NCBI GenBank assembly: GCA_902512755.1
Contig: CABXKB010000005.1
Span: forward strand, 1 to 64,000
Direction of reading: 5' to 3'
DNA length: 64,000 bases
Origin: an uncultured Bacteroidota bacterium
GTDB taxonomy: Bacteria; Bacteroidota; Bacteroidia; Flavobacteriales; Flavobacteriaceae
Shown piece after piece: positions 1-64,000 of the stretch. Below the pieces are notes generated by a model, which worked only from the letters and a program-made list of their open reading frames with translations, did not search any database and had not been told where the DNA came from. Both the position numbers and the translations under genes were made by a program. Within the stretch, counting starts at the first letter, position 1. Every line of letters begins with the position of its first letter.

Positions 1-150
1 TGCTACCATTTCTTCCCACAATGTTGGGTCAAATGGGATGTATTTTGAATCACGTAATTCTCGCATCTGACTAACTGGGGCTTTTGAGTTAAGGAGTTCT
101 GAAGCAGAATCCTTAAGCATTTGCTGTTCTTCTGTTATAATTAATGTCAT
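1..150 (-). CDS. Acyl-CoA dehydrogenase, N-terminal part (continues beyond window start)
   Basis: Reverse strand from ATG at 150 reads MTLIITEEQQMLKDSASELLNSKAPVSQMRELRDSKYIPFDPTLWEEMVA, a typical ACAD N-terminus; 7 nt after the next ACAD gene. Confidence 0.75.
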   Translation of the reverse strand, partial: MTLIITEEQQMLKDSASELLNSKAPVSQMRELRDSKYIPFDPTLWEEMVA

Positions 151-157
151 AATAATC

Positions 158-1357
158 TTATTTAGTGGGCAATCCCAATATTAGTTTAGAAATAATGTTT
201 AATTGGATTTCTGAAGTTCCCCCTTCGATAGAATTTCCTTTAGAACGACAAAATTTTCGAGCTAAATCTCCATCTGACTTTTCATTTTCACCCCAAAAAA
301 GTGCTTCTGATCCACCTATGGCCATTAATAATTCATGGCGAGCTATATTTAATTCTGTTCCGTAAAATTTAAAAAAAGAAGAAAGTGCTCCTGAATTATT
401 TCCTGTTTTTGCTTCGTCAGTAACTCGTTGAATTGTTAAATTAAAAATCTCTTCATCCATTTCAAAATCTGAAATTTGATTCCTTAACACTCCATCCGAG
501 ATTGCTCCATAATTATTTAAATGAAGTTTTTCGAGTGCTATTGAATGTACCTCCTTTTTTACATCTGTTTCTCCAATTCCACCTATCATTTGACGCTCAT
601 GAGTCAAAAGATATTTTGCTATAGTCCAGCCTTCGTTTAGATTCCCTATTAAGTTTCCCTTGGGTACTTTTACAGCATCAAAAAAAGTTTCACAAAAAGG
701 TGATTTTCCACTGATTAATTTAATAGGCCTAGTAGTTACTCCTTTTGAAGCCATATCAATTAATATAAAGCTAATTCCATTGTGTTTTGTCGCAATAAAA
801 TCAGTACGAACTAAACAAAAAATCCAATCAGATTTATCAGCATAAGAAGTCCAAACTTTAGATCCTGTAATTTCATAATGATCTCCCTTATCAATTGCTT
901 TGGTTTGTAGACTTGCCAAATCACTTCCGGCATTTGGTTCACTATAACCCTGACACCACCAAATTTTACCTTCTACGATCTGGGGAAGGTAATATAGTTT
1001 TTGATCTTCTGAAGCAAAATTAAGTAAAGCGGGGCCCAACATAGAAATCCCAAAACTATAGAGAGGTTTTCTACACCCCAAACGGGTCATTTCTTGAGTT
1101 AAAATATTATTTTCTTCTAAGGTTAATCCCCCTCCTCCATATTTAGTTTTCCAATAGGGTACAACCCATTTTTTTTCAAGCATGCGCTCGAACCAAAGTT
1201 TTTGATCTTCTGATTTAAATTTAGCATTACGTCCTCCCCAGTATAAATCAAAAGGATCTTTTATGGGTTGTCTCATACTTTCTGGACAATTCGCTTCTAG
1301 CCAAGCTCTTGTTTCTGTTCTAAAATTTCTCAAAGAGACATCAGTTTTCGTTTCCAT
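158..1357 (-). CDS. Acyl-CoA dehydrogenase family protein
   Basis: 399 aa; motifs WCQGYSEPNAGSDLASLQT and EGGTSEIQLNIISKLILG. Confidence 0.9.
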   Translation of the reverse strand: METKTDVSLRNFRTETRAWLEANCPESMRQPIKDPFDLYWGGRNAKFKSEDQKLWFERMLEKKWVVPYWKTKYGGGGLTLEENNILTQEMTRLGCRKPLYSFGISMLGPALLNFASEDQKLYYLPQIVEGKIWWCQGYSEPNAGSDLASLQTKAIDKGDHYEITGSKVWTSYADKSDWIFCLVRTDFIATKHNGISFILIDMASKGVTTRPIKLISGKSPFCETFFDAVKVPKGNLIGNLNEGWTIAKYLLTHERQMIGGIGETDVKKEVHSIALEKLHLNNYGAISDGVLRNQISDFEMDEEIFNLTIQRVTDEAKTGNNSGALSSFFKFYGTELNIARHELLMAIGGSEALFWGENEKSDGDLARKFCRSKGNSIEGGTSEIQLNIISKLILGLPTK

Positions 1358-1367
1358 CTGTTATTCT

Positions 1368-2447
1368 TTAATATAAATTATCTATTTTGTTTTTTTGAAC
1401 TGCTTGTAGCCCCATTTTACCATACATTTCAACTGCCTTATTCAAGTTTTTAAAGCGCATATCAGTTGTAAATCCATTTTTATATCTAAAATAAATTTGC
1501 TGAATAATTACGGCTATTTTAAAAAGACCATAAACATAAAAAAAGGAAATATTAGCCATTTCTATACCACTTTTTTTCGCATAGTTCTCTACAATCTCGC
1601 TACGAGTTAAATTACCTTTTACAAGGGTAATATTCATGTTTTTTTCTTTTAAAAAATCAGGGTCTGATTCTTGAATCCAATATCCTAAAGTAGTCCCTAG
1701 GTCCATTAAGGGATCTCCAAGAGTAGCCATTTCCCAATCCAAAATACCTTTAATATTAAAACTTCGATCTAGAGAAAGAATCAAATTATCATACTTAAAA
1801 TCATTATGAATAAAAGCAATTCTTTGCTCTTTTGGAATATTATTATTAAGCCAAACATACACTTTTTCTAAGGGTTTAAAATCGTGAGTTTTTGCATTAA
1901 TATATCTTTTTGTCCAACCCTCAATTTGCCGTTTAACATATCCTTTAGGTCTTCCTAAATTTTCAAGTCCAGCGGCATGATAATCCAATGAATGTATTTC
2001 TGTCAATGTACTCACAAACGCCTCAGATAAGTTTCTCATTTGATTTGAATCTGGCAACTGCTCTTTAGGAGTATGGCCACGAAAAATAATTCCATGCATA
2101 CGTTCCATAATATAAAATGGGGCATCTATAACGCTTTGGTCATCACAGAATAAAAAAGGTTTCGGGACTTTGTTATAAATAGGGTGTAATCCAGAAAGAA
2201 TTCGGAATTCTCTTCCCATATCATGTCCCGATTTTATTTTTGCTCCTTTTGGAGGCCTTCTTAGAACTAGCTCTTTTTCTCCAAATTTTAATAAATAGGT
2301 CAGATTTGAATAGCCTGAGGGGAATTGTAAGACTTCTAAATGAGCCTTAGGAAGCTCCATCGCATTTCGCAAATAGGTTTCTAGAGAATCGGTCTTTAAA
2401 GATTGTCCTTCTCTAATTTTAACAGCTTTATCTAATTCACTTATCAT
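1368..2447 (-). CDS. APH-family phosphotransferase (ACAD10/11-type kinase, putative hydroxyacyl-CoA kinase)
   Basis: FIHNDFKYDNLIL...ILDWEMATLGDPLMDLG, Brenner-type kinase motifs; located among acyl-CoA genes. Confidence 0.85.
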   Translation of the reverse strand: MISELDKAVKIREGQSLKTDSLETYLRNAMELPKAHLEVLQFPSGYSNLTYLLKFGEKELVLRRPPKGAKIKSGHDMGREFRILSGLHPIYNKVPKPFLFCDDQSVIDAPFYIMERMHGIIFRGHTPKEQLPDSNQMRNLSEAFVSTLTEIHSLDYHAAGLENLGRPKGYVKRQIEGWTKRYINAKTHDFKPLEKVYVWLNNNIPKEQRIAFIHNDFKYDNLILSLDRSFNIKGILDWEMATLGDPLMDLGTTLGYWIQESDPDFLKEKNMNITLVKGNLTRSEIVENYAKKSGIEMANISFFYVYGLFKIAVIIQQIYFRYKNGFTTDMRFKNLNKAVEMYGKMGLQAVQKNKIDNLY

Positions 2448-2566
2448 TTATTTGATGATAAATATATTCATTTAAATAATTTCTTATTTAACTAATGTAT
2501 TTTTTATCTCTATAGAATGGATATAAGTCAATACTATGGTTAGAAGTTTTTTATTATAAAACTGAA

Positions 2567-3751
2567 TCATTCTTTTAGTTTGTATTTTTTTAAAATACTC
2601 CTTGCTAATCTACTTTTATGTACTTCATCTGCCCCATCGTATATTCGAGCAGCTCTTTCGTGTCGATAATAAGAAGCAAGAATAGTATCATCAGTTACTC
2701 CTTTTGCTCCATGTACTTGAATAGCACAATCCACTACTTTTTGAAGAACTTGTGCGCAATAAAATTTAATAATTGAAATCTCAGATCTACTTTTGTAAGC
2801 CCCTTGATTATCTATTTTTTTTGCTGCATCCTGAACAAGAAGTCTTGAAGCGTTTATTTCAGCTCTACATTCTGAAATCCAGTTTTGAATAGTCTGTTTT
2901 TCTCCTAGCATCGTACCCTCAGAAATTTCTCTCAATACAGCACGGTCACACATTAAATCAAAAGCGCGTTCACACATCCCAATCCAGCGCATACAATGAT
3001 GTATCCTTCCTGGCCCCAGCCGTTTTTGTGCAATAGTAAAACCTTCGCCATCTCCACCCAAAACATTTGTTAATGGAACTTTTACATCATTAAATTTAAT
3101 TTCAGCGTGACTTTCCCAACCACCACCTGAATGTCCCATAATGGAAATATTTCTAACAAATTCTAATCCTTTACTAGATGTTGGTACAATTACTTGACTT
3201 GCTTTTTTATGAGGAACGCTGCCATCAGGATTTGAAACTAACATCACAATTGCAAAAGTAGCTCCATCAAAACCTGATGTAAACCACTTATGACCTTTGA
3301 TTACATAGTTGCCATTTTTCTTTGTAGCAATAGTTCCCATTTTTATAGGATTAGAACCTGCATAATCAGGTTCTGTCATTGCAAAACAGCTTCTTATTTC
3401 TCCTTTTAAAAGTGGATATAAATAGGTTTCTTTTTGCTGATCCGTTCCAAACTCGATAAGGATTTCCATGTTCCCAGCATCAGGAGCTTGACAATTAAAG
3501 CAGTAGTGACCATATGGACTTGCTCCTAAAATTTCACTCACTTCTCCATGCTCAGCATTTGTTAATCCTAGACCTCCATACTCTTTTGAAATCTGTGGAA
3601 GCCATAGGCCCTTTGATTTTACTTTTTCTCTTAGTTCATTAAGCTTTGGTAATTTTTCCTCCCACTTGACATTAAGTATCCAAGGTTCAAGAGTAAATAA
3701 TTCCTCTTTTACAAAAGCTTCTGTCTTTTTTTTTATTTCTTCAAAATCCAT
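2567..3751 (-). CDS. Acyl-CoA dehydrogenase, ACAD10/11-like
   Basis: 394 aa; GEGFTIAQKRLGPGRIHHCMRWIGMCERAFDLMCDRA and RIYDGADEVHKSRLARSILKKY. Confidence 0.88.
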   Translation of the reverse strand: MDFEEIKKKTEAFVKEELFTLEPWILNVKWEEKLPKLNELREKVKSKGLWLPQISKEYGGLGLTNAEHGEVSEILGASPYGHYCFNCQAPDAGNMEILIEFGTDQQKETYLYPLLKGEIRSCFAMTEPDYAGSNPIKMGTIATKKNGNYVIKGHKWFTSGFDGATFAIVMLVSNPDGSVPHKKASQVIVPTSSKGLEFVRNISIMGHSGGGWESHAEIKFNDVKVPLTNVLGGDGEGFTIAQKRLGPGRIHHCMRWIGMCERAFDLMCDRAVLREISEGTMLGEKQTIQNWISECRAEINASRLLVQDAAKKIDNQGAYKSRSEISIIKFYCAQVLQKVVDCAIQVHGAKGVTDDTILASYYRHERAARIYDGADEVHKSRLARSILKKYKLKE

Positions 3752-3760
3752 TTTATAATC

Positions 3761-4543
3761 TTATTTCCCTAAAAAATCAGGCTTTCTTTTTTCAATAAAT
3801 GCTGAAACTCCTTCTTTTAAATCATGGCTTTTAAATGCATCAATTTGTTTTTTTGCTTCAAAAGCAATTGATTCATTAAGACTGTGATCCATAGCAAAAA
3901 ACATATCATCCTTTGCTATACCAATAGCTAAAGTAGGCCGAATTGCAAAATCTTCTGCCCAAGCTTGAGCATTAATTAAAATATCATCTTGTTCTACAAT
4001 ACGGTTTGTAAGTCCTAATTCCAAACATTCTTGTCCAGTTACTTTTTTCCCGCTTGTAGCAATTTCTAAAGCACGACTATAGCCAACTTGTCTTGCAAGA
4101 AGCCAACTTGCTCCGCCGTCAGGGCCTAGGCCAATATTAACAAAAGCATATAATATTGCACTATGATAACTCATAACACGAAAATCACAAGCTAAAGCAA
4201 AAGCAGCTCCCACCCCAGCAGCAGTACCGTTTATAGCGCCAATAATTGGTTTCTTTAATGAAAAAAATTGATTCATCAGTGGTTGGTATTGATCTATAAT
4301 ATATTGACTCCTTTGATCCGGAGTAACTTTATCTCCAAAAACAGACATGTCTGCACCAGCACAAAACCCGCGACCTGCACCTGTTATAACGACTGATCGA
4401 ATAGATTCGTCAACTTCACATTTTTTAAGAGAATTTGAAATTCCGTCAACCAATTCTTGATTTACAGCATTATAACGATCAGGTCTATTAAGTGTAATTG
4501 TAGCTACTCCTTTTTTTACTTTAAATAATACAGCATTTTCCAT
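3761..4543 (-). CDS. Enoyl-CoA hydratase/isomerase family protein
   Basis: Crotonase motifs GAGRGFCAGADM and AAFALACDFRV; the internal Met (MENAVLF, start 4543) is more likely than the track start 4564, which would overlap the MaoC gene. Confidence 0.88.
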   Translation of the reverse strand: MENAVLFKVKKGVATITLNRPDRYNAVNQELVDGISNSLKKCEVDESIRSVVITGAGRGFCAGADMSVFGDKVTPDQRSQYIIDQYQPLMNQFFSLKKPIIGAINGTAAGVGAAFALACDFRVMSYHSAILYAFVNIGLGPDGGASWLLARQVGYSRALEIATSGKKVTGQECLELGLTNRIVEQDDILINAQAWAEDFAIRPTLAIGIAKDDMFFAMDHSLNESIAFEAKKQIDAFKSHDLKEGVSAFIEKRKPDFLGK

Positions 4544-4550
4544 GATTTTA

Positions 4551-5045
4551 TTAATTATATGCAAGAGCTAAAAACTCAGCCACACAAGCTGGCTTTTCTT
4601 TACCCTTCAGTTCAATAATTACGTTTAATTTATATTTAGCTCCATTTGGTATAATATTAAACTCCGCGAGAGTAACTCTTCCTCTAAATTTTGATCCTGC
4701 TGGGGTGGCGTTGGGAAAACGAACTTTATCTAAACCGTAATTTATAGCCATAGAAGTCTTTTCAATTTCATAAGAATCATACATTATTTTAGAACACATA
4801 GATAACATTAAAAATCCATGAGCTATTGTGTTCTTATAGGGGGATTCCTTAATGCATCTTTTTTCATCAACATGAATCCACTGCTCATCTTCGGTGGTTT
4901 TCGCAAAAGTATTAATTCGTTTTTGATTCATTATACTCCAAGGAGTAAGTCCCAGTTCTTTCCCTAAAGCACTCTCCATTTCAGAAATTTTTTTAAATAT
5001 ACTTTTATGAGGTTTTTGTATTTTTTGTTTTTCCATAGTTCTCAT
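4551..5045 (-). CDS. MaoC-family (R)-specific enoyl-CoA hydratase
   Basis: Hot-dog fold motif ESPYKNTIAHGFLMLSM. Confidence 0.85.
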   Translation of the reverse strand: MRTMEKQKIQKPHKSIFKKISEMESALGKELGLTPWSIMNQKRINTFAKTTEDEQWIHVDEKRCIKESPYKNTIAHGFLMLSMCSKIMYDSYEIEKTSMAINYGLDKVRFPNATPAGSKFRGRVTLAEFNIIPNGAKYKLNVIIELKGKEKPACVAEFLALAYN

Positions 5046-5046
5046 T

Positions 5047-5826
5047 TTACATTGTCATGTGACCTCCATCAGCAGTATAAACTCCACCTGTTGAATAACT
5101 TCCAGCTGGCGACGCTAAATAAACTGCTAAGCCAGTCATTTCATATGGTTGGGCCATTCTACGAGCTGGCAATTCTTTTTCTATTTGATTTAGTAAAGCT
5201 TTATTACTCCAAAGGGCTTTACTGAATTTAGTTTGAATTAAGCCAGGACAAATTGCATTAGAACGAATTCCATGTTTTCCCCATTCTTTTGCCTGAACTT
5301 GTGTAAGCATAATCAAAGCTGCTTTGGTAACACTATAAATACCTAATCCAAGACTAGGTTTTAATCCTTCTATAGAAGAAATATTTATAATAGCTCCATC
5401 TTTTTTTTGGCTTAAATGAGGAAAACATAAATTACTCAAAGCGAAAGCAGCTTTTACATTTACATTCATCATTTTTTCATAAACGGATTCGGTCATTTTC
5501 TCCAAAGGTTCATAGACAGGATTTATAGCTGCGTTATTTACTAATATATCTATTCTTCCAAATTTTTCTATAGTCTTGTTAACTAAATTTTCCCGCTGAA
5601 TTTCATCTCCTACATGGCAAGCTTGTGCCATAATAGAATATCCTTTTTGACTCAATTCTTTCCCGGCCTTATCAACTGCATCTTGTGAACGGCTACTTAA
5701 TACTACATGAGCTCCATATTCAGCAAAGGCAGATGCTATTGCAAGTCCAATGCCTTTGCTGGAACCACTAACAATAGCAACTTTACCAGTTAAATCAAAT
5801 AAATTTTTAGTTTTTTTTGTCATCAT
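5047..5826 (-). CDS. SDR family oxidoreductase
   Basis: GSSKGIGLAIA, NNAAINP, YSVTKAALIMLT, ADGGHMTM. Confidence 0.9.
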   Translation of the reverse strand: MMTKKTKNLFDLTGKVAIVSGSSKGIGLAIASAFAEYGAHVVLSSRSQDAVDKAGKELSQKGYSIMAQACHVGDEIQRENLVNKTIEKFGRIDILVNNAAINPVYEPLEKMTESVYEKMMNVNVKAAFALSNLCFPHLSQKKDGAIINISSIEGLKPSLGLGIYSVTKAALIMLTQVQAKEWGKHGIRSNAICPGLIQTKFSKALWSNKALLNQIEKELPARRMAQPYEMTGLAVYLASPAGSYSTGGVYTADGGHMTM

Positions 5827-6569
5827 TAAATAGGCATTGCTCCTCCATTAGCATGTAAAGTATGTCCGCTAACAAACCCAGCTTCTTTTGAAGCTAGAAA
5901 TAGATATGCATGAGCCATATCGTCTGGCGTTCCAATTCGCCCAACTGGAATTTGAGCAATTCCCGCTTTAATAATTTCTTCTGGCATAGAATCTGTCATT
6001 TCAGATTTTATAAAGCCGGGGGCTACCGCATTCACTGTAATATTATACTTTCCAACTTCTCTACACAATGAATGTGTAAAGCCAACAATTGCTGCTTTAC
6101 TCGCAGAATAATTAGTTTGACCAAATGCACCTTGAAAAGCATTAATCGAAGAGGCTGAAATAATCCGACCATAGTTAGCTGCCTTCATATGGGGTAAAAC
6201 GGCTTTTGTCGTTATAAATAAAGAATCCACATTAACTGATTGCACCATATCCCATTCTTCCCTTGTCATTTTTAAAATAGAACGATCTCTAATTATTCCT
6301 GCGTTATTTATTAAAACATCTATCTTTCCATGATTTTTAATTATATTTTCTACGGCAGAATCTACAAAATATTGACTTGTAACATCAACCTTTTGAAAAA
6401 ATATATTCCCTCCATTTGATGAAATATTATTTGCTGTTTTTTGACCATCCTCCAGAACATCCCAAAGAAAAACCGTAGCGCCTTCATTACAAAATACTCT
6501 ACATATCCCTTCTCCAATACCTTGAGCACCACCTGTTATAATTACAATTTGTCCATCTAATTTTTTCAT
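5826..6569 (-). CDS. SDR family oxidoreductase (3-oxoacyl-ACP/CoA reductase-like)
   Basis: GGAQGIGEGICR, NNAGIIRD, YSASKAAIVGFTH; FabG-like. Confidence 0.9.
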   Translation of the reverse strand: MKKLDGQIVIITGGAQGIGEGICRVFCNEGATVFLWDVLEDGQKTANNISSNGGNIFFQKVDVTSQYFVDSAVENIIKNHGKIDVLINNAGIIRDRSILKMTREEWDMVQSVNVDSLFITTKAVLPHMKAANYGRIISASSINAFQGAFGQTNYSASKAAIVGFTHSLCREVGKYNITVNAVAPGFIKSEMTDSMPEEIIKAGIAQIPVGRIGTPDDMAHAYLFLASKEAGFVSGHTLHANGGAMPI

Positions 6570-6631
6570 AGATAAATTAGTATTTAAAAGTTCATTCTAT
6601 TAACTAAAATCATTCACTGTAAAATAATTTA

Positions 6632-6668
6632 CAAAAAAAAAGACAGCATTTTGTGCTGCCTTTTTTTA
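6632..6668 (-). terminator. Intrinsic terminator downstream of the TonB receptor gene (T-runs on both sides)
   Basis: Minus-strand transcript AGGCAGCA-caaaa-TGCTGTCT stem followed by a T-run (A9 on + strand); T-run also on the other side. Confidence 0.75.
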
Positions 6669-6685
6669 CTTTTTGAAAATATTAA

Positions 6686-9600
6686 CTATAGATCAAAAGT
6701 TGCTCTTAAGTTTAATCTTCTTCCTATAACCGGCATACTTGGGAATGCACGGTATTGTTGATTAAATAAGTTTGTAGCTGAAAGATCTAATTTAACCCCA
6801 TTAGATATTCTATATCCAATACTAGCATCTACTAGGTTTTTTTCCTGAACTACTCCAGAATAAAATCCTTGATTAGAATTGAATTCATCGTCATGTTGGA
6901 ATGCTAATGAAAATTGAAATCCATCTTTTACCATGTAATCCATCCCTAAACGGAATTTAAATCTTGGTGCATTTAAGAAATCTTGAAAAGGAAGATCATC
7001 ATCATTATCCTCACCTGGATTCCACTCATTCTGACTTAACCAGGATGAATTCCCCCAAAAAGTAAGCTTATCTGTTGCAAAATATTCCAATGAAAGGTCA
7101 GCTCCCACATGGGAACGGGTCACATCATCAAAGATTCTATATCCAGCTGAAATATGAGTTATTCCGTCATTCTTAGGAACTCTCTGGGACTCTATAACCC
7201 CAACAGCTGCTGTATTAATAAGGCCTGTATAGGCCACTCCTGCTTGTGTGAAGGCGCCGCCGACTAGCCCTGCAACCTCTTGATTAGCTGCGGCAATTGC
7301 CGGTCCAATTAGAGGGGCTGCTGTAGCAGCAACTGCTGCAGATACCGGTGCAATAGCGGGTGATCCAGGGAATAATGCGCCTGCAGGTGCTCCAGTATCC
7401 CAAATAGCTTCTGGGATACCACTTGCTGTATATTGTGCTTCTACTCCTGCTTGAACTTGTGCATTTACACCAGCCGTTACAGCTTGGGTAATTGCGGCAC
7501 TAATTACAGGGTCTGAAGCAAAATCTCCCGCAACCTGGGCTCCAAGATCAGCAGGAATTCCTTCCGCACCATTTAATCTAAAAGTAGGCCCTATAGCAGT
7601 AAATTGTGTTGACCCAGTTCTAGCAAAAGTGTATACGTCCAAACCTACTGCAAATTTATCTCCTAAAAGCCCTTTGTAACCTACCTCCCATGAAGTAGTC
7701 GTTCCATAAAGCGCTGATGGTGTTCCAATAGCCGTTGGCATTGCGCTACCATTAAAAGCGTTGTAGCCTTGTATTGTTCCAGAAGCACCTCCTGGAACAT
7801 ATGTGCTAAAGAAGTTTTGAATTAATGGTAATAGTGGCGCATATGATGGACTAGCTGCTACTCCTGCAAATAATGGAGGCAATGTTAATCCAGCTACAGC
7901 TCCATAAGGAACTGCGAGGGGCCAATTTGTTGTTCCTGCAGGTAGTGTTGCTCCACCACCACCAACAATTTCTATAGGTGCGTTTGCGTCAAAGTTTTGT
8001 GCAGTAGTTTGGCCAGATAGCCAAACATCTAAAATTCCAGGTGCTTGAATTTGTACAGGAAAATCTACATAAGTCTCTAAAGTACTTGGTGCAAATACGG
8101 CCTGGTTATAAGTTATCCTAAAACTGTTTTTACTGTTTGGTTTAAATACTAAAGCTATTCTAGGAGCAATTTTTCCTTTATCAATGAAATTTAATTTATC
8201 ATAACGTAAAGCATAAGTCAAATTAAGTTTTTCACTGAAACGAGAAGTTCCTTGTCCATAAACTCCAAATACGTTATACTCGTTATTACCATCGTTTTCT
8301 CCAAATAGTGTATTTTCAGAATCTGTTCCAATTATACGGTAGTCAGTCCCAAAAGTAAAATTCGAATCAAGGAAATTTGCTGTATCAAAACTATATTGAA
8401 GCTGTGAATCAAGAGCAGATCTCTTAGTAATTATTCTTTGTGCAGTTAGATACAGGTAAAATGGCGAGTTTTCACTACCCCCGTCATTAGCATTATAGGA
8501 TACTTGTCCGAAAAAACCACCAGATCTAATTCTTGCCTGCCCCCAATAGTCATTACCAGCTGCATAACCCGGTCCTTGTGCTTGATTTATTAGTCCGTTC
8601 CCTGAATTTAATCCTCCTGATACTACAAAATCTGTATTGTCGTTAGGTCTAAATTCTAAGTGAGCATTCGCCAAAAAAGTCTCATATTCATTCATATATG
8701 AGTTACCATCACCATCTGCATCAATTTCAGAACGTGTAAGAACAGGGGTTGATGGAACTTGTGAAGGATCAATTCTATTGCCTTTAATTATCGGTTGAAA
8801 AATTCCATTTGCTGTAGCTCCATTAATTTGAGCTAAAAAAGCAGCATCTTCAACTGGGTCCAGGCTAAACTCGTCTCCTTTTTTATATTGTGCATTTACC
8901 TTAAAACCAAAAGTCTTTTTCTCATTTGAATATGCATGTCTTAAGGCTGCTGAAAGGGTACTCAAGTTTCCTCCAATAAGTTCAATTGAAGTCCCTGGTT
9001 TGTCAATCGCTTTTTTAGAGAAAAAGTGAACAACTCCAGATTCTACCCCAGGACCATATAAAGCTGATGCAGCTCCTCTAACAACTTCAACTCTATCTAT
9101 ATCAAGATTCGATAATCCTGATTGAAAAGCAAATAATGAACCCGAAGCAGGAGATTGTAAAAAACGATAATCTAAAAGAGGGAAGACGCTAGTTCCGAAA
9201 ACCCCAGATCCTGCTCTCATTTCAAAATTTATTGAATTAGCCGATTGTTGTTGAAATTGAATTCCAGGGATATTTACTAAGTTCCTAAGTGGATCATTTA
9301 CGTTAGCTGTATTTTCTAAGTCTTGAGATGTAATGATCGAAACCGATGCGGGTGCATCCAAAATCTTTTCTGATCTTCTTGATGCAGATATTACTACCTC
9401 ATTTAAGTTTTGTCCAAACGATAATTCAACTGAGATATTTTGATCTGTAGACGTAACTTCAACTGTTTGTGATCCAAATCCGATATAACTTACTTCAATA
9501 GTAAGAGGTAATTCAGCAGATGTGTTTAGAGTAAAATTTCCATCAAAATCTGCAACAGCTCCTGTATTTGAGCCTACAACAATAATATTCGCTCCAGGAA

Positions 9601-9721
9601 TAGCTTCTTGATTTTCAGCGTCAACAACAGTTCCTGAAATAGACGTCTGCGCTAGGACTACGTTTGCTAAAAATAAAAGCAGCGTAAGAAGTCCTTTTTG
9701 TAATACATTCTTTGTTTTCAT
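6686..9721 (-). CDS. TonB-dependent receptor with N-terminal carboxypeptidase-regulatory-like domain
   Basis: Signal peptide, SGTVVDAENQEAIPGANIIVVGSNTGAVADFDGNFTLN, plug VEVVRGAASALYGPGVESGVVHFFSK, C-terminal barrel ending RRLNLRATFDL. Confidence 0.93.
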   Translation of the reverse strand: MKTKNVLQKGLLTLLLFLANVVLAQTSISGTVVDAENQEAIPGANIIVVGSNTGAVADFDGNFTLNTSAELPLTIEVSYIGFGSQTVEVTSTDQNISVELSFGQNLNEVVISASRRSEKILDAPASVSIITSQDLENTANVNDPLRNLVNIPGIQFQQQSANSINFEMRAGSGVFGTSVFPLLDYRFLQSPASGSLFAFQSGLSNLDIDRVEVVRGAASALYGPGVESGVVHFFSKKAIDKPGTSIELIGGNLSTLSAALRHAYSNEKKTFGFKVNAQYKKGDEFSLDPVEDAAFLAQINGATANGIFQPIIKGNRIDPSQVPSTPVLTRSEIDADGDGNSYMNEYETFLANAHLEFRPNDNTDFVVSGGLNSGNGLINQAQGPGYAAGNDYWGQARIRSGGFFGQVSYNANDGGSENSPFYLYLTAQRIITKRSALDSQLQYSFDTANFLDSNFTFGTDYRIIGTDSENTLFGENDGNNEYNVFGVYGQGTSRFSEKLNLTYALRYDKLNFIDKGKIAPRIALVFKPNSKNSFRITYNQAVFAPSTLETYVDFPVQIQAPGILDVWLSGQTTAQNFDANAPIEIVGGGGATLPAGTTNWPLAVPYGAVAGLTLPPLFAGVAASPSYAPLLPLIQNFFSTYVPGGASGTIQGYNAFNGSAMPTAIGTPSALYGTTTSWEVGYKGLLGDKFAVGLDVYTFARTGSTQFTAIGPTFRLNGAEGIPADLGAQVAGDFASDPVISAAITQAVTAGVNAQVQAGVEAQYTASGIPEAIWDTGAPAGALFPGSPAIAPVSAAVAATAAPLIGPAIAAANQEVAGLVGGAFTQAGVAYTGLINTAAVGVIESQRVPKNDGITHISAGYRIFDDVTRSHVGADLSLEYFATDKLTFWGNSSWLSQNEWNPGEDNDDDLPFQDFLNAPRFKFRLGMDYMVKDGFQFSLAFQHDDEFNSNQGFYSGVVQEKNLVDASIGYRISNGVKLDLSATNLFNQQYRAFPSMPVIGRRLNLRATFDL

Positions 9722-9989
9722 ATTTTTATTTCATTTGTTTTGAGCCCAAAAGGAATCTTTAATATTAAGATATTATAGGGGGGATTGTTCGATTTTTTTT
9801 ATTTATTTTGAACTAAGTTAATATAATTTTTTTCTTAAAAATAAATTTACCCTAAAGAGTTGAAGTCAAAAATCTTTAATATGTTATAATTACTGATCTC
9901 ATCCTTATAAAAAGTTAAGTCTCTTTTAAAAAAAATTGCTAGGTTTACTGGCATAAAAAAATAATCAGAAATCTGTCTAAATTGATCTT

Positions 9990-11024
9990 TTGAAAAATAT
10001 CTTTTATTTCACAATCAAATATCTACTGAGATATTATAATCAAATTTTTTTTAGAGAAATTAAAGTATATGGATATGAAAATATTCCAGCTGATGGTGGA
10101 GTATTATTTTCTCCCAATCATCAGGGAGCCTTTTTAGACCCCCTATTAGTAGGATCAATGACGCCAAAAAAAATAACCTCTTTAACTAGAAGTGATGTTT
10201 TTGGAGGACCTTTGCAGTGGTTTTTAGATGCTTTTCAAATGTTACCTATATATCGTATTCGTAATGGATATAGCAATCTTAAAAAAAACGATGAGATTTT
10301 TGAAAAGTGTTATAAAATATTGGGAAAAGGAAAATTTTTATTGATGTTTTCTGAAGGTGGACATCATGATGAGTATTTTCTTCAGCGTCTCTCCAAGGGA
10401 AGTAGTCGATTAGCTTATAACGCCCAACTTGAAAATCTAGGAAAGAAAATATATTTGCAACCCATGGGTTTGAATTATGGACACCATCGTCAAGTTCGTT
10501 GTGATCTTCATATCGTTTATGGAAAACCAATTGAAATAGCTAAAGAAATTAATTCAAAACTAAGTGAGGCAGAAAATATAAATAAGATAAGAGAAGAACT
10601 TCAGAATCGAATGCGAGATTGTCTATGGCTTCCAGACAAGACAGAAAACTACCAGATTCAAAAAGAACACATAAATCGATTGACGACTATACTTGAGTTT
10701 AAAATGTTAAAAAAAGTACTTGCATCAAATTATGACCAACTTCCGAAAAGAAGAAAACTCTCCTCCACTCGCGGTTTTTTTGCATTATTACTTACTATTC
10801 CAAATTTCATACCCATTTGGATTACAAGAAAGGTAATTGGAAAATTTGATGACGTTGTTTTTATTAGTTCAATGAAATATGCTATGGGTGTGTTTTTCTT
10901 TCCCGTTTGGTGGTTTTTAAGTTCAATTCCCATTGCTTATTCGCTTGGTAACTCTGCTATGACCTATTATCTACTGATTTGTATCTCGACTATTTTTATT
11001 AGACAAAAGATTTTACTATTATAA
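9990..11024 (+). CDS. 1-acyl-sn-glycerol-3-phosphate acyltransferase-like (PlsC domain) membrane protein
   Basis: SPNHQGAFLDPLLVG acyltransferase block; TTG start. Confidence 0.8.
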   Translation: MKNIFYFTIKYLLRYYNQIFFREIKVYGYENIPADGGVLFSPNHQGAFLDPLLVGSMTPKKITSLTRSDVFGGPLQWFLDAFQMLPIYRIRNGYSNLKKNDEIFEKCYKILGKGKFLLMFSEGGHHDEYFLQRLSKGSSRLAYNAQLENLGKKIYLQPMGLNYGHHRQVRCDLHIVYGKPIEIAKEINSKLSEAENINKIREELQNRMRDCLWLPDKTENYQIQKEHINRLTTILEFKMLKKVLASNYDQLPKRRKLSSTRGFFALLLTIPNFIPIWITRKVIGKFDDVVFISSMKYAMGVFFFPVWWFLSSIPIAYSLGNSAMTYYLLICISTIFIRQKILLL

Positions 11025-11189
11025 ATATGATTTTAATAGTTTTTATCTATTTTAATCAATAAAAAGTACAAATAAATATCACATTTTATGAATATTTATA
11101 TTTACAATAGTTTATTATTATTGATTATTAGTTTTTGATAGTTTTTTATTATTTGTTGTGGAATGTTTAAAGATTGCTAAATTTACAAA

Positions 11190-12161
11190 ATGCAAGATGT
11201 TATTATTATTGGTGCAGGTCCAATTGGTCTTGCCTGTGGAATTGAAGCTCAAAAAAAAGGGTTAAAATATCTTATTTTTGATAAGGGATGTCTAGTAAAC
11301 TCTCTTTACAACTACCCTTTAAACATGACATTCTTTTCAACATCAGATAAGCTAGAAATTGGTGGGGTGCCTTTTATCTCTCATAATTCAAAACCGACAA
11401 GGGCTGAAGCTCTTGAATATTATCGTAGAGTTGCATCTCACTGGAATCTGAATCTAAATATGTATGAATCTGTAAATAAGATTGAAAAAACAGAAAGTCA
11501 CTTTAATATTAATACATCAAGAGGAAAATTTAGATCTAAGACAATTGTAATCGCGACCGGATTCTATGATAAACCATTCATGCTTAAAGTCAAAGGTGAA
11601 AACCTGCCTAAGGTTAAACATTATTACACGGAACCACACCCTTATTTTGGAATGGACATTGTTGTCGTAGGTGCAGCAAATTCTGCTGTAGATGTCGCTT
11701 TAGAAACGTATCGGAAGGGAGCAAAAAGTGTAACTATGATTATTCGTGAAAAAGAAATAGGTTCTAATGTTAAATATTGGGCGCGCCCAGATATCGTTAA
11801 TCGTATTGAAGAAGGAAGTGTAAAAGCTCATTATGAAGCTTCAATTACCGAAATTAAAGAAGATGTTGTCTTTTTTAAAGACAAAATGGGTGAACATAAA
11901 ATATCTAATGACTTCGTGTTAGCCATGACAGGGTATGAGCCTAACTTCGATATGTTAGAAGAATTAGGGGTAGAATTTCATAATGATGCTTTTAGAACAC
12001 CGGTGTTCAATGATGAAACTATGGAATCAAATGCAGAAGGAGTATTTCTTGCGGGTGTTGTCTGCGGGGGTTATAAAACAAATAAATGGTTCATCGAGAA
12101 TTCAAGAGAACATGCTTTAACTGTAATGAAAGCAATTGAAACGAAAAAATATTCAAAGTAA
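11190..12161 (+). CDS. ypdA: YpdA-like FAD-dependent (putative bacillithiol disulfide) reductase
   Basis: MQDVIIIGAGPIGLACGIEAQ, VVVGAANSAVDVALE, GVFLAGVVCGGYKTNKWFIENSREHA. Confidence 0.85.
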   Translation: MQDVIIIGAGPIGLACGIEAQKKGLKYLIFDKGCLVNSLYNYPLNMTFFSTSDKLEIGGVPFISHNSKPTRAEALEYYRRVASHWNLNLNMYESVNKIEKTESHFNINTSRGKFRSKTIVIATGFYDKPFMLKVKGENLPKVKHYYTEPHPYFGMDIVVVGAANSAVDVALETYRKGAKSVTMIIREKEIGSNVKYWARPDIVNRIEEGSVKAHYEASITEIKEDVVFFKDKMGEHKISNDFVLAMTGYEPNFDMLEELGVEFHNDAFRTPVFNDETMESNAEGVFLAGVVCGGYKTNKWFIENSREHALTVMKAIETKKYSK

Positions 12162-12193
12162 ATTGATTTTTATATTATTACAAAATCAATTTA
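12159..12193 (+). repeat. 12-bp perfect inverted repeat between ypdA and the GntP-family gene
   Basis: TAAATTGATTTT-tatattattac-AAAATCAATTTA; includes the ypdA stop codon. Confidence 0.6.
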
Positions 12194-12208
12194 TTTATAT
12201 TAGAAGTA

Positions 12209-13549
12209 ATGTTATTTTCTCTTTTTAGTATTTTCATTGCTATCCTTTGGATTGTAATTGGGACTTCAAAAGCAAAACTTCATCCTTTTTTAGTATTATT
12301 TAGTGCTGCTTTTTTATTAGCATTTCTTCTTAGTATTCCCCCGACCGAAAGCTTGACGCTTATCAAAAATGGCTTTGGAAACATTGTCCAAAATATTGGT
12401 TTGCTTATCCTATTTGGTACAATAATTGGGGTTGCTCTAGAGGAATCAAATGGCACTTTAGCCATTGCTCAAGGAATTTTGAAACACCTTGATCGATTGC
12501 CGTTGCCTTATGCCATAAGCTGTATCGGATATCTGGTTTCTATTCCTGTCTTTTGTGACGCAGCTTTTGTTATCCTCTCACATTTAAATAAAACCTTATC
12601 CAAAAAAACAAAGACCCCACTGATAGGGCTTACGGTTGCCTTGTCTACTGGTCTATTTGCACCTCACGTTTTGGTCCCTCCAACTCCAGGTCCTTTAGCG
12701 GCTGCGTCAAATCTTCAACTAGAAAATATTTTATTGTTGATCTGTCTAGGAGGTATTATTGCGTTTATTCTTATCATTGTAGGTGGTGCTTATGGGAACT
12801 ATCTTGTAAAAAAAAATAAATACACTTTTGAAGAAGAACAAGGCCAAAGTGAAAGAGAAATAAATACATTCACTCCAAACTTTACTTCAGCAATCTTACC
12901 CATTTTAGTTCCAATAATTTTAATGGGGCTTGGTGCTTTAATTAAAATCTTACCTTCTGATTTTGCAATAAAAGAATTCTTAAGTCTAATAACCCAACCC
13001 ACTTTTGCTTTAGGGATTGGAATGCTTTTTGCTTTTTCCTTGACAACAAATAACAGTAAGAATTTTATTAATAAATCAATAAAAAAAGGTGTTATTCAAG
13101 CATCGCCAATTCTAATCATAACAGGAATGGGGGGCTCTTTAGGAAGCATAATTCAAACAATTCCTCTTCAAGACTTTGCAAAAGATATTTCTTCTTTTGA
13201 GGCTCTTGGCATATTAATTCCCTTTGGAATTGCTGCCTTACTAAAAACAGCCCAAGGGTCATCAACAGTAGCCATCATAACAACATCATCTATTGTTTTC
13301 CCTTTATTACCTTTACTAAATCTAGATAGTGAACTTGGTAAAGTTTGGGTCATCATGTCACTTGGCGTAGGGTCAATGACTGTTTCACATGCAAATGACT
13401 CCTACTTCTGGATTGTTTCTCAAATGAGTGGAATGGATGTAAAAACAGCCTACAGAACACATACAATGGGCACATTACTCCAAGGATTTGTTGGATTTTT
13501 TGTAGTATTTGCAGGATATTCTTTATGGAGGCTTTTTTTAAGCCTTTAG
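12209..13549 (+). CDS. GntP-family gluconate:H+ symporter-like permease
   Basis: Multi-TM; PHVLVPPTPGPLAAA and TAQGSSTVAIITTSS motifs. Confidence 0.88.
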   Translation: MLFSLFSIFIAILWIVIGTSKAKLHPFLVLFSAAFLLAFLLSIPPTESLTLIKNGFGNIVQNIGLLILFGTIIGVALEESNGTLAIAQGILKHLDRLPLPYAISCIGYLVSIPVFCDAAFVILSHLNKTLSKKTKTPLIGLTVALSTGLFAPHVLVPPTPGPLAAASNLQLENILLLICLGGIIAFILIIVGGAYGNYLVKKNKYTFEEEQGQSEREINTFTPNFTSAILPILVPIILMGLGALIKILPSDFAIKEFLSLITQPTFALGIGMLFAFSLTTNNSKNFINKSIKKGVIQASPILIITGMGGSLGSIIQTIPLQDFAKDISSFEALGILIPFGIAALLKTAQGSSTVAIITTSSIVFPLLPLLNLDSELGKVWVIMSLGVGSMTVSHANDSYFWIVSQMSGMDVKTAYRTHTMGTLLQGFVGFFVVFAGYSLWRLFLSL

Positions 13550-15375
13550 TATGAAGAGTATATTAATTCAAGCTTTACCTTTTTGTCATTTAGGGCAGAG
13601 GATGGATGTGAGCCAATCAGGACGGCACCTAGAGGGTTTAATGTAGCTGCTAATGGATAATTAAGGGTTTCTATATCCATAGCTTTTCTAGCTTTAATTG
13701 ATATTGAATTTTCTATATCGGCAGTGACCACTAATCCTAAATCATAATTCAAAGAGTCGTTTCTAATAATATTTGAAATATGATTTGTCAAATTAAACTT
13801 ATAGCGATAGGGATTATTATTTTCATCTAATTCTAAAATTCCTCCAAAATTTTGTTTGTTGGAATTTGTTCCGAAATTAGATACAGAAGCATCAATACTA
13901 TAGTCTGATAAAGGGGACCCCGACTCATAATTAAATAAATACAGTCTTTTCGCAATAAGCGATTCCAGAGAAGCCGTTTCTGGGTCAATATAGAATATAA
14001 GATTTGCCTCGTTAATCAAAAAACTTTCAGTTCTTATATCTTCTAAAAATTGATTTGAGTCAGGATTTTTATCAGCGAACAATCGAATTTTTCCATGTAG
14101 ACGACTACTTTGTACGAACAACTTATCAGTAGGCACATTATTTTTTGATGATGCGATACGTTGTTCAATAGCTGCTTCAAAAGCAGAATTTTTCAAAGTA
14201 TTTATTTGAGTTCCACCTAGGCTTAGAGATAGTTCTCTTTCCACCTTATTTACCACATCATCTGTCAAGTCGTCTAAAGTTCCCTGAGTGTCGTAATCGT
14301 CAAATTCATATAAAATTTTAATCTCTGCACCTTGAAGGTCAAGAAGCATATATAAATCATCTGAAAAATTATCAGCCCTAATTACTAGGCCTCGCATTGA
14401 TTGATTGAAAGCTTCGTTTCCTGATAGTGCATCAGTTCCTTCTAAATCAATAAGCCTTTTTTGAAAAAAATTTGGGTCTAAAGGAATGTTAAGACGAGGA
14501 GACAATCTTGTTTCTACCTGGGTTGTCTCGTCGACTTCAGGCGTATCAGGATCATCTTCTTTGAAATTAATGCGAATTTCATCAAAATCTAGGGAAATTT
14601 TTTGGTTAAAAAGAGTTGATCCTATATATCCTTCATCAAAATAATCTCGATTTGAATAATAGATTTGAGCTGACTCAAAATTAGTAGTAGGGTCAAGGTT
14701 TCCTAGGTAATAAGTTAATTCATAAACTTGAAGATCAAAATCAGCATTGCCGTTACCGTATAAAGAGTCAATTTGATACTCACGATTTTGAGGCTGATAG
14801 GTTTCATTATCATCGTCATTATGATCTAGAATTCCATCTCCATCACTGTCTGAACTTAAAGGGTCTAGGCCTGATTGAAACTCTACGATATCTGTTAGTT
14901 CGTCTCCATCGGAATTACTATCTGGATCATTAGGGTCAGCATCGAGAGAGTCAATTACCCCATCATTGTCTGAATCATTTGTATTGGAAAAAAAAGGTAT
15001 TTCTAGATAAACTTGCTTAACTGTTTCGTTTTCTTGAATAAGGTTTATGTCTGTTTGATCTTCTTGATCTTCAAAACGCTGCCTTATGTTGCCAAAAATA
15101 GGATCGGATACTATATTAAGCTGAGTAATAATGCTTGCCTCTGCTTTGCCAAAAACAGGGTGGTTTATTAACCCTAATTGGCCAAGAGGTTGCCTGTTAG
15201 ATTGAACTTCTCCTGTACCTTCTTGAAAGGTAAAAGCGGGAACTGTTCTAGAATTTGTTTCTAAAGTAAGATCTGACAATAAAGTTTCACCGATAGGATA
15301 ATAATCTTGATTACAAGATATAAATAGTAATAAAGCAATAGTTCTTATAAAAAAATGATATGAAAGCCGTTTCAA
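13546..15375 (-). CDS. DUF4270 family lipoprotein with thrombospondin type-3-like repeats
   Basis: Lipobox LLFISCNQ; N-terminal layout of DUF4270; DSDNDGVIDSLDADPNDPDSNSDGDELTDIVEFQSGLDPLSSDSDGDGILDHNDDD. Confidence 0.75.
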   Translation of the reverse strand: MKRLSYHFFIRTIALLLFISCNQDYYPIGETLLSDLTLETNSRTVPAFTFQEGTGEVQSNRQPLGQLGLINHPVFGKAEASIITQLNIVSDPIFGNIRQRFEDQEDQTDINLIQENETVKQVYLEIPFFSNTNDSDNDGVIDSLDADPNDPDSNSDGDELTDIVEFQSGLDPLSSDSDGDGILDHNDDDNETYQPQNREYQIDSLYGNGNADFDLQVYELTYYLGNLDPTTNFESAQIYYSNRDYFDEGYIGSTLFNQKISLDFDEIRINFKEDDPDTPEVDETTQVETRLSPRLNIPLDPNFFQKRLIDLEGTDALSGNEAFNQSMRGLVIRADNFSDDLYMLLDLQGAEIKILYEFDDYDTQGTLDDLTDDVVNKVERELSLSLGGTQINTLKNSAFEAAIEQRIASSKNNVPTDKLFVQSSRLHGKIRLFADKNPDSNQFLEDIRTESFLINEANLIFYIDPETASLESLIAKRLYLFNYESGSPLSDYSIDASVSNFGTNSNKQNFGGILELDENNNPYRYKFNLTNHISNIIRNDSLNYDLGLVVTADIENSISIKARKAMDIETLNYPLAATLNPLGAVLIGSHPSSALNDKKVKLELIYSSY

Positions 15376-15386
15376 AAGTTTAGCTA

Positions 15387-16187
15387 TTAAAGTTTATTGT
15401 TATAAAATTCAATATATGTTTCCTCATCTTTGGATTGGGAAAAGTCTAAATATGGTTTTTTACTGTCTTTTATTTCTTTAATTACTGTGTCAGGAAGATT
15501 TTCAGAGGAAATAATAATACCATCAGAATGAGTAACAGCTAGCTTGGAAAGTCCGTCAAAATTAGCTTTTTTTAAATTTTCAATATATTGATTATCAATT
15601 TTATCAAAAGCAACCTTTTCAAAAAACTTATCTGATATAGTTCCGTCAAAATTAGACTCATAAATAGAACTTACAATTTTACTTTCTGTAAATAGTGGTT
15701 CATCTGCAAAATATGATTTTAAATAAACTGGAAATAAATTTGTAAACCATCCATGAAGATGGATTACATCAGGAGACCAATTTAATTTTTTAACAGTTTC
15801 GATAACTCCTTTAGTAAAAAAAATCATCCTTTCGTCATTGTCCTTAAAAATCTTCCCCTTATCATCATGAAGTATTGCTCTTCGTTTAAAATACTCTTCA
15901 TTGTCAATGAAATAAACTTGCATGCGTTCTTTGGGAATGGAAGCCACTTTAATAATTAATGGCATATCCATATCATTAATGACTAAGTTCATCCCGGAAA
16001 GGCGAATTACTTCATGTAATTGATGCCTCCTTTCATTAATTAAACCATAACGAGGCATAAAAATGCGTGTTTGACCACCATGTTCATTTATTGCCTTTGG
16101 AATTTGAAATGAATTTCTTGCTTGTTCCGTTTGAGGAAGATATGGAATAACCTCCGAGGAAATGATTAATATTTTTTTGTCTTTCAT
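15387..16187 (-). CDS. Short glycogen/starch synthase-like protein (GT5 N-terminal domain only)
   Basis: KILIISSEVIPYLPQTEQARNSFQIPKAINEHGGQTRIFMPRYG...DVIHLHGWFTNLFPVYLK; 266 aa. Confidence 0.8.
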   Translation of the reverse strand: MKDKKILIISSEVIPYLPQTEQARNSFQIPKAINEHGGQTRIFMPRYGLINERRHQLHEVIRLSGMNLVINDMDMPLIIKVASIPKERMQVYFIDNEEYFKRRAILHDDKGKIFKDNDERMIFFTKGVIETVKKLNWSPDVIHLHGWFTNLFPVYLKSYFADEPLFTESKIVSSIYESNFDGTISDKFFEKVAFDKIDNQYIENLKKANFDGLSKLAVTHSDGIIISSENLPDTVIKEIKDSKKPYLDFSQSKDEETYIEFYNNKL

Positions 16188-16284
16188 AAACTAATTTTCC
16201 ATGGGAAAAAGTCTTGCAAAAATACAAAATTAATAGACATATAGTTAAAAACTAACTACTTTAGCTACGTTAATGACATCCTAA

Positions 16285-17127
16285 ATGTTGACGTTTAAAA
16301 CCTCCAAAGAAATTCGAGCATACTTTAAATCAAGATCTAAAAGTATTGGTCTTGTTCCAACAATGGGTGCTTTACACTCCGGACATCTTTCTTTAGCGAA
16401 AAAGGCATGTGCTGAAAATGATTATGTGGTAATAAGTGTTTATGTAAATCCAACGCAATTTAACCATAAAATAGATTTAGAAAGCTATCCTTCAAATATT
16501 AATAGTGACAAGGTATTGCTAGATCCTTATTCTGATCAAATTATTTTTTACACCCCTGATCATAAAGACTTATATCCAGGAAAAATTCAAAGTAAATCAT
16601 ATAATTTCGGTTCAATAACAGCTCATATGGAGGGTCTATTTCGTCCAGGCCATTTTGATGGAGTAGCTACTGTTGTAGAGGCTCTTTTTAAAAATATTCA
16701 ACCTAAAAAAGCGTATTTTGGAGAAAAAGATTTTCAGCAGTTACAAATGATTAAGAATCTAAACGCCCAAAAAAAAATGAATGTTACAATTGTAAGCTGC
16801 CCAATTGTTCGAGAAAATGATGGCCTTGCAATGAGTTCAAGAAATTTACTACTGAGCCCTGAGCAACGAAAAGCTGCACCTGTAATTTACGCTACGCTCC
16901 AAACTTTGAATAAAAAAAATCTAAAATCCGATGTTTCTCTTATGAATCGTTTTTTTAAAAAACAAGTTGAACAACATTGCTTAAAAGTAGAGTACTTTTT
17001 TGTGGCTTCTATTAATGATTTAATTCCTGTTTCTAAATTAGAATTAAATAAAAAGTATCGGTTTTTTGTTGCTGTTTTTGCTGGAAAAACCAGGTTAATT
17101 GATACCATCGAATTAGACAGAATATAA
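16285..17127 (+). CDS. panC: Pantoate--beta-alanine ligase
   Basis: LVPTMGALHSGHLSLAKKA, GEKDFQQLQMI, LAMSSRN. Confidence 0.95.
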   Translation: MLTFKTSKEIRAYFKSRSKSIGLVPTMGALHSGHLSLAKKACAENDYVVISVYVNPTQFNHKIDLESYPSNINSDKVLLDPYSDQIIFYTPDHKDLYPGKIQSKSYNFGSITAHMEGLFRPGHFDGVATVVEALFKNIQPKKAYFGEKDFQQLQMIKNLNAQKKMNVTIVSCPIVRENDGLAMSSRNLLLSPEQRKAAPVIYATLQTLNKKNLKSDVSLMNRFFKKQVEQHCLKVEYFFVASINDLIPVSKLELNKKYRFFVAVFAGKTRLIDTIELDRI

Positions 17128-17139
17128 TACCTTTGAATA

Positions 17140-17490
17140 ATGTTAATTGAAATTCTTAAATCTAAAATTCATCGTATTTCCGTAACCGATGCTGACCTAA
17201 ATTATATTGGTAGCATTACACTGGATAAAAAATTAATTGATGCTGCAAATCTAATTGTAGGTGAAAAAGTTCAAATTGTCAATGTCAATAATGGAGAGAG
17301 ACTTGAAACATATGTTATAGAGGGTTCAGAAGGAAGTGGAGAAGTCGCTATTAATGGCCCTGCTGCCCGTAAAGTTCAAAAAGGAGACATCATCATCATA
17401 ATTAGCTATGCTCAGATGGAGACAGAAAACGCCAAAGCATTTAAACCCACATTGGTTTTTCCTAACGAATTGACAAACCAACTTGATTAA
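17140..17490 (+). CDS. panD: Aspartate 1-decarboxylase
   Basis: [23 protein letters not shown] (Gly-Ser self-cleavage site), [20 protein letters not shown]. Confidence 0.95.
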
Positions 17491-18463
17491 GACTTTGAAA
17501 CAATTAAAATCTTCGATTAAAGTTCTAATTCCTATAACGATTGGAGTTTTCTTTATTTATTTAATGTTAATTGCTACGACTCTTGAAGATAGGAGGCTAA
17601 TCTTCAGTTACATTAAAAATGCTGATTTTCGCTATATAATGCTTTCTGTTTTATTTGGAATATTGAGTCATCTTTCAAGGGCTTATCGATGGAAATTTTT
17701 GTTGGCACCTATGGGCTATAAGCCTCGTTTTATTAACTCTACTTTGGCTGTTCTAATTGCTTATATTGCTAACCTAGGAATTCCTAGATCTGGTGAAATA
17801 CTTAGAGCTACAACATTAAGTTCTTATGAAAAAATTCCTTTTGAAAAATTATTTGGAACAATAATTGCCGAGCGTTTGGTTGACTTAATCTTTCTTTTTG
17901 GATTCATCCTTTTAGCTTTAAGCTTGCAATATGATTTAATCTTGCAGGTTCTTAAAAAAAAACAAATCTCGTCATCAACTATTATACTTGCTTCTGTATC
18001 AACTCTTCTTCTTTTTTTTGGTCTTCGATACTTTTTAAAAAATAATCATTCCAGGCCAATCAATAAGATAAAAGTTTTTTTTAAAGGGCTTGCCGAAGGG
18101 GTTTTAAGTTTTAAATCCATGAATAATAAAGGTGCGTTCATCTTACACACAGTTTTTATCTGGATCATGTATGTTGCAATGTTTTATGTAATTAAATGGA
18201 CCGTGCCAGAGACAGAAAATCTTGGATTAAGCGCTTTATTACCAGCGTTTGTTATTGGAGGGCTAACTATTTCTGCAACAAATGGAGGTATTGGGATTTA
18301 TCCGTTTTCGGTAGCTTTGATGCTCTCTGCTTTTGGAGTTTCTAACGAATCTGGTCTTGCCTTTGGCTGGATAATCTGGACCTCACAAACTCTAATGATT
18401 GTCGTCTTTGGAAGTCTTTCTTTTTTTGTATTACCTTTAGTTAATCGCAAAACTAATCTTTAG
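17483..18463 (+). CDS. Lysylphosphatidylglycerol synthase-type transmembrane (UPF0104) protein
   Basis: Multi-[40 protein letters not shown]. Confidence 0.85.
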
Positions 18464-18471
18464 ACAAATAC

Positions 18472-19824
18472 ATGGCCAAATTAAAAAAAGCTTTTTTTTG
18501 TCAAAACTGTGGAACTCAACATACAAAATGGCAAGGGAAATGTAACGGCTGTAAAGAATGGAATACTTTAGCAGAAGAACTCTTAACTAAAGAGGCATTA
18601 AAAGATTGGTCCCCAGAAGAAAAAACTAAGGTTTCAAAACCATTACGAATGGATGCCATTGACGTAGATTCTGTCCCAAAAATAAAAACTGGTGATGTTG
18701 AATTAGATCGTGTCTTGGGAGGTGGATTAGTGCCTGGAGTTGTAATTCTTTTAGGTGGGGAGCCTGGAATTGGAAAGTCAACTCTACTATTACAAGTGGC
18801 GCTTCAACTAAAAAAGAAAGTTCTTTATGTCTCTGGAGAAGAAAGTCAACAGCAGATCAAACTTCGCGCATCAAGAATGGGGTTAGCAGAAGATAATTGC
18901 TTTGTTTTAAGCGAAACCCAAACTCAAAGTATTTTTCATCAATTGCAAAACATTCAACCGCAGCTACTAATAATTGATTCTATTCAGACTTTACACAGCA
19001 ACCACATTGAAAGTGGAGCCGGTACTGTTTCTCAAATTCGAACCTCTGCAGCAGAATTAATACAATATGCAAAAACCACAGATATCCCAGTAATATTAGT
19101 AGGACATATTACTAAGGATGGTGCCATTGCAGGTCCAAAGATTCTCGAACACATGGTAGATACTGTTCTTCAGTTTGAAGGAGATCGAAATCACATCTAT
19201 CGTATATTAAGGGCTCAAAAAAATCGCTTTGGCGCTACTTCAGAAATTGGAATCTATGAAATGATTTCGCAGGGCCTCAGACAAGTAAACAATCCTAGTG
19301 AAATATTAATTTCGGAAAAAGAAAGTTCTCTAAGTGGTCACGCTATCGCTGCAACAATAGAAGGCTTACGCCCTCTGATGATTGAAGTTCAGGCCCTAGT
19401 CAGTAGCGCTGTTTATGGAACTCCACAAAGAAGCAGTACCGGATTTAATTCAAAACGATTAAATATGCTTTTGGCTGTTTTAGAAAAAAGAGCTGGGTTT
19501 GCTCTTGGCAGTAAAGATGTTTTTATCAATATAACTGGAGGAATTAGTATTGAGGATCCAGCTTTAGATTTGGCTGTTATTTCAGCTATACTTTCTAGCT
19601 ATCACGATATTCCCATTTCCCAAAAAATTTGTTTTTCAGCGGAAATAGGACTTTCTGGCGAAATAAGACCAATTTCTAAAGTAGATCAACGGATACAAGA
19701 AGCTGAAAAGTTAGGCTTTGAAAACATTGTTATATCTCAATATTCTAAACTAAGTGTGGATCAAAAGTTGATTCAAGTACAACAATTCTCTAAAGTAGAT
19801 AGCCTTGTTAATTTTCTTTTCTAA
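18472..19824 (+). CDS. radA: DNA repair protein RadA
   Basis: CQNCGTQHTKWQGKCNGCKEWNT zinc finger, GGEPGIGKSTLLLQ Walker A, KNRFG motif. Confidence 0.97.
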   Translation: MAKLKKAFFCQNCGTQHTKWQGKCNGCKEWNTLAEELLTKEALKDWSPEEKTKVSKPLRMDAIDVDSVPKIKTGDVELDRVLGGGLVPGVVILLGGEPGIGKSTLLLQVALQLKKKVLYVSGEESQQQIKLRASRMGLAEDNCFVLSETQTQSIFHQLQNIQPQLLIIDSIQTLHSNHIESGAGTVSQIRTSAAELIQYAKTTDIPVILVGHITKDGAIAGPKILEHMVDTVLQFEGDRNHIYRILRAQKNRFGATSEIGIYEMISQGLRQVNNPSEILISEKESSLSGHAIAATIEGLRPLMIEVQALVSSAVYGTPQRSSTGFNSKRLNMLLAVLEKRAGFALGSKDVFINITGGISIEDPALDLAVISAILSSYHDIPISQKICFSAEIGLSGEIRPISKVDQRIQEAEKLGFENIVISQYSKLSVDQKLIQVQQFSKVDSLVNFLF

Positions 19825-19865
19825 CATTAGTTTTTAGAAAAAAGAGCCTATATTAGAGAGGGTAA

Positions 19866-21221
<1,356 letters not shown>

Positions 21222-21224
21222 GTA

Positions 21225-21965
21225 GTGACTAATAAGAAAATCGATACAGTTCATGCTGTCAGTCTAGGCCTTGTTAAGTATGGAGATACTAGTTTGATTT
21301 CAACTTGTTACACTTTGGAATATGGTATGCAATCTTATATGCTTAAAGGCATATTGGCTAAAGGCAATAAAAAAAATTCTAAATCCTTATTTGAGCCACT
21401 TAATCTATTGGAATTACAAGCCCTCAAAAACCCAAAAGACCGTTTAGGTTATGTTAAAGAGGCTAAACTTCACTTTGCATATTCTTCAATTCCTTTTGAT
21501 CTTGGTAAAAAAGCTTTAGTGTTTTTCTTATCAGAAGTATTGCATCAAGTTATTCGTGAAGAACAAGAACCTAATCCGTCTCTTTACCTTTTTATCAAAA
21601 AAAATCTAATCTGGCTAGATACTCAAAATCAGTTAGGTTTATTTCATATTAAAATGATGTTGGATCTTACTAAATTTATTGGGTTTTATCCAAATATAAA
21701 GATCTCAGAAGCTCCTTATTTTGACCTAGAGGCTGGATGTATGAGTTTTGTTAAACCTCCAACTAATTTTATTGAGGAGCCAATAAAAAGTTTTTGGACT
21801 AGACTTTTAGGCATGGCTTTTGATAAAGTTGGAGAAATTAAACTCTCAAAAGAACAAAAAGCTGAACTATTAAACAAAGTCATCTCCTATTTCGAACTAC
21901 ATTTACAACAATTTAAACCTCCAAAATCAACGAAAATACTAAATGAAATTTTTAAAACGTCTTAA
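21225..21965 (+). CDS. recO: DNA repair protein RecO
   Basis: GTG start; AVSLGLVKYGDTSLISTCYTLEYGMQSYMLKGI, OB-fold layout; overlaps the following TonB receptor gene. Confidence 0.85.
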   Translation: MTNKKIDTVHAVSLGLVKYGDTSLISTCYTLEYGMQSYMLKGILAKGNKKNSKSLFEPLNLLELQALKNPKDRLGYVKEAKLHFAYSSIPFDLGKKALVFFLSEVLHQVIREEQEPNPSLYLFIKKNLIWLDTQNQLGLFHIKMMLDLTKFIGFYPNIKISEAPYFDLEAGCMSFVKPPTNFIEEPIKSFWTRLLGMAFDKVGEIKLSKEQKAELLNKVISYFELHLQQFKPPKSTKILNEIFKTS

Positions 21966-24420
21966 CTCGTTTTTCATCTTGTTCATATGCCTATGGTTAT
22001 CAGGACAAGAAATTTTCATTGTCGACGAGATTTCAGAATTTCCATTAGAGGGGGTTGCACTCTACAATAAATCTAAAACAATTGCCACAATAACCAATGA
22101 AAATGGTTTAGCTAACTTATCGATTTTTTCTCTTGGAGAAATTATATTTGTTCAATATTATGGATATAAAAGTAGTAGTTTTGAGATGCCAAATAGAGAT
22201 ATTAGTTCCCCTTTCCAATTTGCTTTGCAAGCTGAAAATCAAAACTTAGATGAAGTAATTCTATCTGTAGCAAGGAATGCTTCCAAAAGAAAGCAAATTG
22301 CAGAAAAAGTTTCGGTAATAAGTAATGTAGAAATTTTAGCTCAACGTCCATCTACTGGAGCTGATCTAATTGGCATGAGCCCTGGGGTTAGAATTCAGAA
22401 ATCGCAAGGAGGAGGAGGAAGTCCTGTTCTTCGTGGTTTTGAAGCAAATCGTTTGCTTTTAGTTGTAGATGGAATTAGAATGAACAATGCTATATATCGA
22501 AGTGGGCACTTACAAAATGCCATAACTATTCATCCAAATATCATCGAAAGGGTTGAAATAATATTTGGCTCTTCATCAGTGGGATATGGTTCAGATGCTC
22601 TGGGAGGTGTAATACATTATTACACCCGAAACCCCCTTATTAATAGTAAGGAAAAGATTAAAACTCAGTTTTCAAGTGATTTTTCATCTGCCAATACATC
22701 ATCCATAAATTCAATTTCTACAGAAGTGAGTTTTAAAAAGTGGGCTAGCCTTACTAACCTAAGCTATTCAGGCTTTGGTGACATTCGAATAGGTAAAAAC
22801 AGGCGTCATGGTTATGATAGCTGGGGATTGACACCCTATTATTCAATTAATAATCGAAATATTTATAGTGCTTTACCGCTTGAAAATGAAAACCCTTTAA
22901 TTCAAAGAAACACTGGCTATAACCAAGTTGATTTACTCCAAAAGTTTTTATATCAAGTTGGTGATCGAAACCAATTAGTCTTAAATCTTCAATATTCCAA
23001 CTCCTCTGACATTTCTAGATATGATAAACTTGTAGAAGAAAAAAATAATTCCCTTCGATATGCAGAGTGGTATTACGGACCTCAGAAACGTTTTTTATTT
23101 TCACCTCAAATTAAAATATTTCCAGAAAAAAAATATTTAAACTCTGGTAAAATCACTTTTGCTCTTCAAAATCTGGAAGAGTCTAGAGTAAATCGTTTCT
23201 TTAACAGTTTGACCCGAAACTACCAAACCGAAAAAGTTAATATAATAAGTCTTAATGGTGATTTTGAATTTAAGCATAAGCAAAAAAGCTCTTTTTCTTA
23301 CGGTTTCGAAGGTGTCTATAATGTTGTAAGTTCCTTTGCATTTAAACAGGATCTTATTTTAAAACAAAATCGAATAACAGATTATACGCCGCGTCTACCA
23401 ATACCTACTCGATATCCAAGTAGAGGAAGCTCCTACGCGAGCTATGCCGCTTATTTAAATTGGGTATGGAGCGTAACTTCGCAGCTTACATTAAATGCTG
23501 GGGCGCGACTAACAAGTACAAATTTAGATGTAAGTTGGAAGGAATTTTATAACATAAATGCACTTCTTTCAGAAGTAAATCTTGATTCCGAAGCATTAAC
23601 TGGAACAATTGCTTTAACCTACCGCCCAAATAAAATGACTCAATGGAATGCAATTATTTCAAACGGATTTAGAAATCCAAATATTGACGATGTTGGTAAA
23701 ATTCGAGAAAGTAAAGGTGACCTTGTTGTGCCAAATCCATTTCTCTACCCAGAATATGCTTACAATTTTGAGTTAGGTATAGCTCATTACCTTCCCAAAG
23801 CAAAAAACTATTTCTCGGTCAGAGGTTTTTCTACCCTAATTTCAAGGCATATTGGAAGGGCTGATTATATTATCTTTACCGATAAAACTACTCCAAGTCT
23901 AAATACCATTTTATACAATGGCGAGGAGGTCAATACTTTAGCTAATGAAAATTTGGGTAATCGCTATTTATTTGGAGTCTCATTAGATGGAAATATTTCA
24001 CTTACAAGTAATTTTTTACTAAAAGGAGATTTGAGTATTATTGAAGCCCTAAAAAATAAACAATATGGGCCACTACCTTCAATATCTCCCATTTTTGGAA
24101 GTCTTTTATTAACTTATCAAAAAAATAATTGGTTTACGAGTTTGCGCTATCAGTTTAGTGGAAGTAAAGATCCCGATGATTACAGTGATGGTGGTGAAGA
24201 TGGTTTGGAAGAAACTCCACTTATTTCAGAATCTCAAGGACTATATGCGGGTACTCCTTCATGGTCAGAATTGTCATTACTTACTCAATATCAATTGAGT
24301 CAGAAGATTCATTTAAGACTGGGATTGGATAATATTTTTGACGTCCACTACAGAAGTTTTGCTTCTGGAATATCTGCTCCTGGAAGAAACTTTAAACTTG
24401 GAGTTAATATTAGTTTCTAA
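21943..24420 (+). CDS. TonB-dependent receptor
   Basis: PSTGADLIGMSPGVRIQKSQGGGGSPVLRGFEANRLLLVVDGIRMNNAIYRSGHLQNAITI plug; barrel C-terminus RNFKLGVNISF. Confidence 0.93.
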   Translation: MKFLKRLNSFFILFICLWLSGQEIFIVDEISEFPLEGVALYNKSKTIATITNENGLANLSIFSLGEIIFVQYYGYKSSSFEMPNRDISSPFQFALQAENQNLDEVILSVARNASKRKQIAEKVSVISNVEILAQRPSTGADLIGMSPGVRIQKSQGGGGSPVLRGFEANRLLLVVDGIRMNNAIYRSGHLQNAITIHPNIIERVEIIFGSSSVGYGSDALGGVIHYYTRNPLINSKEKIKTQFSSDFSSANTSSINSISTEVSFKKWASLTNLSYSGFGDIRIGKNRRHGYDSWGLTPYYSINNRNIYSALPLENENPLIQRNTGYNQVDLLQKFLYQVGDRNQLVLNLQYSNSSDISRYDKLVEEKNNSLRYAEWYYGPQKRFLFSPQIKIFPEKKYLNSGKITFALQNLEESRVNRFFNSLTRNYQTEKVNIISLNGDFEFKHKQKSSFSYGFEGVYNVVSSFAFKQDLILKQNRITDYTPRLPIPTRYPSRGSSYASYAAYLNWVWSVTSQLTLNAGARLTSTNLDVSWKEFYNINALLSEVNLDSEALTGTIALTYRPNKMTQWNAIISNGFRNPNIDDVGKIRESKGDLVVPNPFLYPEYAYNFELGIAHYLPKAKNYFSVRGFSTLISRHIGRADYIIFTDKTTPSLNTILYNGEEVNTLANENLGNRYLFGVSLDGNISLTSNFLLKGDLSIIEALKNKQYGPLPSISPIFGSLLLTYQKNNWFTSLRYQFSGSKDPDDYSDGGEDGLEETPLISESQGLYAGTPSWSELSLLTQYQLSQKIHLRLGLDNIFDVHYRSFASGISAPGRNFKLGVNISF

Positions 24421-24566
24421 AATGAGTTTTTTCAAAACAGCATACTATATAGGGACCTTCTTTTTTTTGGCTTAAATTAATTACTTTCGCACTTAATTGT
24501 CAATGTTAGTAAATATAAAGCTTCAAAAAAGCTTAAATAAAGTACCATCAAACAGAACTTGAAAAG

Positions 24567-27500
24567 GTGAAATTTAAAGAATACAAAGGGCTCAATTTAC
24601 CCAAAATATCTGAAGAAATTCTTGCACAATGGAAGATAAATGACACTTTTTCTTCTAGTATAACATGCAGAGAAGGCAAACCTCCTTTTGTCTTCTATGA
24701 GGGTCCTCCTTCGGCAAATGGTAAGCCGGGAATTCATCACGTCATGGCAAGAGCTATTAAAGATATATTTTGTCGATATAAAACTCAAAAAGGGTTTCAA
24801 GTTCATCGAAAAGCTGGTTGGGACACACACGGGCTTCCGGTAGAATTAGGTGTTGAAAAAGAATTAGGTATTACAAAAGACGAAATTGGAAAAAGTATTA
24901 CTGTAGAAGAATACAATGCGGCATGTAAAAAAGCAGTAATGCGATACACCAATATTTGGCATGAACTTACCGAACGAATTGGCTACTGGGTAGACATGAA
25001 TGACCCTTATGTGACATATACGTCTAAGTATATGGAAAGTGTTTGGTGGTTAATTAAACAAATTCATGAAAAGGGCTTGCTTTACAAAGGCTATACCATT
25101 CAGCCTTATTCCCCTATGGCGGGGACTGGTTTAAGCTCTCACGAGCTGAATCAACCAGGAACTTATCAAGATGTGACAGATACAACTGTTACAGCTCAAT
25201 TTAAAACAATTCCCAAGAGTCTACCTAAGCGTCTTCAAGGAGATATTCCATTATATATCTTAGCTTGGACTACAACACCTTGGACATTACCTTCCAATAC
25301 AGCTTTAACAATTGGTAGAAATATTGATTATATCGTAGTGAATACTTTTAATCAATACACCTTCAAGCCAGTTCGTCTCATTCTTGCTAAAAATCTCTTA
25401 ATAAAGCTCTTTGGAAAAACTTATGACTCTTCTAAAAAGCTAGAGAATTATAAATCAGGAGATAAAAAAATTCCATATAAAATAGAAGTTGAAATTAAGG
25501 GTTCTGAATTATTAGAAATTCGATATGAACAATTATGGCTAGAATCACCTCTTCCAATCGAAAATCCAGAAAATGCATTTCGTGTTATATCAGGAGATTT
25601 TGTTACTACCGAAGACGGTACTGGCATTGTTCACACGGCTCCTACTTTTGGAGCAGACGACGCCAAAGTAGCAAAAGAAGCAAGTCCAGAAGTTCCACCT
25701 TTACTTGTATTAGACGAAAACAATAACAAAGTACCTCTTGTAGATCTCCAAGGGCGTTTTCGTAAAGAAGTTGGAAAACTAGGAGAGCGTTTTGTTAAGA
25801 ATGATTATTATCCTGAGGGAACAGCTCCTGAACGTTCTACAGATATAGAAATTGCCATCCAACTCAAAAATGAAAATAAAGCTTTTAAGGTTGAAAAATA
25901 TGTCCACTCTTATCCAAACTGTTGGAGAACAGATAAGCCCATTTTATACTACCCTTTAGACTCATGGTTTATTAAAGTAACCGAAGTGCGTGATCTTATG
26001 ACTGGACTTAATAAAGAAATTAATTGGAAGCCAAAATCAACTGGAGAAAAACGCTTTGGAAACTGGCTTGCAAATGCTAACGATTGGAATCTTTCGCGTT
26101 CGCGCTTTTGGGGAATTCCACTACCCATTTGGCGAACAGAAGACGGGAAAGAAAGTATTGTTATAGGATCCATTGGTGAGTTGAAAAAAGCTATTGAAAT
26201 TTCAAAATCAATTGGATTAATGAAAGATAATCCCCTAAAGGATTTTAAAGAGGGGGTTTTTTCAAATTATAATTACAAAGTTGTAGATCTTCATAAAAAT
26301 GTTGTAGATAAAATTATTTTAAGTAGTAGTAATGGTGAACCCATGTATCGCGAAGCAGATTTAATAGACGTGTGGTTTGATTCCGGATCAATGCCTTACG
26401 CCCAATGGCACTATCCTTTTGAAAATAAAGAATTAATCGATGATGGAAGTACATTCCCCGCAGACTATATTGCTGAAGGGGTAGATCAAACTAGAGGATG
26501 GTTTTATACTCTCCATGCTATTGCGACTATAGTTTTTGGTAAAAAGGCATATAAAAATGTTGTTTCAAACGGATTAGTTTTAGATAAAACTGGTCAAAAA
26601 ATGTCCAAGCGTTTAGGTAATGCCATAGATCCTTTTAAAATTTTAGATAAATATGGCCCCGACGCCACACGCTGGTATATGATTTCTAATACTAACCCTT
26701 GGGATAATCTAAAGTTTGATGAACAAGGTATCGCTGAGGTGCAACGTAAGTTTTTTGGGACGCTATACAATACATTTTCCTTTTTTAGTCTCTATGCCAA
26801 TATAGACATGTTTAACCCTCATAAAGAAGTCTCTATTCCTCTTGAAGAAAGGACAGAATTAGATCAATGGATTTTATCTGAACTACATAGTTTGATTCAA
26901 GCCGTAGATGATGCTTACGAAGATTACGAGCCCACCAAAGCCTGTCGTTCTATTTCTGATTTTGTTCAAGAAAAATTAAGTAACTGGTATGTACGATTAT
27001 GCAGAAGACGTTTTTGGAAAGGTGAATATGGCCCTGATAAAATTGCTGCTTATCAAACTCTTTATGAATGCTTAGTAACCATATCAAAACTTTCCGCTCC
27101 AATAGCTCCTTTTTATATGGATCGATTATATCAAGACTTAGTTCAAGAAACCCAAAGATCGATCCATCTAACTGATTTTCCAAAAGCAAAAACTTCCTTT
27201 GTAAACATAGAATTAGAAACCCAAATCAATACTGCTAGAAGTTTGACATCTCTTGCGCTTTCACTTAGAAAGAAAGAACAAATAAAAGTCCGCCAACCTC
27301 TACAAAAAATGATCATCCCTATTAAAAATCAAATCGAGAGATCTAGAATTGAACAAATAGTAAGCCAATTGAAAGTGGAAATAAACATCAAGGAAGTTGA
27401 GCTGTTAGATGATGCAAATGCTCTTTTGGTTAAAGATATCCGCCCCAATTTTAAGACATTGGGCCCACGTTTTGGAAGTGAACTGAAAGATGTAATAAAG

Positions 27501-27959
27501 CTTATATCTCAATTAACCACAGAGCAAATCAATGAAATAGAAGAAAAAAGACAACTCGAAGTTCAAATCAATGAAAAAAACATTATTTTAGAAAGCTCAG
27601 ATGTTGAAATCTTTTTTAAAGATATTGAAGGATGGCAAGTTGCTCAAGGTGGAGGAATGACTGTTGCCTTAGACATGAAGCTAACTCCAGAATTAAAAAA
27701 AGAGGGGATTGCAAGAGAACTGGTTAATAGAGTTCAAAACCATAGAAAAGACAGTGGCCTTGAAGTCACTGATAAAATTGATATTTTCTTAAAAAACGAA
27801 CCTAAATTAGAAGCAGCTGTTTCAGAAAACAAGACTTATATTATTTCTGAAACATTAGCTGAAAACTTATATTTTAAACCCGAGATTGAGGAGGGAAATA
27901 TCCTCGAATTTGCAGACATAAAAACTGAAATTTGTATTAAAAAATTTTCTCATGAGTAA
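24567..27959 (+). CDS. ileS: Isoleucine--tRNA ligase (type 2-like, altered HXGH motif GIHH)
   Basis: PPFVFYEGPPSANGKPGIHHVMARAIKDIF, GWDTHGLPVE, KMSKRLGN; 1130 aa; GTG start. Confidence 0.97.
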   Translation: MKFKEYKGLNLPKISEEILAQWKINDTFSSSITCREGKPPFVFYEGPPSANGKPGIHHVMARAIKDIFCRYKTQKGFQVHRKAGWDTHGLPVELGVEKELGITKDEIGKSITVEEYNAACKKAVMRYTNIWHELTERIGYWVDMNDPYVTYTSKYMESVWWLIKQIHEKGLLYKGYTIQPYSPMAGTGLSSHELNQPGTYQDVTDTTVTAQFKTIPKSLPKRLQGDIPLYILAWTTTPWTLPSNTALTIGRNIDYIVVNTFNQYTFKPVRLILAKNLLIKLFGKTYDSSKKLENYKSGDKKIPYKIEVEIKGSELLEIRYEQLWLESPLPIENPENAFRVISGDFVTTEDGTGIVHTAPTFGADDAKVAKEASPEVPPLLVLDENNNKVPLVDLQGRFRKEVGKLGERFVKNDYYPEGTAPERSTDIEIAIQLKNENKAFKVEKYVHSYPNCWRTDKPILYYPLDSWFIKVTEVRDLMTGLNKEINWKPKSTGEKRFGNWLANANDWNLSRSRFWGIPLPIWRTEDGKESIVIGSIGELKKAIEISKSIGLMKDNPLKDFKEGVFSNYNYKVVDLHKNVVDKIILSSSNGEPMYREADLIDVWFDSGSMPYAQWHYPFENKELIDDGSTFPADYIAEGVDQTRGWFYTLHAIATIVFGKKAYKNVVSNGLVLDKTGQKMSKRLGNAIDPFKILDKYGPDATRWYMISNTNPWDNLKFDEQGIAEVQRKFFGTLYNTFSFFSLYANIDMFNPHKEVSIPLEERTELDQWILSELHSLIQAVDDAYEDYEPTKACRSISDFVQEKLSNWYVRLCRRRFWKGEYGPDKIAAYQTLYECLVTISKLSAPIAPFYMDRLYQDLVQETQRSIHLTDFPKAKTSFVNIELETQINTARSLTSLALSLRKKEQIKVRQPLQKMIIPIKNQIERSRIEQIVSQLKVEINIKEVELLDDANALLVKDIRPNFKTLGPRFGSELKDVIKLISQLTTEQINEIEEKRQLEVQINEKNIILESSDVEIFFKDIEGWQVAQGGGMTVALDMKLTPELKKEGIARELVNRVQNHRKDSGLEVTDKIDIFLKNEPKLEAAVSENKTYIISETLAENLYFKPEIEEGNILEFADIKTEICIKKFSHE

Positions 27960-28329
27960 AAAAACAAGATACAGCGACAAAGAGCTCCAGGAGTTCAGGA
28001 AGTTAATAGAAGAAAAGATTGAAAAAGCAAATACCGATCTTGAACTTTTAAAAAGTACTTATATGAATAATGGAAACAACGGTACAGAAGATACAGCACC
28101 TACCTTTAAAGCTTTTGAAGAAGGTTCTGAAACCATGTCCAAAGAAGCAAACACACAATTGGCTATTCGTCAGGAGAAGTTCATTCGTGATTTAAAAAAT
28201 GCATTAATTCGTATTGAAAATAAAACTTACGGGGTTTGCCGAGTCACAGGAAATCTTATCAATAAGAAGAGATTGTTTTTAGTGCCACATGCTACTTTAA
28301 GTATAGAGGCTAAGAATATGCAGAAGTAA
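27952..28329 (+). CDS. TraR/DksA family protein
   Basis: KTYGVCRVTGNLINKKRLFLVPHATLSIEAKNMQ. Confidence 0.9.
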   Translation: MSKKTRYSDKELQEFRKLIEEKIEKANTDLELLKSTYMNNGNNGTEDTAPTFKAFEEGSETMSKEANTQLAIRQEKFIRDLKNALIRIENKTYGVCRVTGNLINKKRLFLVPHATLSIEAKNMQK

Positions 28330-28394
28330 GCTTATAAGAAGTTCTGAACACTAAAAAAACATATTTTAACCTGGGCTGGGCGCTGGGAATTATC

Positions 28395-29012
28395 TTGATC
28401 ATCTTGTTATTGGATCAAGGCACTAAATTTTATATAAAACTAAACTATCCTCTTTCGGGTTATGGAGTTCCACCCATATTAGATTGGGGGTTTTTTAAAT
28501 TACTTTTTGTCGAAAATAAAGGAATGGCAATGGGTGCAAAACTAAACGACTTTATCCCCTTTATTACTGAAGATACCTCAAAACTAATTCTCACCTTATT
28601 TCGTATTGTTGCCATTTTTGGTCTGGGTTATTGGCTTTTAGATTCAATTAAAAAGCAGAGTGGGGTACTCTTAAATTGGGCTCTAGCACTCATCTTTGCG
28701 GGGGCATTAGGTAATATCATAGATTCTGTATTTTATGGAGTAATATTCACCGACAGTTATGGGAAGGTTGCTGAAATATTCCCAGAAAAAGGGTATGCAT
28801 CTCTTTTTTATGGACATGTAGTGGACATGCTTCAATTTCCTTTATTCGAATGGACTTGGCCACCATGGATGCCTTGGATAGGTGGTGAAAACTATTTATT
28901 TTTTCAATATATCTTCAATATTGCCGATACTGCTATAAGTACAGGTGTGGGAATTCTAATTGTTTTTAACAAAAAGATTTTTTCAAAGCCTGACTCTTTG
29001 CCAAGCTCATAA
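28395..29012 (+). CDS. lspA: Lipoprotein signal peptidase (true start probably upstream, about 28344)
   Basis: GALGNIIDSVFYG ... FNIADTAISTGVG catalytic Asp motifs; in-frame coding potential continues upstream (NTKKTYFNLGWALGIIL). Confidence 0.92.
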   Translation: MIILLLDQGTKFYIKLNYPLSGYGVPPILDWGFFKLLFVENKGMAMGAKLNDFIPFITEDTSKLILTLFRIVAIFGLGYWLLDSIKKQSGVLLNWALALIFAGALGNIIDSVFYGVIFTDSYGKVAEIFPEKGYASLFYGHVVDMLQFPLFEWTWPPWMPWIGGENYLFFQYIFNIADTAISTGVGILIVFNKKIFSKPDSLPSS

Positions 29013-29013
29013 A

Positions 29014-29232
29014 TTAAGTTTGAGGTAGTTTAAATAAATCTTCAACTTTACAATTAAGAGTATTCGCAATTTTTAATGCTAAAACTGTAGAAGGAATGTA
29101 TATCCCATTTTCAATAGCATTAATACTCTTTCTTGAGACTTCTGCAGAAACTGATAGTTCTTGTTGAGTTAAACCAGCAGATTTTCGAAATTCCTCAAGA
29201 TTATTTTGAAGTTTTTTGTGGTTCTTCCCCAA
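29014..29232 (-). CDS. XRE-family helix-turn-helix transcriptional regulator
   Basis: FRKSAGLTQQELSVSAEVSRKSINAIENGIYIPSTVLALKIANTL. Confidence 0.9.
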   Translation of the reverse strand: MGKNHKKLQNNLEEFRKSAGLTQQELSVSAEVSRKSINAIENGIYIPSTVLALKIANTLNCKVEDLFKLPQT

Positions 29233-29234
29233 AA

Positions 29235-29633
29235 TTATTTTTTTTCAAATTCTTCAACAGCATCAGTTAATTCTTTCCCTGTGTTTGGATAAAGATATCC
29301 AGCTATCATAGTTCCAATGCCTATAAAACTAACTAATGCCCCAACACCTTCTAAAATACGTCCCATTGCTAAAAAACCAAGTAAATAAAGACCAACACCC
29401 ACAAAAATTGATATAACTCCGCTTCTACGATAGTCAATGGGTTCCTTCTTTCTTTCTTCAAAAATTTTTAATAACTCTTCAACTTTGGACGGGTCGTCAA
29501 GATTCTTAGATATTTCAAGCACTGTTTCTCTCTTTCCCTTGGCATCATAATACAACCAAATAAATACAGTAACTGGAATTATAATTCCTGTTAGCATTCC
29601 AAAAACTGGTATAATAATATTTTGATCATTCAT
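29235..29633 (-). CDS. DUF6249-like small membrane protein
   Basis: Three predicted TM segments; YYDAKGKRETVLEISKNLDDPSKVEELLKIFEERKK. Confidence 0.65.
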   Translation of the reverse strand: MNDQNIIIPVFGMLTGIIIPVTVFIWLYYDAKGKRETVLEISKNLDDPSKVEELLKIFEERKKEPIDYRRSGVISIFVGVGLYLLGFLAMGRILEGVGALVSFIGIGTMIAGYLYPNTGKELTDAVEEFEKK

Positions 29634-29657
29634 AATTTATATTCTATTAATGTAACG

Positions 29658-29691
29658 CAAACTTAACATTTTTTTCAATATGAGTAGCAAA
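29658..29691 (-). promoter_or_regulatory. Bacteroidota-type promoter for the DUF6249/HTH operon
   Basis: Minus strand TTTG (29688-29691), 22-nt gap, TAAGTTTG (29658-29665); ATG 24 nt downstream. Confidence 0.5.
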
Positions 29692-29720
29692 GGTTACATA
29701 GAAATATCAAATTTATATGT

Positions 29721-30299
29721 TTATTTTATGAGAAAATTTATTATACCTTTAGGATTGACACAATAATCTAAGGGAATATCTTCAGTGCGAATCCCGTCTA
29801 TTTTATCTACAGGGTTAAAAAAAGAAAGCCCGATTTTTAAAACTTCGGGTTTACAGTTCACTAAGAAATTATCATAAAACCCTTTGCCATAACCTATACG
29901 ATTTCCAATTTTATCATATCCAAGTAATGGGACAAATATTACATCTATATGTTTTGGGTCTATTAAAATTCCTTTATCTGGTTCGGGTATTCCCCAAGAA
30001 TTGACTCTAATCTTGGTGCTATCAGTTAATAAAATGTGTTCTAAATTTTTTCCACTCACCTTAGGAACTATTACCTGTTTGTCTCTTCCTTGGAGCATCG
30101 TCAGTATTAGGGAAGTGTCTATTTCTGCTTTAGATTTTATGGGAAGAAATAGATGAAAGTACTCAAAATCCCAAATAGGAAGTTTTAAACATTGATTAGC
30201 AATGTCAAAACTTAATTTTTCATGTTCCGCTTCGCTGAGTTCAAGACGCTTTTTTAAAAAATTGGTTCTTAATTTTGCTTTTGAAGCTTTAGGATTCAT
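29721..30299 (-). CDS. 5-formyltetrahydrofolate cyclo-ligase
   Basis: KAKLRTNFLKKRLELS, GYDKIGNRIGYGKGFYDNFL; start corrected to MNPKAS at 30299 because the track N-terminus is antisense to uvrC. Confidence 0.9.
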   Translation of the reverse strand: MNPKASKAKLRTNFLKKRLELSEAEHEKLSFDIANQCLKLPIWDFEYFHLFLPIKSKAEIDTSLILTMLQGRDKQVIVPKVSGKNLEHILLTDSTKIRVNSWGIPEPDKGILIDPKHIDVIFVPLLGYDKIGNRIGYGKGFYDNFLVNCKPEVLKIGLSFFNPVDKIDGIRTEDIPLDYCVNPKGIINFLIK

Positions 30300-30352
30300 G
30301 AAATGATATTCTAATTGATAATAGACCCAAAGAAAATCAATATTTTCGTTTT

Positions 30353-32086
30353 GTGAAATTAGATGCGATTGAAATTCAGATAAAAAGCTTACCCCAGGTT
30401 CCTGGGGTTTATCAATATTATGATAAACAGGATAAAATAATCTATATAGGAAAAGCAAAAAATATTAAAAAACGAGTCAACTCATACTTTAACAAAACTC
30501 AAGATAACCAGAAAACACGAGTACTAGTAAAAAACATTTTCCGAATTGAACACGTGGTTGTAGACTCCGAAATAGATGCGTTACTTCTAGAAAACAATCT
30601 TATAAAAAAATACAAGCCCAGATACAACATTCTTCTAAAAGATGACAAAACATATCCTTGGATTTGTTTAGAAAAATATCCTAAACCTAAAATATTTTCT
30701 ACTAGAAATATAAATGATACATCGAAAGAATATTTTGGTCCTTATACAAATATTAAGCATCTGAAAATTATGATTCAATTAATTAAAGAAACATATCCGT
30801 TTTTAAACCAGGAGTTAAATCATCTTTTAAAGATTAACAATATAGAATCATCTGTTTTTTTATTTAAAAAACACGAACTATCAATTAAACAATTAATTAA
30901 TGGGAATTTAAATTTTTGTATTAATCATTTTAAAAAAGAAATGAAACTTCTTTCAAAGGAATTAAAATTCGAAGAAGCTCAAGTTTTGAAAGAAAAAATT
31001 GCTGCACTTAAAGGTTACCAAGCCAAATCAACAATTGTTAATCCAAAAATTAATAATGTTGATGTTTTTTCAATTATTTCTGACGAAAGTCATGGTTACA
31101 TAAATTATCTACAGGTATCTTTTGGTGCAATAGTCAGATCACATACTATAGAAATCAAAAAAAAATTAGATGAAAAAACCGAAGATCTTCTTCAGTTAGG
31201 TATAATTGAGATAAGACAGCTTTTTTCGAGTATTTCAAAGACTTTATTTCTATCTCATAAAGTGTCATTAGGAAAAGAACTCAAGGTTTTTTTACCTCAA
31301 CAAGGAGACAAAAAAAAGCTTGTAGATTTATCCCTTCGCAATGCAAAATATTTTAGAATCGATCGCTATAAACAGATAAAAATTACTGATCCTGAACGTC
31401 ATACTAAGCGTCTTATGAATCAAATGAAAGTTGATTTGAGATTACCAAAAGAACCGATTCATATTGAATGCTTCGATAATTCCAATACTCAAGGATCTAA
31501 TCCGGTTGCAGCTTGTGTAGTTTTTAAAAATGGGAAGCCCAGTAAAAAAGAATACCGTCATTACAATATCAAAACTGTAACTGGACCTAACGATTTTGCT
31601 TCTATGGAGGAAGTTGTTTTAAGGCGCTATAAAAGACTTTTAGAAGAAAATACTTCCCTTCCACAGTTAATTGTTATTGATGGAGGAAAAGGACAACTTT
31701 CTTCAGCTTTAAAAAGCTTGGATATTCTTGGATTGAGAGGTGAAATATCAATCATAGGAATTGCCAAAAGACTTGAAGAAATCTATTTCCCTAATGACGG
31801 TATTCCCTTATACTTAGATAAGAAATCAGAAAGCCTAAAAATTCTTCAACGTGCAAGAGACGAGGCTCATCGGTTCGGTATTACTTTCCACCGTCAAAAA
31901 AGAAGTAAAAGGAGTTTAACTTCAAAACTGGATGGTATTCCAGGAATTGGTCCTGCCTCACGAGATAAATTGTTAATCTCCCTAAAATCATTTAAACGTA
32001 TTAAAGCTGCTTCAAAAAAAGAGGTAATCGATATTTTAGGAAAGCAGAAGGGGGAAAGAATTTTTGATGCTCTTCAAAAAAATTGA
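30353..32086 (+). CDS. uvrC: Excinuclease ABC subunit C (lacks Fe-S cysteine region)
   Basis: GIY-YIG PGVYQYYDKQDKIIYIGKAKNIKKRVNSYF; UVR helix FEEAQVLKEKI; IECFDNSNTQGSNPVAACVVF; LIVIDGGKGQLSSA; C-terminal HhH; GTG start. Confidence 0.95.
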   Translation: MKLDAIEIQIKSLPQVPGVYQYYDKQDKIIYIGKAKNIKKRVNSYFNKTQDNQKTRVLVKNIFRIEHVVVDSEIDALLLENNLIKKYKPRYNILLKDDKTYPWICLEKYPKPKIFSTRNINDTSKEYFGPYTNIKHLKIMIQLIKETYPFLNQELNHLLKINNIESSVFLFKKHELSIKQLINGNLNFCINHFKKEMKLLSKELKFEEAQVLKEKIAALKGYQAKSTIVNPKINNVDVFSIISDESHGYINYLQVSFGAIVRSHTIEIKKKLDEKTEDLLQLGIIEIRQLFSSISKTLFLSHKVSLGKELKVFLPQQGDKKKLVDLSLRNAKYFRIDRYKQIKITDPERHTKRLMNQMKVDLRLPKEPIHIECFDNSNTQGSNPVAACVVFKNGKPSKKEYRHYNIKTVTGPNDFASMEEVVLRRYKRLLEENTSLPQLIVIDGGKGQLSSALKSLDILGLRGEISIIGIAKRLEEIYFPNDGIPLYLDKKSESLKILQRARDEAHRFGITFHRQKRSKRSLTSKLDGIPGIGPASRDKLLISLKSFKRIKAASKKEVIDILGKQKGERIFDALQKN

Positions 32087-32140
32087 GGATTTTAATACTT
32101 ATCAAGTATTTTTCTAATAAAACTCAACAAAGAGATTTAT

Positions 32141-32148
32141 TATCTTTG
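32141..32148 (+). promoter_or_regulatory. -7 element (TATCTTTG) for the DUF3108 gene
   Basis: Exact TAnnTTTG match just upstream of the ATG at 32153; no clear -33 TTTG. Confidence 0.4.
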
Positions 32149-32152
32149 ATTT

Positions 32153-32950
32153 ATGATAATACGAATTGTACTAATTCTTTTCTTATCAACTCAGTTGATT
32201 TTTTCTCAAACTAATTCAAAATCAACCTTGCCAGCTATGCAATCTTTCCAAGATGGAGAGTGGTTTCAATTGCGCCTTCACTATGGCCCTTTTAATGCAA
32301 GTTATGCTACATTTTCTTTAGAGCGAGAAGCTCTTAATAACAAGGCTGTTTTTCATGCCAAAGGATTTGGAGAGACTACAGGCATTGCTAAGTGGTTTTT
32401 TAAAGTAGAAGATTATTATGAAAGCTACTTTGATGAGAATACTGGAAAACCATATAAATTCATCCGCGATATTAATGAAGGAGGGTATACAAAAAATATA
32501 GAAATTGATTTTAATCATGAGGAAGGTATTGCCCGAGTAAATGATAAAAAAAAGGGGGAAATAAATAACTTCTCAATTGAGAATAACGTACAAGATTTAA
32601 TTTCTTGTTTTTATTATTTAAGGAATTTTTATCCCAAAGATGGGGTTGAAGTCAATGAGAGTTTTGATATAAATATGTTTTTTGATAATGAAAACTATGT
32701 TTTTAAACTCAAGTATTTGGGTAAAGAAGCTATAAATTCAAAGTTTGGGAAAATTAATTGTATGAAGTTTCGGCCTTTAGTTCAATCAGGGAGAGTCTTT
32801 GAAGAACAAGAAAGTGTCACTCTTTGGGTTTCAGAAGACAAAAATCGTTTGCCAATTCGATTGCAAGCAGATATTCTGGTTGGTTCAATAAAAGCAGACC
32901 TAGAAAATTTTAAAAACCTTAAACATCCTTTTAAAATCTTATTAGAATAG
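32153..32950 (+). CDS. DUF3108 domain-containing exported protein
   Basis: Signal peptide; FQDGEWFQLRLHYGPFNASYATFSL and VTLWVSEDKNRLPIRLQADILVGSIKADL. Confidence 0.85.
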   Translation: MIIRIVLILFLSTQLIFSQTNSKSTLPAMQSFQDGEWFQLRLHYGPFNASYATFSLEREALNNKAVFHAKGFGETTGIAKWFFKVEDYYESYFDENTGKPYKFIRDINEGGYTKNIEIDFNHEEGIARVNDKKKGEINNFSIENNVQDLISCFYYLRNFYPKDGVEVNESFDINMFFDNENYVFKLKYLGKEAINSKFGKINCMKFRPLVQSGRVFEEQESVTLWVSEDKNRLPIRLQADILVGSIKADLENFKNLKHPFKILLE

Positions 32951-33029
32951 TTTGAAAAATAGATTATAACTTTTTTCAATGATTTTTATTTAACTTAAAT
33001 AAGTTTCGAAATTTGTTAAAAATTCATTT

Positions 33030-34316
33030 ATGTACCGAATGTTTATGTCTTTTTTGATTTTACTTTTTTTGGGATGTAGTAACACCTCCAATCAATCTAT
33101 TGAAGAAACTGAAAAGATCGTTGAAGAATTAATTCCTGACCTGTTTTATGGTATCGATCTTAATGAGTTTGATGTAGAAACTAAAAAAATTAAGCGAGGA
33201 GATACTTTTGGTAAAATCATAGAAGACAATGGCATTGATTACCCAGATGTTTACAATATCCTTCAAGCGATAAAAGGAAAGGTTAATGTAAGGAAACTAA
33301 CAATTGGAAAACCGTATAGTCTGTTTTATTCCAAAGACAGTATTCCAGCTCCAGAATTCTTTGTATACCATCCTGGACCACAGTCTTTTAGCCTCATTCA
33401 CTTAAGAGATAGTCTTTATGGTAACCAAGTCCATAAACCTGTGCGTTTAGTTGAGCTTGAAGCATCAGGAATCATAAAAAGTTCATTATACGAAACAATG
33501 CAAAATAGTGGCGTAAATGAGTCCCTCACTTATTATCTTTCTGATGTATATGCTTGGACTGTTGACTTTTTTCGCCTTCAAAAAGGAGATCGATTTAAAA
33601 TTATCTATACTGAAAAATTTGTAGATGATTCGATCTCAATTGGAGTAGAGCGCATTAAAGCTGCCTATTTTGAACATAAAGGAAAACCTCTTTATGCCTT
33701 TGAATACATAAGTGATCAAAAAAAAGGGATCGTAGATTATTTTGATGATCAAGCAAAAAGTCTAAGACGAGCATTTTTACAAGGACCTCTAAAATTTAAT
33801 AGGGTTTCGTCACGATATAATCTTAGAAGAAGGATCGCATATTACGGAAATCGTATACGCCCCCATAAAGGAACCGATTTTGCTGCTTCCGTAGGTACGC
33901 CCATACTTGCAACAGCCAATGGAAACATAGTGAAATCGAGTTATTCAAGAGGGAACGGAAACTATGTTACTATAAAACATAACGGAGTCTACTCAACTCA
34001 ATACCTTCATATGAAAAAACGCAACGTAAGAGTTGGTCAGTTTGTGAATCAGGGAGATATTATTGGCTGGGTGGGTATGACTGGAAATACTTCAGGTCCT
34101 CATGTTTGTTATCGCTTTTGGAAAAATGGAAGACAAGTAGATCCTTTTAAACAAAAACTCCCCGAGGCAAAGCCAATTTCTAATAATTTAAAAGCTAAAT
34201 TTGCTCAACATATTATTCCTTACAAAACTAAATTAGATTGCATCGTTTTTGATGATGACCCAGAGGCTGAAATTGCCGATAATAATCCCACTTCTTATGC
34301 GAAAGACTCTTCCTGA
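33030..34316 (+). CDS. M23 family metallopeptidase (peptidoglycan DD-endopeptidase-like) lipoprotein
   Basis: Lipobox FLGCS; RPHKGTDFAASVGTPI ... GNYVTIKHNGVYSTQYLHM ... SGPHVCYRFWKNGRQVDP. Confidence 0.93.
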   Translation: MYRMFMSFLILLFLGCSNTSNQSIEETEKIVEELIPDLFYGIDLNEFDVETKKIKRGDTFGKIIEDNGIDYPDVYNILQAIKGKVNVRKLTIGKPYSLFYSKDSIPAPEFFVYHPGPQSFSLIHLRDSLYGNQVHKPVRLVELEASGIIKSSLYETMQNSGVNESLTYYLSDVYAWTVDFFRLQKGDRFKIIYTEKFVDDSISIGVERIKAAYFEHKGKPLYAFEYISDQKKGIVDYFDDQAKSLRRAFLQGPLKFNRVSSRYNLRRRIAYYGNRIRPHKGTDFAASVGTPILATANGNIVKSSYSRGNGNYVTIKHNGVYSTQYLHMKKRNVRVGQFVNQGDIIGWVGMTGNTSGPHVCYRFWKNGRQVDPFKQKLPEAKPISNNLKAKFAQHIIPYKTKLDCIVFDDDPEAEIADNNPTSYAKDSS

Positions 34317-35934
34317 TACTCCATCACCAAAATTTCAAACTTGGAAAGCCCTTAAAAATCATCAAAAAAAAATAGCTTCTACAAGTATTATAGAACATTT
34401 TAAAAACGAAAGCAACCGCCTTAATTATAGTTGGCTTGAATGGGAAGATTTTATAGTGGATTTTTCTAAAAACAGGATTGATCGAAAAGGGTTTGATCTT
34501 TTAATCGAACTAGCTAAAGAAGCAGGACTTAAGGGGGCTATTGAATCTCAATTTTCAGGAGCTAAAATAAATGATACAGAAAATCGAGCTGTTTTACACA
34601 CTGCTTTAAGAAGGCTTGACAATTCCCCTGTAATTGTAGACGAGTTAGATATTATTCCAGAAATTAAAGCTATTCAAAAAAAAATGTCCGCCTTTTGTAA
34701 TAAAGTTATCTCAGGGGAATGGAAAGGATATTCAGGAAAAACTATTACACATATCGTTAATATTGGCATTGGAGGATCTGACCTAGGTCCATCAATGGTA
34801 GTAGAAGCATTGGAGCACTATAAAAACCACTTAGATATTCGTTTTGTTTCCAATGTGGAAGGAGATCATCATGAAGAAGTCCTAAAGGGGTTAAATCCTG
34901 AAACTACTATTTTTGTGATTGTTTCTAAAACTTTTACTACACAAGAAACACTAAGTAATGCCAATAGTATCAGGGCTTGGTTTCTAAATCAAGCTCCAGA
35001 AACAGCTATAGTTCAACATTTTGTTGCAGTTTCAAGCAACACCGAAAAAACAGCTGCTTTTGGAATCTCACTAGACAATACTTTTCCCATGAAAGACTGG
35101 GTAGGAGGACGATTTTCATTATGGAGTGCCGTTGGTCTTAGCATTTGTTTGGCAGTGGGTCCTGAGCACTTCCGAGCTCTTTTGAAAGGAGCTGGAAAAA
35201 TGGATTTACATTTTCAAGAGACTCCTTTTGAAAAAAATATTCCGGTAGTTTTGGCTTTATTAAGCATTTGGTACAATAACTTTTGGAATGCTGAAAGTGA
35301 AGCTTTAATCCCCTATACTCAATATTTGAGAAATCTTCCTGCCTACTTACAACAAAGTGTCATGGAGAGTAATGGTAAAAGTGTAGGGCGTGATGGGAGG
35401 CCAGTGAATTATCAAACCGGTAGCATTATATGGGGTGCGTCTGGGACCAATGGGCAACATGCATTTTTTCAACTGATTCATCAAGGAACAAAACTAATAC
35501 CTTCTGATTTTATTGGATTTAAAAAATCTTTAAAAGGAAATTCCGATCATCAAAATAAATTATTATCGAATTTTATTGCTCAAACCGAGGCGCTGATGAA
35601 TGGAAAAACCGCAGATCAAGTTAAAGAAGAACTTGAAGCTAATGATATTGATACTGAACTTCAAGAAAAACTTACTCCTTTTAAAGTGTTTGAAGGAAAC
35701 AAACCAACAAATACAATTCTTATAGATAAACTTACACCAGCTTCTTTAGGGTCTTTGATTGCACTATATGAACATAAAATATATGTTCAAGGATTGATAT
35801 GGAATATATATAGTTATGATCAATGGGGGGTTGAGCTTGGAAAACAATTAGCTGCTAAAATCTTAGATGAAATCGAAGGGAAAAAGTCTTTCTCACATGA
35901 CCCATCTACTTCAAAATTACTTTCTAAAATTTAA
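34297..35934 (+). CDS. pgi: Glucose-6-phosphate isomerase
   Basis: NIGIGGSDLGPSMV, VSKTFTTQETLSNA, MESNGKSVGRDG; start moved to MRKTLPDTPSP at 34297. Confidence 0.96.
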   Translation: MRKTLPDTPSPKFQTWKALKNHQKKIASTSIIEHFKNESNRLNYSWLEWEDFIVDFSKNRIDRKGFDLLIELAKEAGLKGAIESQFSGAKINDTENRAVLHTALRRLDNSPVIVDELDIIPEIKAIQKKMSAFCNKVISGEWKGYSGKTITHIVNIGIGGSDLGPSMVVEALEHYKNHLDIRFVSNVEGDHHEEVLKGLNPETTIFVIVSKTFTTQETLSNANSIRAWFLNQAPETAIVQHFVAVSSNTEKTAAFGISLDNTFPMKDWVGGRFSLWSAVGLSICLAVGPEHFRALLKGAGKMDLHFQETPFEKNIPVVLALLSIWYNNFWNAESEALIPYTQYLRNLPAYLQQSVMESNGKSVGRDGRPVNYQTGSIIWGASGTNGQHAFFQLIHQGTKLIPSDFIGFKKSLKGNSDHQNKLLSNFIAQTEALMNGKTADQVKEELEANDIDTELQEKLTPFKVFEGNKPTNTILIDKLTPASLGSLIALYEHKIYVQGLIWNIYSYDQWGVELGKQLAAKILDEIEGKKSFSHDPSTSKLLSKI

Positions 35935-37612
35935 GATTCTTGATTTTTAATTGGAGATTAGTATTTCCATTATATTGGTTTTCTTCTAGAGTATAAAGAA
36001 CTGAAAAAGGTTTTTGTTTTTTGACTTCAGAAAGATTGTGCCCCAAACCAAAACCAATGCCCGAAAAACGACCCCCCGATGAGTCAATTAAATCTAGACG
36101 TAAATGAGTTTTATCTTTACCTACTATACGGCTTCCTCCTGCATCCATACATTGATGCGTGACAAAAATGGGAAGCATGTTTTTGGGTCCAAAAGGGGAC
36201 ATTTGATTTAAGATACGTAGAATTTTTAAGTTCAAATCTCTAAAACCTACATCCAAATCATAGGTTACCGATAGTTCTCTTTGCTCTGGAAGAATATGTT
36301 CTTTTGTATAATTTTCAAAGGCTAGTCTAAATTCATCTAACTGCTCAGGATTTATTGTTAATCCAGCAGCGTATTTATGTCCCCCAAACTGAATAATCGA
36401 ATCCTTACAAGCTTCCAAAGCATTATATACATTGAAACCAGAAACAGAGCGAACCGATCCTGCTATTATATCTCCTGATTTAGTCAATACTACCGTTGGC
36501 CGATAATAATGTTCTATAAGTCGTGAAGCAACAATACCAATAACTCCTTTGTGCCAAGAGGGATGAAAGACAACCGTACTATTGTTATTCGATTCCTGGT
36601 TTAATTTAATTTGCTGTAAGGCTTCCTTGGTAATGCGCTCATCTGTTGTTTTACGTTCCGTATTGAAAAATTCAATGGCTCTGGCTATAGGTAATGCTGA
36701 CTCTTTATCAGTGCTCATTAATAATTCTACCGCATTTAACCCATGATCCATTCGTCCTGCTGCATTAATCCTTGGAGCAATTACAAAAACTAAATCTGTC
36801 ACATTTAAAGGACGGTTTAAGTTTTTTAGAAAAAAATTGAGCCCTGGACGAGGATGTTCTTGAAATTGCTTTATCCCCAAAAAAGTTAGAGTTCTATTTT
36901 CTCCAACCATGGGGACAATATCCGCAGCAATAGCTATCGCAACAAGATCTATATAAGGACTTAATTCTAACTCAGGAAGCCCTAATTTTATTTGTAAAGC
37001 CTGTATTAATTTGAATCCAATGCCACAACCACACAATTCTTTATATGGATAAGAACAATCACTCCTTTTAGGATTTAAAACTGCAACTGCTTTGGGAATT
37101 TTAGCTTTAGGTAAATGATGATCACAAATAATAAAGTCAATTCCCATTTCTTTTGCATAATTAACCTGTTCAATTGCATTAATCCCGCAATCAAGAGCAA
37201 TAATTAAGCTAATTCCTTCAGATCGAGCCTTTTCAATTCCTTTTCTAGAAATACCATAGCCTTCAGAATATCTATCTGGGATATAGGGATGTACTGTTGC
37301 TATTTTATCTTTAAGATAAGATGTCATCAGGGATACAGAAGTAGTTCCGTCTACATCATAATCTCCAAAGACCATAATTCCTTCTCCATTTGAAATCGAA
37401 CTTTGAATACGTATAACAGCATCTTCCATATCCTGCATCAAAAATGGATCGTGTAAATGTGACCACTTAGGTCTAAAAAAGTCCTTTGCACTATCAAAAT
37501 CTTCAATTCCTCTTTGGGCTAGTAATGTGGCAATAGTTTTGGGTACATTAAGCATTTCTGAAAGTCTTTCAACATTTTCTTTCAATGGTTTTGGGGTTTT
37601 TTTCCACTGCAT
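35924..37612 (-). CDS. recJ: Single-stranded-DNA-specific exonuclease RecJ
   Basis: DYDVDGTTSVSLM, DCGIN, CDHHLPK, GCGIGFKL, SVRSVSGFNVYNAL. Confidence 0.96.
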   Translation of the reverse strand: MQWKKTPKPLKENVERLSEMLNVPKTIATLLAQRGIEDFDSAKDFFRPKWSHLHDPFLMQDMEDAVIRIQSSISNGEGIMVFGDYDVDGTTSVSLMTSYLKDKIATVHPYIPDRYSEGYGISRKGIEKARSEGISLIIALDCGINAIEQVNYAKEMGIDFIICDHHLPKAKIPKAVAVLNPKRSDCSYPYKELCGCGIGFKLIQALQIKLGLPELELSPYIDLVAIAIAADIVPMVGENRTLTFLGIKQFQEHPRPGLNFFLKNLNRPLNVTDLVFVIAPRINAAGRMDHGLNAVELLMSTDKESALPIARAIEFFNTERKTTDERITKEALQQIKLNQESNNNSTVVFHPSWHKGVIGIVASRLIEHYYRPTVVLTKSGDIIAGSVRSVSGFNVYNALEACKDSIIQFGGHKYAAGLTINPEQLDEFRLAFENYTKEHILPEQRELSVTYDLDVGFRDLNLKILRILNQMSPFGPKNMLPIFVTHQCMDAGGSRIVGKDKTHLRLDLIDSSGGRFSGIGFGLGHNLSEVKKQKPFSVLYTLEENQYNGNTNLQLKIKNLKF

Positions 37613-38284
37613 TTAGCTAGTTTTTACTCCTTCAACCACAACAACAAATTCTCCTTTTGGAGTATTCTCTTGAAAAAAAGATTTTGCCCCCTCAAGACTT
37701 CCTCTAAAAGTACTTTCATAAAGTTTTGAGATTTCCCTAACAACAGCAAGCTTCCTGTCTCCACCAAAGAGCGGAATCATTTGATCGAATAACTTAATTA
37801 GTTTGTGGGGCGACTCGTAAAAGACTAGCGTTTTAGTTTCTAAAGCCATGTATTCTAAACGACTCTTTCTGCCTTTCTTAGGAGGTAAAAAGCCTTCAAA
37901 ATTAAAACGATCACAGGGGATTCCACTTTGAACTAATGCAGGGATAAGGGCTGTTGGTCCTGGCAAACACTGCACCTCAACTTTTGCTTCTAAGGCGTTT
38001 CGCACCAATAAAAATCCAGGGTCTGAGATTCCAGGTGTTCCTGCATCAGAGATAACTGCAATAGTCATTCCTCCTGTTAGTTGTTTAATAATTTTAGGAG
38101 CTTTTTGATGTTCATTGTGCATATGAAAACTCTCAAAAGGAGTATTGATTCCGTAATGCTTTAATAGTTTTATACTCACTCGAGTATCTTCAGCCAAGAT
38201 TAAATCTACCTCTTTTAAAACACGTAATGCTCTAAATGTAATATCTTCTAGATTACCAATAGGTGTTGGGATCAAATATATCAA
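37613..38284 (-). CDS. rsmI: 16S rRNA (cytidine(1402)-2'-O)-methyltransferase
   Basis: YLIPTPIGNLEDITFRALRVLKEVDLILAEDTR, SDAGTPGISDPG. Confidence 0.96.
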   Translation of the reverse strand: MIYLIPTPIGNLEDITFRALRVLKEVDLILAEDTRVSIKLLKHYGINTPFESFHMHNEHQKAPKIIKQLTGGMTIAVISDAGTPGISDPGFLLVRNALEAKVEVQCLPGPTALIPALVQSGIPCDRFNFEGFLPPKKGRKSRLEYMALETKTLVFYESPHKLIKLFDQMIPLFGGDRKLAVVREISKLYESTFRGSLEGAKSFFQENTPKGEFVVVVEGVKTS

Positions 38285-38317
38285 AGTTGCCGTTTTAAAT
38301 TTTTGCTAAAACATTTA

Positions 38318-38995
38318 TTAACAGTCAAAGTTTTTTTGCAAAATAGCTAAAAAGCGTTCCGCAATTTCTTCTTTTTCGTTCCAATTCTCATATTCGGTTT
38401 TAACTTGGTCTTCGATAAAATTAAAAACTTCCGTCCAAGTTTCAAAAGTAACTATCTGAGAAATCACTTTGTCATATGCAGATGCATCACCCTCAAAAAG
38501 ATTTTTTATAAAAGCAATCCTATCGTTAAGGTCAATGCTCAAGGTTTTGGAAAAGTGATCATTGATGTTTTTGACATCTGAGATTGTTTCTATACCCAGT
38601 TTAGATTCTTCTCCTAAAGTTTCTTCCTTTTTTGGCTCAAAAGAGGGTGTTTTTTCAAAGGTTTCAAAAAGCTTTTCATAAGTTTCAGGTTCAGGCATTT
38701 CAGTAACCATATTTTTAATGGTTTCCATCATAGGTTTTACTTCCAGATCCTCATCTTTTACATTATCCTTTTCAGCCTGCCCAGTAATAGAATCCAAAAC
38801 TTCTGAAAGTTCAGATTGTTGTTTTTCCCAAAGGGTTTTATTAGACACTTCCTGCTCTAAAAGCATTTTTTGAACAATAGAGAGTTCGTATAACTTTTGA
38901 ATCGCTCGATGAGTTTTTTCATCATCCCACTGTTCTTGATTATTTATAATTTTTTTAGCCCATTTAAGTAATGCGATTTTTATTTTTTCTGTCAT
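38318..38995 (-). CDS. Hypothetical acidic cytoplasmic protein
   Basis: 225-aa uninterrupted ORF in conserved neighbourhood (rsmI/tdk); no recognised catalytic motif. Confidence 0.8.
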   Translation of the reverse strand: MTEKIKIALLKWAKKIINNQEQWDDEKTHRAIQKLYELSIVQKMLLEQEVSNKTLWEKQQSELSEVLDSITGQAEKDNVKDEDLEVKPMMETIKNMVTEMPEPETYEKLFETFEKTPSFEPKKEETLGEESKLGIETISDVKNINDHFSKTLSIDLNDRIAFIKNLFEGDASAYDKVISQIVTFETWTEVFNFIEDQVKTEYENWNEKEEIAERFLAILQKNFDC

Positions 38996-39004
38996 CGTTT
39001 TTAA

Positions 39005-39012
39005 TACCTTTG
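39005..39012 (+). promoter_or_regulatory. -7 element (TACCTTTG) for tdk
   Basis: Exact TAnnTTTG match about 50 nt upstream of tdk. Confidence 0.4.
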
Positions 39013-39061
39013 TTTTTTAGGGATTGAGACATTCTCATATATTACAGTTGAAAATTACAAA

Positions 39062-39664
39062 ATGTTTTTAGAAAATTCTGTAAATGCTAAGGAACAATTT
39101 GGTTGGATTGAGATCATATGTGGCTCTATGTTTTCTGGAAAAACAGAGGAGTTAATTCGAAGACTTCGACGTTCTCAATTTGCAAATCAAAAAATTGAAA
39201 TTTTTAAGCCTGCATTAGATTTACGATATGAAAACGAAATGATTACTTCACACGATCAAAATCAAATTCAATCAACATCTATTCCAGCCGCCGCCAATAT
39301 TCCAATTTTAGCAGATGGCTGTGATGTGGTTGGAATAGACGAAGCTCAATTTTTTGACGACGAAATTATTCAAGTTTGTAATAATTTAGCTAATAACGGT
39401 GTTCGCGTCATTGTAGCTGGCTTAGATATGGACTACCAAGGAAATCCATTTGGACCAATGCCAGGATTAATGGCTACGGCAGAATACGTTACTAAAGTCC
39501 ATGCAATATGTGCCCGGACAGGGAACTTGGCTAATTACAGTTATCGATCCTCTTCTAATAAATCTATTGTTCATTTAGGTGAAAAAGAAAGTTATGAGCC
39601 TTTGTCAAGGGCATCTTTCTTTAAAGCTTTCCATGGCCAAAAGAAAAAAAATAAAGATTCCTAA
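39062..39664 (+). CDS. tdk: Thymidine kinase
   Basis: GSMFSGKTEELIRRLRR, VVGIDEAQFFDDEI. Confidence 0.96.
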   Translation: MFLENSVNAKEQFGWIEIICGSMFSGKTEELIRRLRRSQFANQKIEIFKPALDLRYENEMITSHDQNQIQSTSIPAAANIPILADGCDVVGIDEAQFFDDEIIQVCNNLANNGVRVIVAGLDMDYQGNPFGPMPGLMATAEYVTKVHAICARTGNLANYSYRSSSNKSIVHLGEKESYEPLSRASFFKAFHGQKKKNKDS

Positions 39665-39667
39665 TCC

Positions 39668-40756
39668 TTGAATAAACTTCACATTTACCTAGCTAATCTA
39701 GATCATAATTTTAATGTAATCCGAAACCAATTGAGTTCGAATACAGCTATTTTCGGTGTTGTCAAAGCTTGGGCATATGGGAGTGATATGATCAGAATTG
39801 CTAAACGCTTGGAACAATTGGGTGTAGATTATCTAGCTGTAGCATATGCGGAAGAAGGTGAAATACTTCGTAAAGGAGGAATAGATTTGCCTATTCTTGT
39901 TTTTTACCCCCAATCAGAAGGTTTAAAAACAATTATTGATGCTAATTTAGAACCGAGTCTATACAATATTTCACTTTTCAAAAAATTCCATCAACTGCTT
40001 AAACAAAAAAACAGAAAGCATTATCCTGTTCATATTAAATATAACACTGGCTTAAATCGGGTTGGGTTTAACCCTAGTCAAGCTGCTTGGGTTTTGGAAC
40101 AATTTAAAAGAAATGAATTTGACTTAAAAAGTGTCTATTCTCATCTTGCAACTTCAGAATCAACTGAAAATAATTCAAACAATAGTCAACAAATACAAGC
40201 ATTTTTAACCATAAAAAAACAACACGAAGATAATCCTAATACACATCCAAAATTTCATATACTTAATAGTTCTGGTATTTTTAAAAATTCCCAATATGAA
40301 TTTGATGCTGTTCGTTGTGGAATTGCCCTTCACGGATTTACTAACCACCCTGAGTTGGACCAAAAACTTAAGCCTTTAGCTAGTCTACATTCAACAATTA
40401 GTCAAATTCATAAAGTAAAAACAGGAGACTATGTTGGCTACGACCTTGGTTGGAAAGCTTCTAAAGATAGTGTTATAGCAACTTTACCTATAGGTCACGC
40501 AGATGGTATTGCTCGGCATTTTGGTCATGAAAAAACTCAGGTCCTTGTTAATGGAAGGTCTGCGCCTATTGTTGGTAATGTTTGTATGGATATGATTATG
40601 ATTAACATCAGCAATATTTCTTGTAAAGAAGGAGATACAGTTGTTATTTTTGGACCAGAACATACCGCCTCTGAATTTGCCATATCTGGAGGAACTATAA
40701 GCTATGAAATTTTATCTGGAATAGGCCCTCGAATAAATCGTGTTTTTCATTCATGA
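39668..40756 (+). CDS. alr: Alanine racemase
   Basis: FGVVKAWAYGSDMIRIAK, KYNTGLNRVGF, VGNVCMDMIMI; TTG start. Confidence 0.95.
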   Translation: MNKLHIYLANLDHNFNVIRNQLSSNTAIFGVVKAWAYGSDMIRIAKRLEQLGVDYLAVAYAEEGEILRKGGIDLPILVFYPQSEGLKTIIDANLEPSLYNISLFKKFHQLLKQKNRKHYPVHIKYNTGLNRVGFNPSQAAWVLEQFKRNEFDLKSVYSHLATSESTENNSNNSQQIQAFLTIKKQHEDNPNTHPKFHILNSSGIFKNSQYEFDAVRCGIALHGFTNHPELDQKLKPLASLHSTISQIHKVKTGDYVGYDLGWKASKDSVIATLPIGHADGIARHFGHEKTQVLVNGRSAPIVGNVCMDMIMINISNISCKEGDTVVIFGPEHTASEFAISGGTISYEILSGIGPRINRVFHS

Positions 40757-40768
40757 TGAATCTGTTAG

Positions 40769-40810
40769 TTATATTCATAACAAACAGTTGTTTTTTGAAT
40801 TATATTCATA
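40769..40810. repeat. Exact 11-bp direct repeat TTATATTCATA x2, 31-bp pitch, upstream of asd
   Basis: Copies at 40769-40779 and 40800-40810. Confidence 0.7.
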
Positions 40811-40815
40811 TAGAA

Positions 40816-40846
40816 TTTGCTTGTAATTTTTTATGTAATACTTTTG
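40816..40846 (+). promoter_or_regulatory. Bacteroidota-type promoter for asd
   Basis: TTTG (40816-40819), 19-nt gap, TACTTTTG (40839-40846), ATG at 40862. Confidence 0.7.
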
Positions 40847-40861
40847 ACAAAAATTCATATA

Positions 40862-41851
40862 ATGAAAGTAGCTTTAGTAGGAGCAACAGGTATTGTAGGC
40901 AATGTTATGCTAGAAGTTTTAACAGAGCGAAAACTCCCCATTAATCAAATTCTTTTAGTCGCTTCATCACGTTCTGTTGGAAAAGAAATTGATTTTGAAG
41001 GCAAAACTCATACTGTAATTGGGTTAGAAGATGCTGTTAATGCTCGGCCAAATATTGCTCTTTTCTCGGCAGGCAGAGCTACTTCTTTACAATGGGCTCC
41101 AAAATTTGCAGCGATAGGAACTACAGTCATCGATAATTCATCTGCTTGGCGTATGGATCCTAGTAAAAAACTTATTGTTCCCGAAATCAATGCAAATCTA
41201 TTAACTCAAGAGGACAAAATCATTGCAAACCCAAACTGTTCGACTATTCAAATGGTTATGGCTTTAGCTCCACTTCACAAGAATTACAATATCAAGCGTA
41301 TTGTAATCTCTACCTACCAGTCAATTACTGGAACTGGAATAAAAGCTGTTGAACAATTAAATAACGAGATAGAGGGTAAGACAGGAGATATGGCTTATCC
41401 CCACCCAATCCATAAAAATGCACTGCCTCAATGTGACGTTTTCTTGGAAAATGACTACACGAAAGAAGAAATGAAGCTTGTGAACGAGACTCATAAAATT
41501 TTTAATGATTCTGCTATTGGAATTACTGCTACTGCAATTCGAATTCCAGTAATAGGTGGGCATAGCGAATCTGTAAATTTAGAGTTTGAAAATTCATATG
41601 AAGTAAATGAAATTCGTTCAATTTTAGACCAAACTGAAGGAATAGAAGTTCAAGATGACCCTAAAAATAGTTTTTATCCTATGCCAATAGGGGCCCAAGG
41701 AAAAGACTCTGTTTTTGTTGGTCGTATTCGTAGAGATTCCTCCATCCAAAATGGTTTAAATTTATGGATTGTGTCTGATAACCTGAGAAAAGGGGCTGCT
41801 ACAAACACTATTCAAATTGCAGAGTACCTGATAAAGAATAAGTTGTTTTAG
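40862..41851 (+). CDS. asd: Aspartate-semialdehyde dehydrogenase
   Basis: MKVALVGATGIVGNVMLEVLTERKLP, NPNCSTIQMVMAL; start corrected from track. Confidence 0.96.
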   Translation: MKVALVGATGIVGNVMLEVLTERKLPINQILLVASSRSVGKEIDFEGKTHTVIGLEDAVNARPNIALFSAGRATSLQWAPKFAAIGTTVIDNSSAWRMDPSKKLIVPEINANLLTQEDKIIANPNCSTIQMVMALAPLHKNYNIKRIVISTYQSITGTGIKAVEQLNNEIEGKTGDMAYPHPIHKNALPQCDVFLENDYTKEEMKLVNETHKIFNDSAIGITATAIRIPVIGGHSESVNLEFENSYEVNEIRSILDQTEGIEVQDDPKNSFYPMPIGAQGKDSVFVGRIRRDSSIQNGLNLWIVSDNLRKGAATNTIQIAEYLIKNKLF

Positions 41852-41919
41852 AAAAACCAATAAGGCAAATAAATTATAGCTAATATTTTTGACGCATTAC
41901 TTCAAAAATTTTTATAAAT

Positions 41920-42462
41920 TTGCCGCTCAATTCTAAAGCGTTGGAAGTGTTGAAAGAATTTACAATCCCTTTTGTGGGGCTTAAAGACGGAAAACACGAG
42001 TTTCTATTTACAATTGATAATGCGTTCTTTGAACATTTTGAGTTTACTGATTTTAATGAGGCTTCACTCGAAGGTAAAATAGTTTTAAATAAAAAACCGA
42101 ATTTTTTAGAGCTACATTTTAACGTTTTAGGAAATGTTGTTCTTCTCTGTGATGTTTCCACCGAGTTGTTTAATCATGAGGTTAAAACTGAATTTAATTT
42201 AATCGTCAAATTCGGATCATCATCGGAAAATAATTCAGATGAAATACTAGTAATCCCAGAAGGAAGTTATCAAATTAATGTAGCTCAAAATTTCTATGAA
42301 ATAGTGGTGCTTTCACTTCCTTTAAAGCGTGTTCATCCTGGAATAGAGGATGGTACACTAAAAAGTGAAATCCTCACAAAACTCAAAGAATTAGAACCAA
42401 AAGAAGAAAAGTTAAATGGGGAGAAAGATCCCCGTTGGAATAAATTGAAAGATCTTTTATAA
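41920..42462 (+). CDS. DUF177 / YceD family protein
   Basis: Directly upstream of rpmF; LCDVSTELFNHEV and C-terminal DPRWNKLKDLL. Confidence 0.9.
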   Translation: MPLNSKALEVLKEFTIPFVGLKDGKHEFLFTIDNAFFEHFEFTDFNEASLEGKIVLNKKPNFLELHFNVLGNVVLLCDVSTELFNHEVKTEFNLIVKFGSSSENNSDEILVIPEGSYQINVAQNFYEIVVLSLPLKRVHPGIEDGTLKSEILTKLKELEPKEEKLNGEKDPRWNKLKDLL

Positions 42463-42478
42463 AGATAAATAAAATATT

Positions 42479-42676
42479 ATGGCACATCCTAAAAGAAAAA
42501 TCTCCAAAACAAGAAGAGATAAAAGACGAACGCACTACAAAGCCACTGATCAACAAATTGCTACTTGTTCTAAAACAGGAGAATCTCACTTATATCACCG
42601 TGCCCATTGGCATGAGGGGAAACTTTATTACAGAGGCAAAGTCCTTGTTGATGCTATCGAAACTTCAGAAACTTAA
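42479..42676 (+). CDS. rpmF: 50S ribosomal protein L32
   Basis: [22 protein letters not shown]. Confidence 0.97.
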
Positions 42677-42698
42677 TTATTTAATTAATTGAGAATAT

Positions 42699-42726
42699 GC
42701 CCTCCCTTTATGGAAGGGCTTTTTTA
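42699..42726 (+). terminator. Intrinsic terminator after rpmF
   Basis: GCCCTCC...GGAAGGGC stem followed by TTTTTT. Confidence 0.75.
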
Positions 42727-42798
42727 TTATAATTATTTTATTTGCATCAAAAAACTACTATCTTCACTTATAATTAAGCTTTTAAAGCTGCGATTTAA

Positions 42799-43803
42799 AT
42801 GAACCTAGAGAGAGAGAACTTTCTTAAAGCGGCAATCACAGCTTTGGGAGGATATACACCGGATACGATTTTATCTAACCATAAATTAGAACAAATGGTG
42901 GACACTAGTGATGAATGGATACAAAGCCGGACTGGTATCAAAGAGCGAAGAATCCTAGCAGACAGTGACAAGGGAACTTCTTATCTAGCAATTAAAGCTG
43001 CGCAAGATCTTATTTCAAAGAAAAACCTTGATCCAAAGACAATTGATCTTGTCATTGTTGCAACGATTACACCTGATGTCCATGTAGCTGCAACAGCTGC
43101 TTATGTAACTTCTTCTATTGGAGCAATAAATGCTTTTGCCTATGACTTAAATGCAGCTTGCTCAGGTTTTTTGTATGGAATGAGCACTGCAGCAGCATAC
43201 ATAAGTTCTGGACGATACAAAAAAGTGCTATTAATTGGAGCAGATAAAATGTCTTCAATTGTAGATTATACTGATCGCAATACCTGTATTATATTTGGTG
43301 ATGGTGGAGGAGCTGTTCTATTTGAGCCTAGTTTAAGTGGATACGGTTGGGAAGATGAATATTATAGAAGTAATGGGACTGACCGAATGTCTCTTAGAAT
43401 AAAAGCTGGAGGTTCCTTATTCCCAACTACTCAAGAAACTCTAGATAAAGGCTGGCATAACATTTATCAGGATGGAAAAACGGTTTTTAAATATGCTGTT
43501 TCAGAAATGTCAAATGTAGCAGAAGAGATAATGAAAAGAAATGGTTTAGATGAAAAAAGTTTAGATTACCTCGTCCCTCACCAAGCAAATAAAAGAATTA
43601 TTGATGCTACAACAAAACACTTAGCCCTTAACAAAGAAAAGGTATTAGTAAATATAGAACATTATGGAAATACTACAGCAGCTACATTACCGCTGTTACT
43701 AAATGATTACGAAACTAAATTTAATATAGGAGATAAGCTCGTATTTACTGCTTTTGGTGGTGGATTTACTTGGGGTGCAGCACACCTTACATGGGCCTAC
43801 TAA
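42799..43803 (+). CDS. fabH: 3-oxoacyl-ACP synthase III
   Basis: DEWIQSRTGIKERR, DLNAACSGFLYGM, HQANKRIIDA, HYGNTTAATLPLLL. Confidence 0.96.
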   Translation: MNLERENFLKAAITALGGYTPDTILSNHKLEQMVDTSDEWIQSRTGIKERRILADSDKGTSYLAIKAAQDLISKKNLDPKTIDLVIVATITPDVHVAATAAYVTSSIGAINAFAYDLNAACSGFLYGMSTAAAYISSGRYKKVLLIGADKMSSIVDYTDRNTCIIFGDGGGAVLFEPSLSGYGWEDEYYRSNGTDRMSLRIKAGGSLFPTTQETLDKGWHNIYQDGKTVFKYAVSEMSNVAEEIMKRNGLDEKSLDYLVPHQANKRIIDATTKHLALNKEKVLVNIEHYGNTTAATLPLLLNDYETKFNIGDKLVFTAFGGGFTWGAAHLTWAY

Positions 43804-43821
43804 ATCAAAAATTAACTATTT

Positions 43822-44316
43822 ATGGATATTAAAGAAATTCAAAATCTAATAAAATTTGTTGCTAAATCTGGTGCTCAAGAAGTTAAACTTGAAATGGAAG
43901 ATGTAAAAATTACAATCAAAACAGGTTCTGCTCCTATTAAGATTGAATCAGGGGATCTAGTTCAACAAGTCCAAGCTGTGCCTGCAACTATTGTGGGTCA
44001 AATTCCAGTTTCTCCAATTCCTGTAGCTCAAGAGAAGGCTGCTAAAACTGAAGAAAAAAACGCTGAGGACGACAAATTGATTACAATCAAATCTCCAATT
44101 ATCGGAACCTTTTATCGCAAAGCGTCTCCAGATAAACCCCCATTTATAGAGGTTGGTGATGTAATTAAAGAAGGTGGTGTGTTATGTGTTATTGAAGCTA
44201 TGAAGCTTTTTAATGAAATTGAATCTGAAGTTAGTGGAACAATCGTTAAAATTTTAGTTGATGATGCTTCTCCAGTTGAGTTTGATCAACCTCTATTTTT
44301 GATTAACCCTTCATAA
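43822..44316 (+). CDS. accB: Acetyl-CoA carboxylase biotin carboxyl carrier protein
   Basis: CVIEAMKLFNEIESEVSG biotinyl domain. Confidence 0.97.
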   Translation: MDIKEIQNLIKFVAKSGAQEVKLEMEDVKITIKTGSAPIKIESGDLVQQVQAVPATIVGQIPVSPIPVAQEKAAKTEEKNAEDDKLITIKSPIIGTFYRKASPDKPPFIEVGDVIKEGGVLCVIEAMKLFNEIESEVSGTIVKILVDDASPVEFDQPLFLINPS

Positions 44317-44325
44317 CATTTTACT

Positions 44326-45666
44326 ATGTTCAATAAAATATTAATTGCAAATCGCGGTGAAATTGCCATGCGAATTATTCGTACTTGTAAAGAAATGGGC
44401 ATTAAAACAGTTGCTGTTTATTCAAAGGTTGATGCAGATAGTCTACATGTTCGATTTGCTGATGAGGCAGTCTGTATTGGTCCCGCACCTAGTAACGAAT
44501 CCTATTTAAAACCATCTAATATCATTGCTGCAGCTGAAATAACTAATGCAGATGCCATTCATCCTGGATATGGGTTTTTATCTGAAAATTCAAAGTTTTC
44601 TAAGATCTGTGATGAACATGATATTAAATTTATTGGGGCATCATCTTCAATGATCGATCAAATGGGAGATAAGGCTTCTGCAAAAGCAACTATGAAAGCA
44701 GCAGGTGTACCAACAATACCGGGATCAGAGGGATTATTAGAATCATTAACTGAAGCTAAGACTATTGCTAAAAAATTTGCTTACCCTGTTATGTTAAAAG
44801 CAACAGCCGGAGGAGGCGGAAAGGGAATGCGTGCTGTTTGGAAAGAAGAAGATCTTGAAAAAGCATGGGAAAGTGCCAGGCAAGAATCCAAAGCAGCTTT
44901 TGGAAATAATGGTATGTACATGGAAAAATTAATTGAAGAACCTCGGCATATTGAAATTCAAATTGTAGGAGATTCTAGAGGAAAAGCCTGCCATTTGTCT
45001 GAACGTGATTGCTCCATTCAAAGAAGACATCAAAAGCTTACCGAGGAAACTCCCTCCCCATTTATGACAGATGCACTTAGAGAAAAAATGGGAAATGCCG
45101 CAGTAAAAGCGGCCGAATATATAAAATATGAAGGTGCGGGAACTATTGAGTTTTTGGTTGACAAGAATCGTAAATTCTATTTCATGGAAATGAATACTCG
45201 AATTCAGGTTGAACATCCGATTACAGAACAGGTCATTGATTTTGATTTGATTTGTGAGCAAATTAAAGTAGCTGCAGGAGAAAAAATTTCAGGGAAAAAC
45301 TATTTACCCAAACTACATTCTATTGAATGTAGAATTAATGCTGAAGATCCCGAAAATGATTTTCGCCCCAGTCCAGGATTGATTTCAAACCTTCACCTTC
45401 CAGGGGGGCATGGGGTACGAATCGATACCCATGTATATAGCGGTTATGTTATTCCTCCACATTATGATTCCATGATTGCAAAACTTATTACTACAGCTCA
45501 AACTAGAGAAGGAGCAATCGGTAAGATGAAACGTGCATTAGAAGAGTTTATTGTTGAGGGGGTTAAAACAACAATCCCTTTTCACCTAAAATTAATGAGT
45601 GATTCAGCTTATCTGAAGGGAAAATACACAACTAAATTTATGGAAAACTTTTCTATGGAAGATTAG
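44326..45666 (+). CDS. accC: Acetyl-CoA carboxylase biotin carboxylase subunit
   Basis: [48 protein letters not shown]. Confidence 0.97.
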
Positions 45667-45727
45667 AAATCCTTAATCCCTTTTTAAATTATTATAATTA
45701 CTTGATCTTGTCATTTAACTAAATGAA

Positions 45728-47866
45728 TCATCCTTTCGGTTTACTTTTAATTCTTTCTGGTAAAACTCTAAATCCCATATTATAAAGCGTAAATCCAAAA
45801 ATATCAACATATTGTTCAATTCTTTTTGAAACTGGAGTGCCAGCACCATGGCCTGTATTAGTTTCTATTCGTATTAATACTGGATTTTCTCCATTGTGTT
45901 TGTCTTGGAGCTCAGCTGCAAACTTAAAAGAATGAGCTGGAACCACACGATCATCATGATCGCCTGTAGTGACTAATGTAGCAGGATAATTCGTCCCATT
46001 TGTTACATTATGAACCGGTGAGTATGACTTTAAGTAGTCAAACATTTCTTTGGAATCCTCTGATGTGCCATAATCATAGGCCCACCCTGCTCCTGCAGTA
46101 AACTTGTGATATCTAAGCATGTCTAAAACCCCTACAGCCGGAAGTGCAACTTTCATTAGATCTGGCCTTTGAGTCATGGTTGCACCTACAAGTAAACCTC
46201 CATTAGATCCACCACGAATTGCTAAAAATTCGGGATTGGTAATTTGTTCAGAAATTAAGTATTCTCCTGCCGCAATGAAGTCGTCAAAAACATTCTGTTT
46301 TTTTTGCTTAGTTCCCGCCTTATGCCATTCCTTTCCATACTCACCCCCACCTCTTAAATTTGGAACAGCATATACTCCTCCCTGCTCCATCCATATTGCA
46401 TTAGCGATACTAAAGGAAGGCTGTAAGCTGATATTAAACCCGCCATACCCATAAAGGATTGTCGGATTTTTACCGTTGTATTTAATCCCTTTTTTATGAG
46501 TAATGATCATTGGTACTTTGGTCCCATCAGAAGAGGTGTAAAAAATCTGCTCAGAAACATAATTTTTAGATTCAAAATCAATTTTAGGAGACCAGTGTTT
46601 TTTGGATATTTTGCCCCTAGGATTATATTCATAAATAATCCCTGGTGAATGATAATTTGTAAAAGTATAGTAAAGTTTATTGTCTTCTTTCCTCCCACTC
46701 CAGCCACTTGCTGTTCCCACTCCAGGTAGTTCAATTTTTCCCATATTTTCACCCGCTAAATTGTACTGAAATACTTGTGAAATTGCATCAACCATATACC
46801 GTGCAAACAAATAACCACCACCACTGCTAACTGACAACGGATTCTCTGTTTCAGAAATTACGTCTTCCCAATATTTCTGATTGGGTTGAGTTGCTGTAGC
46901 TTTTATCAATTTTTGATTGGGTGCGTCTTTATTTGTAACTATAAAAAAAGTTGTCCCTTCACTTTCGAGAAAGTAGCTGTCAGAACTGTAATCCTCATCT
47001 ACGCGCAGTAAGGAACTATTGGGCTGACTTAAGTCTTTTACAAAGCTAATATTGCCCGAAGTTGTCTTAGAAGCAGAAATAAAGAGATAGTTCCCATCCT
47101 TTGTTACTCTTGCACCAACATAACGATGCTTCTCTTTTGAAGTTCCACCATAAACTAATTGATCCTTGGATTGAGGAGTTCCAACTTTATGATAATAAAG
47201 CTTATGTTGATCCGTCATCTCACTCAATTCGCTTCCTTTTGGCTTGTCGTAACTTGAATAAAAGAATCCTTCTTCTTTTTTCCATTGAATCCCACTAAAC
47301 TTGACATCGGCTAAAGTGTCTTCTATCACTTCATTTTTTAGAGCATCTATTATAATTATTTTACGCCAATCACTACCCCCCTCACTAATTGAATAGGCAG
47401 CAAGTTTACCGCTTTCAGAAAAACTCAATGTTTGTAATGAGATTGTACCGTCTTTAGAAAAAGTATTTGGGTCAAGGAAAACTTCTTCCTCATTGTTCTC
47501 CCCTTTTCTAAAAACGACATATTGATTTTGAAGACCATTGTTTTTATAATAATACGTATAAGGCCCCTTTATAAAAGGAGCAGAAAGTTTATCGTAATTC
47601 CATAGTTGTTCCAATCTATTTTTGATTTGATTTCTAAAGGGAATTTTATCCAAGTAAGAAAAAGTGGTTTCGTTTTGTTTAACCACCCAGTTTTTTGTTT
47701 CCTCCCCATTATCATCTTCGAGCCAACGATAATTATCAATAACTTCTGAATCAAAATAAGTATCCACAGTTGGGATTTTTTCTGTTAAAGGGTAATTGAT
47801 TCGATCGAAATTCTTTTGACATGAAATAAAGAAAAGAAAGAGTAATGAAAAATAGCGTAAATACAT
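45728..47866 (-). CDS. Prolyl oligopeptidase family (S9) serine peptidase, lipoprotein
   Basis: Lipobox FFISCQ; RGGSNGGLLVGATMTQRPDL nucleophile region; GDHDDRVVPAHSFKFAAELQ. Confidence 0.95.
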   Translation of the reverse strand: MYLRYFSLLFLFFISCQKNFDRINYPLTEKIPTVDTYFDSEVIDNYRWLEDDNGEETKNWVVKQNETTFSYLDKIPFRNQIKNRLEQLWNYDKLSAPFIKGPYTYYYKNNGLQNQYVVFRKGENNEEEVFLDPNTFSKDGTISLQTLSFSESGKLAAYSISEGGSDWRKIIIIDALKNEVIEDTLADVKFSGIQWKKEEGFFYSSYDKPKGSELSEMTDQHKLYYHKVGTPQSKDQLVYGGTSKEKHRYVGARVTKDGNYLFISASKTTSGNISFVKDLSQPNSSLLRVDEDYSSDSYFLESEGTTFFIVTNKDAPNQKLIKATATQPNQKYWEDVISETENPLSVSSGGGYLFARYMVDAISQVFQYNLAGENMGKIELPGVGTASGWSGRKEDNKLYYTFTNYHSPGIIYEYNPRGKISKKHWSPKIDFESKNYVSEQIFYTSSDGTKVPMIITHKKGIKYNGKNPTILYGYGGFNISLQPSFSIANAIWMEQGGVYAVPNLRGGGEYGKEWHKAGTKQKKQNVFDDFIAAGEYLISEQITNPEFLAIRGGSNGGLLVGATMTQRPDLMKVALPAVGVLDMLRYHKFTAGAGWAYDYGTSEDSKEMFDYLKSYSPVHNVTNGTNYPATLVTTGDHDDRVVPAHSFKFAAELQDKHNGENPVLIRIETNTGHGAGTPVSKRIEQYVDIFGFTLYNMGFRVLPERIKSKPKG

Positions 47867-47902
47867 TAAAAGTTCTTTATAATTTAAAATAATGGTTTTC
47901 TT

Positions 47903-48529
47903 TTATAGGAAATTTACTAAACCTGTACTTATATCATACATTCCACCGACGATTTTAATTTCACCCTGCTTTTCCATTTCTTCTAAAACTGGGCTATCAG
48001 TACGAATTTTACTAATCGACATTTCTACATTTTTTTCTGCAACAGTATTAACAAAGTCAATGTTTGTAGAGTTTCTAAGACTATCATCTAAAGGCTCTCT
48101 AATAGCCTCTACTGCAGGTTCAATTTTATTGATTAGTGCTGTAAGATTACCTAATCGTGCGTGATCACAGGCTCCTTTTACAGCTCCACAAGCAGTATGT
48201 CCAAGAACAACAACAAGTTTTGTGCCTGCAAGTTTACAAGCAAACTCCATGCTTCCTAAAATGTCTTCATTTACAAAATTTCCTGCGATACGAACGCTAA
48301 AAATATCTCCAATTCCTTGATCAAAGATCAATTCTGAAGAAACACGGGAATCAATACAACTTAAAATTGTAGCAAAAGGAAATTGACCCTTACTCGTTTC
48401 TTTGACTTGTTGGACTAGATCTCGATCGAGTTGCTTCTTTTCAACAAAACGTTGGTTTCCATTTTTTAATTCTAGTAAGGAAGAATTAGGATTCATTTTT
48501 GATTGAGTTTCTTTTGTATGTGCTTTCAT
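47903..48529 (-). CDS. Beta-class carbonic anhydrase
   Basis: LSCIDSRVSSELIFDQGIGDIFSVRIAGN, VVLGHTACGAVKGA. Confidence 0.95.
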   Translation of the reverse strand: MKAHTKETQSKMNPNSSLLELKNGNQRFVEKKQLDRDLVQQVKETSKGQFPFATILSCIDSRVSSELIFDQGIGDIFSVRIAGNFVNEDILGSMEFACKLAGTKLVVVLGHTACGAVKGACDHARLGNLTALINKIEPAVEAIREPLDDSLRNSTNIDFVNTVAEKNVEMSISKIRTDSPVLEEMEKQGEIKIVGGMYDISTGLVNFL

Positions 48530-48664
48530 AATATTAAATATGATTTTTAATATAAAAATAACGTTCCTTATTTTAATATGGAAATTGATGTTCGCATATT
48601 TGATAAGCTATAATTACAAATCTGTTTTGCAAGATTTATTACCTTTCAAATCAAAAAGATAAAT

Positions 48665-49576
48665 ATGGCTCAGCGTTTTACAGAAGCCTTCCCATTAATT
48701 GTTTCTATTTTTGCACTTGGAGGCTTAATTCACCCTCCGTTAATCACATGGTTTAATGGTCCCCTAATTACAATGGGTTTAGGAGGTATAATGCTTGGAA
48801 TGGGACTTACCTTAAAAGTTTCTGACTTTATTCAAGTTTTGCATCACCCAAAATGGATGCTGATTGGTCTTAGCTTACAGTTTTTAGTAATGCCTCTATT
48901 GGGTTGGAGTCTTGCTCAATTATTTCAATTACCGCCGCTATTTTCAATAGGAATGATTTTAGTTTCTTGTTGTCCCGGAGGAACAGCCTCAAATGTTATT
49001 GCCTATTTGGCTAAAGCAGAAGTGGCTTTATCGGTAAGTATGACTGCTTTTTCTACCCTAGCTGCTGTATTAATGACTCCTTTTTTAACTTTACAACTTT
49101 CAGGAAGTTACCTAGATATACCCACTGAAGGTTTATTTTTTAGTACTTTAAAAGTGGTGTTTATGCCTGTACTGTTGGGTATACTTTTAAATAGATTCTT
49201 CCCCAAAATCATTTCTCAAGTTATTCGCTTTGCGCCTCCCCTTGCGGTCCTCTTGATTTCTATGATTGTAGGAAGTATTGTCGGTCAAGGGAAGGAGGTC
49301 ATTTTAGATTCTGGTTTTCGTTTATTTCTTTCACTGATTACTTTACATTGCTTGGGATTTTTAATAGGCTTTTTAATCAGTTTAGCTTTGTTCAAAAATT
49401 GGAAAATAGCCAAGACTATTTCAATAGAAGTTGGAATGCAGAATTCAGGATTGGGAGTTGTTCTCGCAAGAGAAAACTTTAGTAGTCCATTAGTTGCAAT
49501 TCCAGCAGCCTTATCAAGTTTAATTCACTCCCTCTTAGGAAGTTTTTTTGTTATTCTTTTTAAGAATAAAAACTGA
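48665..49576 (+). CDS. Bile acid:sodium symporter (BASS) family protein
   Basis: GIMLGMGLTLKVSDF, CCPGGTASNVIAYLAKAEVALSVSMTAFSTLAAV, EVGMQNSGLGVVLA. Confidence 0.93.
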   Translation: MAQRFTEAFPLIVSIFALGGLIHPPLITWFNGPLITMGLGGIMLGMGLTLKVSDFIQVLHHPKWMLIGLSLQFLVMPLLGWSLAQLFQLPPLFSIGMILVSCCPGGTASNVIAYLAKAEVALSVSMTAFSTLAAVLMTPFLTLQLSGSYLDIPTEGLFFSTLKVVFMPVLLGILLNRFFPKIISQVIRFAPPLAVLLISMIVGSIVGQGKEVILDSGFRLFLSLITLHCLGFLIGFLISLALFKNWKIAKTISIEVGMQNSGLGVVLARENFSSPLVAIPAALSSLIHSLLGSFFVILFKNKN

Positions 49577-49600
49577 TTTACTTAATGAGTTTTTAAAATC

Positions 49601-50629
49601 TTAGGGTTTTGATTTATACTCTAGCTGTTTAAACTCTCTACGTTTTAAAAAAATTAAGCGTGCTTGATTCATAGCATTATAAAAAGAGTTGGGATTGGCT
49701 TCTCCTTTCCCTGCAATATCCATTGCTGTTCCATGGTCAGGAGAGGTTCTAATATGATTTAAACCAGCTGTAAAATTAACTCCCTCTCCAAAAGTAATTG
49801 TTTTAAAAGGAATCAAACCTTGGTCGTGATACATCGCCAAAACAGCATCAAATTCATGATAGGTTTTATTTCCAAAAAATCCATCAGCCGCGAAAGGACC
49901 AAAAATCATTTTCCCTTTATTGAATTGTTTTTGTATAATTGGACGAAGAAACATATCATCCTCTTTTCCAATCACTCCATGATCACCAGCATGAGGATTT
50001 ATTCCTAAAACTGCGATTTTTGGCTTTTTTATCCCAAAATCTTGTATTAAACTTTGTTCTAAAATCAATATTTTCTTTTCTATTATCTCAGGAGTAAGAT
50101 AAGATGTTATTTCACGAAGAGGAATATGTTCACTGGCTAAGGCAACTTTAAGTTTATCTGTGATCATAAACATTAGACTTTCACCTTCCAATTCTTGATT
50201 AAGATAATCCGTATGTCCTTTGAATTTAAAGGCATCTGATTGGATGTTTTTTTTATGAATTGGTGCAGTTACAAGGACGTCTATAAGCCCGCCTTTTAGG
50301 GCTTGAGTTGCTGACTTTAGAGAACTGATTGCAAATGAACCTGCTTGTGAACTTTCATTACCATAGTTAATTGAAAAAGCTTGTTCCCAAGCGGATAGTA
50401 TATTGAGCTTTTCTCCATTTGGTTTTTGCAAATCGCTGAGAGAACATATATTAGCTGATATTCCTAGCTTTTTTTGTTCCTCTATAAAATTCTGTGGATG
50501 AGCAAAAACGATTGGTGTGAAAAAGTCATAGATTTGCTGATCTTGAAAAGTTTTTAATATAATTTCAAAACCAACTCCATTTGGGTCTCCCACCGAAATT
50601 CCTAATCTTATTTTAGTCGATTCTAACAC
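49601..50629 (-). CDS. pdxA: 4-hydroxythreonine-4-phosphate dehydrogenase
   Basis: GISVGDPNGVGFEIILK, VTAPIHKKNI, GINPHAGDHGVIGKED, MYHDQGLIPFK. Confidence 0.96.
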   Translation of the reverse strand: MLESTKIRLGISVGDPNGVGFEIILKTFQDQQIYDFFTPIVFAHPQNFIEEQKKLGISANICSLSDLQKPNGEKLNILSAWEQAFSINYGNESSQAGSFAISSLKSATQALKGGLIDVLVTAPIHKKNIQSDAFKFKGHTDYLNQELEGESLMFMITDKLKVALASEHIPLREITSYLTPEIIEKKILILEQSLIQDFGIKKPKIAVLGINPHAGDHGVIGKEDDMFLRPIIQKQFNKGKMIFGPFAADGFFGNKTYHEFDAVLAMYHDQGLIPFKTITFGEGVNFTAGLNHIRTSPDHGTAMDIAGKGEANPNSFYNAMNQARLIFLKRREFKQLEYKSKP

Positions 50630-50647
50630 CTAAGTAACTTTTTGTCT

Positions 50648-50655
50648 TACTTTTG
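50648..50655 (+). promoter_or_regulatory. -7 element (TACTTTTG) for ribE
   Basis: Exact TAnnTTTG match in the 52-nt pdxA/ribE divergent gap. Confidence 0.4.
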
Positions 50656-50681
50656 GAACAAATGTAATTAATTATAAACGC

Positions 50682-51269
50682 ATGTTTACGGGAATTATAG
50701 AGGCATTTGCAAGAGTTAATGCTTTGACAAAAGAAGGAGATAATTTGCATATCGAATTAGAAAGTGAATTGACGCCTGAATTAAAAGTTGATCAAAGTGT
50801 TGCACATAACGGGGTTTGCTTAACAGTAGTATCTTGTAATGATAAATTTTATACTGTTACAGCCATAAAAGAAACTTTAGATAAAACTAATTTAGGCCTC
50901 CTCAAAGTAGGAGATTTCCTTAATCTCGAACGTGCAATGAAACTTGGAGATCGACTTGACGGGCACATTGTTCAAGGGCATGTAGATCAAACAGCTAAAT
51001 GTATTGCGTCTGATACTTTAGATGGAAGCTGGAGATATACTTTCGAATATGATAGTATCCCTAATAATATAACCATAGAAAAAGGATCCATCACAGTAAA
51101 TGGAGTAAGCCTTACAGTAGTTAATTCTTATAAGAATAAATTTTCTGTAGCTATAATTCCATTTACTTATGAAAACACAATTTTTAAAGAGCTTGAGGTC
51201 GGTAAAATAGTCAATTTAGAATTTGATCTAATTGGAAAATATATTTCAAAACTATATTTAAAGCGTTAA
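50682..51269 (+). CDS. ribE: Riboflavin synthase
   Basis: MFTGIIEAFA, NGVCLTVV, GHIVQGHVDQTA, NGVSLTVV duplicated fold. Confidence 0.96.
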   Translation: MFTGIIEAFARVNALTKEGDNLHIELESELTPELKVDQSVAHNGVCLTVVSCNDKFYTVTAIKETLDKTNLGLLKVGDFLNLERAMKLGDRLDGHIVQGHVDQTAKCIASDTLDGSWRYTFEYDSIPNNITIEKGSITVNGVSLTVVNSYKNKFSVAIIPFTYENTIFKELEVGKIVNLEFDLIGKYISKLYLKR

Positions 51270-51298
51270 TTTTTTTAACTTAGGAAAAACTATATAAA

Positions 51299-52567
51299 AT
51301 GAATTTTCTTGAACTCGCAACGCTTTTATTACTTCTTGCCTCATTATTCTCTATAATAAACCTTCGTTTATTAAAACTTCCTCAAACAATTGGATTAATG
51401 GTTTTGGCCATATTCCTATCTGCTGGTGTTATACTTGCAGGTCAAATTTCACCTGGTTTTTTAACTTTTGCCACATCGTTGACAGAACAATTTGACTTTA
51501 GTGTTTTATTGATTGATGTAATGTTGCCTTTCTTGCTTTTCGCAGGAGCTATAAGTGTAAATGTTCATGAACTTTTAAAAGATAAATTAACAATTCTCCT
51601 ATTAGCCAGTTTTGGAGTTCTCTTTTCCACCTTTGCTGTTGGAACTGGTCTTTTTTGGTTAATAGAACAACCTGTTTTTGGTCTTTCCGAATTAGGTTTA
51701 AATTACGTAGACTGCTTGCTTTTTGGTTCTCTTATTGCTCCAACGGATCCGATTGCCGTTTTAGCTATGGTAAAAAAAATGAATCTTTCTTCGGTTACCG
51801 AAACTAGAATTGCTGGAGAATCCTTATTTAATGATGGGATTGGAGTGGTTGTTTTCCTTACCCTTTTGAGCATAAAAGCAGAAGGCATTGACAATGTAAC
51901 CGTTCAAAGTGTTGGATCACTCTTCGCTACTGAAGTTATAGGTGGGATTGTTCTTGGAGCAGTTATGGGCTTTCTGGGTATGAAATTGGTTAAATACATT
52001 GAAAATGAACATGTAGAGTTAGAAGTTTTAATCACTCTTTCTCTTGTACTTCTGGTTCCAGTTATCTCTCATGTTTTTCATTTCTCAGCTGTTTTAGGAG
52101 TTGTGGTAATGGGACTGTTTTTGAATCAAAATATTGATGGCGATGATAAACAAGAAGGGGTGCAAAAAGTTATGGGTGATTATGTATATAAGTTTTGGCA
52201 CTTGCTTGACGAAACTTTAAATGCAATTCTTTTTATCCTGATTGGCCTTGAGATTATTCCCATTCTGCAGAACTTTGATGTTTCCTACCTTTTAATTGTA
52301 ATAATTGTAATTCTTATGGTTGTGGTTTCGCGAGGTATTGGAGTCTTTTTACCAATAAAAATTTTATCTATAAAAAAGAGTTTTGAAAAAAACACAGCAC
52401 TTATAATAACATGGGGGGGCTTACGAGGAGGGCTAAGTATTGCCCTTGCCCTAAACCTTCCTGACTCAATAGGTGATGGAAAAGACTTGATTTTAATCCT
52501 TACTTACGGAGTAGTTTTATTTACCATTTTAGTTCAAGGATTGACCCTGAAAAAAATTGTGAAATAA
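51299..52567 (+). CDS. Cation:proton antiporter (NhaP/CPA1 type)
   Basis: Multi-TM; SLIAPTDPIAVLAMVKK, GESLFNDGIGVVVFL, WGGLRGGLSIALAL. Confidence 0.93.
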   Translation: MNFLELATLLLLLASLFSIINLRLLKLPQTIGLMVLAIFLSAGVILAGQISPGFLTFATSLTEQFDFSVLLIDVMLPFLLFAGAISVNVHELLKDKLTILLLASFGVLFSTFAVGTGLFWLIEQPVFGLSELGLNYVDCLLFGSLIAPTDPIAVLAMVKKMNLSSVTETRIAGESLFNDGIGVVVFLTLLSIKAEGIDNVTVQSVGSLFATEVIGGIVLGAVMGFLGMKLVKYIENEHVELEVLITLSLVLLVPVISHVFHFSAVLGVVVMGLFLNQNIDGDDKQEGVQKVMGDYVYKFWHLLDETLNAILFILIGLEIIPILQNFDVSYLLIVIIVILMVVVSRGIGVFLPIKILSIKKSFEKNTALIITWGGLRGGLSIALALNLPDSIGDGKDLILILTYGVVLFTILVQGLTLKKIVK

Positions 52568-52657
52568 TTTGATAACCATTAAACAGGTGGTTATATTTGA
52601 GAACTAGTTCGTGCTGTGACAACAGCAAAGTTTAACTAAATATGAAAGGAGGTGTCT

Positions 52658-52720
52658 ATGTTTTATTATAATCATTTAAGAGATTCGAGACAGCAGATAC
52701 CCACAAGTGGTATGCTGTAG
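52658..52720 (+). CDS. 20-aa leader peptide/sORF MFYYNHLRDSRQQIPTSGML
   Basis: GAAAGGAGGTG (52644-52654) perfect SD, ATG 3 nt downstream of it (5 nt after the AGGAGG core), TAG stop. Confidence 0.55.
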   Translation: MFYYNHLRDSRQQIPTSGML

Positions 52721-52740
52721 CTTTCCTTATCTATTTATAA

Positions 52741-52765
52741 AGCGGATCGATGGATCCGCTTTTTT
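52741..52765 (+). terminator. Strong intrinsic terminator just upstream of the oxygenase start codon
   Basis: AGCGGATC-GATG-GATCCGCT perfect 8-bp stem + T6. Confidence 0.9.
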
Positions 52766-52769
52766 CAAT

Positions 52770-53717
52770 ATGCAACAAATTCCAAGGGCCGATTTAAATG
52801 AATTTCTTTCTGGAAATCATAAACATAGGGCTGTCTTTGTTAAAAAGATAGGAACTGCATTCCAGGAAATTGGATTTCTTGCTTTAAGAGGACATTTTTT
52901 AGACGACACACTCAAAGATCAACTCTACAAAGAAATTCATTCTTTTTTTAAGCTTTCAAACGACATTAAATCTTCCTACGAAATCAAAGGAGGAGGAGGA
53001 CAAAGAGGTTATACTGGTTTTGGAAAAGAACATGCTGCTGGAAGGTCAGTCGGAGATTTAAAAGAATTCTGGCATTTTGGACAAGATTTAAAATCTAAGC
53101 CCTATCTCAAAGGAAAGTATCTTGAAAACATATCAGTTAAAGAACTAGAAAATTTTAATAATGTTGGAAACTTAGTTTTTCTCAAACTTGAAAAAACAGC
53201 TAAATATATACTTCAAGCTTTGGCACTTTATCTAAAATTAGACAAAAACTATTTTGATAAATTTATCGATGGGGGGAATTCTATCCTTAGAGCTATTCAC
53301 TATCCTCCCATTACAGAAGCTCCAAAGGAAGCAGAGCGTGCTGCAGCGCATGGGGACATTAATCTAATCACACTATTGATAGGAGCTCAAGGAGGAGGTT
53401 TACAGGTTTTAAATCGGAAAAATAAATGGATTGATGCGGTTGCGCAACCTGATGAATTGATGATTAATATCGGTGATATGCTTTCTCGCTTGACTAACAA
53501 CCTACTTCCTTCTACTATTCATCGAGTAGTTAACCCTCCAAAAGAAACTTGGGGCAGATCACGATATTCTTTGCCGTTTTTTATGCATCCTATTCCTCAG
53601 ATGTCTCTAAACTGCATTCCGCAAGCCGTGGATAAAAATCATCCAAAAAAATATGAGGATATTCTTGCTGGAGATTTTTTACATGAGCGTTTGGTTGCTC
53701 TTGGATTGATAGAATAA
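52770..53717 (+). CDS. Isopenicillin N synthase family 2-oxoglutarate/Fe(II)-type dioxygenase
   Basis: MQQIPRADLNEFLSG start; AAAHGDINLITLLIGAQGGGLQVLNRKNKWIDA (HxD), STIHRVVNPPKETWGRSRYSLPFF (distal His, RxS). Confidence 0.93.
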   Translation: MQQIPRADLNEFLSGNHKHRAVFVKKIGTAFQEIGFLALRGHFLDDTLKDQLYKEIHSFFKLSNDIKSSYEIKGGGGQRGYTGFGKEHAAGRSVGDLKEFWHFGQDLKSKPYLKGKYLENISVKELENFNNVGNLVFLKLEKTAKYILQALALYLKLDKNYFDKFIDGGNSILRAIHYPPITEAPKEAERAAAHGDINLITLLIGAQGGGLQVLNRKNKWIDAVAQPDELMINIGDMLSRLTNNLLPSTIHRVVNPPKETWGRSRYSLPFFMHPIPQMSLNCIPQAVDKNHPKKYEDILAGDFLHERLVALGLIE

Positions 53718-53721
53718 TAAT

Positions 53722-54945
53722 TTATCTTATTTGAAGCTCTTCTAATACTGCTCTTCCTAAAGCTGCTAAAAAGGGGATTCCTATCTGATCTCCCTCATAA
53801 ATATCATCATTGAATATCATGTTTTGATTAACTAGAACAGTTGCTGTTAAAAAGAATTCAAGGTCATTTTTTTTGTCTTTTATGTAAGCTACATCTGTAA
53901 GGGTTCCGTAGGCATACCCAACTTTGTTATAAATTCTAATTTCAGGTGTCATAGCTCCTTTTTGATCTCCATAAATAAAAAATTTTCCATAACTGTCCCA
54001 ATGTTCTCCATCGTTGTAGTTTGGATTATTACTCTCCAATGTATTTCTACTCATCCAATATTGTAAAAATTTATAATCTTCATCTGTCAAATCGAATTGC
54101 TTTTCTTTAGCAAAAATTTCAGGAAACATAATTCGTTTAAGAATGCCTTGGAGATTATGTATTGAAATTCGATTTTTTTCACTAAAATCCATTGGTTCGC
54201 TAACCAATATATCAGAAATTTTATGCCCTTGTCCCTTTAAAACACCTTTCAATTGGTGGGGCCTTAAATCTAATTGAGCCTGAATGGAAGGCTGACTATA
54301 AAGAATGTTTTGATTTTCATCAAGAAAAGTATATTCCCAAGTATTAATATTGTCTGCCCCCAAAAGAAATTTATGATAAATTTGGATTTGCGAAAGTCCT
54401 CTTTTAGACAGTTCTGTATTGATATAATCTCTTCCTAAAAAGTCAAAAAGGTAGTTATATGCATCATTATCACTCACTAAAAATATTTTTTTAATCAAAT
54501 GGTTTACCGTTACTTCTCCTTTAATATTAGTTGAATCTTTTTTTAAAATCATTTCTCCCTCATTAGTGTTAATGTAAAAAGGAGTATCAGCGTTGATCTG
54601 AATGCCTTGAGATTTCAGGGTGTTTATTTTTTGTAATGCAAGAATTGCAATTGGAAGTTTTACGGTGCTAGCTGGGTAAAAATATCGATCCTCATCTAGT
54701 TGGTAAGTGTATTCTTTAAAAAACACTTTTCCGGATTGGTTTCTTTTTATTTCACTCAAAAGAATTTGAATCTCGTGTTTATCTTTATTTTTTATTGTTT
54801 TTTGAATTAGTGGATCAGGGTTTTTTAGAGCTTTATCTAAAACTGATGGGAGAGCATCACATTGGAGGAAAAGAACAAGAAAAAGAAGTGAAAAATGAAA
54901 TCTTAACATAAGGGTTTTTTTAAAATTACGCCTTTTAGATATCAT
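53722..54945 (-). CDS. Serine hydrolase of the class A beta-lactamase-like superfamily
   Basis: YPASTVKLPIA (SxxK), LVSDNDAYNYLFD (SDN), YNKVGYAYG (KxG-like). Confidence 0.85.
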   Translation of the reverse strand: MISKRRNFKKTLMLRFHFSLLFLVLFLQCDALPSVLDKALKNPDPLIQKTIKNKDKHEIQILLSEIKRNQSGKVFFKEYTYQLDEDRYFYPASTVKLPIAILALQKINTLKSQGIQINADTPFYINTNEGEMILKKDSTNIKGEVTVNHLIKKIFLVSDNDAYNYLFDFLGRDYINTELSKRGLSQIQIYHKFLLGADNINTWEYTFLDENQNILYSQPSIQAQLDLRPHQLKGVLKGQGHKISDILVSEPMDFSEKNRISIHNLQGILKRIMFPEIFAKEKQFDLTDEDYKFLQYWMSRNTLESNNPNYNDGEHWDSYGKFFIYGDQKGAMTPEIRIYNKVGYAYGTLTDVAYIKDKKNDLEFFLTATVLVNQNMIFNDDIYEGDQIGIPFLAALGRAVLEELQIR

Positions 54946-54995
54946 TTTAGTTGTATTGTATAGATCGGGGAAAAGAGAAAACCAATGGACTTTTC

Positions 54996-55835
54996 TTATA
55001 ATGCATCAAAACTAGCTATATCTTCTGCTGAGGTCAAATCCAAGATATGTTCTTTTATTCCAAAACACTTAATTTGATTGGGTTCATTTTCATTTAGTAA
55101 TTTTATTGCTTCTGGGAGCTCTTTTTCGTTTCGCTCAGGATGAATAGGACAATCTTTTAAGTATGGATAAAGCTGCTTGCCAAAAAAGCTAAAAATATTC
55201 ATACTTACACGAATCTCACCCAGATGATCCCTATATTTTTCAATAGTTTTTGAGTTTGGCTTTTCAATAATTGCTTTTAAATATCCCTGAGAATCAATAT
55301 CCAAAATAGCGAAACTAACTAAACGTTCATCAGAAAAATTAAGTGCGGAACGTGCATAGCTAATTAAGGCGTTAGGGGCTTTACGCTCTTTAAGAAGTTG
55401 TTCAAAGACATCACGAGAATACAAATTATCTCCATTGCAAATCGTAAAAGTTTGATTTTGCAATTCAGGATATTGCTTTAAAGCCTGCTCTATTGCATCT
55501 GCAGTTCCTAGGGGTTTTTCCCTGCCTTTAGGAATATATTGAATTACAAAATGAACTTGAGCGCCAGCATAAGTATTATGAGATTTTTCTTTTCCTATGT
55601 GTTTTTGAAAAGCTTCATTTTCTGAACTAGTTATTAAGTATATGTCGGAATAACCTACTGCTACAGCATTTGAAATAAGATGGAAAATTAGTGGCTTTTG
55701 TTCTCTGCCTAGAGGTATCAAGGTTTTATGAACACTTTGAGCTATTTTTTTTTCAGATTCAGACAGCTTACTTTTACCCAATGATCTTTTCATACGGGAA
55801 GAAGCTCCACCTGCCATAATGAGTAAACTATTCAT
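54996..55835 (-). CDS. Sugar nucleotidyltransferase (NTP_transferase family)
   Basis: SLLIMAGGASSRMKRS, LGTADAIEQAL, CNGDNLYS. Confidence 0.88.
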   Translation of the reverse strand: MNSLLIMAGGASSRMKRSLGKSKLSESEKKIAQSVHKTLIPLGREQKPLIFHLISNAVAVGYSDIYLITSSENEAFQKHIGKEKSHNTYAGAQVHFVIQYIPKGREKPLGTADAIEQALKQYPELQNQTFTICNGDNLYSRDVFEQLLKERKAPNALISYARSALNFSDERLVSFAILDIDSQGYLKAIIEKPNSKTIEKYRDHLGEIRVSMNIFSFFGKQLYPYLKDCPIHPERNEKELPEAIKLLNENEPNQIKCFGIKEHILDLTSAEDIASFDAL

Positions 55836-56908
55836 AAATGTGAAGTTAGTTTTATTTCATAAGCTGATTTTGCTCCTGCTTTTAAAAAAGATCTAATAAC
55901 CGAGTTACATTTTTCGGGAGCTACCATCGCAACCATACAACCCCCTCCTCCAGAGCCAATAATTTTAGCTCCTGATGCACCAGCTTTCCGAGCTTCTTTT
56001 AATTGCTTTTGCATGATTTCAGGAGTATTTTGAATTTTTTCTTGTAATATTTTTTGATGGGCATTCATCCAGGATCCTAATTTTTCTTGGTCTATTGGAC
56101 CCTTTGTTAGCATGTCTCTTGCTTTTTGTGTTAAAAGATGATTGAAAATAGTAGCATACCAATAATCCTGATATACTTCAGGGACAAGAGGCAAATACTT
56201 TTTGTAATCAGATTCATTAGCTGAGTGAATATCAAACTCTGGGACTTTTTCATACACTGCTGCTATTGCAGATTTCCCAAAAATTTTTGCGTTTTGTAAA
56301 ACACTTAGAGTTTGCTTTTTTAAACCCGACTCAGCAATGACTAAAGTTCCTAATTCAGCTTTTAAACGAACTGTTTGAGTTGTTAGAGTGTTAATGTATA
56401 AAAGTCCTTTTTGAGCAATCGTATATTGGTCCATTAAGCCCCCTGGTTGATTAAAAAAATTGACTTCTGCCTCATAAGCCCATTTTCCAATTTGCTCGTC
56501 GGAAACTTTAGCGCTTTGAGTTGCCAAAAGAAATCGAATCCACGCAACAACTAAAGCAGAGGAACTTGATAAGCCTGCGTTAATTGGAATATTTCCTGAT
56601 ATTTGGATTTTATAACCTTGATTAAATGAAAAACCAGCTTTTTTTAGAACTTCTAATGATGAAATAAAGTAATCTTCACTTTTAATTTTTATGTACTTTT
56701 TGTTGAGATCTATGTTTTTAACTTGATCAATATCAATTAATTGTATAAAATATGAATTTTGATTTGTAGGTTCTGCTTCTATTTGGATAAATCTATTTAT
56801 AGTTCCTGAAATTACAGGTAAATTTAAATAGTCCTGATGGTCTCCAAAAAAACAAATGCGTGCAGGTGCTTGAACTTTTATCACTTTTTTTGTAAAATCA
56901 TGAAACAA
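55832..56908 (-). CDS. GHMP family sugar kinase (galactokinase/mevalonate kinase-like)
   Basis: KVQAPARICFFGDHQDYLNLPVISGTI, INAGLSSSSALVVAW, ASGAKIIGSGGGGCMVAM. Confidence 0.9.
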   Translation of the reverse strand: MFHDFTKKVIKVQAPARICFFGDHQDYLNLPVISGTINRFIQIEAEPTNQNSYFIQLIDIDQVKNIDLNKKYIKIKSEDYFISSLEVLKKAGFSFNQGYKIQISGNIPINAGLSSSSALVVAWIRFLLATQSAKVSDEQIGKWAYEAEVNFFNQPGGLMDQYTIAQKGLLYINTLTTQTVRLKAELGTLVIAESGLKKQTLSVLQNAKIFGKSAIAAVYEKVPEFDIHSANESDYKKYLPLVPEVYQDYWYATIFNHLLTQKARDMLTKGPIDQEKLGSWMNAHQKILQEKIQNTPEIMQKQLKEARKAGASGAKIIGSGGGGCMVAMVAPEKCNSVIRSFLKAGAKSAYEIKLTSHL

Positions 56909-58292
56909 TAGCTAAGGGCTTTGTTTTATTCCAAAATCCTCTTGAAAAATCAGGAAATTTTTGAGGCATCCCTCCTTGGGCAACAGAGGCTTCACTTAAA
57001 GGTGCTACAGCGCTCCAAAAACAGCCCTCATATACATTTTGATCTAAAGGAATTCCTTCTCTTAAGCATTCAACCATTCTATATAGCATCATAAAATCCA
57101 TCCCACCATGTCCTCCCATTTTTTTAGACAATGCTCCCAAGCGTTTGTACATAGGATGTTCATATTGGTCATACAGAGATTCTAATTGTTCTCCTTGTGC
57201 CCAACTGTGATGATCTTTGGTTGCGCCTGAAACACCTCCTTCCAATGCTACTCTAGTTGGATATCCCGCTAATGTGCCTTTTGTTCCTTGGATAAGATTT
57301 AACCGAGAATAAGGTCGTGGACTAGTCTCGTCCCACTGAATCATTATAGTTCTCCCCAAATATGTTTTGATTATTGACGTATTTAAATCTCCACCTTGGT
57401 AATCCAAAGCATTCCATTTGTGGTCTTTTGAATAATTTTTTTCAGCATACCTTTTTCTTCCTTTGGCAGGCGAAGAGAAAGAAACTATTGAGTTAAATTG
57501 ATCTTCACCTCTTCCTAGGTTCATATATTGAGCCACGGGTCCTAGGCCGTGAGTTGGATAAAGGTTTCCATTTCGTTTAGCGTAGTGATGGGTCCTCCAT
57601 GATCCGGTTCCGCGATCTTGCTCTTCCATTTGAATACGGAGTTCGTGAATATAGGCTGCTTCAGCATGAAGTAGGTCCCCAATGATTCCTTTTCGACATA
57701 AATTAAGATATAAAAGCTCTTCTCTTCCATAATTAACATTCTCCATCATCATACAATGCTTTTGAGTCCGCTCTGAAATGTTTACAATTTCCCACATTTC
57801 TTTAAGTGTAACAGCAATTGGGACTTCAACAAATGCATGTGCTCCTTGATTCATAGCTTCAATAGCCATAGGAGCGTGATTATTCCAATTGGTCGCAATA
57901 ATCACAACATCAGGTTTTACCTCTGCCAACATTTTTTTCCATTGATTTTTATCGCCATAATATCGTGCAATATTTTGATGTCTCCGCCCGTCACTTTCAA
58001 CACAAGATGAAACCGACTTATCTACTAAGTCTTTATAGAGATCTGCTATAGCAACAATTTCTGTCCCTTGAATGGTTGCAAGTTGTTTAGCATGTCCTGA
58101 ACCGCGAGCCCCTACACCAATAATGGCTATGCGGACAGTTTGAAGTTTTGGTGCAGCAAAGTCTCCCATATAACTTCCTCCAGAGAGTGTTTTTTCATTT
58201 TCATCTGAACAAGCTAAATTAGAAGCCATATATAAGGAGGTAGTTGAAAGACCTGCTTTTTTAAGAAAATTTCGTCTGTTAAAATTTTTCAT
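56898..58292 (-). CDS. Gfo/Idh/MocA family protein, GH109-like, Tat-exported lipoprotein
   Basis: NRRNFLKKAG Tat motif + NLACS lipobox; IGVGARGSGHAKQL; GSWRTHHYAKRNGNLYPTHGLGPVAQYMNLGRG and GGHGGMDFMMLYRMVECLREGIPLDQNVYEG match GH109 hallmarks; start corrected to 58292. Confidence 0.85.
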   Translation of the reverse strand: MKNFNRRNFLKKAGLSTTSLYMASNLACSDENEKTLSGGSYMGDFAAPKLQTVRIAIIGVGARGSGHAKQLATIQGTEIVAIADLYKDLVDKSVSSCVESDGRRHQNIARYYGDKNQWKKMLAEVKPDVVIIATNWNNHAPMAIEAMNQGAHAFVEVPIAVTLKEMWEIVNISERTQKHCMMMENVNYGREELLYLNLCRKGIIGDLLHAEAAYIHELRIQMEEQDRGTGSWRTHHYAKRNGNLYPTHGLGPVAQYMNLGRGEDQFNSIVSFSSPAKGRKRYAEKNYSKDHKWNALDYQGGDLNTSIIKTYLGRTIMIQWDETSPRPYSRLNLIQGTKGTLAGYPTRVALEGGVSGATKDHHSWAQGEQLESLYDQYEHPMYKRLGALSKKMGGHGGMDFMMLYRMVECLREGIPLDQNVYEGCFWSAVAPLSEASVAQGGMPQKFPDFSRGFWNKTKPLAIVS

Positions 58293-58300
58293 TTTACTCC

Positions 58301-59251
58301 TTAATTTATAATATTCCTTTCGATCATCCACTCCTCACATATTTTGGGCCAACTCTTAAATGCGTGACCACCATCTTTAGCAAAGCCAAGACCATGTCCC
58401 CCTTTTTCCCAGATGTGTATTGACGCAGGAATATTATATTTTCTAAGTGCTAAATAATAGAGAATGCTATTTTCAGGAGGGACTGCTGAATCTTCATTTG
58501 TATGAATCAAAATTGCAGGAGGTGTATCAGATTTTACTTGCAGTTCATTTGAAAAATAATCAACAAGTTCATTCGTTGGAGTTTTCCCCAATAAGTTTTT
58601 TCTAGATCCGTAGTGGGTGTCTGGAGAGTTTTGTAATGAAACCACTGGATAGATTAAAATCGTAAAATTTGGCCTACTACTTGTTGTCCTTTCAATTTCA
58701 ATTTTAGATTGAGACAGGCCTTGATCATGATGTGTTGAAATTGTTGATGCTAAATGACCCCCAGCAGAAAAGCCTAATACTCCTATTTTTTCTGAATTAA
58801 TTCCCCATTTAGTGGAATTAATTCTAATTATTCGCATTGCTCTTTGAGCATCCATTAGTGCGACTTCACTTTTACACTGCTCTGATTCCCAGTGTGGAAG
58901 TCTATATTTTAATACAAATGCGTTAATTCCAATTTTATTCAACCACTTAGCAACATCTACACCTTCTTTATCAAACCAAAGATCATAATATCCTCCTCCA
59001 GGCATAACAAGAACAGCTGGACTGTTATCCTTTTTTATTTTTAAGGGGAAATACCATATTTCGGGGTCTGAAATTTTTTTAAATGTTCTTCCAGTCGAAT
59101 TATAGTCAACAACTGTTTCAAAGTCACTTTTACATGGAATTCCTTCTGGATAAAGTGAAATTCTTTTAGCTTCTTTATAAAAATCTTTATTTTGATTTTG
59201 AGCGTGGCTTATAAAAAAACTAAACATAGAAATTAGCAGAAAGTTTTTCAT
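58301..59251 (-). CDS. Alpha/beta hydrolase (secreted carbohydrate-esterase/BD-FAE-like)
   Basis: Signal peptide; VMPGGGYYDLWFDKEG oxyanion region, GVLGFSAGGHLAST nucleophile elbow. Confidence 0.88.
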   Translation of the reverse strand: MKNFLLISMFSFFISHAQNQNKDFYKEAKRISLYPEGIPCKSDFETVVDYNSTGRTFKKISDPEIWYFPLKIKKDNSPAVLVMPGGGYYDLWFDKEGVDVAKWLNKIGINAFVLKYRLPHWESEQCKSEVALMDAQRAMRIIRINSTKWGINSEKIGVLGFSAGGHLASTISTHHDQGLSQSKIEIERTTSSRPNFTILIYPVVSLQNSPDTHYGSRKNLLGKTPTNELVDYFSNELQVKSDTPPAILIHTNEDSAVPPENSILYYLALRKYNIPASIHIWEKGGHGLGFAKDGGHAFKSWPKICEEWMIERNIIN

Positions 59252-59445
59252 GACTTTTTATTTAATAAATAGTTTAAAAAAAAGGTTTTCATTCCACAAA
59301 TCTAAAAAACTTGATGGCAAATTGAGCCTTTTCTTTCTATCATTTATTGTTTTTTAAAATCTATAATATACACTTTTATTATCGGCTATTTCTTTAAAGT
59401 TTACATTTCTAAAGAACAAATCCCTATATTTAATTAAAAAAAATC

Positions 59446-59535
59446 ATGGGTGTAGGTGGAACTGTTCTTGGAACTATAGCTCTTTGTCTGATCATAGGAT
59501 TGCTCATTGAACTTAAGGAACGTCATATAAATTGA
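59446..59535 (+). CDS. Putative 29-aa single-TM micropeptide MGVGGTVLGTIALCLIIGLLIELKERHIN
   Basis: Complete ATG-stop ORF with hydrophobic helix + charged tail, followed 3 nt later by a second one. Confidence 0.4.
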   Translation: MGVGGTVLGTIALCLIIGLLIELKERHIN

Positions 59536-59538
59536 ATT

Positions 59539-59649
59539 ATGAGTTATTTTTTAAGGAACATTATAGTTTATGGAGCAGTAGTGATTGTGTTGTGGATGCT
59601 TTACTCCTCAATTCGTGGATTCATTAACAAGAATAAATCTGATTCTTGA
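59539..59649 (+). CDS. Putative 36-aa single-TM micropeptide MSYFLRNIIVYGAVVIVLWMLYSSIRGFINKNKSDS
   Basis: Complete ATG-stop ORF, hydrophobic helix + basic tail. Confidence 0.4.
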   Translation: MSYFLRNIIVYGAVVIVLWMLYSSIRGFINKNKSDS

Positions 59650-59777
59650 ACAAATTGACCAAAAAGATTTTTTTATTTTATTATGTGGATATTAATACTT
59701 CCAGATAAGTTTAATCTTTATTGTAAATTCAGGAAATAAAGACCTATTATTCTTAACAAATGTCTTTTATAAAAAAA

Positions 59778-60161
59778 CTATTTTGGTTCAACTCTACTTC
59801 CCTCAACATCAAACATTCCCATCATTGATCCAGATATCTCATCTCCTTCGATTGTTAATTCAAAATCAACATCATAACTTGCAATAATCGCTTCTATAGT
59901 AATTACTTCGTCCTCTACTTTGGTTCCTTCCACTTCCCACATATAATCCCCGTTTTCTGCAGCTTCTCCTCTCATGTCAAGCTTTGAAGTGTATCCTGTT
60001 TCATTCTTGTTAATTGATAATGTTAGAGGAACATCACCTATTTGGTCAACATCAAAAATAGTAATTTCATAAACTCCAGTATACGGGTCTTTAGTTACTT
60101 TTTTCTGTACACCACAGGAAAAAATAACTAGGGAAATTGATAATAATAATAGTTTTTTCAT
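59778..60161 (-). CDS. Hypothetical lipoprotein
   Basis: LVIFSCGVQKK lipobox, 127 aa beta-rich. Confidence 0.8.
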   Translation of the reverse strand: MKKLLLLSISLVIFSCGVQKKVTKDPYTGVYEITIFDVDQIGDVPLTLSINKNETGYTSKLDMRGEAAENGDYMWEVEGTKVEDEVITIEAIIASYDVDFELTIEGDEISGSMMGMFDVEGSRVEPK

Positions 60162-60177
60162 TGTTAAAAAATTTTAG

Positions 60178-60651
60178 TTATTCAGAAGAAACTTCAGCAG
60201 GAACCAAACGATCCCAAACAGTAGTAGTAGCGCTAGTCTGATCTCTCCAGGTCATTGTGTTGTCGTTATTGGAAAATGAAATCGAGTAATTTATCACATT
60301 GTTCCCTTGAGTAAATTGATAAAATCCAGTCTCTGAATCTATCACCCATGTATAAGCTGCTATTGCAGGGCTTAGACAACCTCTTGAGTTTACATCAACA
60401 AATGTATAGCGTGTTGTTACTAATTGTGCAGTTGCTGTAGCTGTGAAGTCAAGACAAGAATATTCTGGAATTAGTTCTACTAGTGAGGTTTTCAAATCAT
60501 TCCAAATTATAACAGTTTGCTCATCATCTGTGATAGAATATACTGTCCATTCACCAATCAGCTTGTCTGGTGGTATCTCTTCGGTTGCACAACCCAAGAA
60601 AGTGATTATAATAAAAACAAATAATAATTTAGTGTAGGTTATTAATTTCAT
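60178..60651 (-). CDS. Lipocalin-like lipoprotein
   Basis: FLGCATEE lipobox; LIGEWTVYSI ... WRDQTSATTTVWDRL. Confidence 0.7.
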   Translation of the reverse strand: MKLITYTKLLFVFIIITFLGCATEEIPPDKLIGEWTVYSITDDEQTVIIWNDLKTSLVELIPEYSCLDFTATATAQLVTTRYTFVDVNSRGCLSPAIAAYTWVIDSETGFYQFTQGNNVINYSISFSNNDNTMTWRDQTSATTTVWDRLVPAEVSSE

Positions 60652-60764
60652 CTTAAATTTAAATAATTCTTTAAAGTAAAGATAAAGTGATTAAATCCTC
60701 AAAGGATTTGCTCTTTTTTTAAAAATTATTATTCAATTAAAAAAGGTGTTTATATTTACAAAGT

Positions 60765-61232
60765 ATGAGGATTGCTCTTTTTTTAATGTTTTTTATATTA
60801 ATAATCACTTCTGCTTTCAGTCAAGATAAAATTATAGCAAAAGAACTAACCAAAAAAGAGATAAGATCTCTTAAACGAAAAAAAGCATTTGAAAAACAAA
60901 AAGTTCGCTATGAGAAACGCGGATTAAATGCTTGGGGTGTAAATGAAAATGCACCTAATCTTGTAATGGCAATCCGAGAGCATTTGGGGTCAGCAAGAAT
61001 TGATCCTCAAAGAGGACTTGTGATCATAAGGCAGTCAGAATCTTTTTCTAATACTCAAAACTACCCTTTATGGATTATAGATGGGCAACAATTTAATTTT
61101 CCCCCTAATAGTCTTTCGCTTCAAAACATTCGTGAGGTAAAAGTTTATGAGTCTCTTGCTGAAACAAATAAATGGGGACAGCAAGGAAGAGCTGGAGTAA
61201 TTGAAATTATAACATTGAACTTATCGAATTGA
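60765..61232 (+). CDS. Secreted protein with stand-alone TonB-plug-like domain
   Basis: Signal peptide; PLWIIDGQQFNFPPNSLSLQNIREVKVYESLAETNKWGQQGRAGVIEIIT. Confidence 0.65.
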   Translation: MRIALFLMFFILIITSAFSQDKIIAKELTKKEIRSLKRKKAFEKQKVRYEKRGLNAWGVNENAPNLVMAIREHLGSARIDPQRGLVIIRQSESFSNTQNYPLWIIDGQQFNFPPNSLSLQNIREVKVYESLAETNKWGQQGRAGVIEIITLNLSN

Positions 61233-62167
61233 AATTAAATAAATTAGAACCCTGTTTTGAATATTACTTTTTATTCATTGCTTTTATAGTTTTTTCAAAT
61301 GTCCTGAATAGTCAAGAAACCTCTTACAAAAGTTATTTGAAGGTTTTGGGAACAGTTCAAGATGGTGGATCGCCTCATATAGCATGTAAAAAAAATTGCT
61401 GTAGAGATTTAAGCCCTCAAGAAAAAACTAGAAGAAAGATTACTTCTTTTGAAATTTTTCAGCCTGAAAGTAAACAAAGTATACTTTTTGAAGCAACACC
61501 AGATATTGTTTCCCAATGGGCAGCTCTAAGTTTTCCAATAAAAGGAATATTTATCACACATGCACACATGGGTCATTATTCAGGTTTGCTTCATTTAGGC
61601 CGTGAGGCTCTTGGTTCAAAAAATATTCCTGTGTTTACAATGCCAAAAATGCGTTCCTTTATAGAGAATAATGCGCCTTGGAGCCAACTGGTCAACTTAA
61701 AAAATATTCAGCTCCATACACTAAAAAATAAGAAACCTATAGAACCATTAAAAAATTTAATAGTAACTCCGATTTCTGTGCCTCATCGCGATGAATTTTC
61801 AGAAACAGTAGGATATAAGATTAAAGGCCCAAATAAAACGGTCTTATTCGTCCCCGATATTGATAAATGGTCGCTTTGGGAAGAAGACCTTATTACTCTT
61901 TTAAAAGAAGTAGATTTCGCTTTTATTGATGCAACTTTTTTTAGCCGTAAAGAGATCAACTATAGGTCCTTATCTGAAATCCCACATCCCTTGGTTACAG
62001 AAACTATAACTTATTTGAAAAATGAAAATATTAGTTTGAAAAATAAAATTTATTTTATCCACATGAACCACACCAACCCTTTACTTGACAAAAATAGTGA
62101 AGCATCATATTTTATTCTTAAAGAGGGTTTTCATATTGCCCAAATAGGTTATCAGTTTGAACTTTAA
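61229..62167 (+). CDS. PqqB-like MBL-fold metallohydrolase, exported
   Basis: LGTVQDGGSPHIACKKNCCRD, THAHMGHYSGLLHLGREALG; N-terminal hydrophobic signal; TTG start. Confidence 0.8.
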   Translation: MKLNKLEPCFEYYFLFIAFIVFSNVLNSQETSYKSYLKVLGTVQDGGSPHIACKKNCCRDLSPQEKTRRKITSFEIFQPESKQSILFEATPDIVSQWAALSFPIKGIFITHAHMGHYSGLLHLGREALGSKNIPVFTMPKMRSFIENNAPWSQLVNLKNIQLHTLKNKKPIEPLKNLIVTPISVPHRDEFSETVGYKIKGPNKTVLFVPDIDKWSLWEEDLITLLKEVDFAFIDATFFSRKEINYRSLSEIPHPLVTETITYLKNENISLKNKIYFIHMNHTNPLLDKNSEASYFILKEGFHIAQIGYQFEL

Positions 62168-62269
62168 AAATAGGGGTTTATTTTTTTGGTTAGTATTTTA
62201 GATATTAAGATCATGAGCTTTTAATTTTATTTTTTTAACTTTCATTAAAGACAACTATTAAGTGAAAAT

Positions 62270-64000
62270 GTATTTTAATATGTTCAGTCAAATTAAAGAA
62301 CGGAATGTTGGGCTTTTGATTGGCTTATATTCTTTAATTTCTGTTCAATGTAATCTTGACGTTCCTCAGGAAGTTGAAAATGAAATGGGAAGCCTTCCGG
62401 AAAAAATAGACTTTAATTATCATGTCAAACCTGTTTTATCGGATCGTTGCTATTCTTGTCATGGTCCTGATGAAAAAAGTCGAAAAGCAGGATTGCGTTT
62501 AGATATTGAATCAATTGCTTTTTCAAAGTTAGAAAGTAATAACCGTGCATTTGTTAGGGGAAGTATTTCAAGAAGTGAAGGAGTGCATAGAATCTTAAGT
62601 AATGATCCTGAAATGCACATGCCCCCTCCAGAATCAAATCTTTCTCTAACCAATCGAGAAAAGGCAATCATAATAAAATGGATAGATCAGGGAGCCGAAT
62701 GGAAAAACCATTGGTCGTTTATTACGCCAAAAATGCCTAAAATTCCCAAAAACATAAATGTTAATTCGAAAATTAGTAATGAAATTGATTACTTCATTAA
62801 CCGAAAATTGAATAAATTAAATTTAGAATTTTCTGAAAAGGCATCCAAGGAAAGATTATTAAGGAGAGTATCTTTTGATCTTAGAGGTCTTCCTCCATCA
62901 ATAGAGGAAATTGATGACTTTGTAAATGATAATAGCCCTAATGCCTATGAAAAAGTAGTTGATAAATTTTTAAATTCAGTTGCTCATGCAGAAATGTTAA
63001 CTCTTGACTGGTTAGACCTTTCAAGATATGCAGATTCTCATGGATTACATGCTGACGGGGCTAGAACAATGTGGCCATGGAGAGATTGGGTTATAAACTC
63101 ATTTGAAAAAAATATGCCATATGATCAATTTGTGACTTGGCAAATTGCTGGTGACCTATTTGAAAATCCTACACGTGAACAAAAATTAGCAACCGCCTTT
63201 AATAGAAACTCTCCTATGACTGCTGAGGGAGGTGCCATAGATGAAGAATGGAGACTTCACTATGTTTTTGACAGAACAGAAACCCTTAGTACTGCTTTTC
63301 TTGGTCTAACAGTTGCTTGCGCTAAATGTCACGATCACAAATTTGACCCAATATCACAAAGAGATTATTATCAACTAGCTTCCTTTTTTAATAATATAAA
63401 AGAATTAGGAATGACAGGAGATGACGGAGATTTTGGGCCCCTTTTACCTATGCCAAATAAAGCGAAAGAAGATGAAATTAATCAAATTAAAGCAAAGATT
63501 AATGATAAAGAAAAAGAGATTAATATTCGAAAAGATGATTTAAGAGAGTTCTACAATTATGTAGAAAATCTTAAAAACAAAAATTCTAATGAAAAAGATA
63601 TTATAAGTAATTTAAAATCAAATTATTTAATTGGACACTATCCACTTGATAGGATTAAAAAATCTTATAACTCAAATAACAAAAAGATATTTATAGTTGA
63701 TAATAACTATTTTGCTAAATCAGAATCTAAAGCTGAAATTGTATCTGGGATAAAAGGTAAGGCTCTAAAATTCTCAACTGACATAGATTATTTAAAACTA
63801 GAAAAAGTTCCAAATTTTGAAACAAATGATTCTTTTTCAGGTTCATTTTGGATAAACTCTAATGACATGGATCCTGAAAAAACACAACACGTTCTTGGAA
63901 CAAGTGGGCAAAAAAATGATTTTTGGAGAGGTTGGGATATATACTTAGATAACGAAAACTACATTAATATGAGACTAATTAATGTGCTACCAACTAATTT
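62270..64000 (+). CDS. PSD1 / DUF1549-type planctomycete-cytochrome-C-domain lipoprotein, partial at window end
   Basis: Open to the edge; FNYHVKPVLSDRCYSCHGPDEKSRKAGLRLD, SFDLRGLPPSIEEIDDF, CAKCHDHKFDPISQRDYYQLASFF. Confidence 0.9.

Follow-up and report, generated by a model that had tools for sequence, protein, structure and literature searches.

The locus contains an unannotated, free-standing gene of ~160 nt that is built around a 20-codon open reading frame (ORF) and recurs in marine flavobacteria. It lies in the window, i.e., the whole stretch of 64,000 nt that was analysed. The element consists, in this order, of a promoter of the Bacteroidota type, a 5' hairpin, an extended Shine-Dalgarno (SD) sequence, an ORF of ~20 codons with a second hairpin at its end, the motif UCCUUAUCUA, and a terminator. 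The first-pass annotation had reported an SD followed by a short ORF, and both GAAAGGAGGTG-TCT-ATG and MFYYNHLRDSRQQIPTSGML* are indeed present in the sequence. The short ORF is real but belongs to something larger than had been described, namely a whole gene with promoter, hairpins, and terminator. Likewise, the SD, given as 11 nt, is perfectly complementary to the 16S rRNA, but its true length is 12 nt (GAAAGGAGGTGT at positions 52644-52655). Bacteroidota promoters follow the consensus TTTG-N19/20-TAnnTTTG, and the RNA presumably starts near position 52605. The individual features are as follows:

52568-52571, + strand: TTTG, putative -33 element, located 20 nt upstream of the -7 box and fitting TTTG-N19/20-TAnnTTTG
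52592-52599, + strand: TATATTTG, putative -7 box; TAnnTTTG occurs in 61 of 73 distinct elements and is near-invariant in an alignment of 34 sequences
52613-52626, + strand: SL1, 5' hairpin GCUGU-GACA-ACAGC with an invariant GACA loop; pairing in 100% of cells, changes on both sides in 3 of 5 pairs
52644-52655, + strand: extended SD GAAAGGAGGUGU, a perfect 12-nt complement of the 16S 3' tail of its own genome
52658-52720, + strand: 20-codon ORF MFYYNHLRDSRQQIPTSGML with the stop codon UAG; open in 59 of 59 tested sequences
52690-52718, + strand: SL2, hairpin that covers the final codons as far as the stop; covariation in 7 of 10 pairs, mean folding z of -2.5
52724-52733, + strand: UCCUUAUCUA, conserved tail motif, invariant or nearly so within the genus; resembles the 16S 3' end (UCCUUUCUA) and can pair with the SD
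52739-52765, + strand: SL3, intrinsic terminator AAAGCGGAUC-GAUG-GAUCCGCUUUUUU with an invariant GAUG loop; pairing in 100% of cells, changes on both sides in 6 of 10 pairs

Searches with BLAST and covariance models located the element in 35 of the 39 genomes of the genus, and the four genomes without it are just 56-82% complete. About ten other genera of the family have it as well, every one of them with small genomes. The named carriers are nearly all MAGs or SAGs, for example MS024-2A and relatives of Arcticimaribacter. Conservation in close relatives had been proposed as a check of the first observation; because the block of SD and ORF is kept across this range, it is not a product of chance. 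In the rest of the order, a covariance-model search of 398 genomes gave low-scoring matches only, none of them convincing, and those checked had no SD of the element type. No Rfam 15 family matched the window at its gathering threshold, the weak matches being far below the gathering scores. No phage record similar to the element was found, and a literature search retrieved no description of the gene. One MAG carries two differing copies (G019:C126 and G019:C78), which probably reflects a mixture of strains, as the second copy begins at a contig end. Another locus (L088, 6347 region) holds an apparently decayed copy, in which SL1, the SD (GGAAG), the tail motif, and the terminator are all damaged while the ORF is still open; its R2 score is 67.8, compared to at least 127 in relatives.

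The usual upstream neighbour of the element is a Na+/H+ antiporter gene. In five genomes (G796, G798-G800, G804), the antiporter gene is absent from the site, and a riboflavin synthase gene precedes the element. Downstream, we found a 2OG-Fe(II) oxygenase gene, a glycosyltransferase gene, a beta-lactamase-like gene, a flavoprotein-like gene, or nothing close. The element persists where the oxygenase gene, or even the antiporter gene, is missing. Since the neighbours change on both sides, the element is a free-standing gene and not a leader of the oxygenase gene.

The 16S rRNA of Bacteroidota ends with GGAACACC. The SD of the window element (GAAAGGAGGTGT) matches the 16S 3' end of its own genome (..GGAACACCTCCTTTCTA) exactly over 12 nt, with a predicted energy of -21.2 kcal/mol. 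The complementarity extends to 14 nt (UAGAAAGGAGGUGU) in many relatives, and the values for the element SD range from -17.6 to -23.3 kcal/mol across 48 genomes. In the window and in these 48 genomes, the SD-16S pairing is thus stronger than the threshold of -13 kcal/mol applied previously (PMC9976891). The SD of the element is among the strongest possible, and it is also exceptional in marine flavobacteria, which hardly ever rely on an SD. The first-pass annotation saw no such SD at the other starts it inspected in the window; among 53 window ORFs with 120 aa or more, the median is -2.0 kcal/mol, and the next strongest SD reaches -9.8 kcal/mol. In the window's genome (G000, ~55% complete), the pattern GAAAGGAGGTN{2,9}ATG occurs at two sites, the element and rpsU, and the same two are the only sites with GAAAGGAGGT...ATG. 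Most genomes of the genus likewise have these two GAAAGGAGGTN{2,9}ATG sites. When 301 genomes of the family were inspected for a 12-nt SD at a plausible start position, nearly all cases were rpsU or the element; the other 12-nt matches inspected apparently lie within unrelated genes or repeats. None of the 73 distinct elements has an A at position -3 or -6, the positions that serve SD-less initiation in F. johnsoniae (PMC9976891), and initiation should therefore depend on the SD.

The ORF is under an unusual constraint, in that its frame is protected while its amino acids are not. A total of 65 distinct complete ORFs is known, 63 of which have 19-21 codons. Length differences among these are whole codons, and the stop codon is TAG, TAA, or TGA, depending on the member. 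In 1128 codons, frame 0 contained no stop, compared to 89 and 121 stops in frames 1 and 2, respectively. A null model that kept the column changes on the tree and relabelled the letters predicted 24-28 stops in frame 0, and none of its replicates was free of stops. The synonymous versus nonsynonymous comparison suggested by the first-pass annotation gave a different picture for the peptide. Frame-wise parsimony counted 225 amino-acid changes, whereas (229 ± 6) were expected without coding. As a positive control, twelve 20-codon windows of the antiporter gene showed clear reductions, e.g., 49 versus (139 ± 18) changes, although a weak peptide signal could slip through a test of 20 codons. Third codon positions of the ORF are under almost the same constraint as first and second positions. 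The product has no match in Pfam, and the ORF does not encode bS21. Thus, with the frame protected and amino-acid changes not reduced, the act of translation, rather than the peptide, seems to be under selection.

A few members deviate from the common form of the ORF. In one MAG (L113, about 6350), the AUG is changed to AGG, which is either an assembly error or a real loss; a close relative (L135) is intact. In L095 and L121, the stop is lost, and the ORF extends to 25-26 codons. A single clade (L114-L118, L127, L053, L054) has an unrelated peptide (MSNTKYSSWNGLNDAFLVI) together with an altered tail. In this clade, AAUCAU, upstream of the SD, and AUGAUU, downstream of the tail, are able to pair, and may form a compensatory long-range helix.

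The RNA structure was evaluated with 31 diverse sequences and 500 shuffles. None of the shuffles reached the whole-structure measures of the real sequences. Within the ORF, it is the end that folds better than shuffles: among 53 distinct ORFs, the last 36 nt, which contain the SL2 part, had a mean z of -2.5, with 91% of the values below -1, whereas the first 36 nt, with a mean z of -0.4, were no better than shuffles. The loop of the terminator, C-GAUG-G (52748-52753), is invariant in all related loci while the stem changes freely. This is unusual in a plain terminator and makes the GAUG loop a suggestive candidate for a binding site. The consensus fold revealed no helix that competes with the terminator, whose stem is kept in 100% of cases. 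As a lookalike of the 16S end, UCCUUAUCUA might act as an effector. A lock of the SD by UCCUUAUCUA was also considered and rejected: the two can pair in 95.5% of cells but show almost no covariation, and in ensemble folding the SD-tail pairing had a mean of 0.32, less than the 0.45 obtained with the tail motif shuffled. The lock was kept only as a lead. In the window's own RNA, the SD-tail pairing amounts to 0.94, which is atypical of the members.

The second gene with an extended SD, rpsU, offers a point of comparison. In F. johnsoniae, bS21 contributes to masking the anti-SD, and the rpsU mRNA with its extended SD is translated better by ribosomes without bS21 (PMC9976891). The window's genome encodes a bS21 with Tyr54 (G000:C9) and has an intact anti-SD at its 16S end, GGAACACCTCCTTTCTA; Tyr54 is carried by bS21 across the genus. 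The first-pass annotation had envisaged a conditional translation of the short ORF, e.g., by bS21-deficient ribosomes. The data speak for SD-dependent conditional translation indirectly: apart from the element, the genome has one extended-SD gene, rpsU, which is the gene preferred by bS21-lacking ribosomes in F. johnsoniae (PMC9976891), and the 73 elements lack A at -3 and -6.

Most genomes studied possess an extended SD on both rpsU and the element. In seven genomes (G016, G130, G143, G369, G798, G811, and G812), the SD of rpsU is weak or absent (-9.9 to +0.2 kcal/mol), whereas that of the element amounts to -17.6 to -23.3 kcal/mol. Relatives with a readable 16S tail have it intact; these are G360, from the same genus as G143, and G799 and G800, whose gene context is that of G798. 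Because the element keeps its SD where rpsU has a weak one or none, the function of the element is independent of rpsU having an SD. In several marine lineages with small genomes, the element is kept but rpsU has lost its extended SD (rpsU loci L260, L261, L264, L265, L268, and L162 of G812, G811, G369, G798, G143, and G016, respectively), so that loss of the apparent bS21 autoregulation looks like a repeated event across these lineages. In another genome (G297), rpsU (L246) has the start region GAAAGGAGGTGTCTTATG, which is identical to the one found in most elements and hints at either a shared origin or strong convergence.

The element and the rpsU mRNA share a complementarity to the 16S tail of 9-13 nt or longer, a TAnnTTTG promoter of their own, and hosts in which the anti-SD is sequestered by bS21/bS18/bS6. 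They differ in that the rpsU mRNA encodes bS21 after a short leader without the hairpins of the element, whereas the element comprises 20 unconstrained codons, three hairpins, and a conserved tail motif. Furthermore, the gap between SD and AUG is ~4 nt shorter in the element, and the element retains its SD even where that of rpsU is lost.

With a probability of roughly 0.55, we interpret the element as a free-standing RNA gene of ~160 nt that is dedicated to anti-SD-exposed ribosomes and engages them in the translation of a dummy ORF. The target would be 30S subunits that are deficient in bS21 or otherwise unsequestered. The SD of 12-14 nt would capture such ribosomes, which would then translate the short dummy ORF, whose start, frame, length, and stop would be its only features that matter. 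The translating ribosomes would unwind SL2 and terminate. In this way, the element may sense this class of ribosomes, absorb it, or both. The output could be titration of these ribosomes or, alternatively, an action of the RNA in trans, with translation determining its state. That exposed-anti-SD ribosomes are the users of the element is suggested by analogy with the rpsU work in F. johnsoniae, and we infer that its function lies in the engagement or translation itself.

Alternatively, the ORF might encode a functional, hydrophilic peptide of ~20 aa (consensus M-S/F-Y-x-N-H-L-R-N-x-R-Q-Q-x-P) that is expressed when bS21 is scarce. The open frame and the stable length would fit such a peptide, the N-terminal residues recur between genera, and the MFY/MSY and LRN motifs are recognisable in most members. 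We consider this explanation unlikely, because the amino acids are conserved no better than expected from the nucleotide level, in a test that the antiporter passes strongly. The unrelated sequence in one clade (MSNTKYSSWNGL..), the C-terminal extensions, and the similar constraint on all three codon positions argue against it as well. The same low likelihood is assigned to a regulatory RNA that is translated only incidentally and whose SD serves as an antisense to the 16S tail. In that case, UCCUUAUCUA and the GAUG and GACA loops would do the work, for instance by mimicking the 16S tail and so binding bS21, or by pairing with another mRNA. Such an RNA would account for the strong nucleotide conservation, the covarying hairpins, and the invariant loops and tail motif, but it leaves unexplained why in-frame stops are absent, why the ORF length is constant, and why length changes come as whole codons.

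Still less likely is a decoy that competes specifically with the rpsU mRNA for bS21-free ribosomes and thereby tunes the autoregulation of bS21. It would be in line with the similar SDs of rpsU and the element, which are the sole genes with an extended SD in most genomes of the genus, and with the usually stronger SD of the element. However, in the seven genomes with a weak or absent rpsU SD, competition cannot be directed at the SD of rpsU. The original idea of an anti-SD decoy may still apply, though not as a simple companion of the rpsU SD, because several genomes keep the element SD after rpsU has lost its own. The other original idea, a leader peptide or attenuator of the IPNS-like oxygenase gene in which translation of the short ORF controls readthrough, was rejected on gene context and is very improbable. 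The terminator lies a few nucleotides before the ATG of the oxygenase gene, which directly follows in the window and in most of the genus, but in other genera its place is taken by a glycosyltransferase, beta-lactamase-like, or flavoprotein-like gene or by a distant gene, and no alternative antiterminator helix is evident in the consensus fold. Finally, a chance SD next to a chance ORF, or a decayed gene, as the short and unannotated ORF might suggest, has a negligible probability in view of at least 65 distinct conserved forms with covarying structure and of the different look of the apparently decayed L088 copy, where the parts are damaged together.

The element also differs from known systems of similar build. 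Leader-peptide attenuators of the trp or erm type have a short ORF with an SD, a hairpin over its end, and a terminator beside the stop. The element shares this layout but lacks a fixed downstream gene, a run of regulatory codons, and a visible alternative antiterminator. Dual-function sRNAs such as SgrS/SgrT and RNAIII combine a structured RNA with a short ORF, and their peptide sequence matters. The element resembles them in having a promoter, a terminator, and a short ORF on a structured RNA, whereas its frame, but not its amino acids, is selected and its SD is maximal for the 16S tail. With the Rfam families, it has in common that it is a structured intergenic RNA, but it belongs to no family of Rfam 15 at threshold.

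Going beyond the reading of the element as a gene for exposed-anti-SD ribosomes, we tentatively propose, and with clearly less confidence, that it belongs to a novel RNA class: a free-standing RNA that senses bS21-free, anti-SD-exposed ribosomes, acts through translation of a dummy ORF, controls ribosomal proteins or global translation in trans, and takes over where rpsU has lost its SD. If so, SD-dependent control in Flavobacteriales would not be confined to rpsU, contrary to the conclusion of a genome screen of 200 Flavobacteriales (PMC9976891). Here, a second gene with an SD equal to or stronger than that of rpsU occurs across about ten genera, also where the rpsU SD is lost. If the screen was based on annotated genes, it would probably have overlooked such a 20-codon ORF. 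The signature of a frame without a peptide suggests that selection acts on translation as such, and the question of specialised ribosomes in bacteria becomes directly testable with one reporter.
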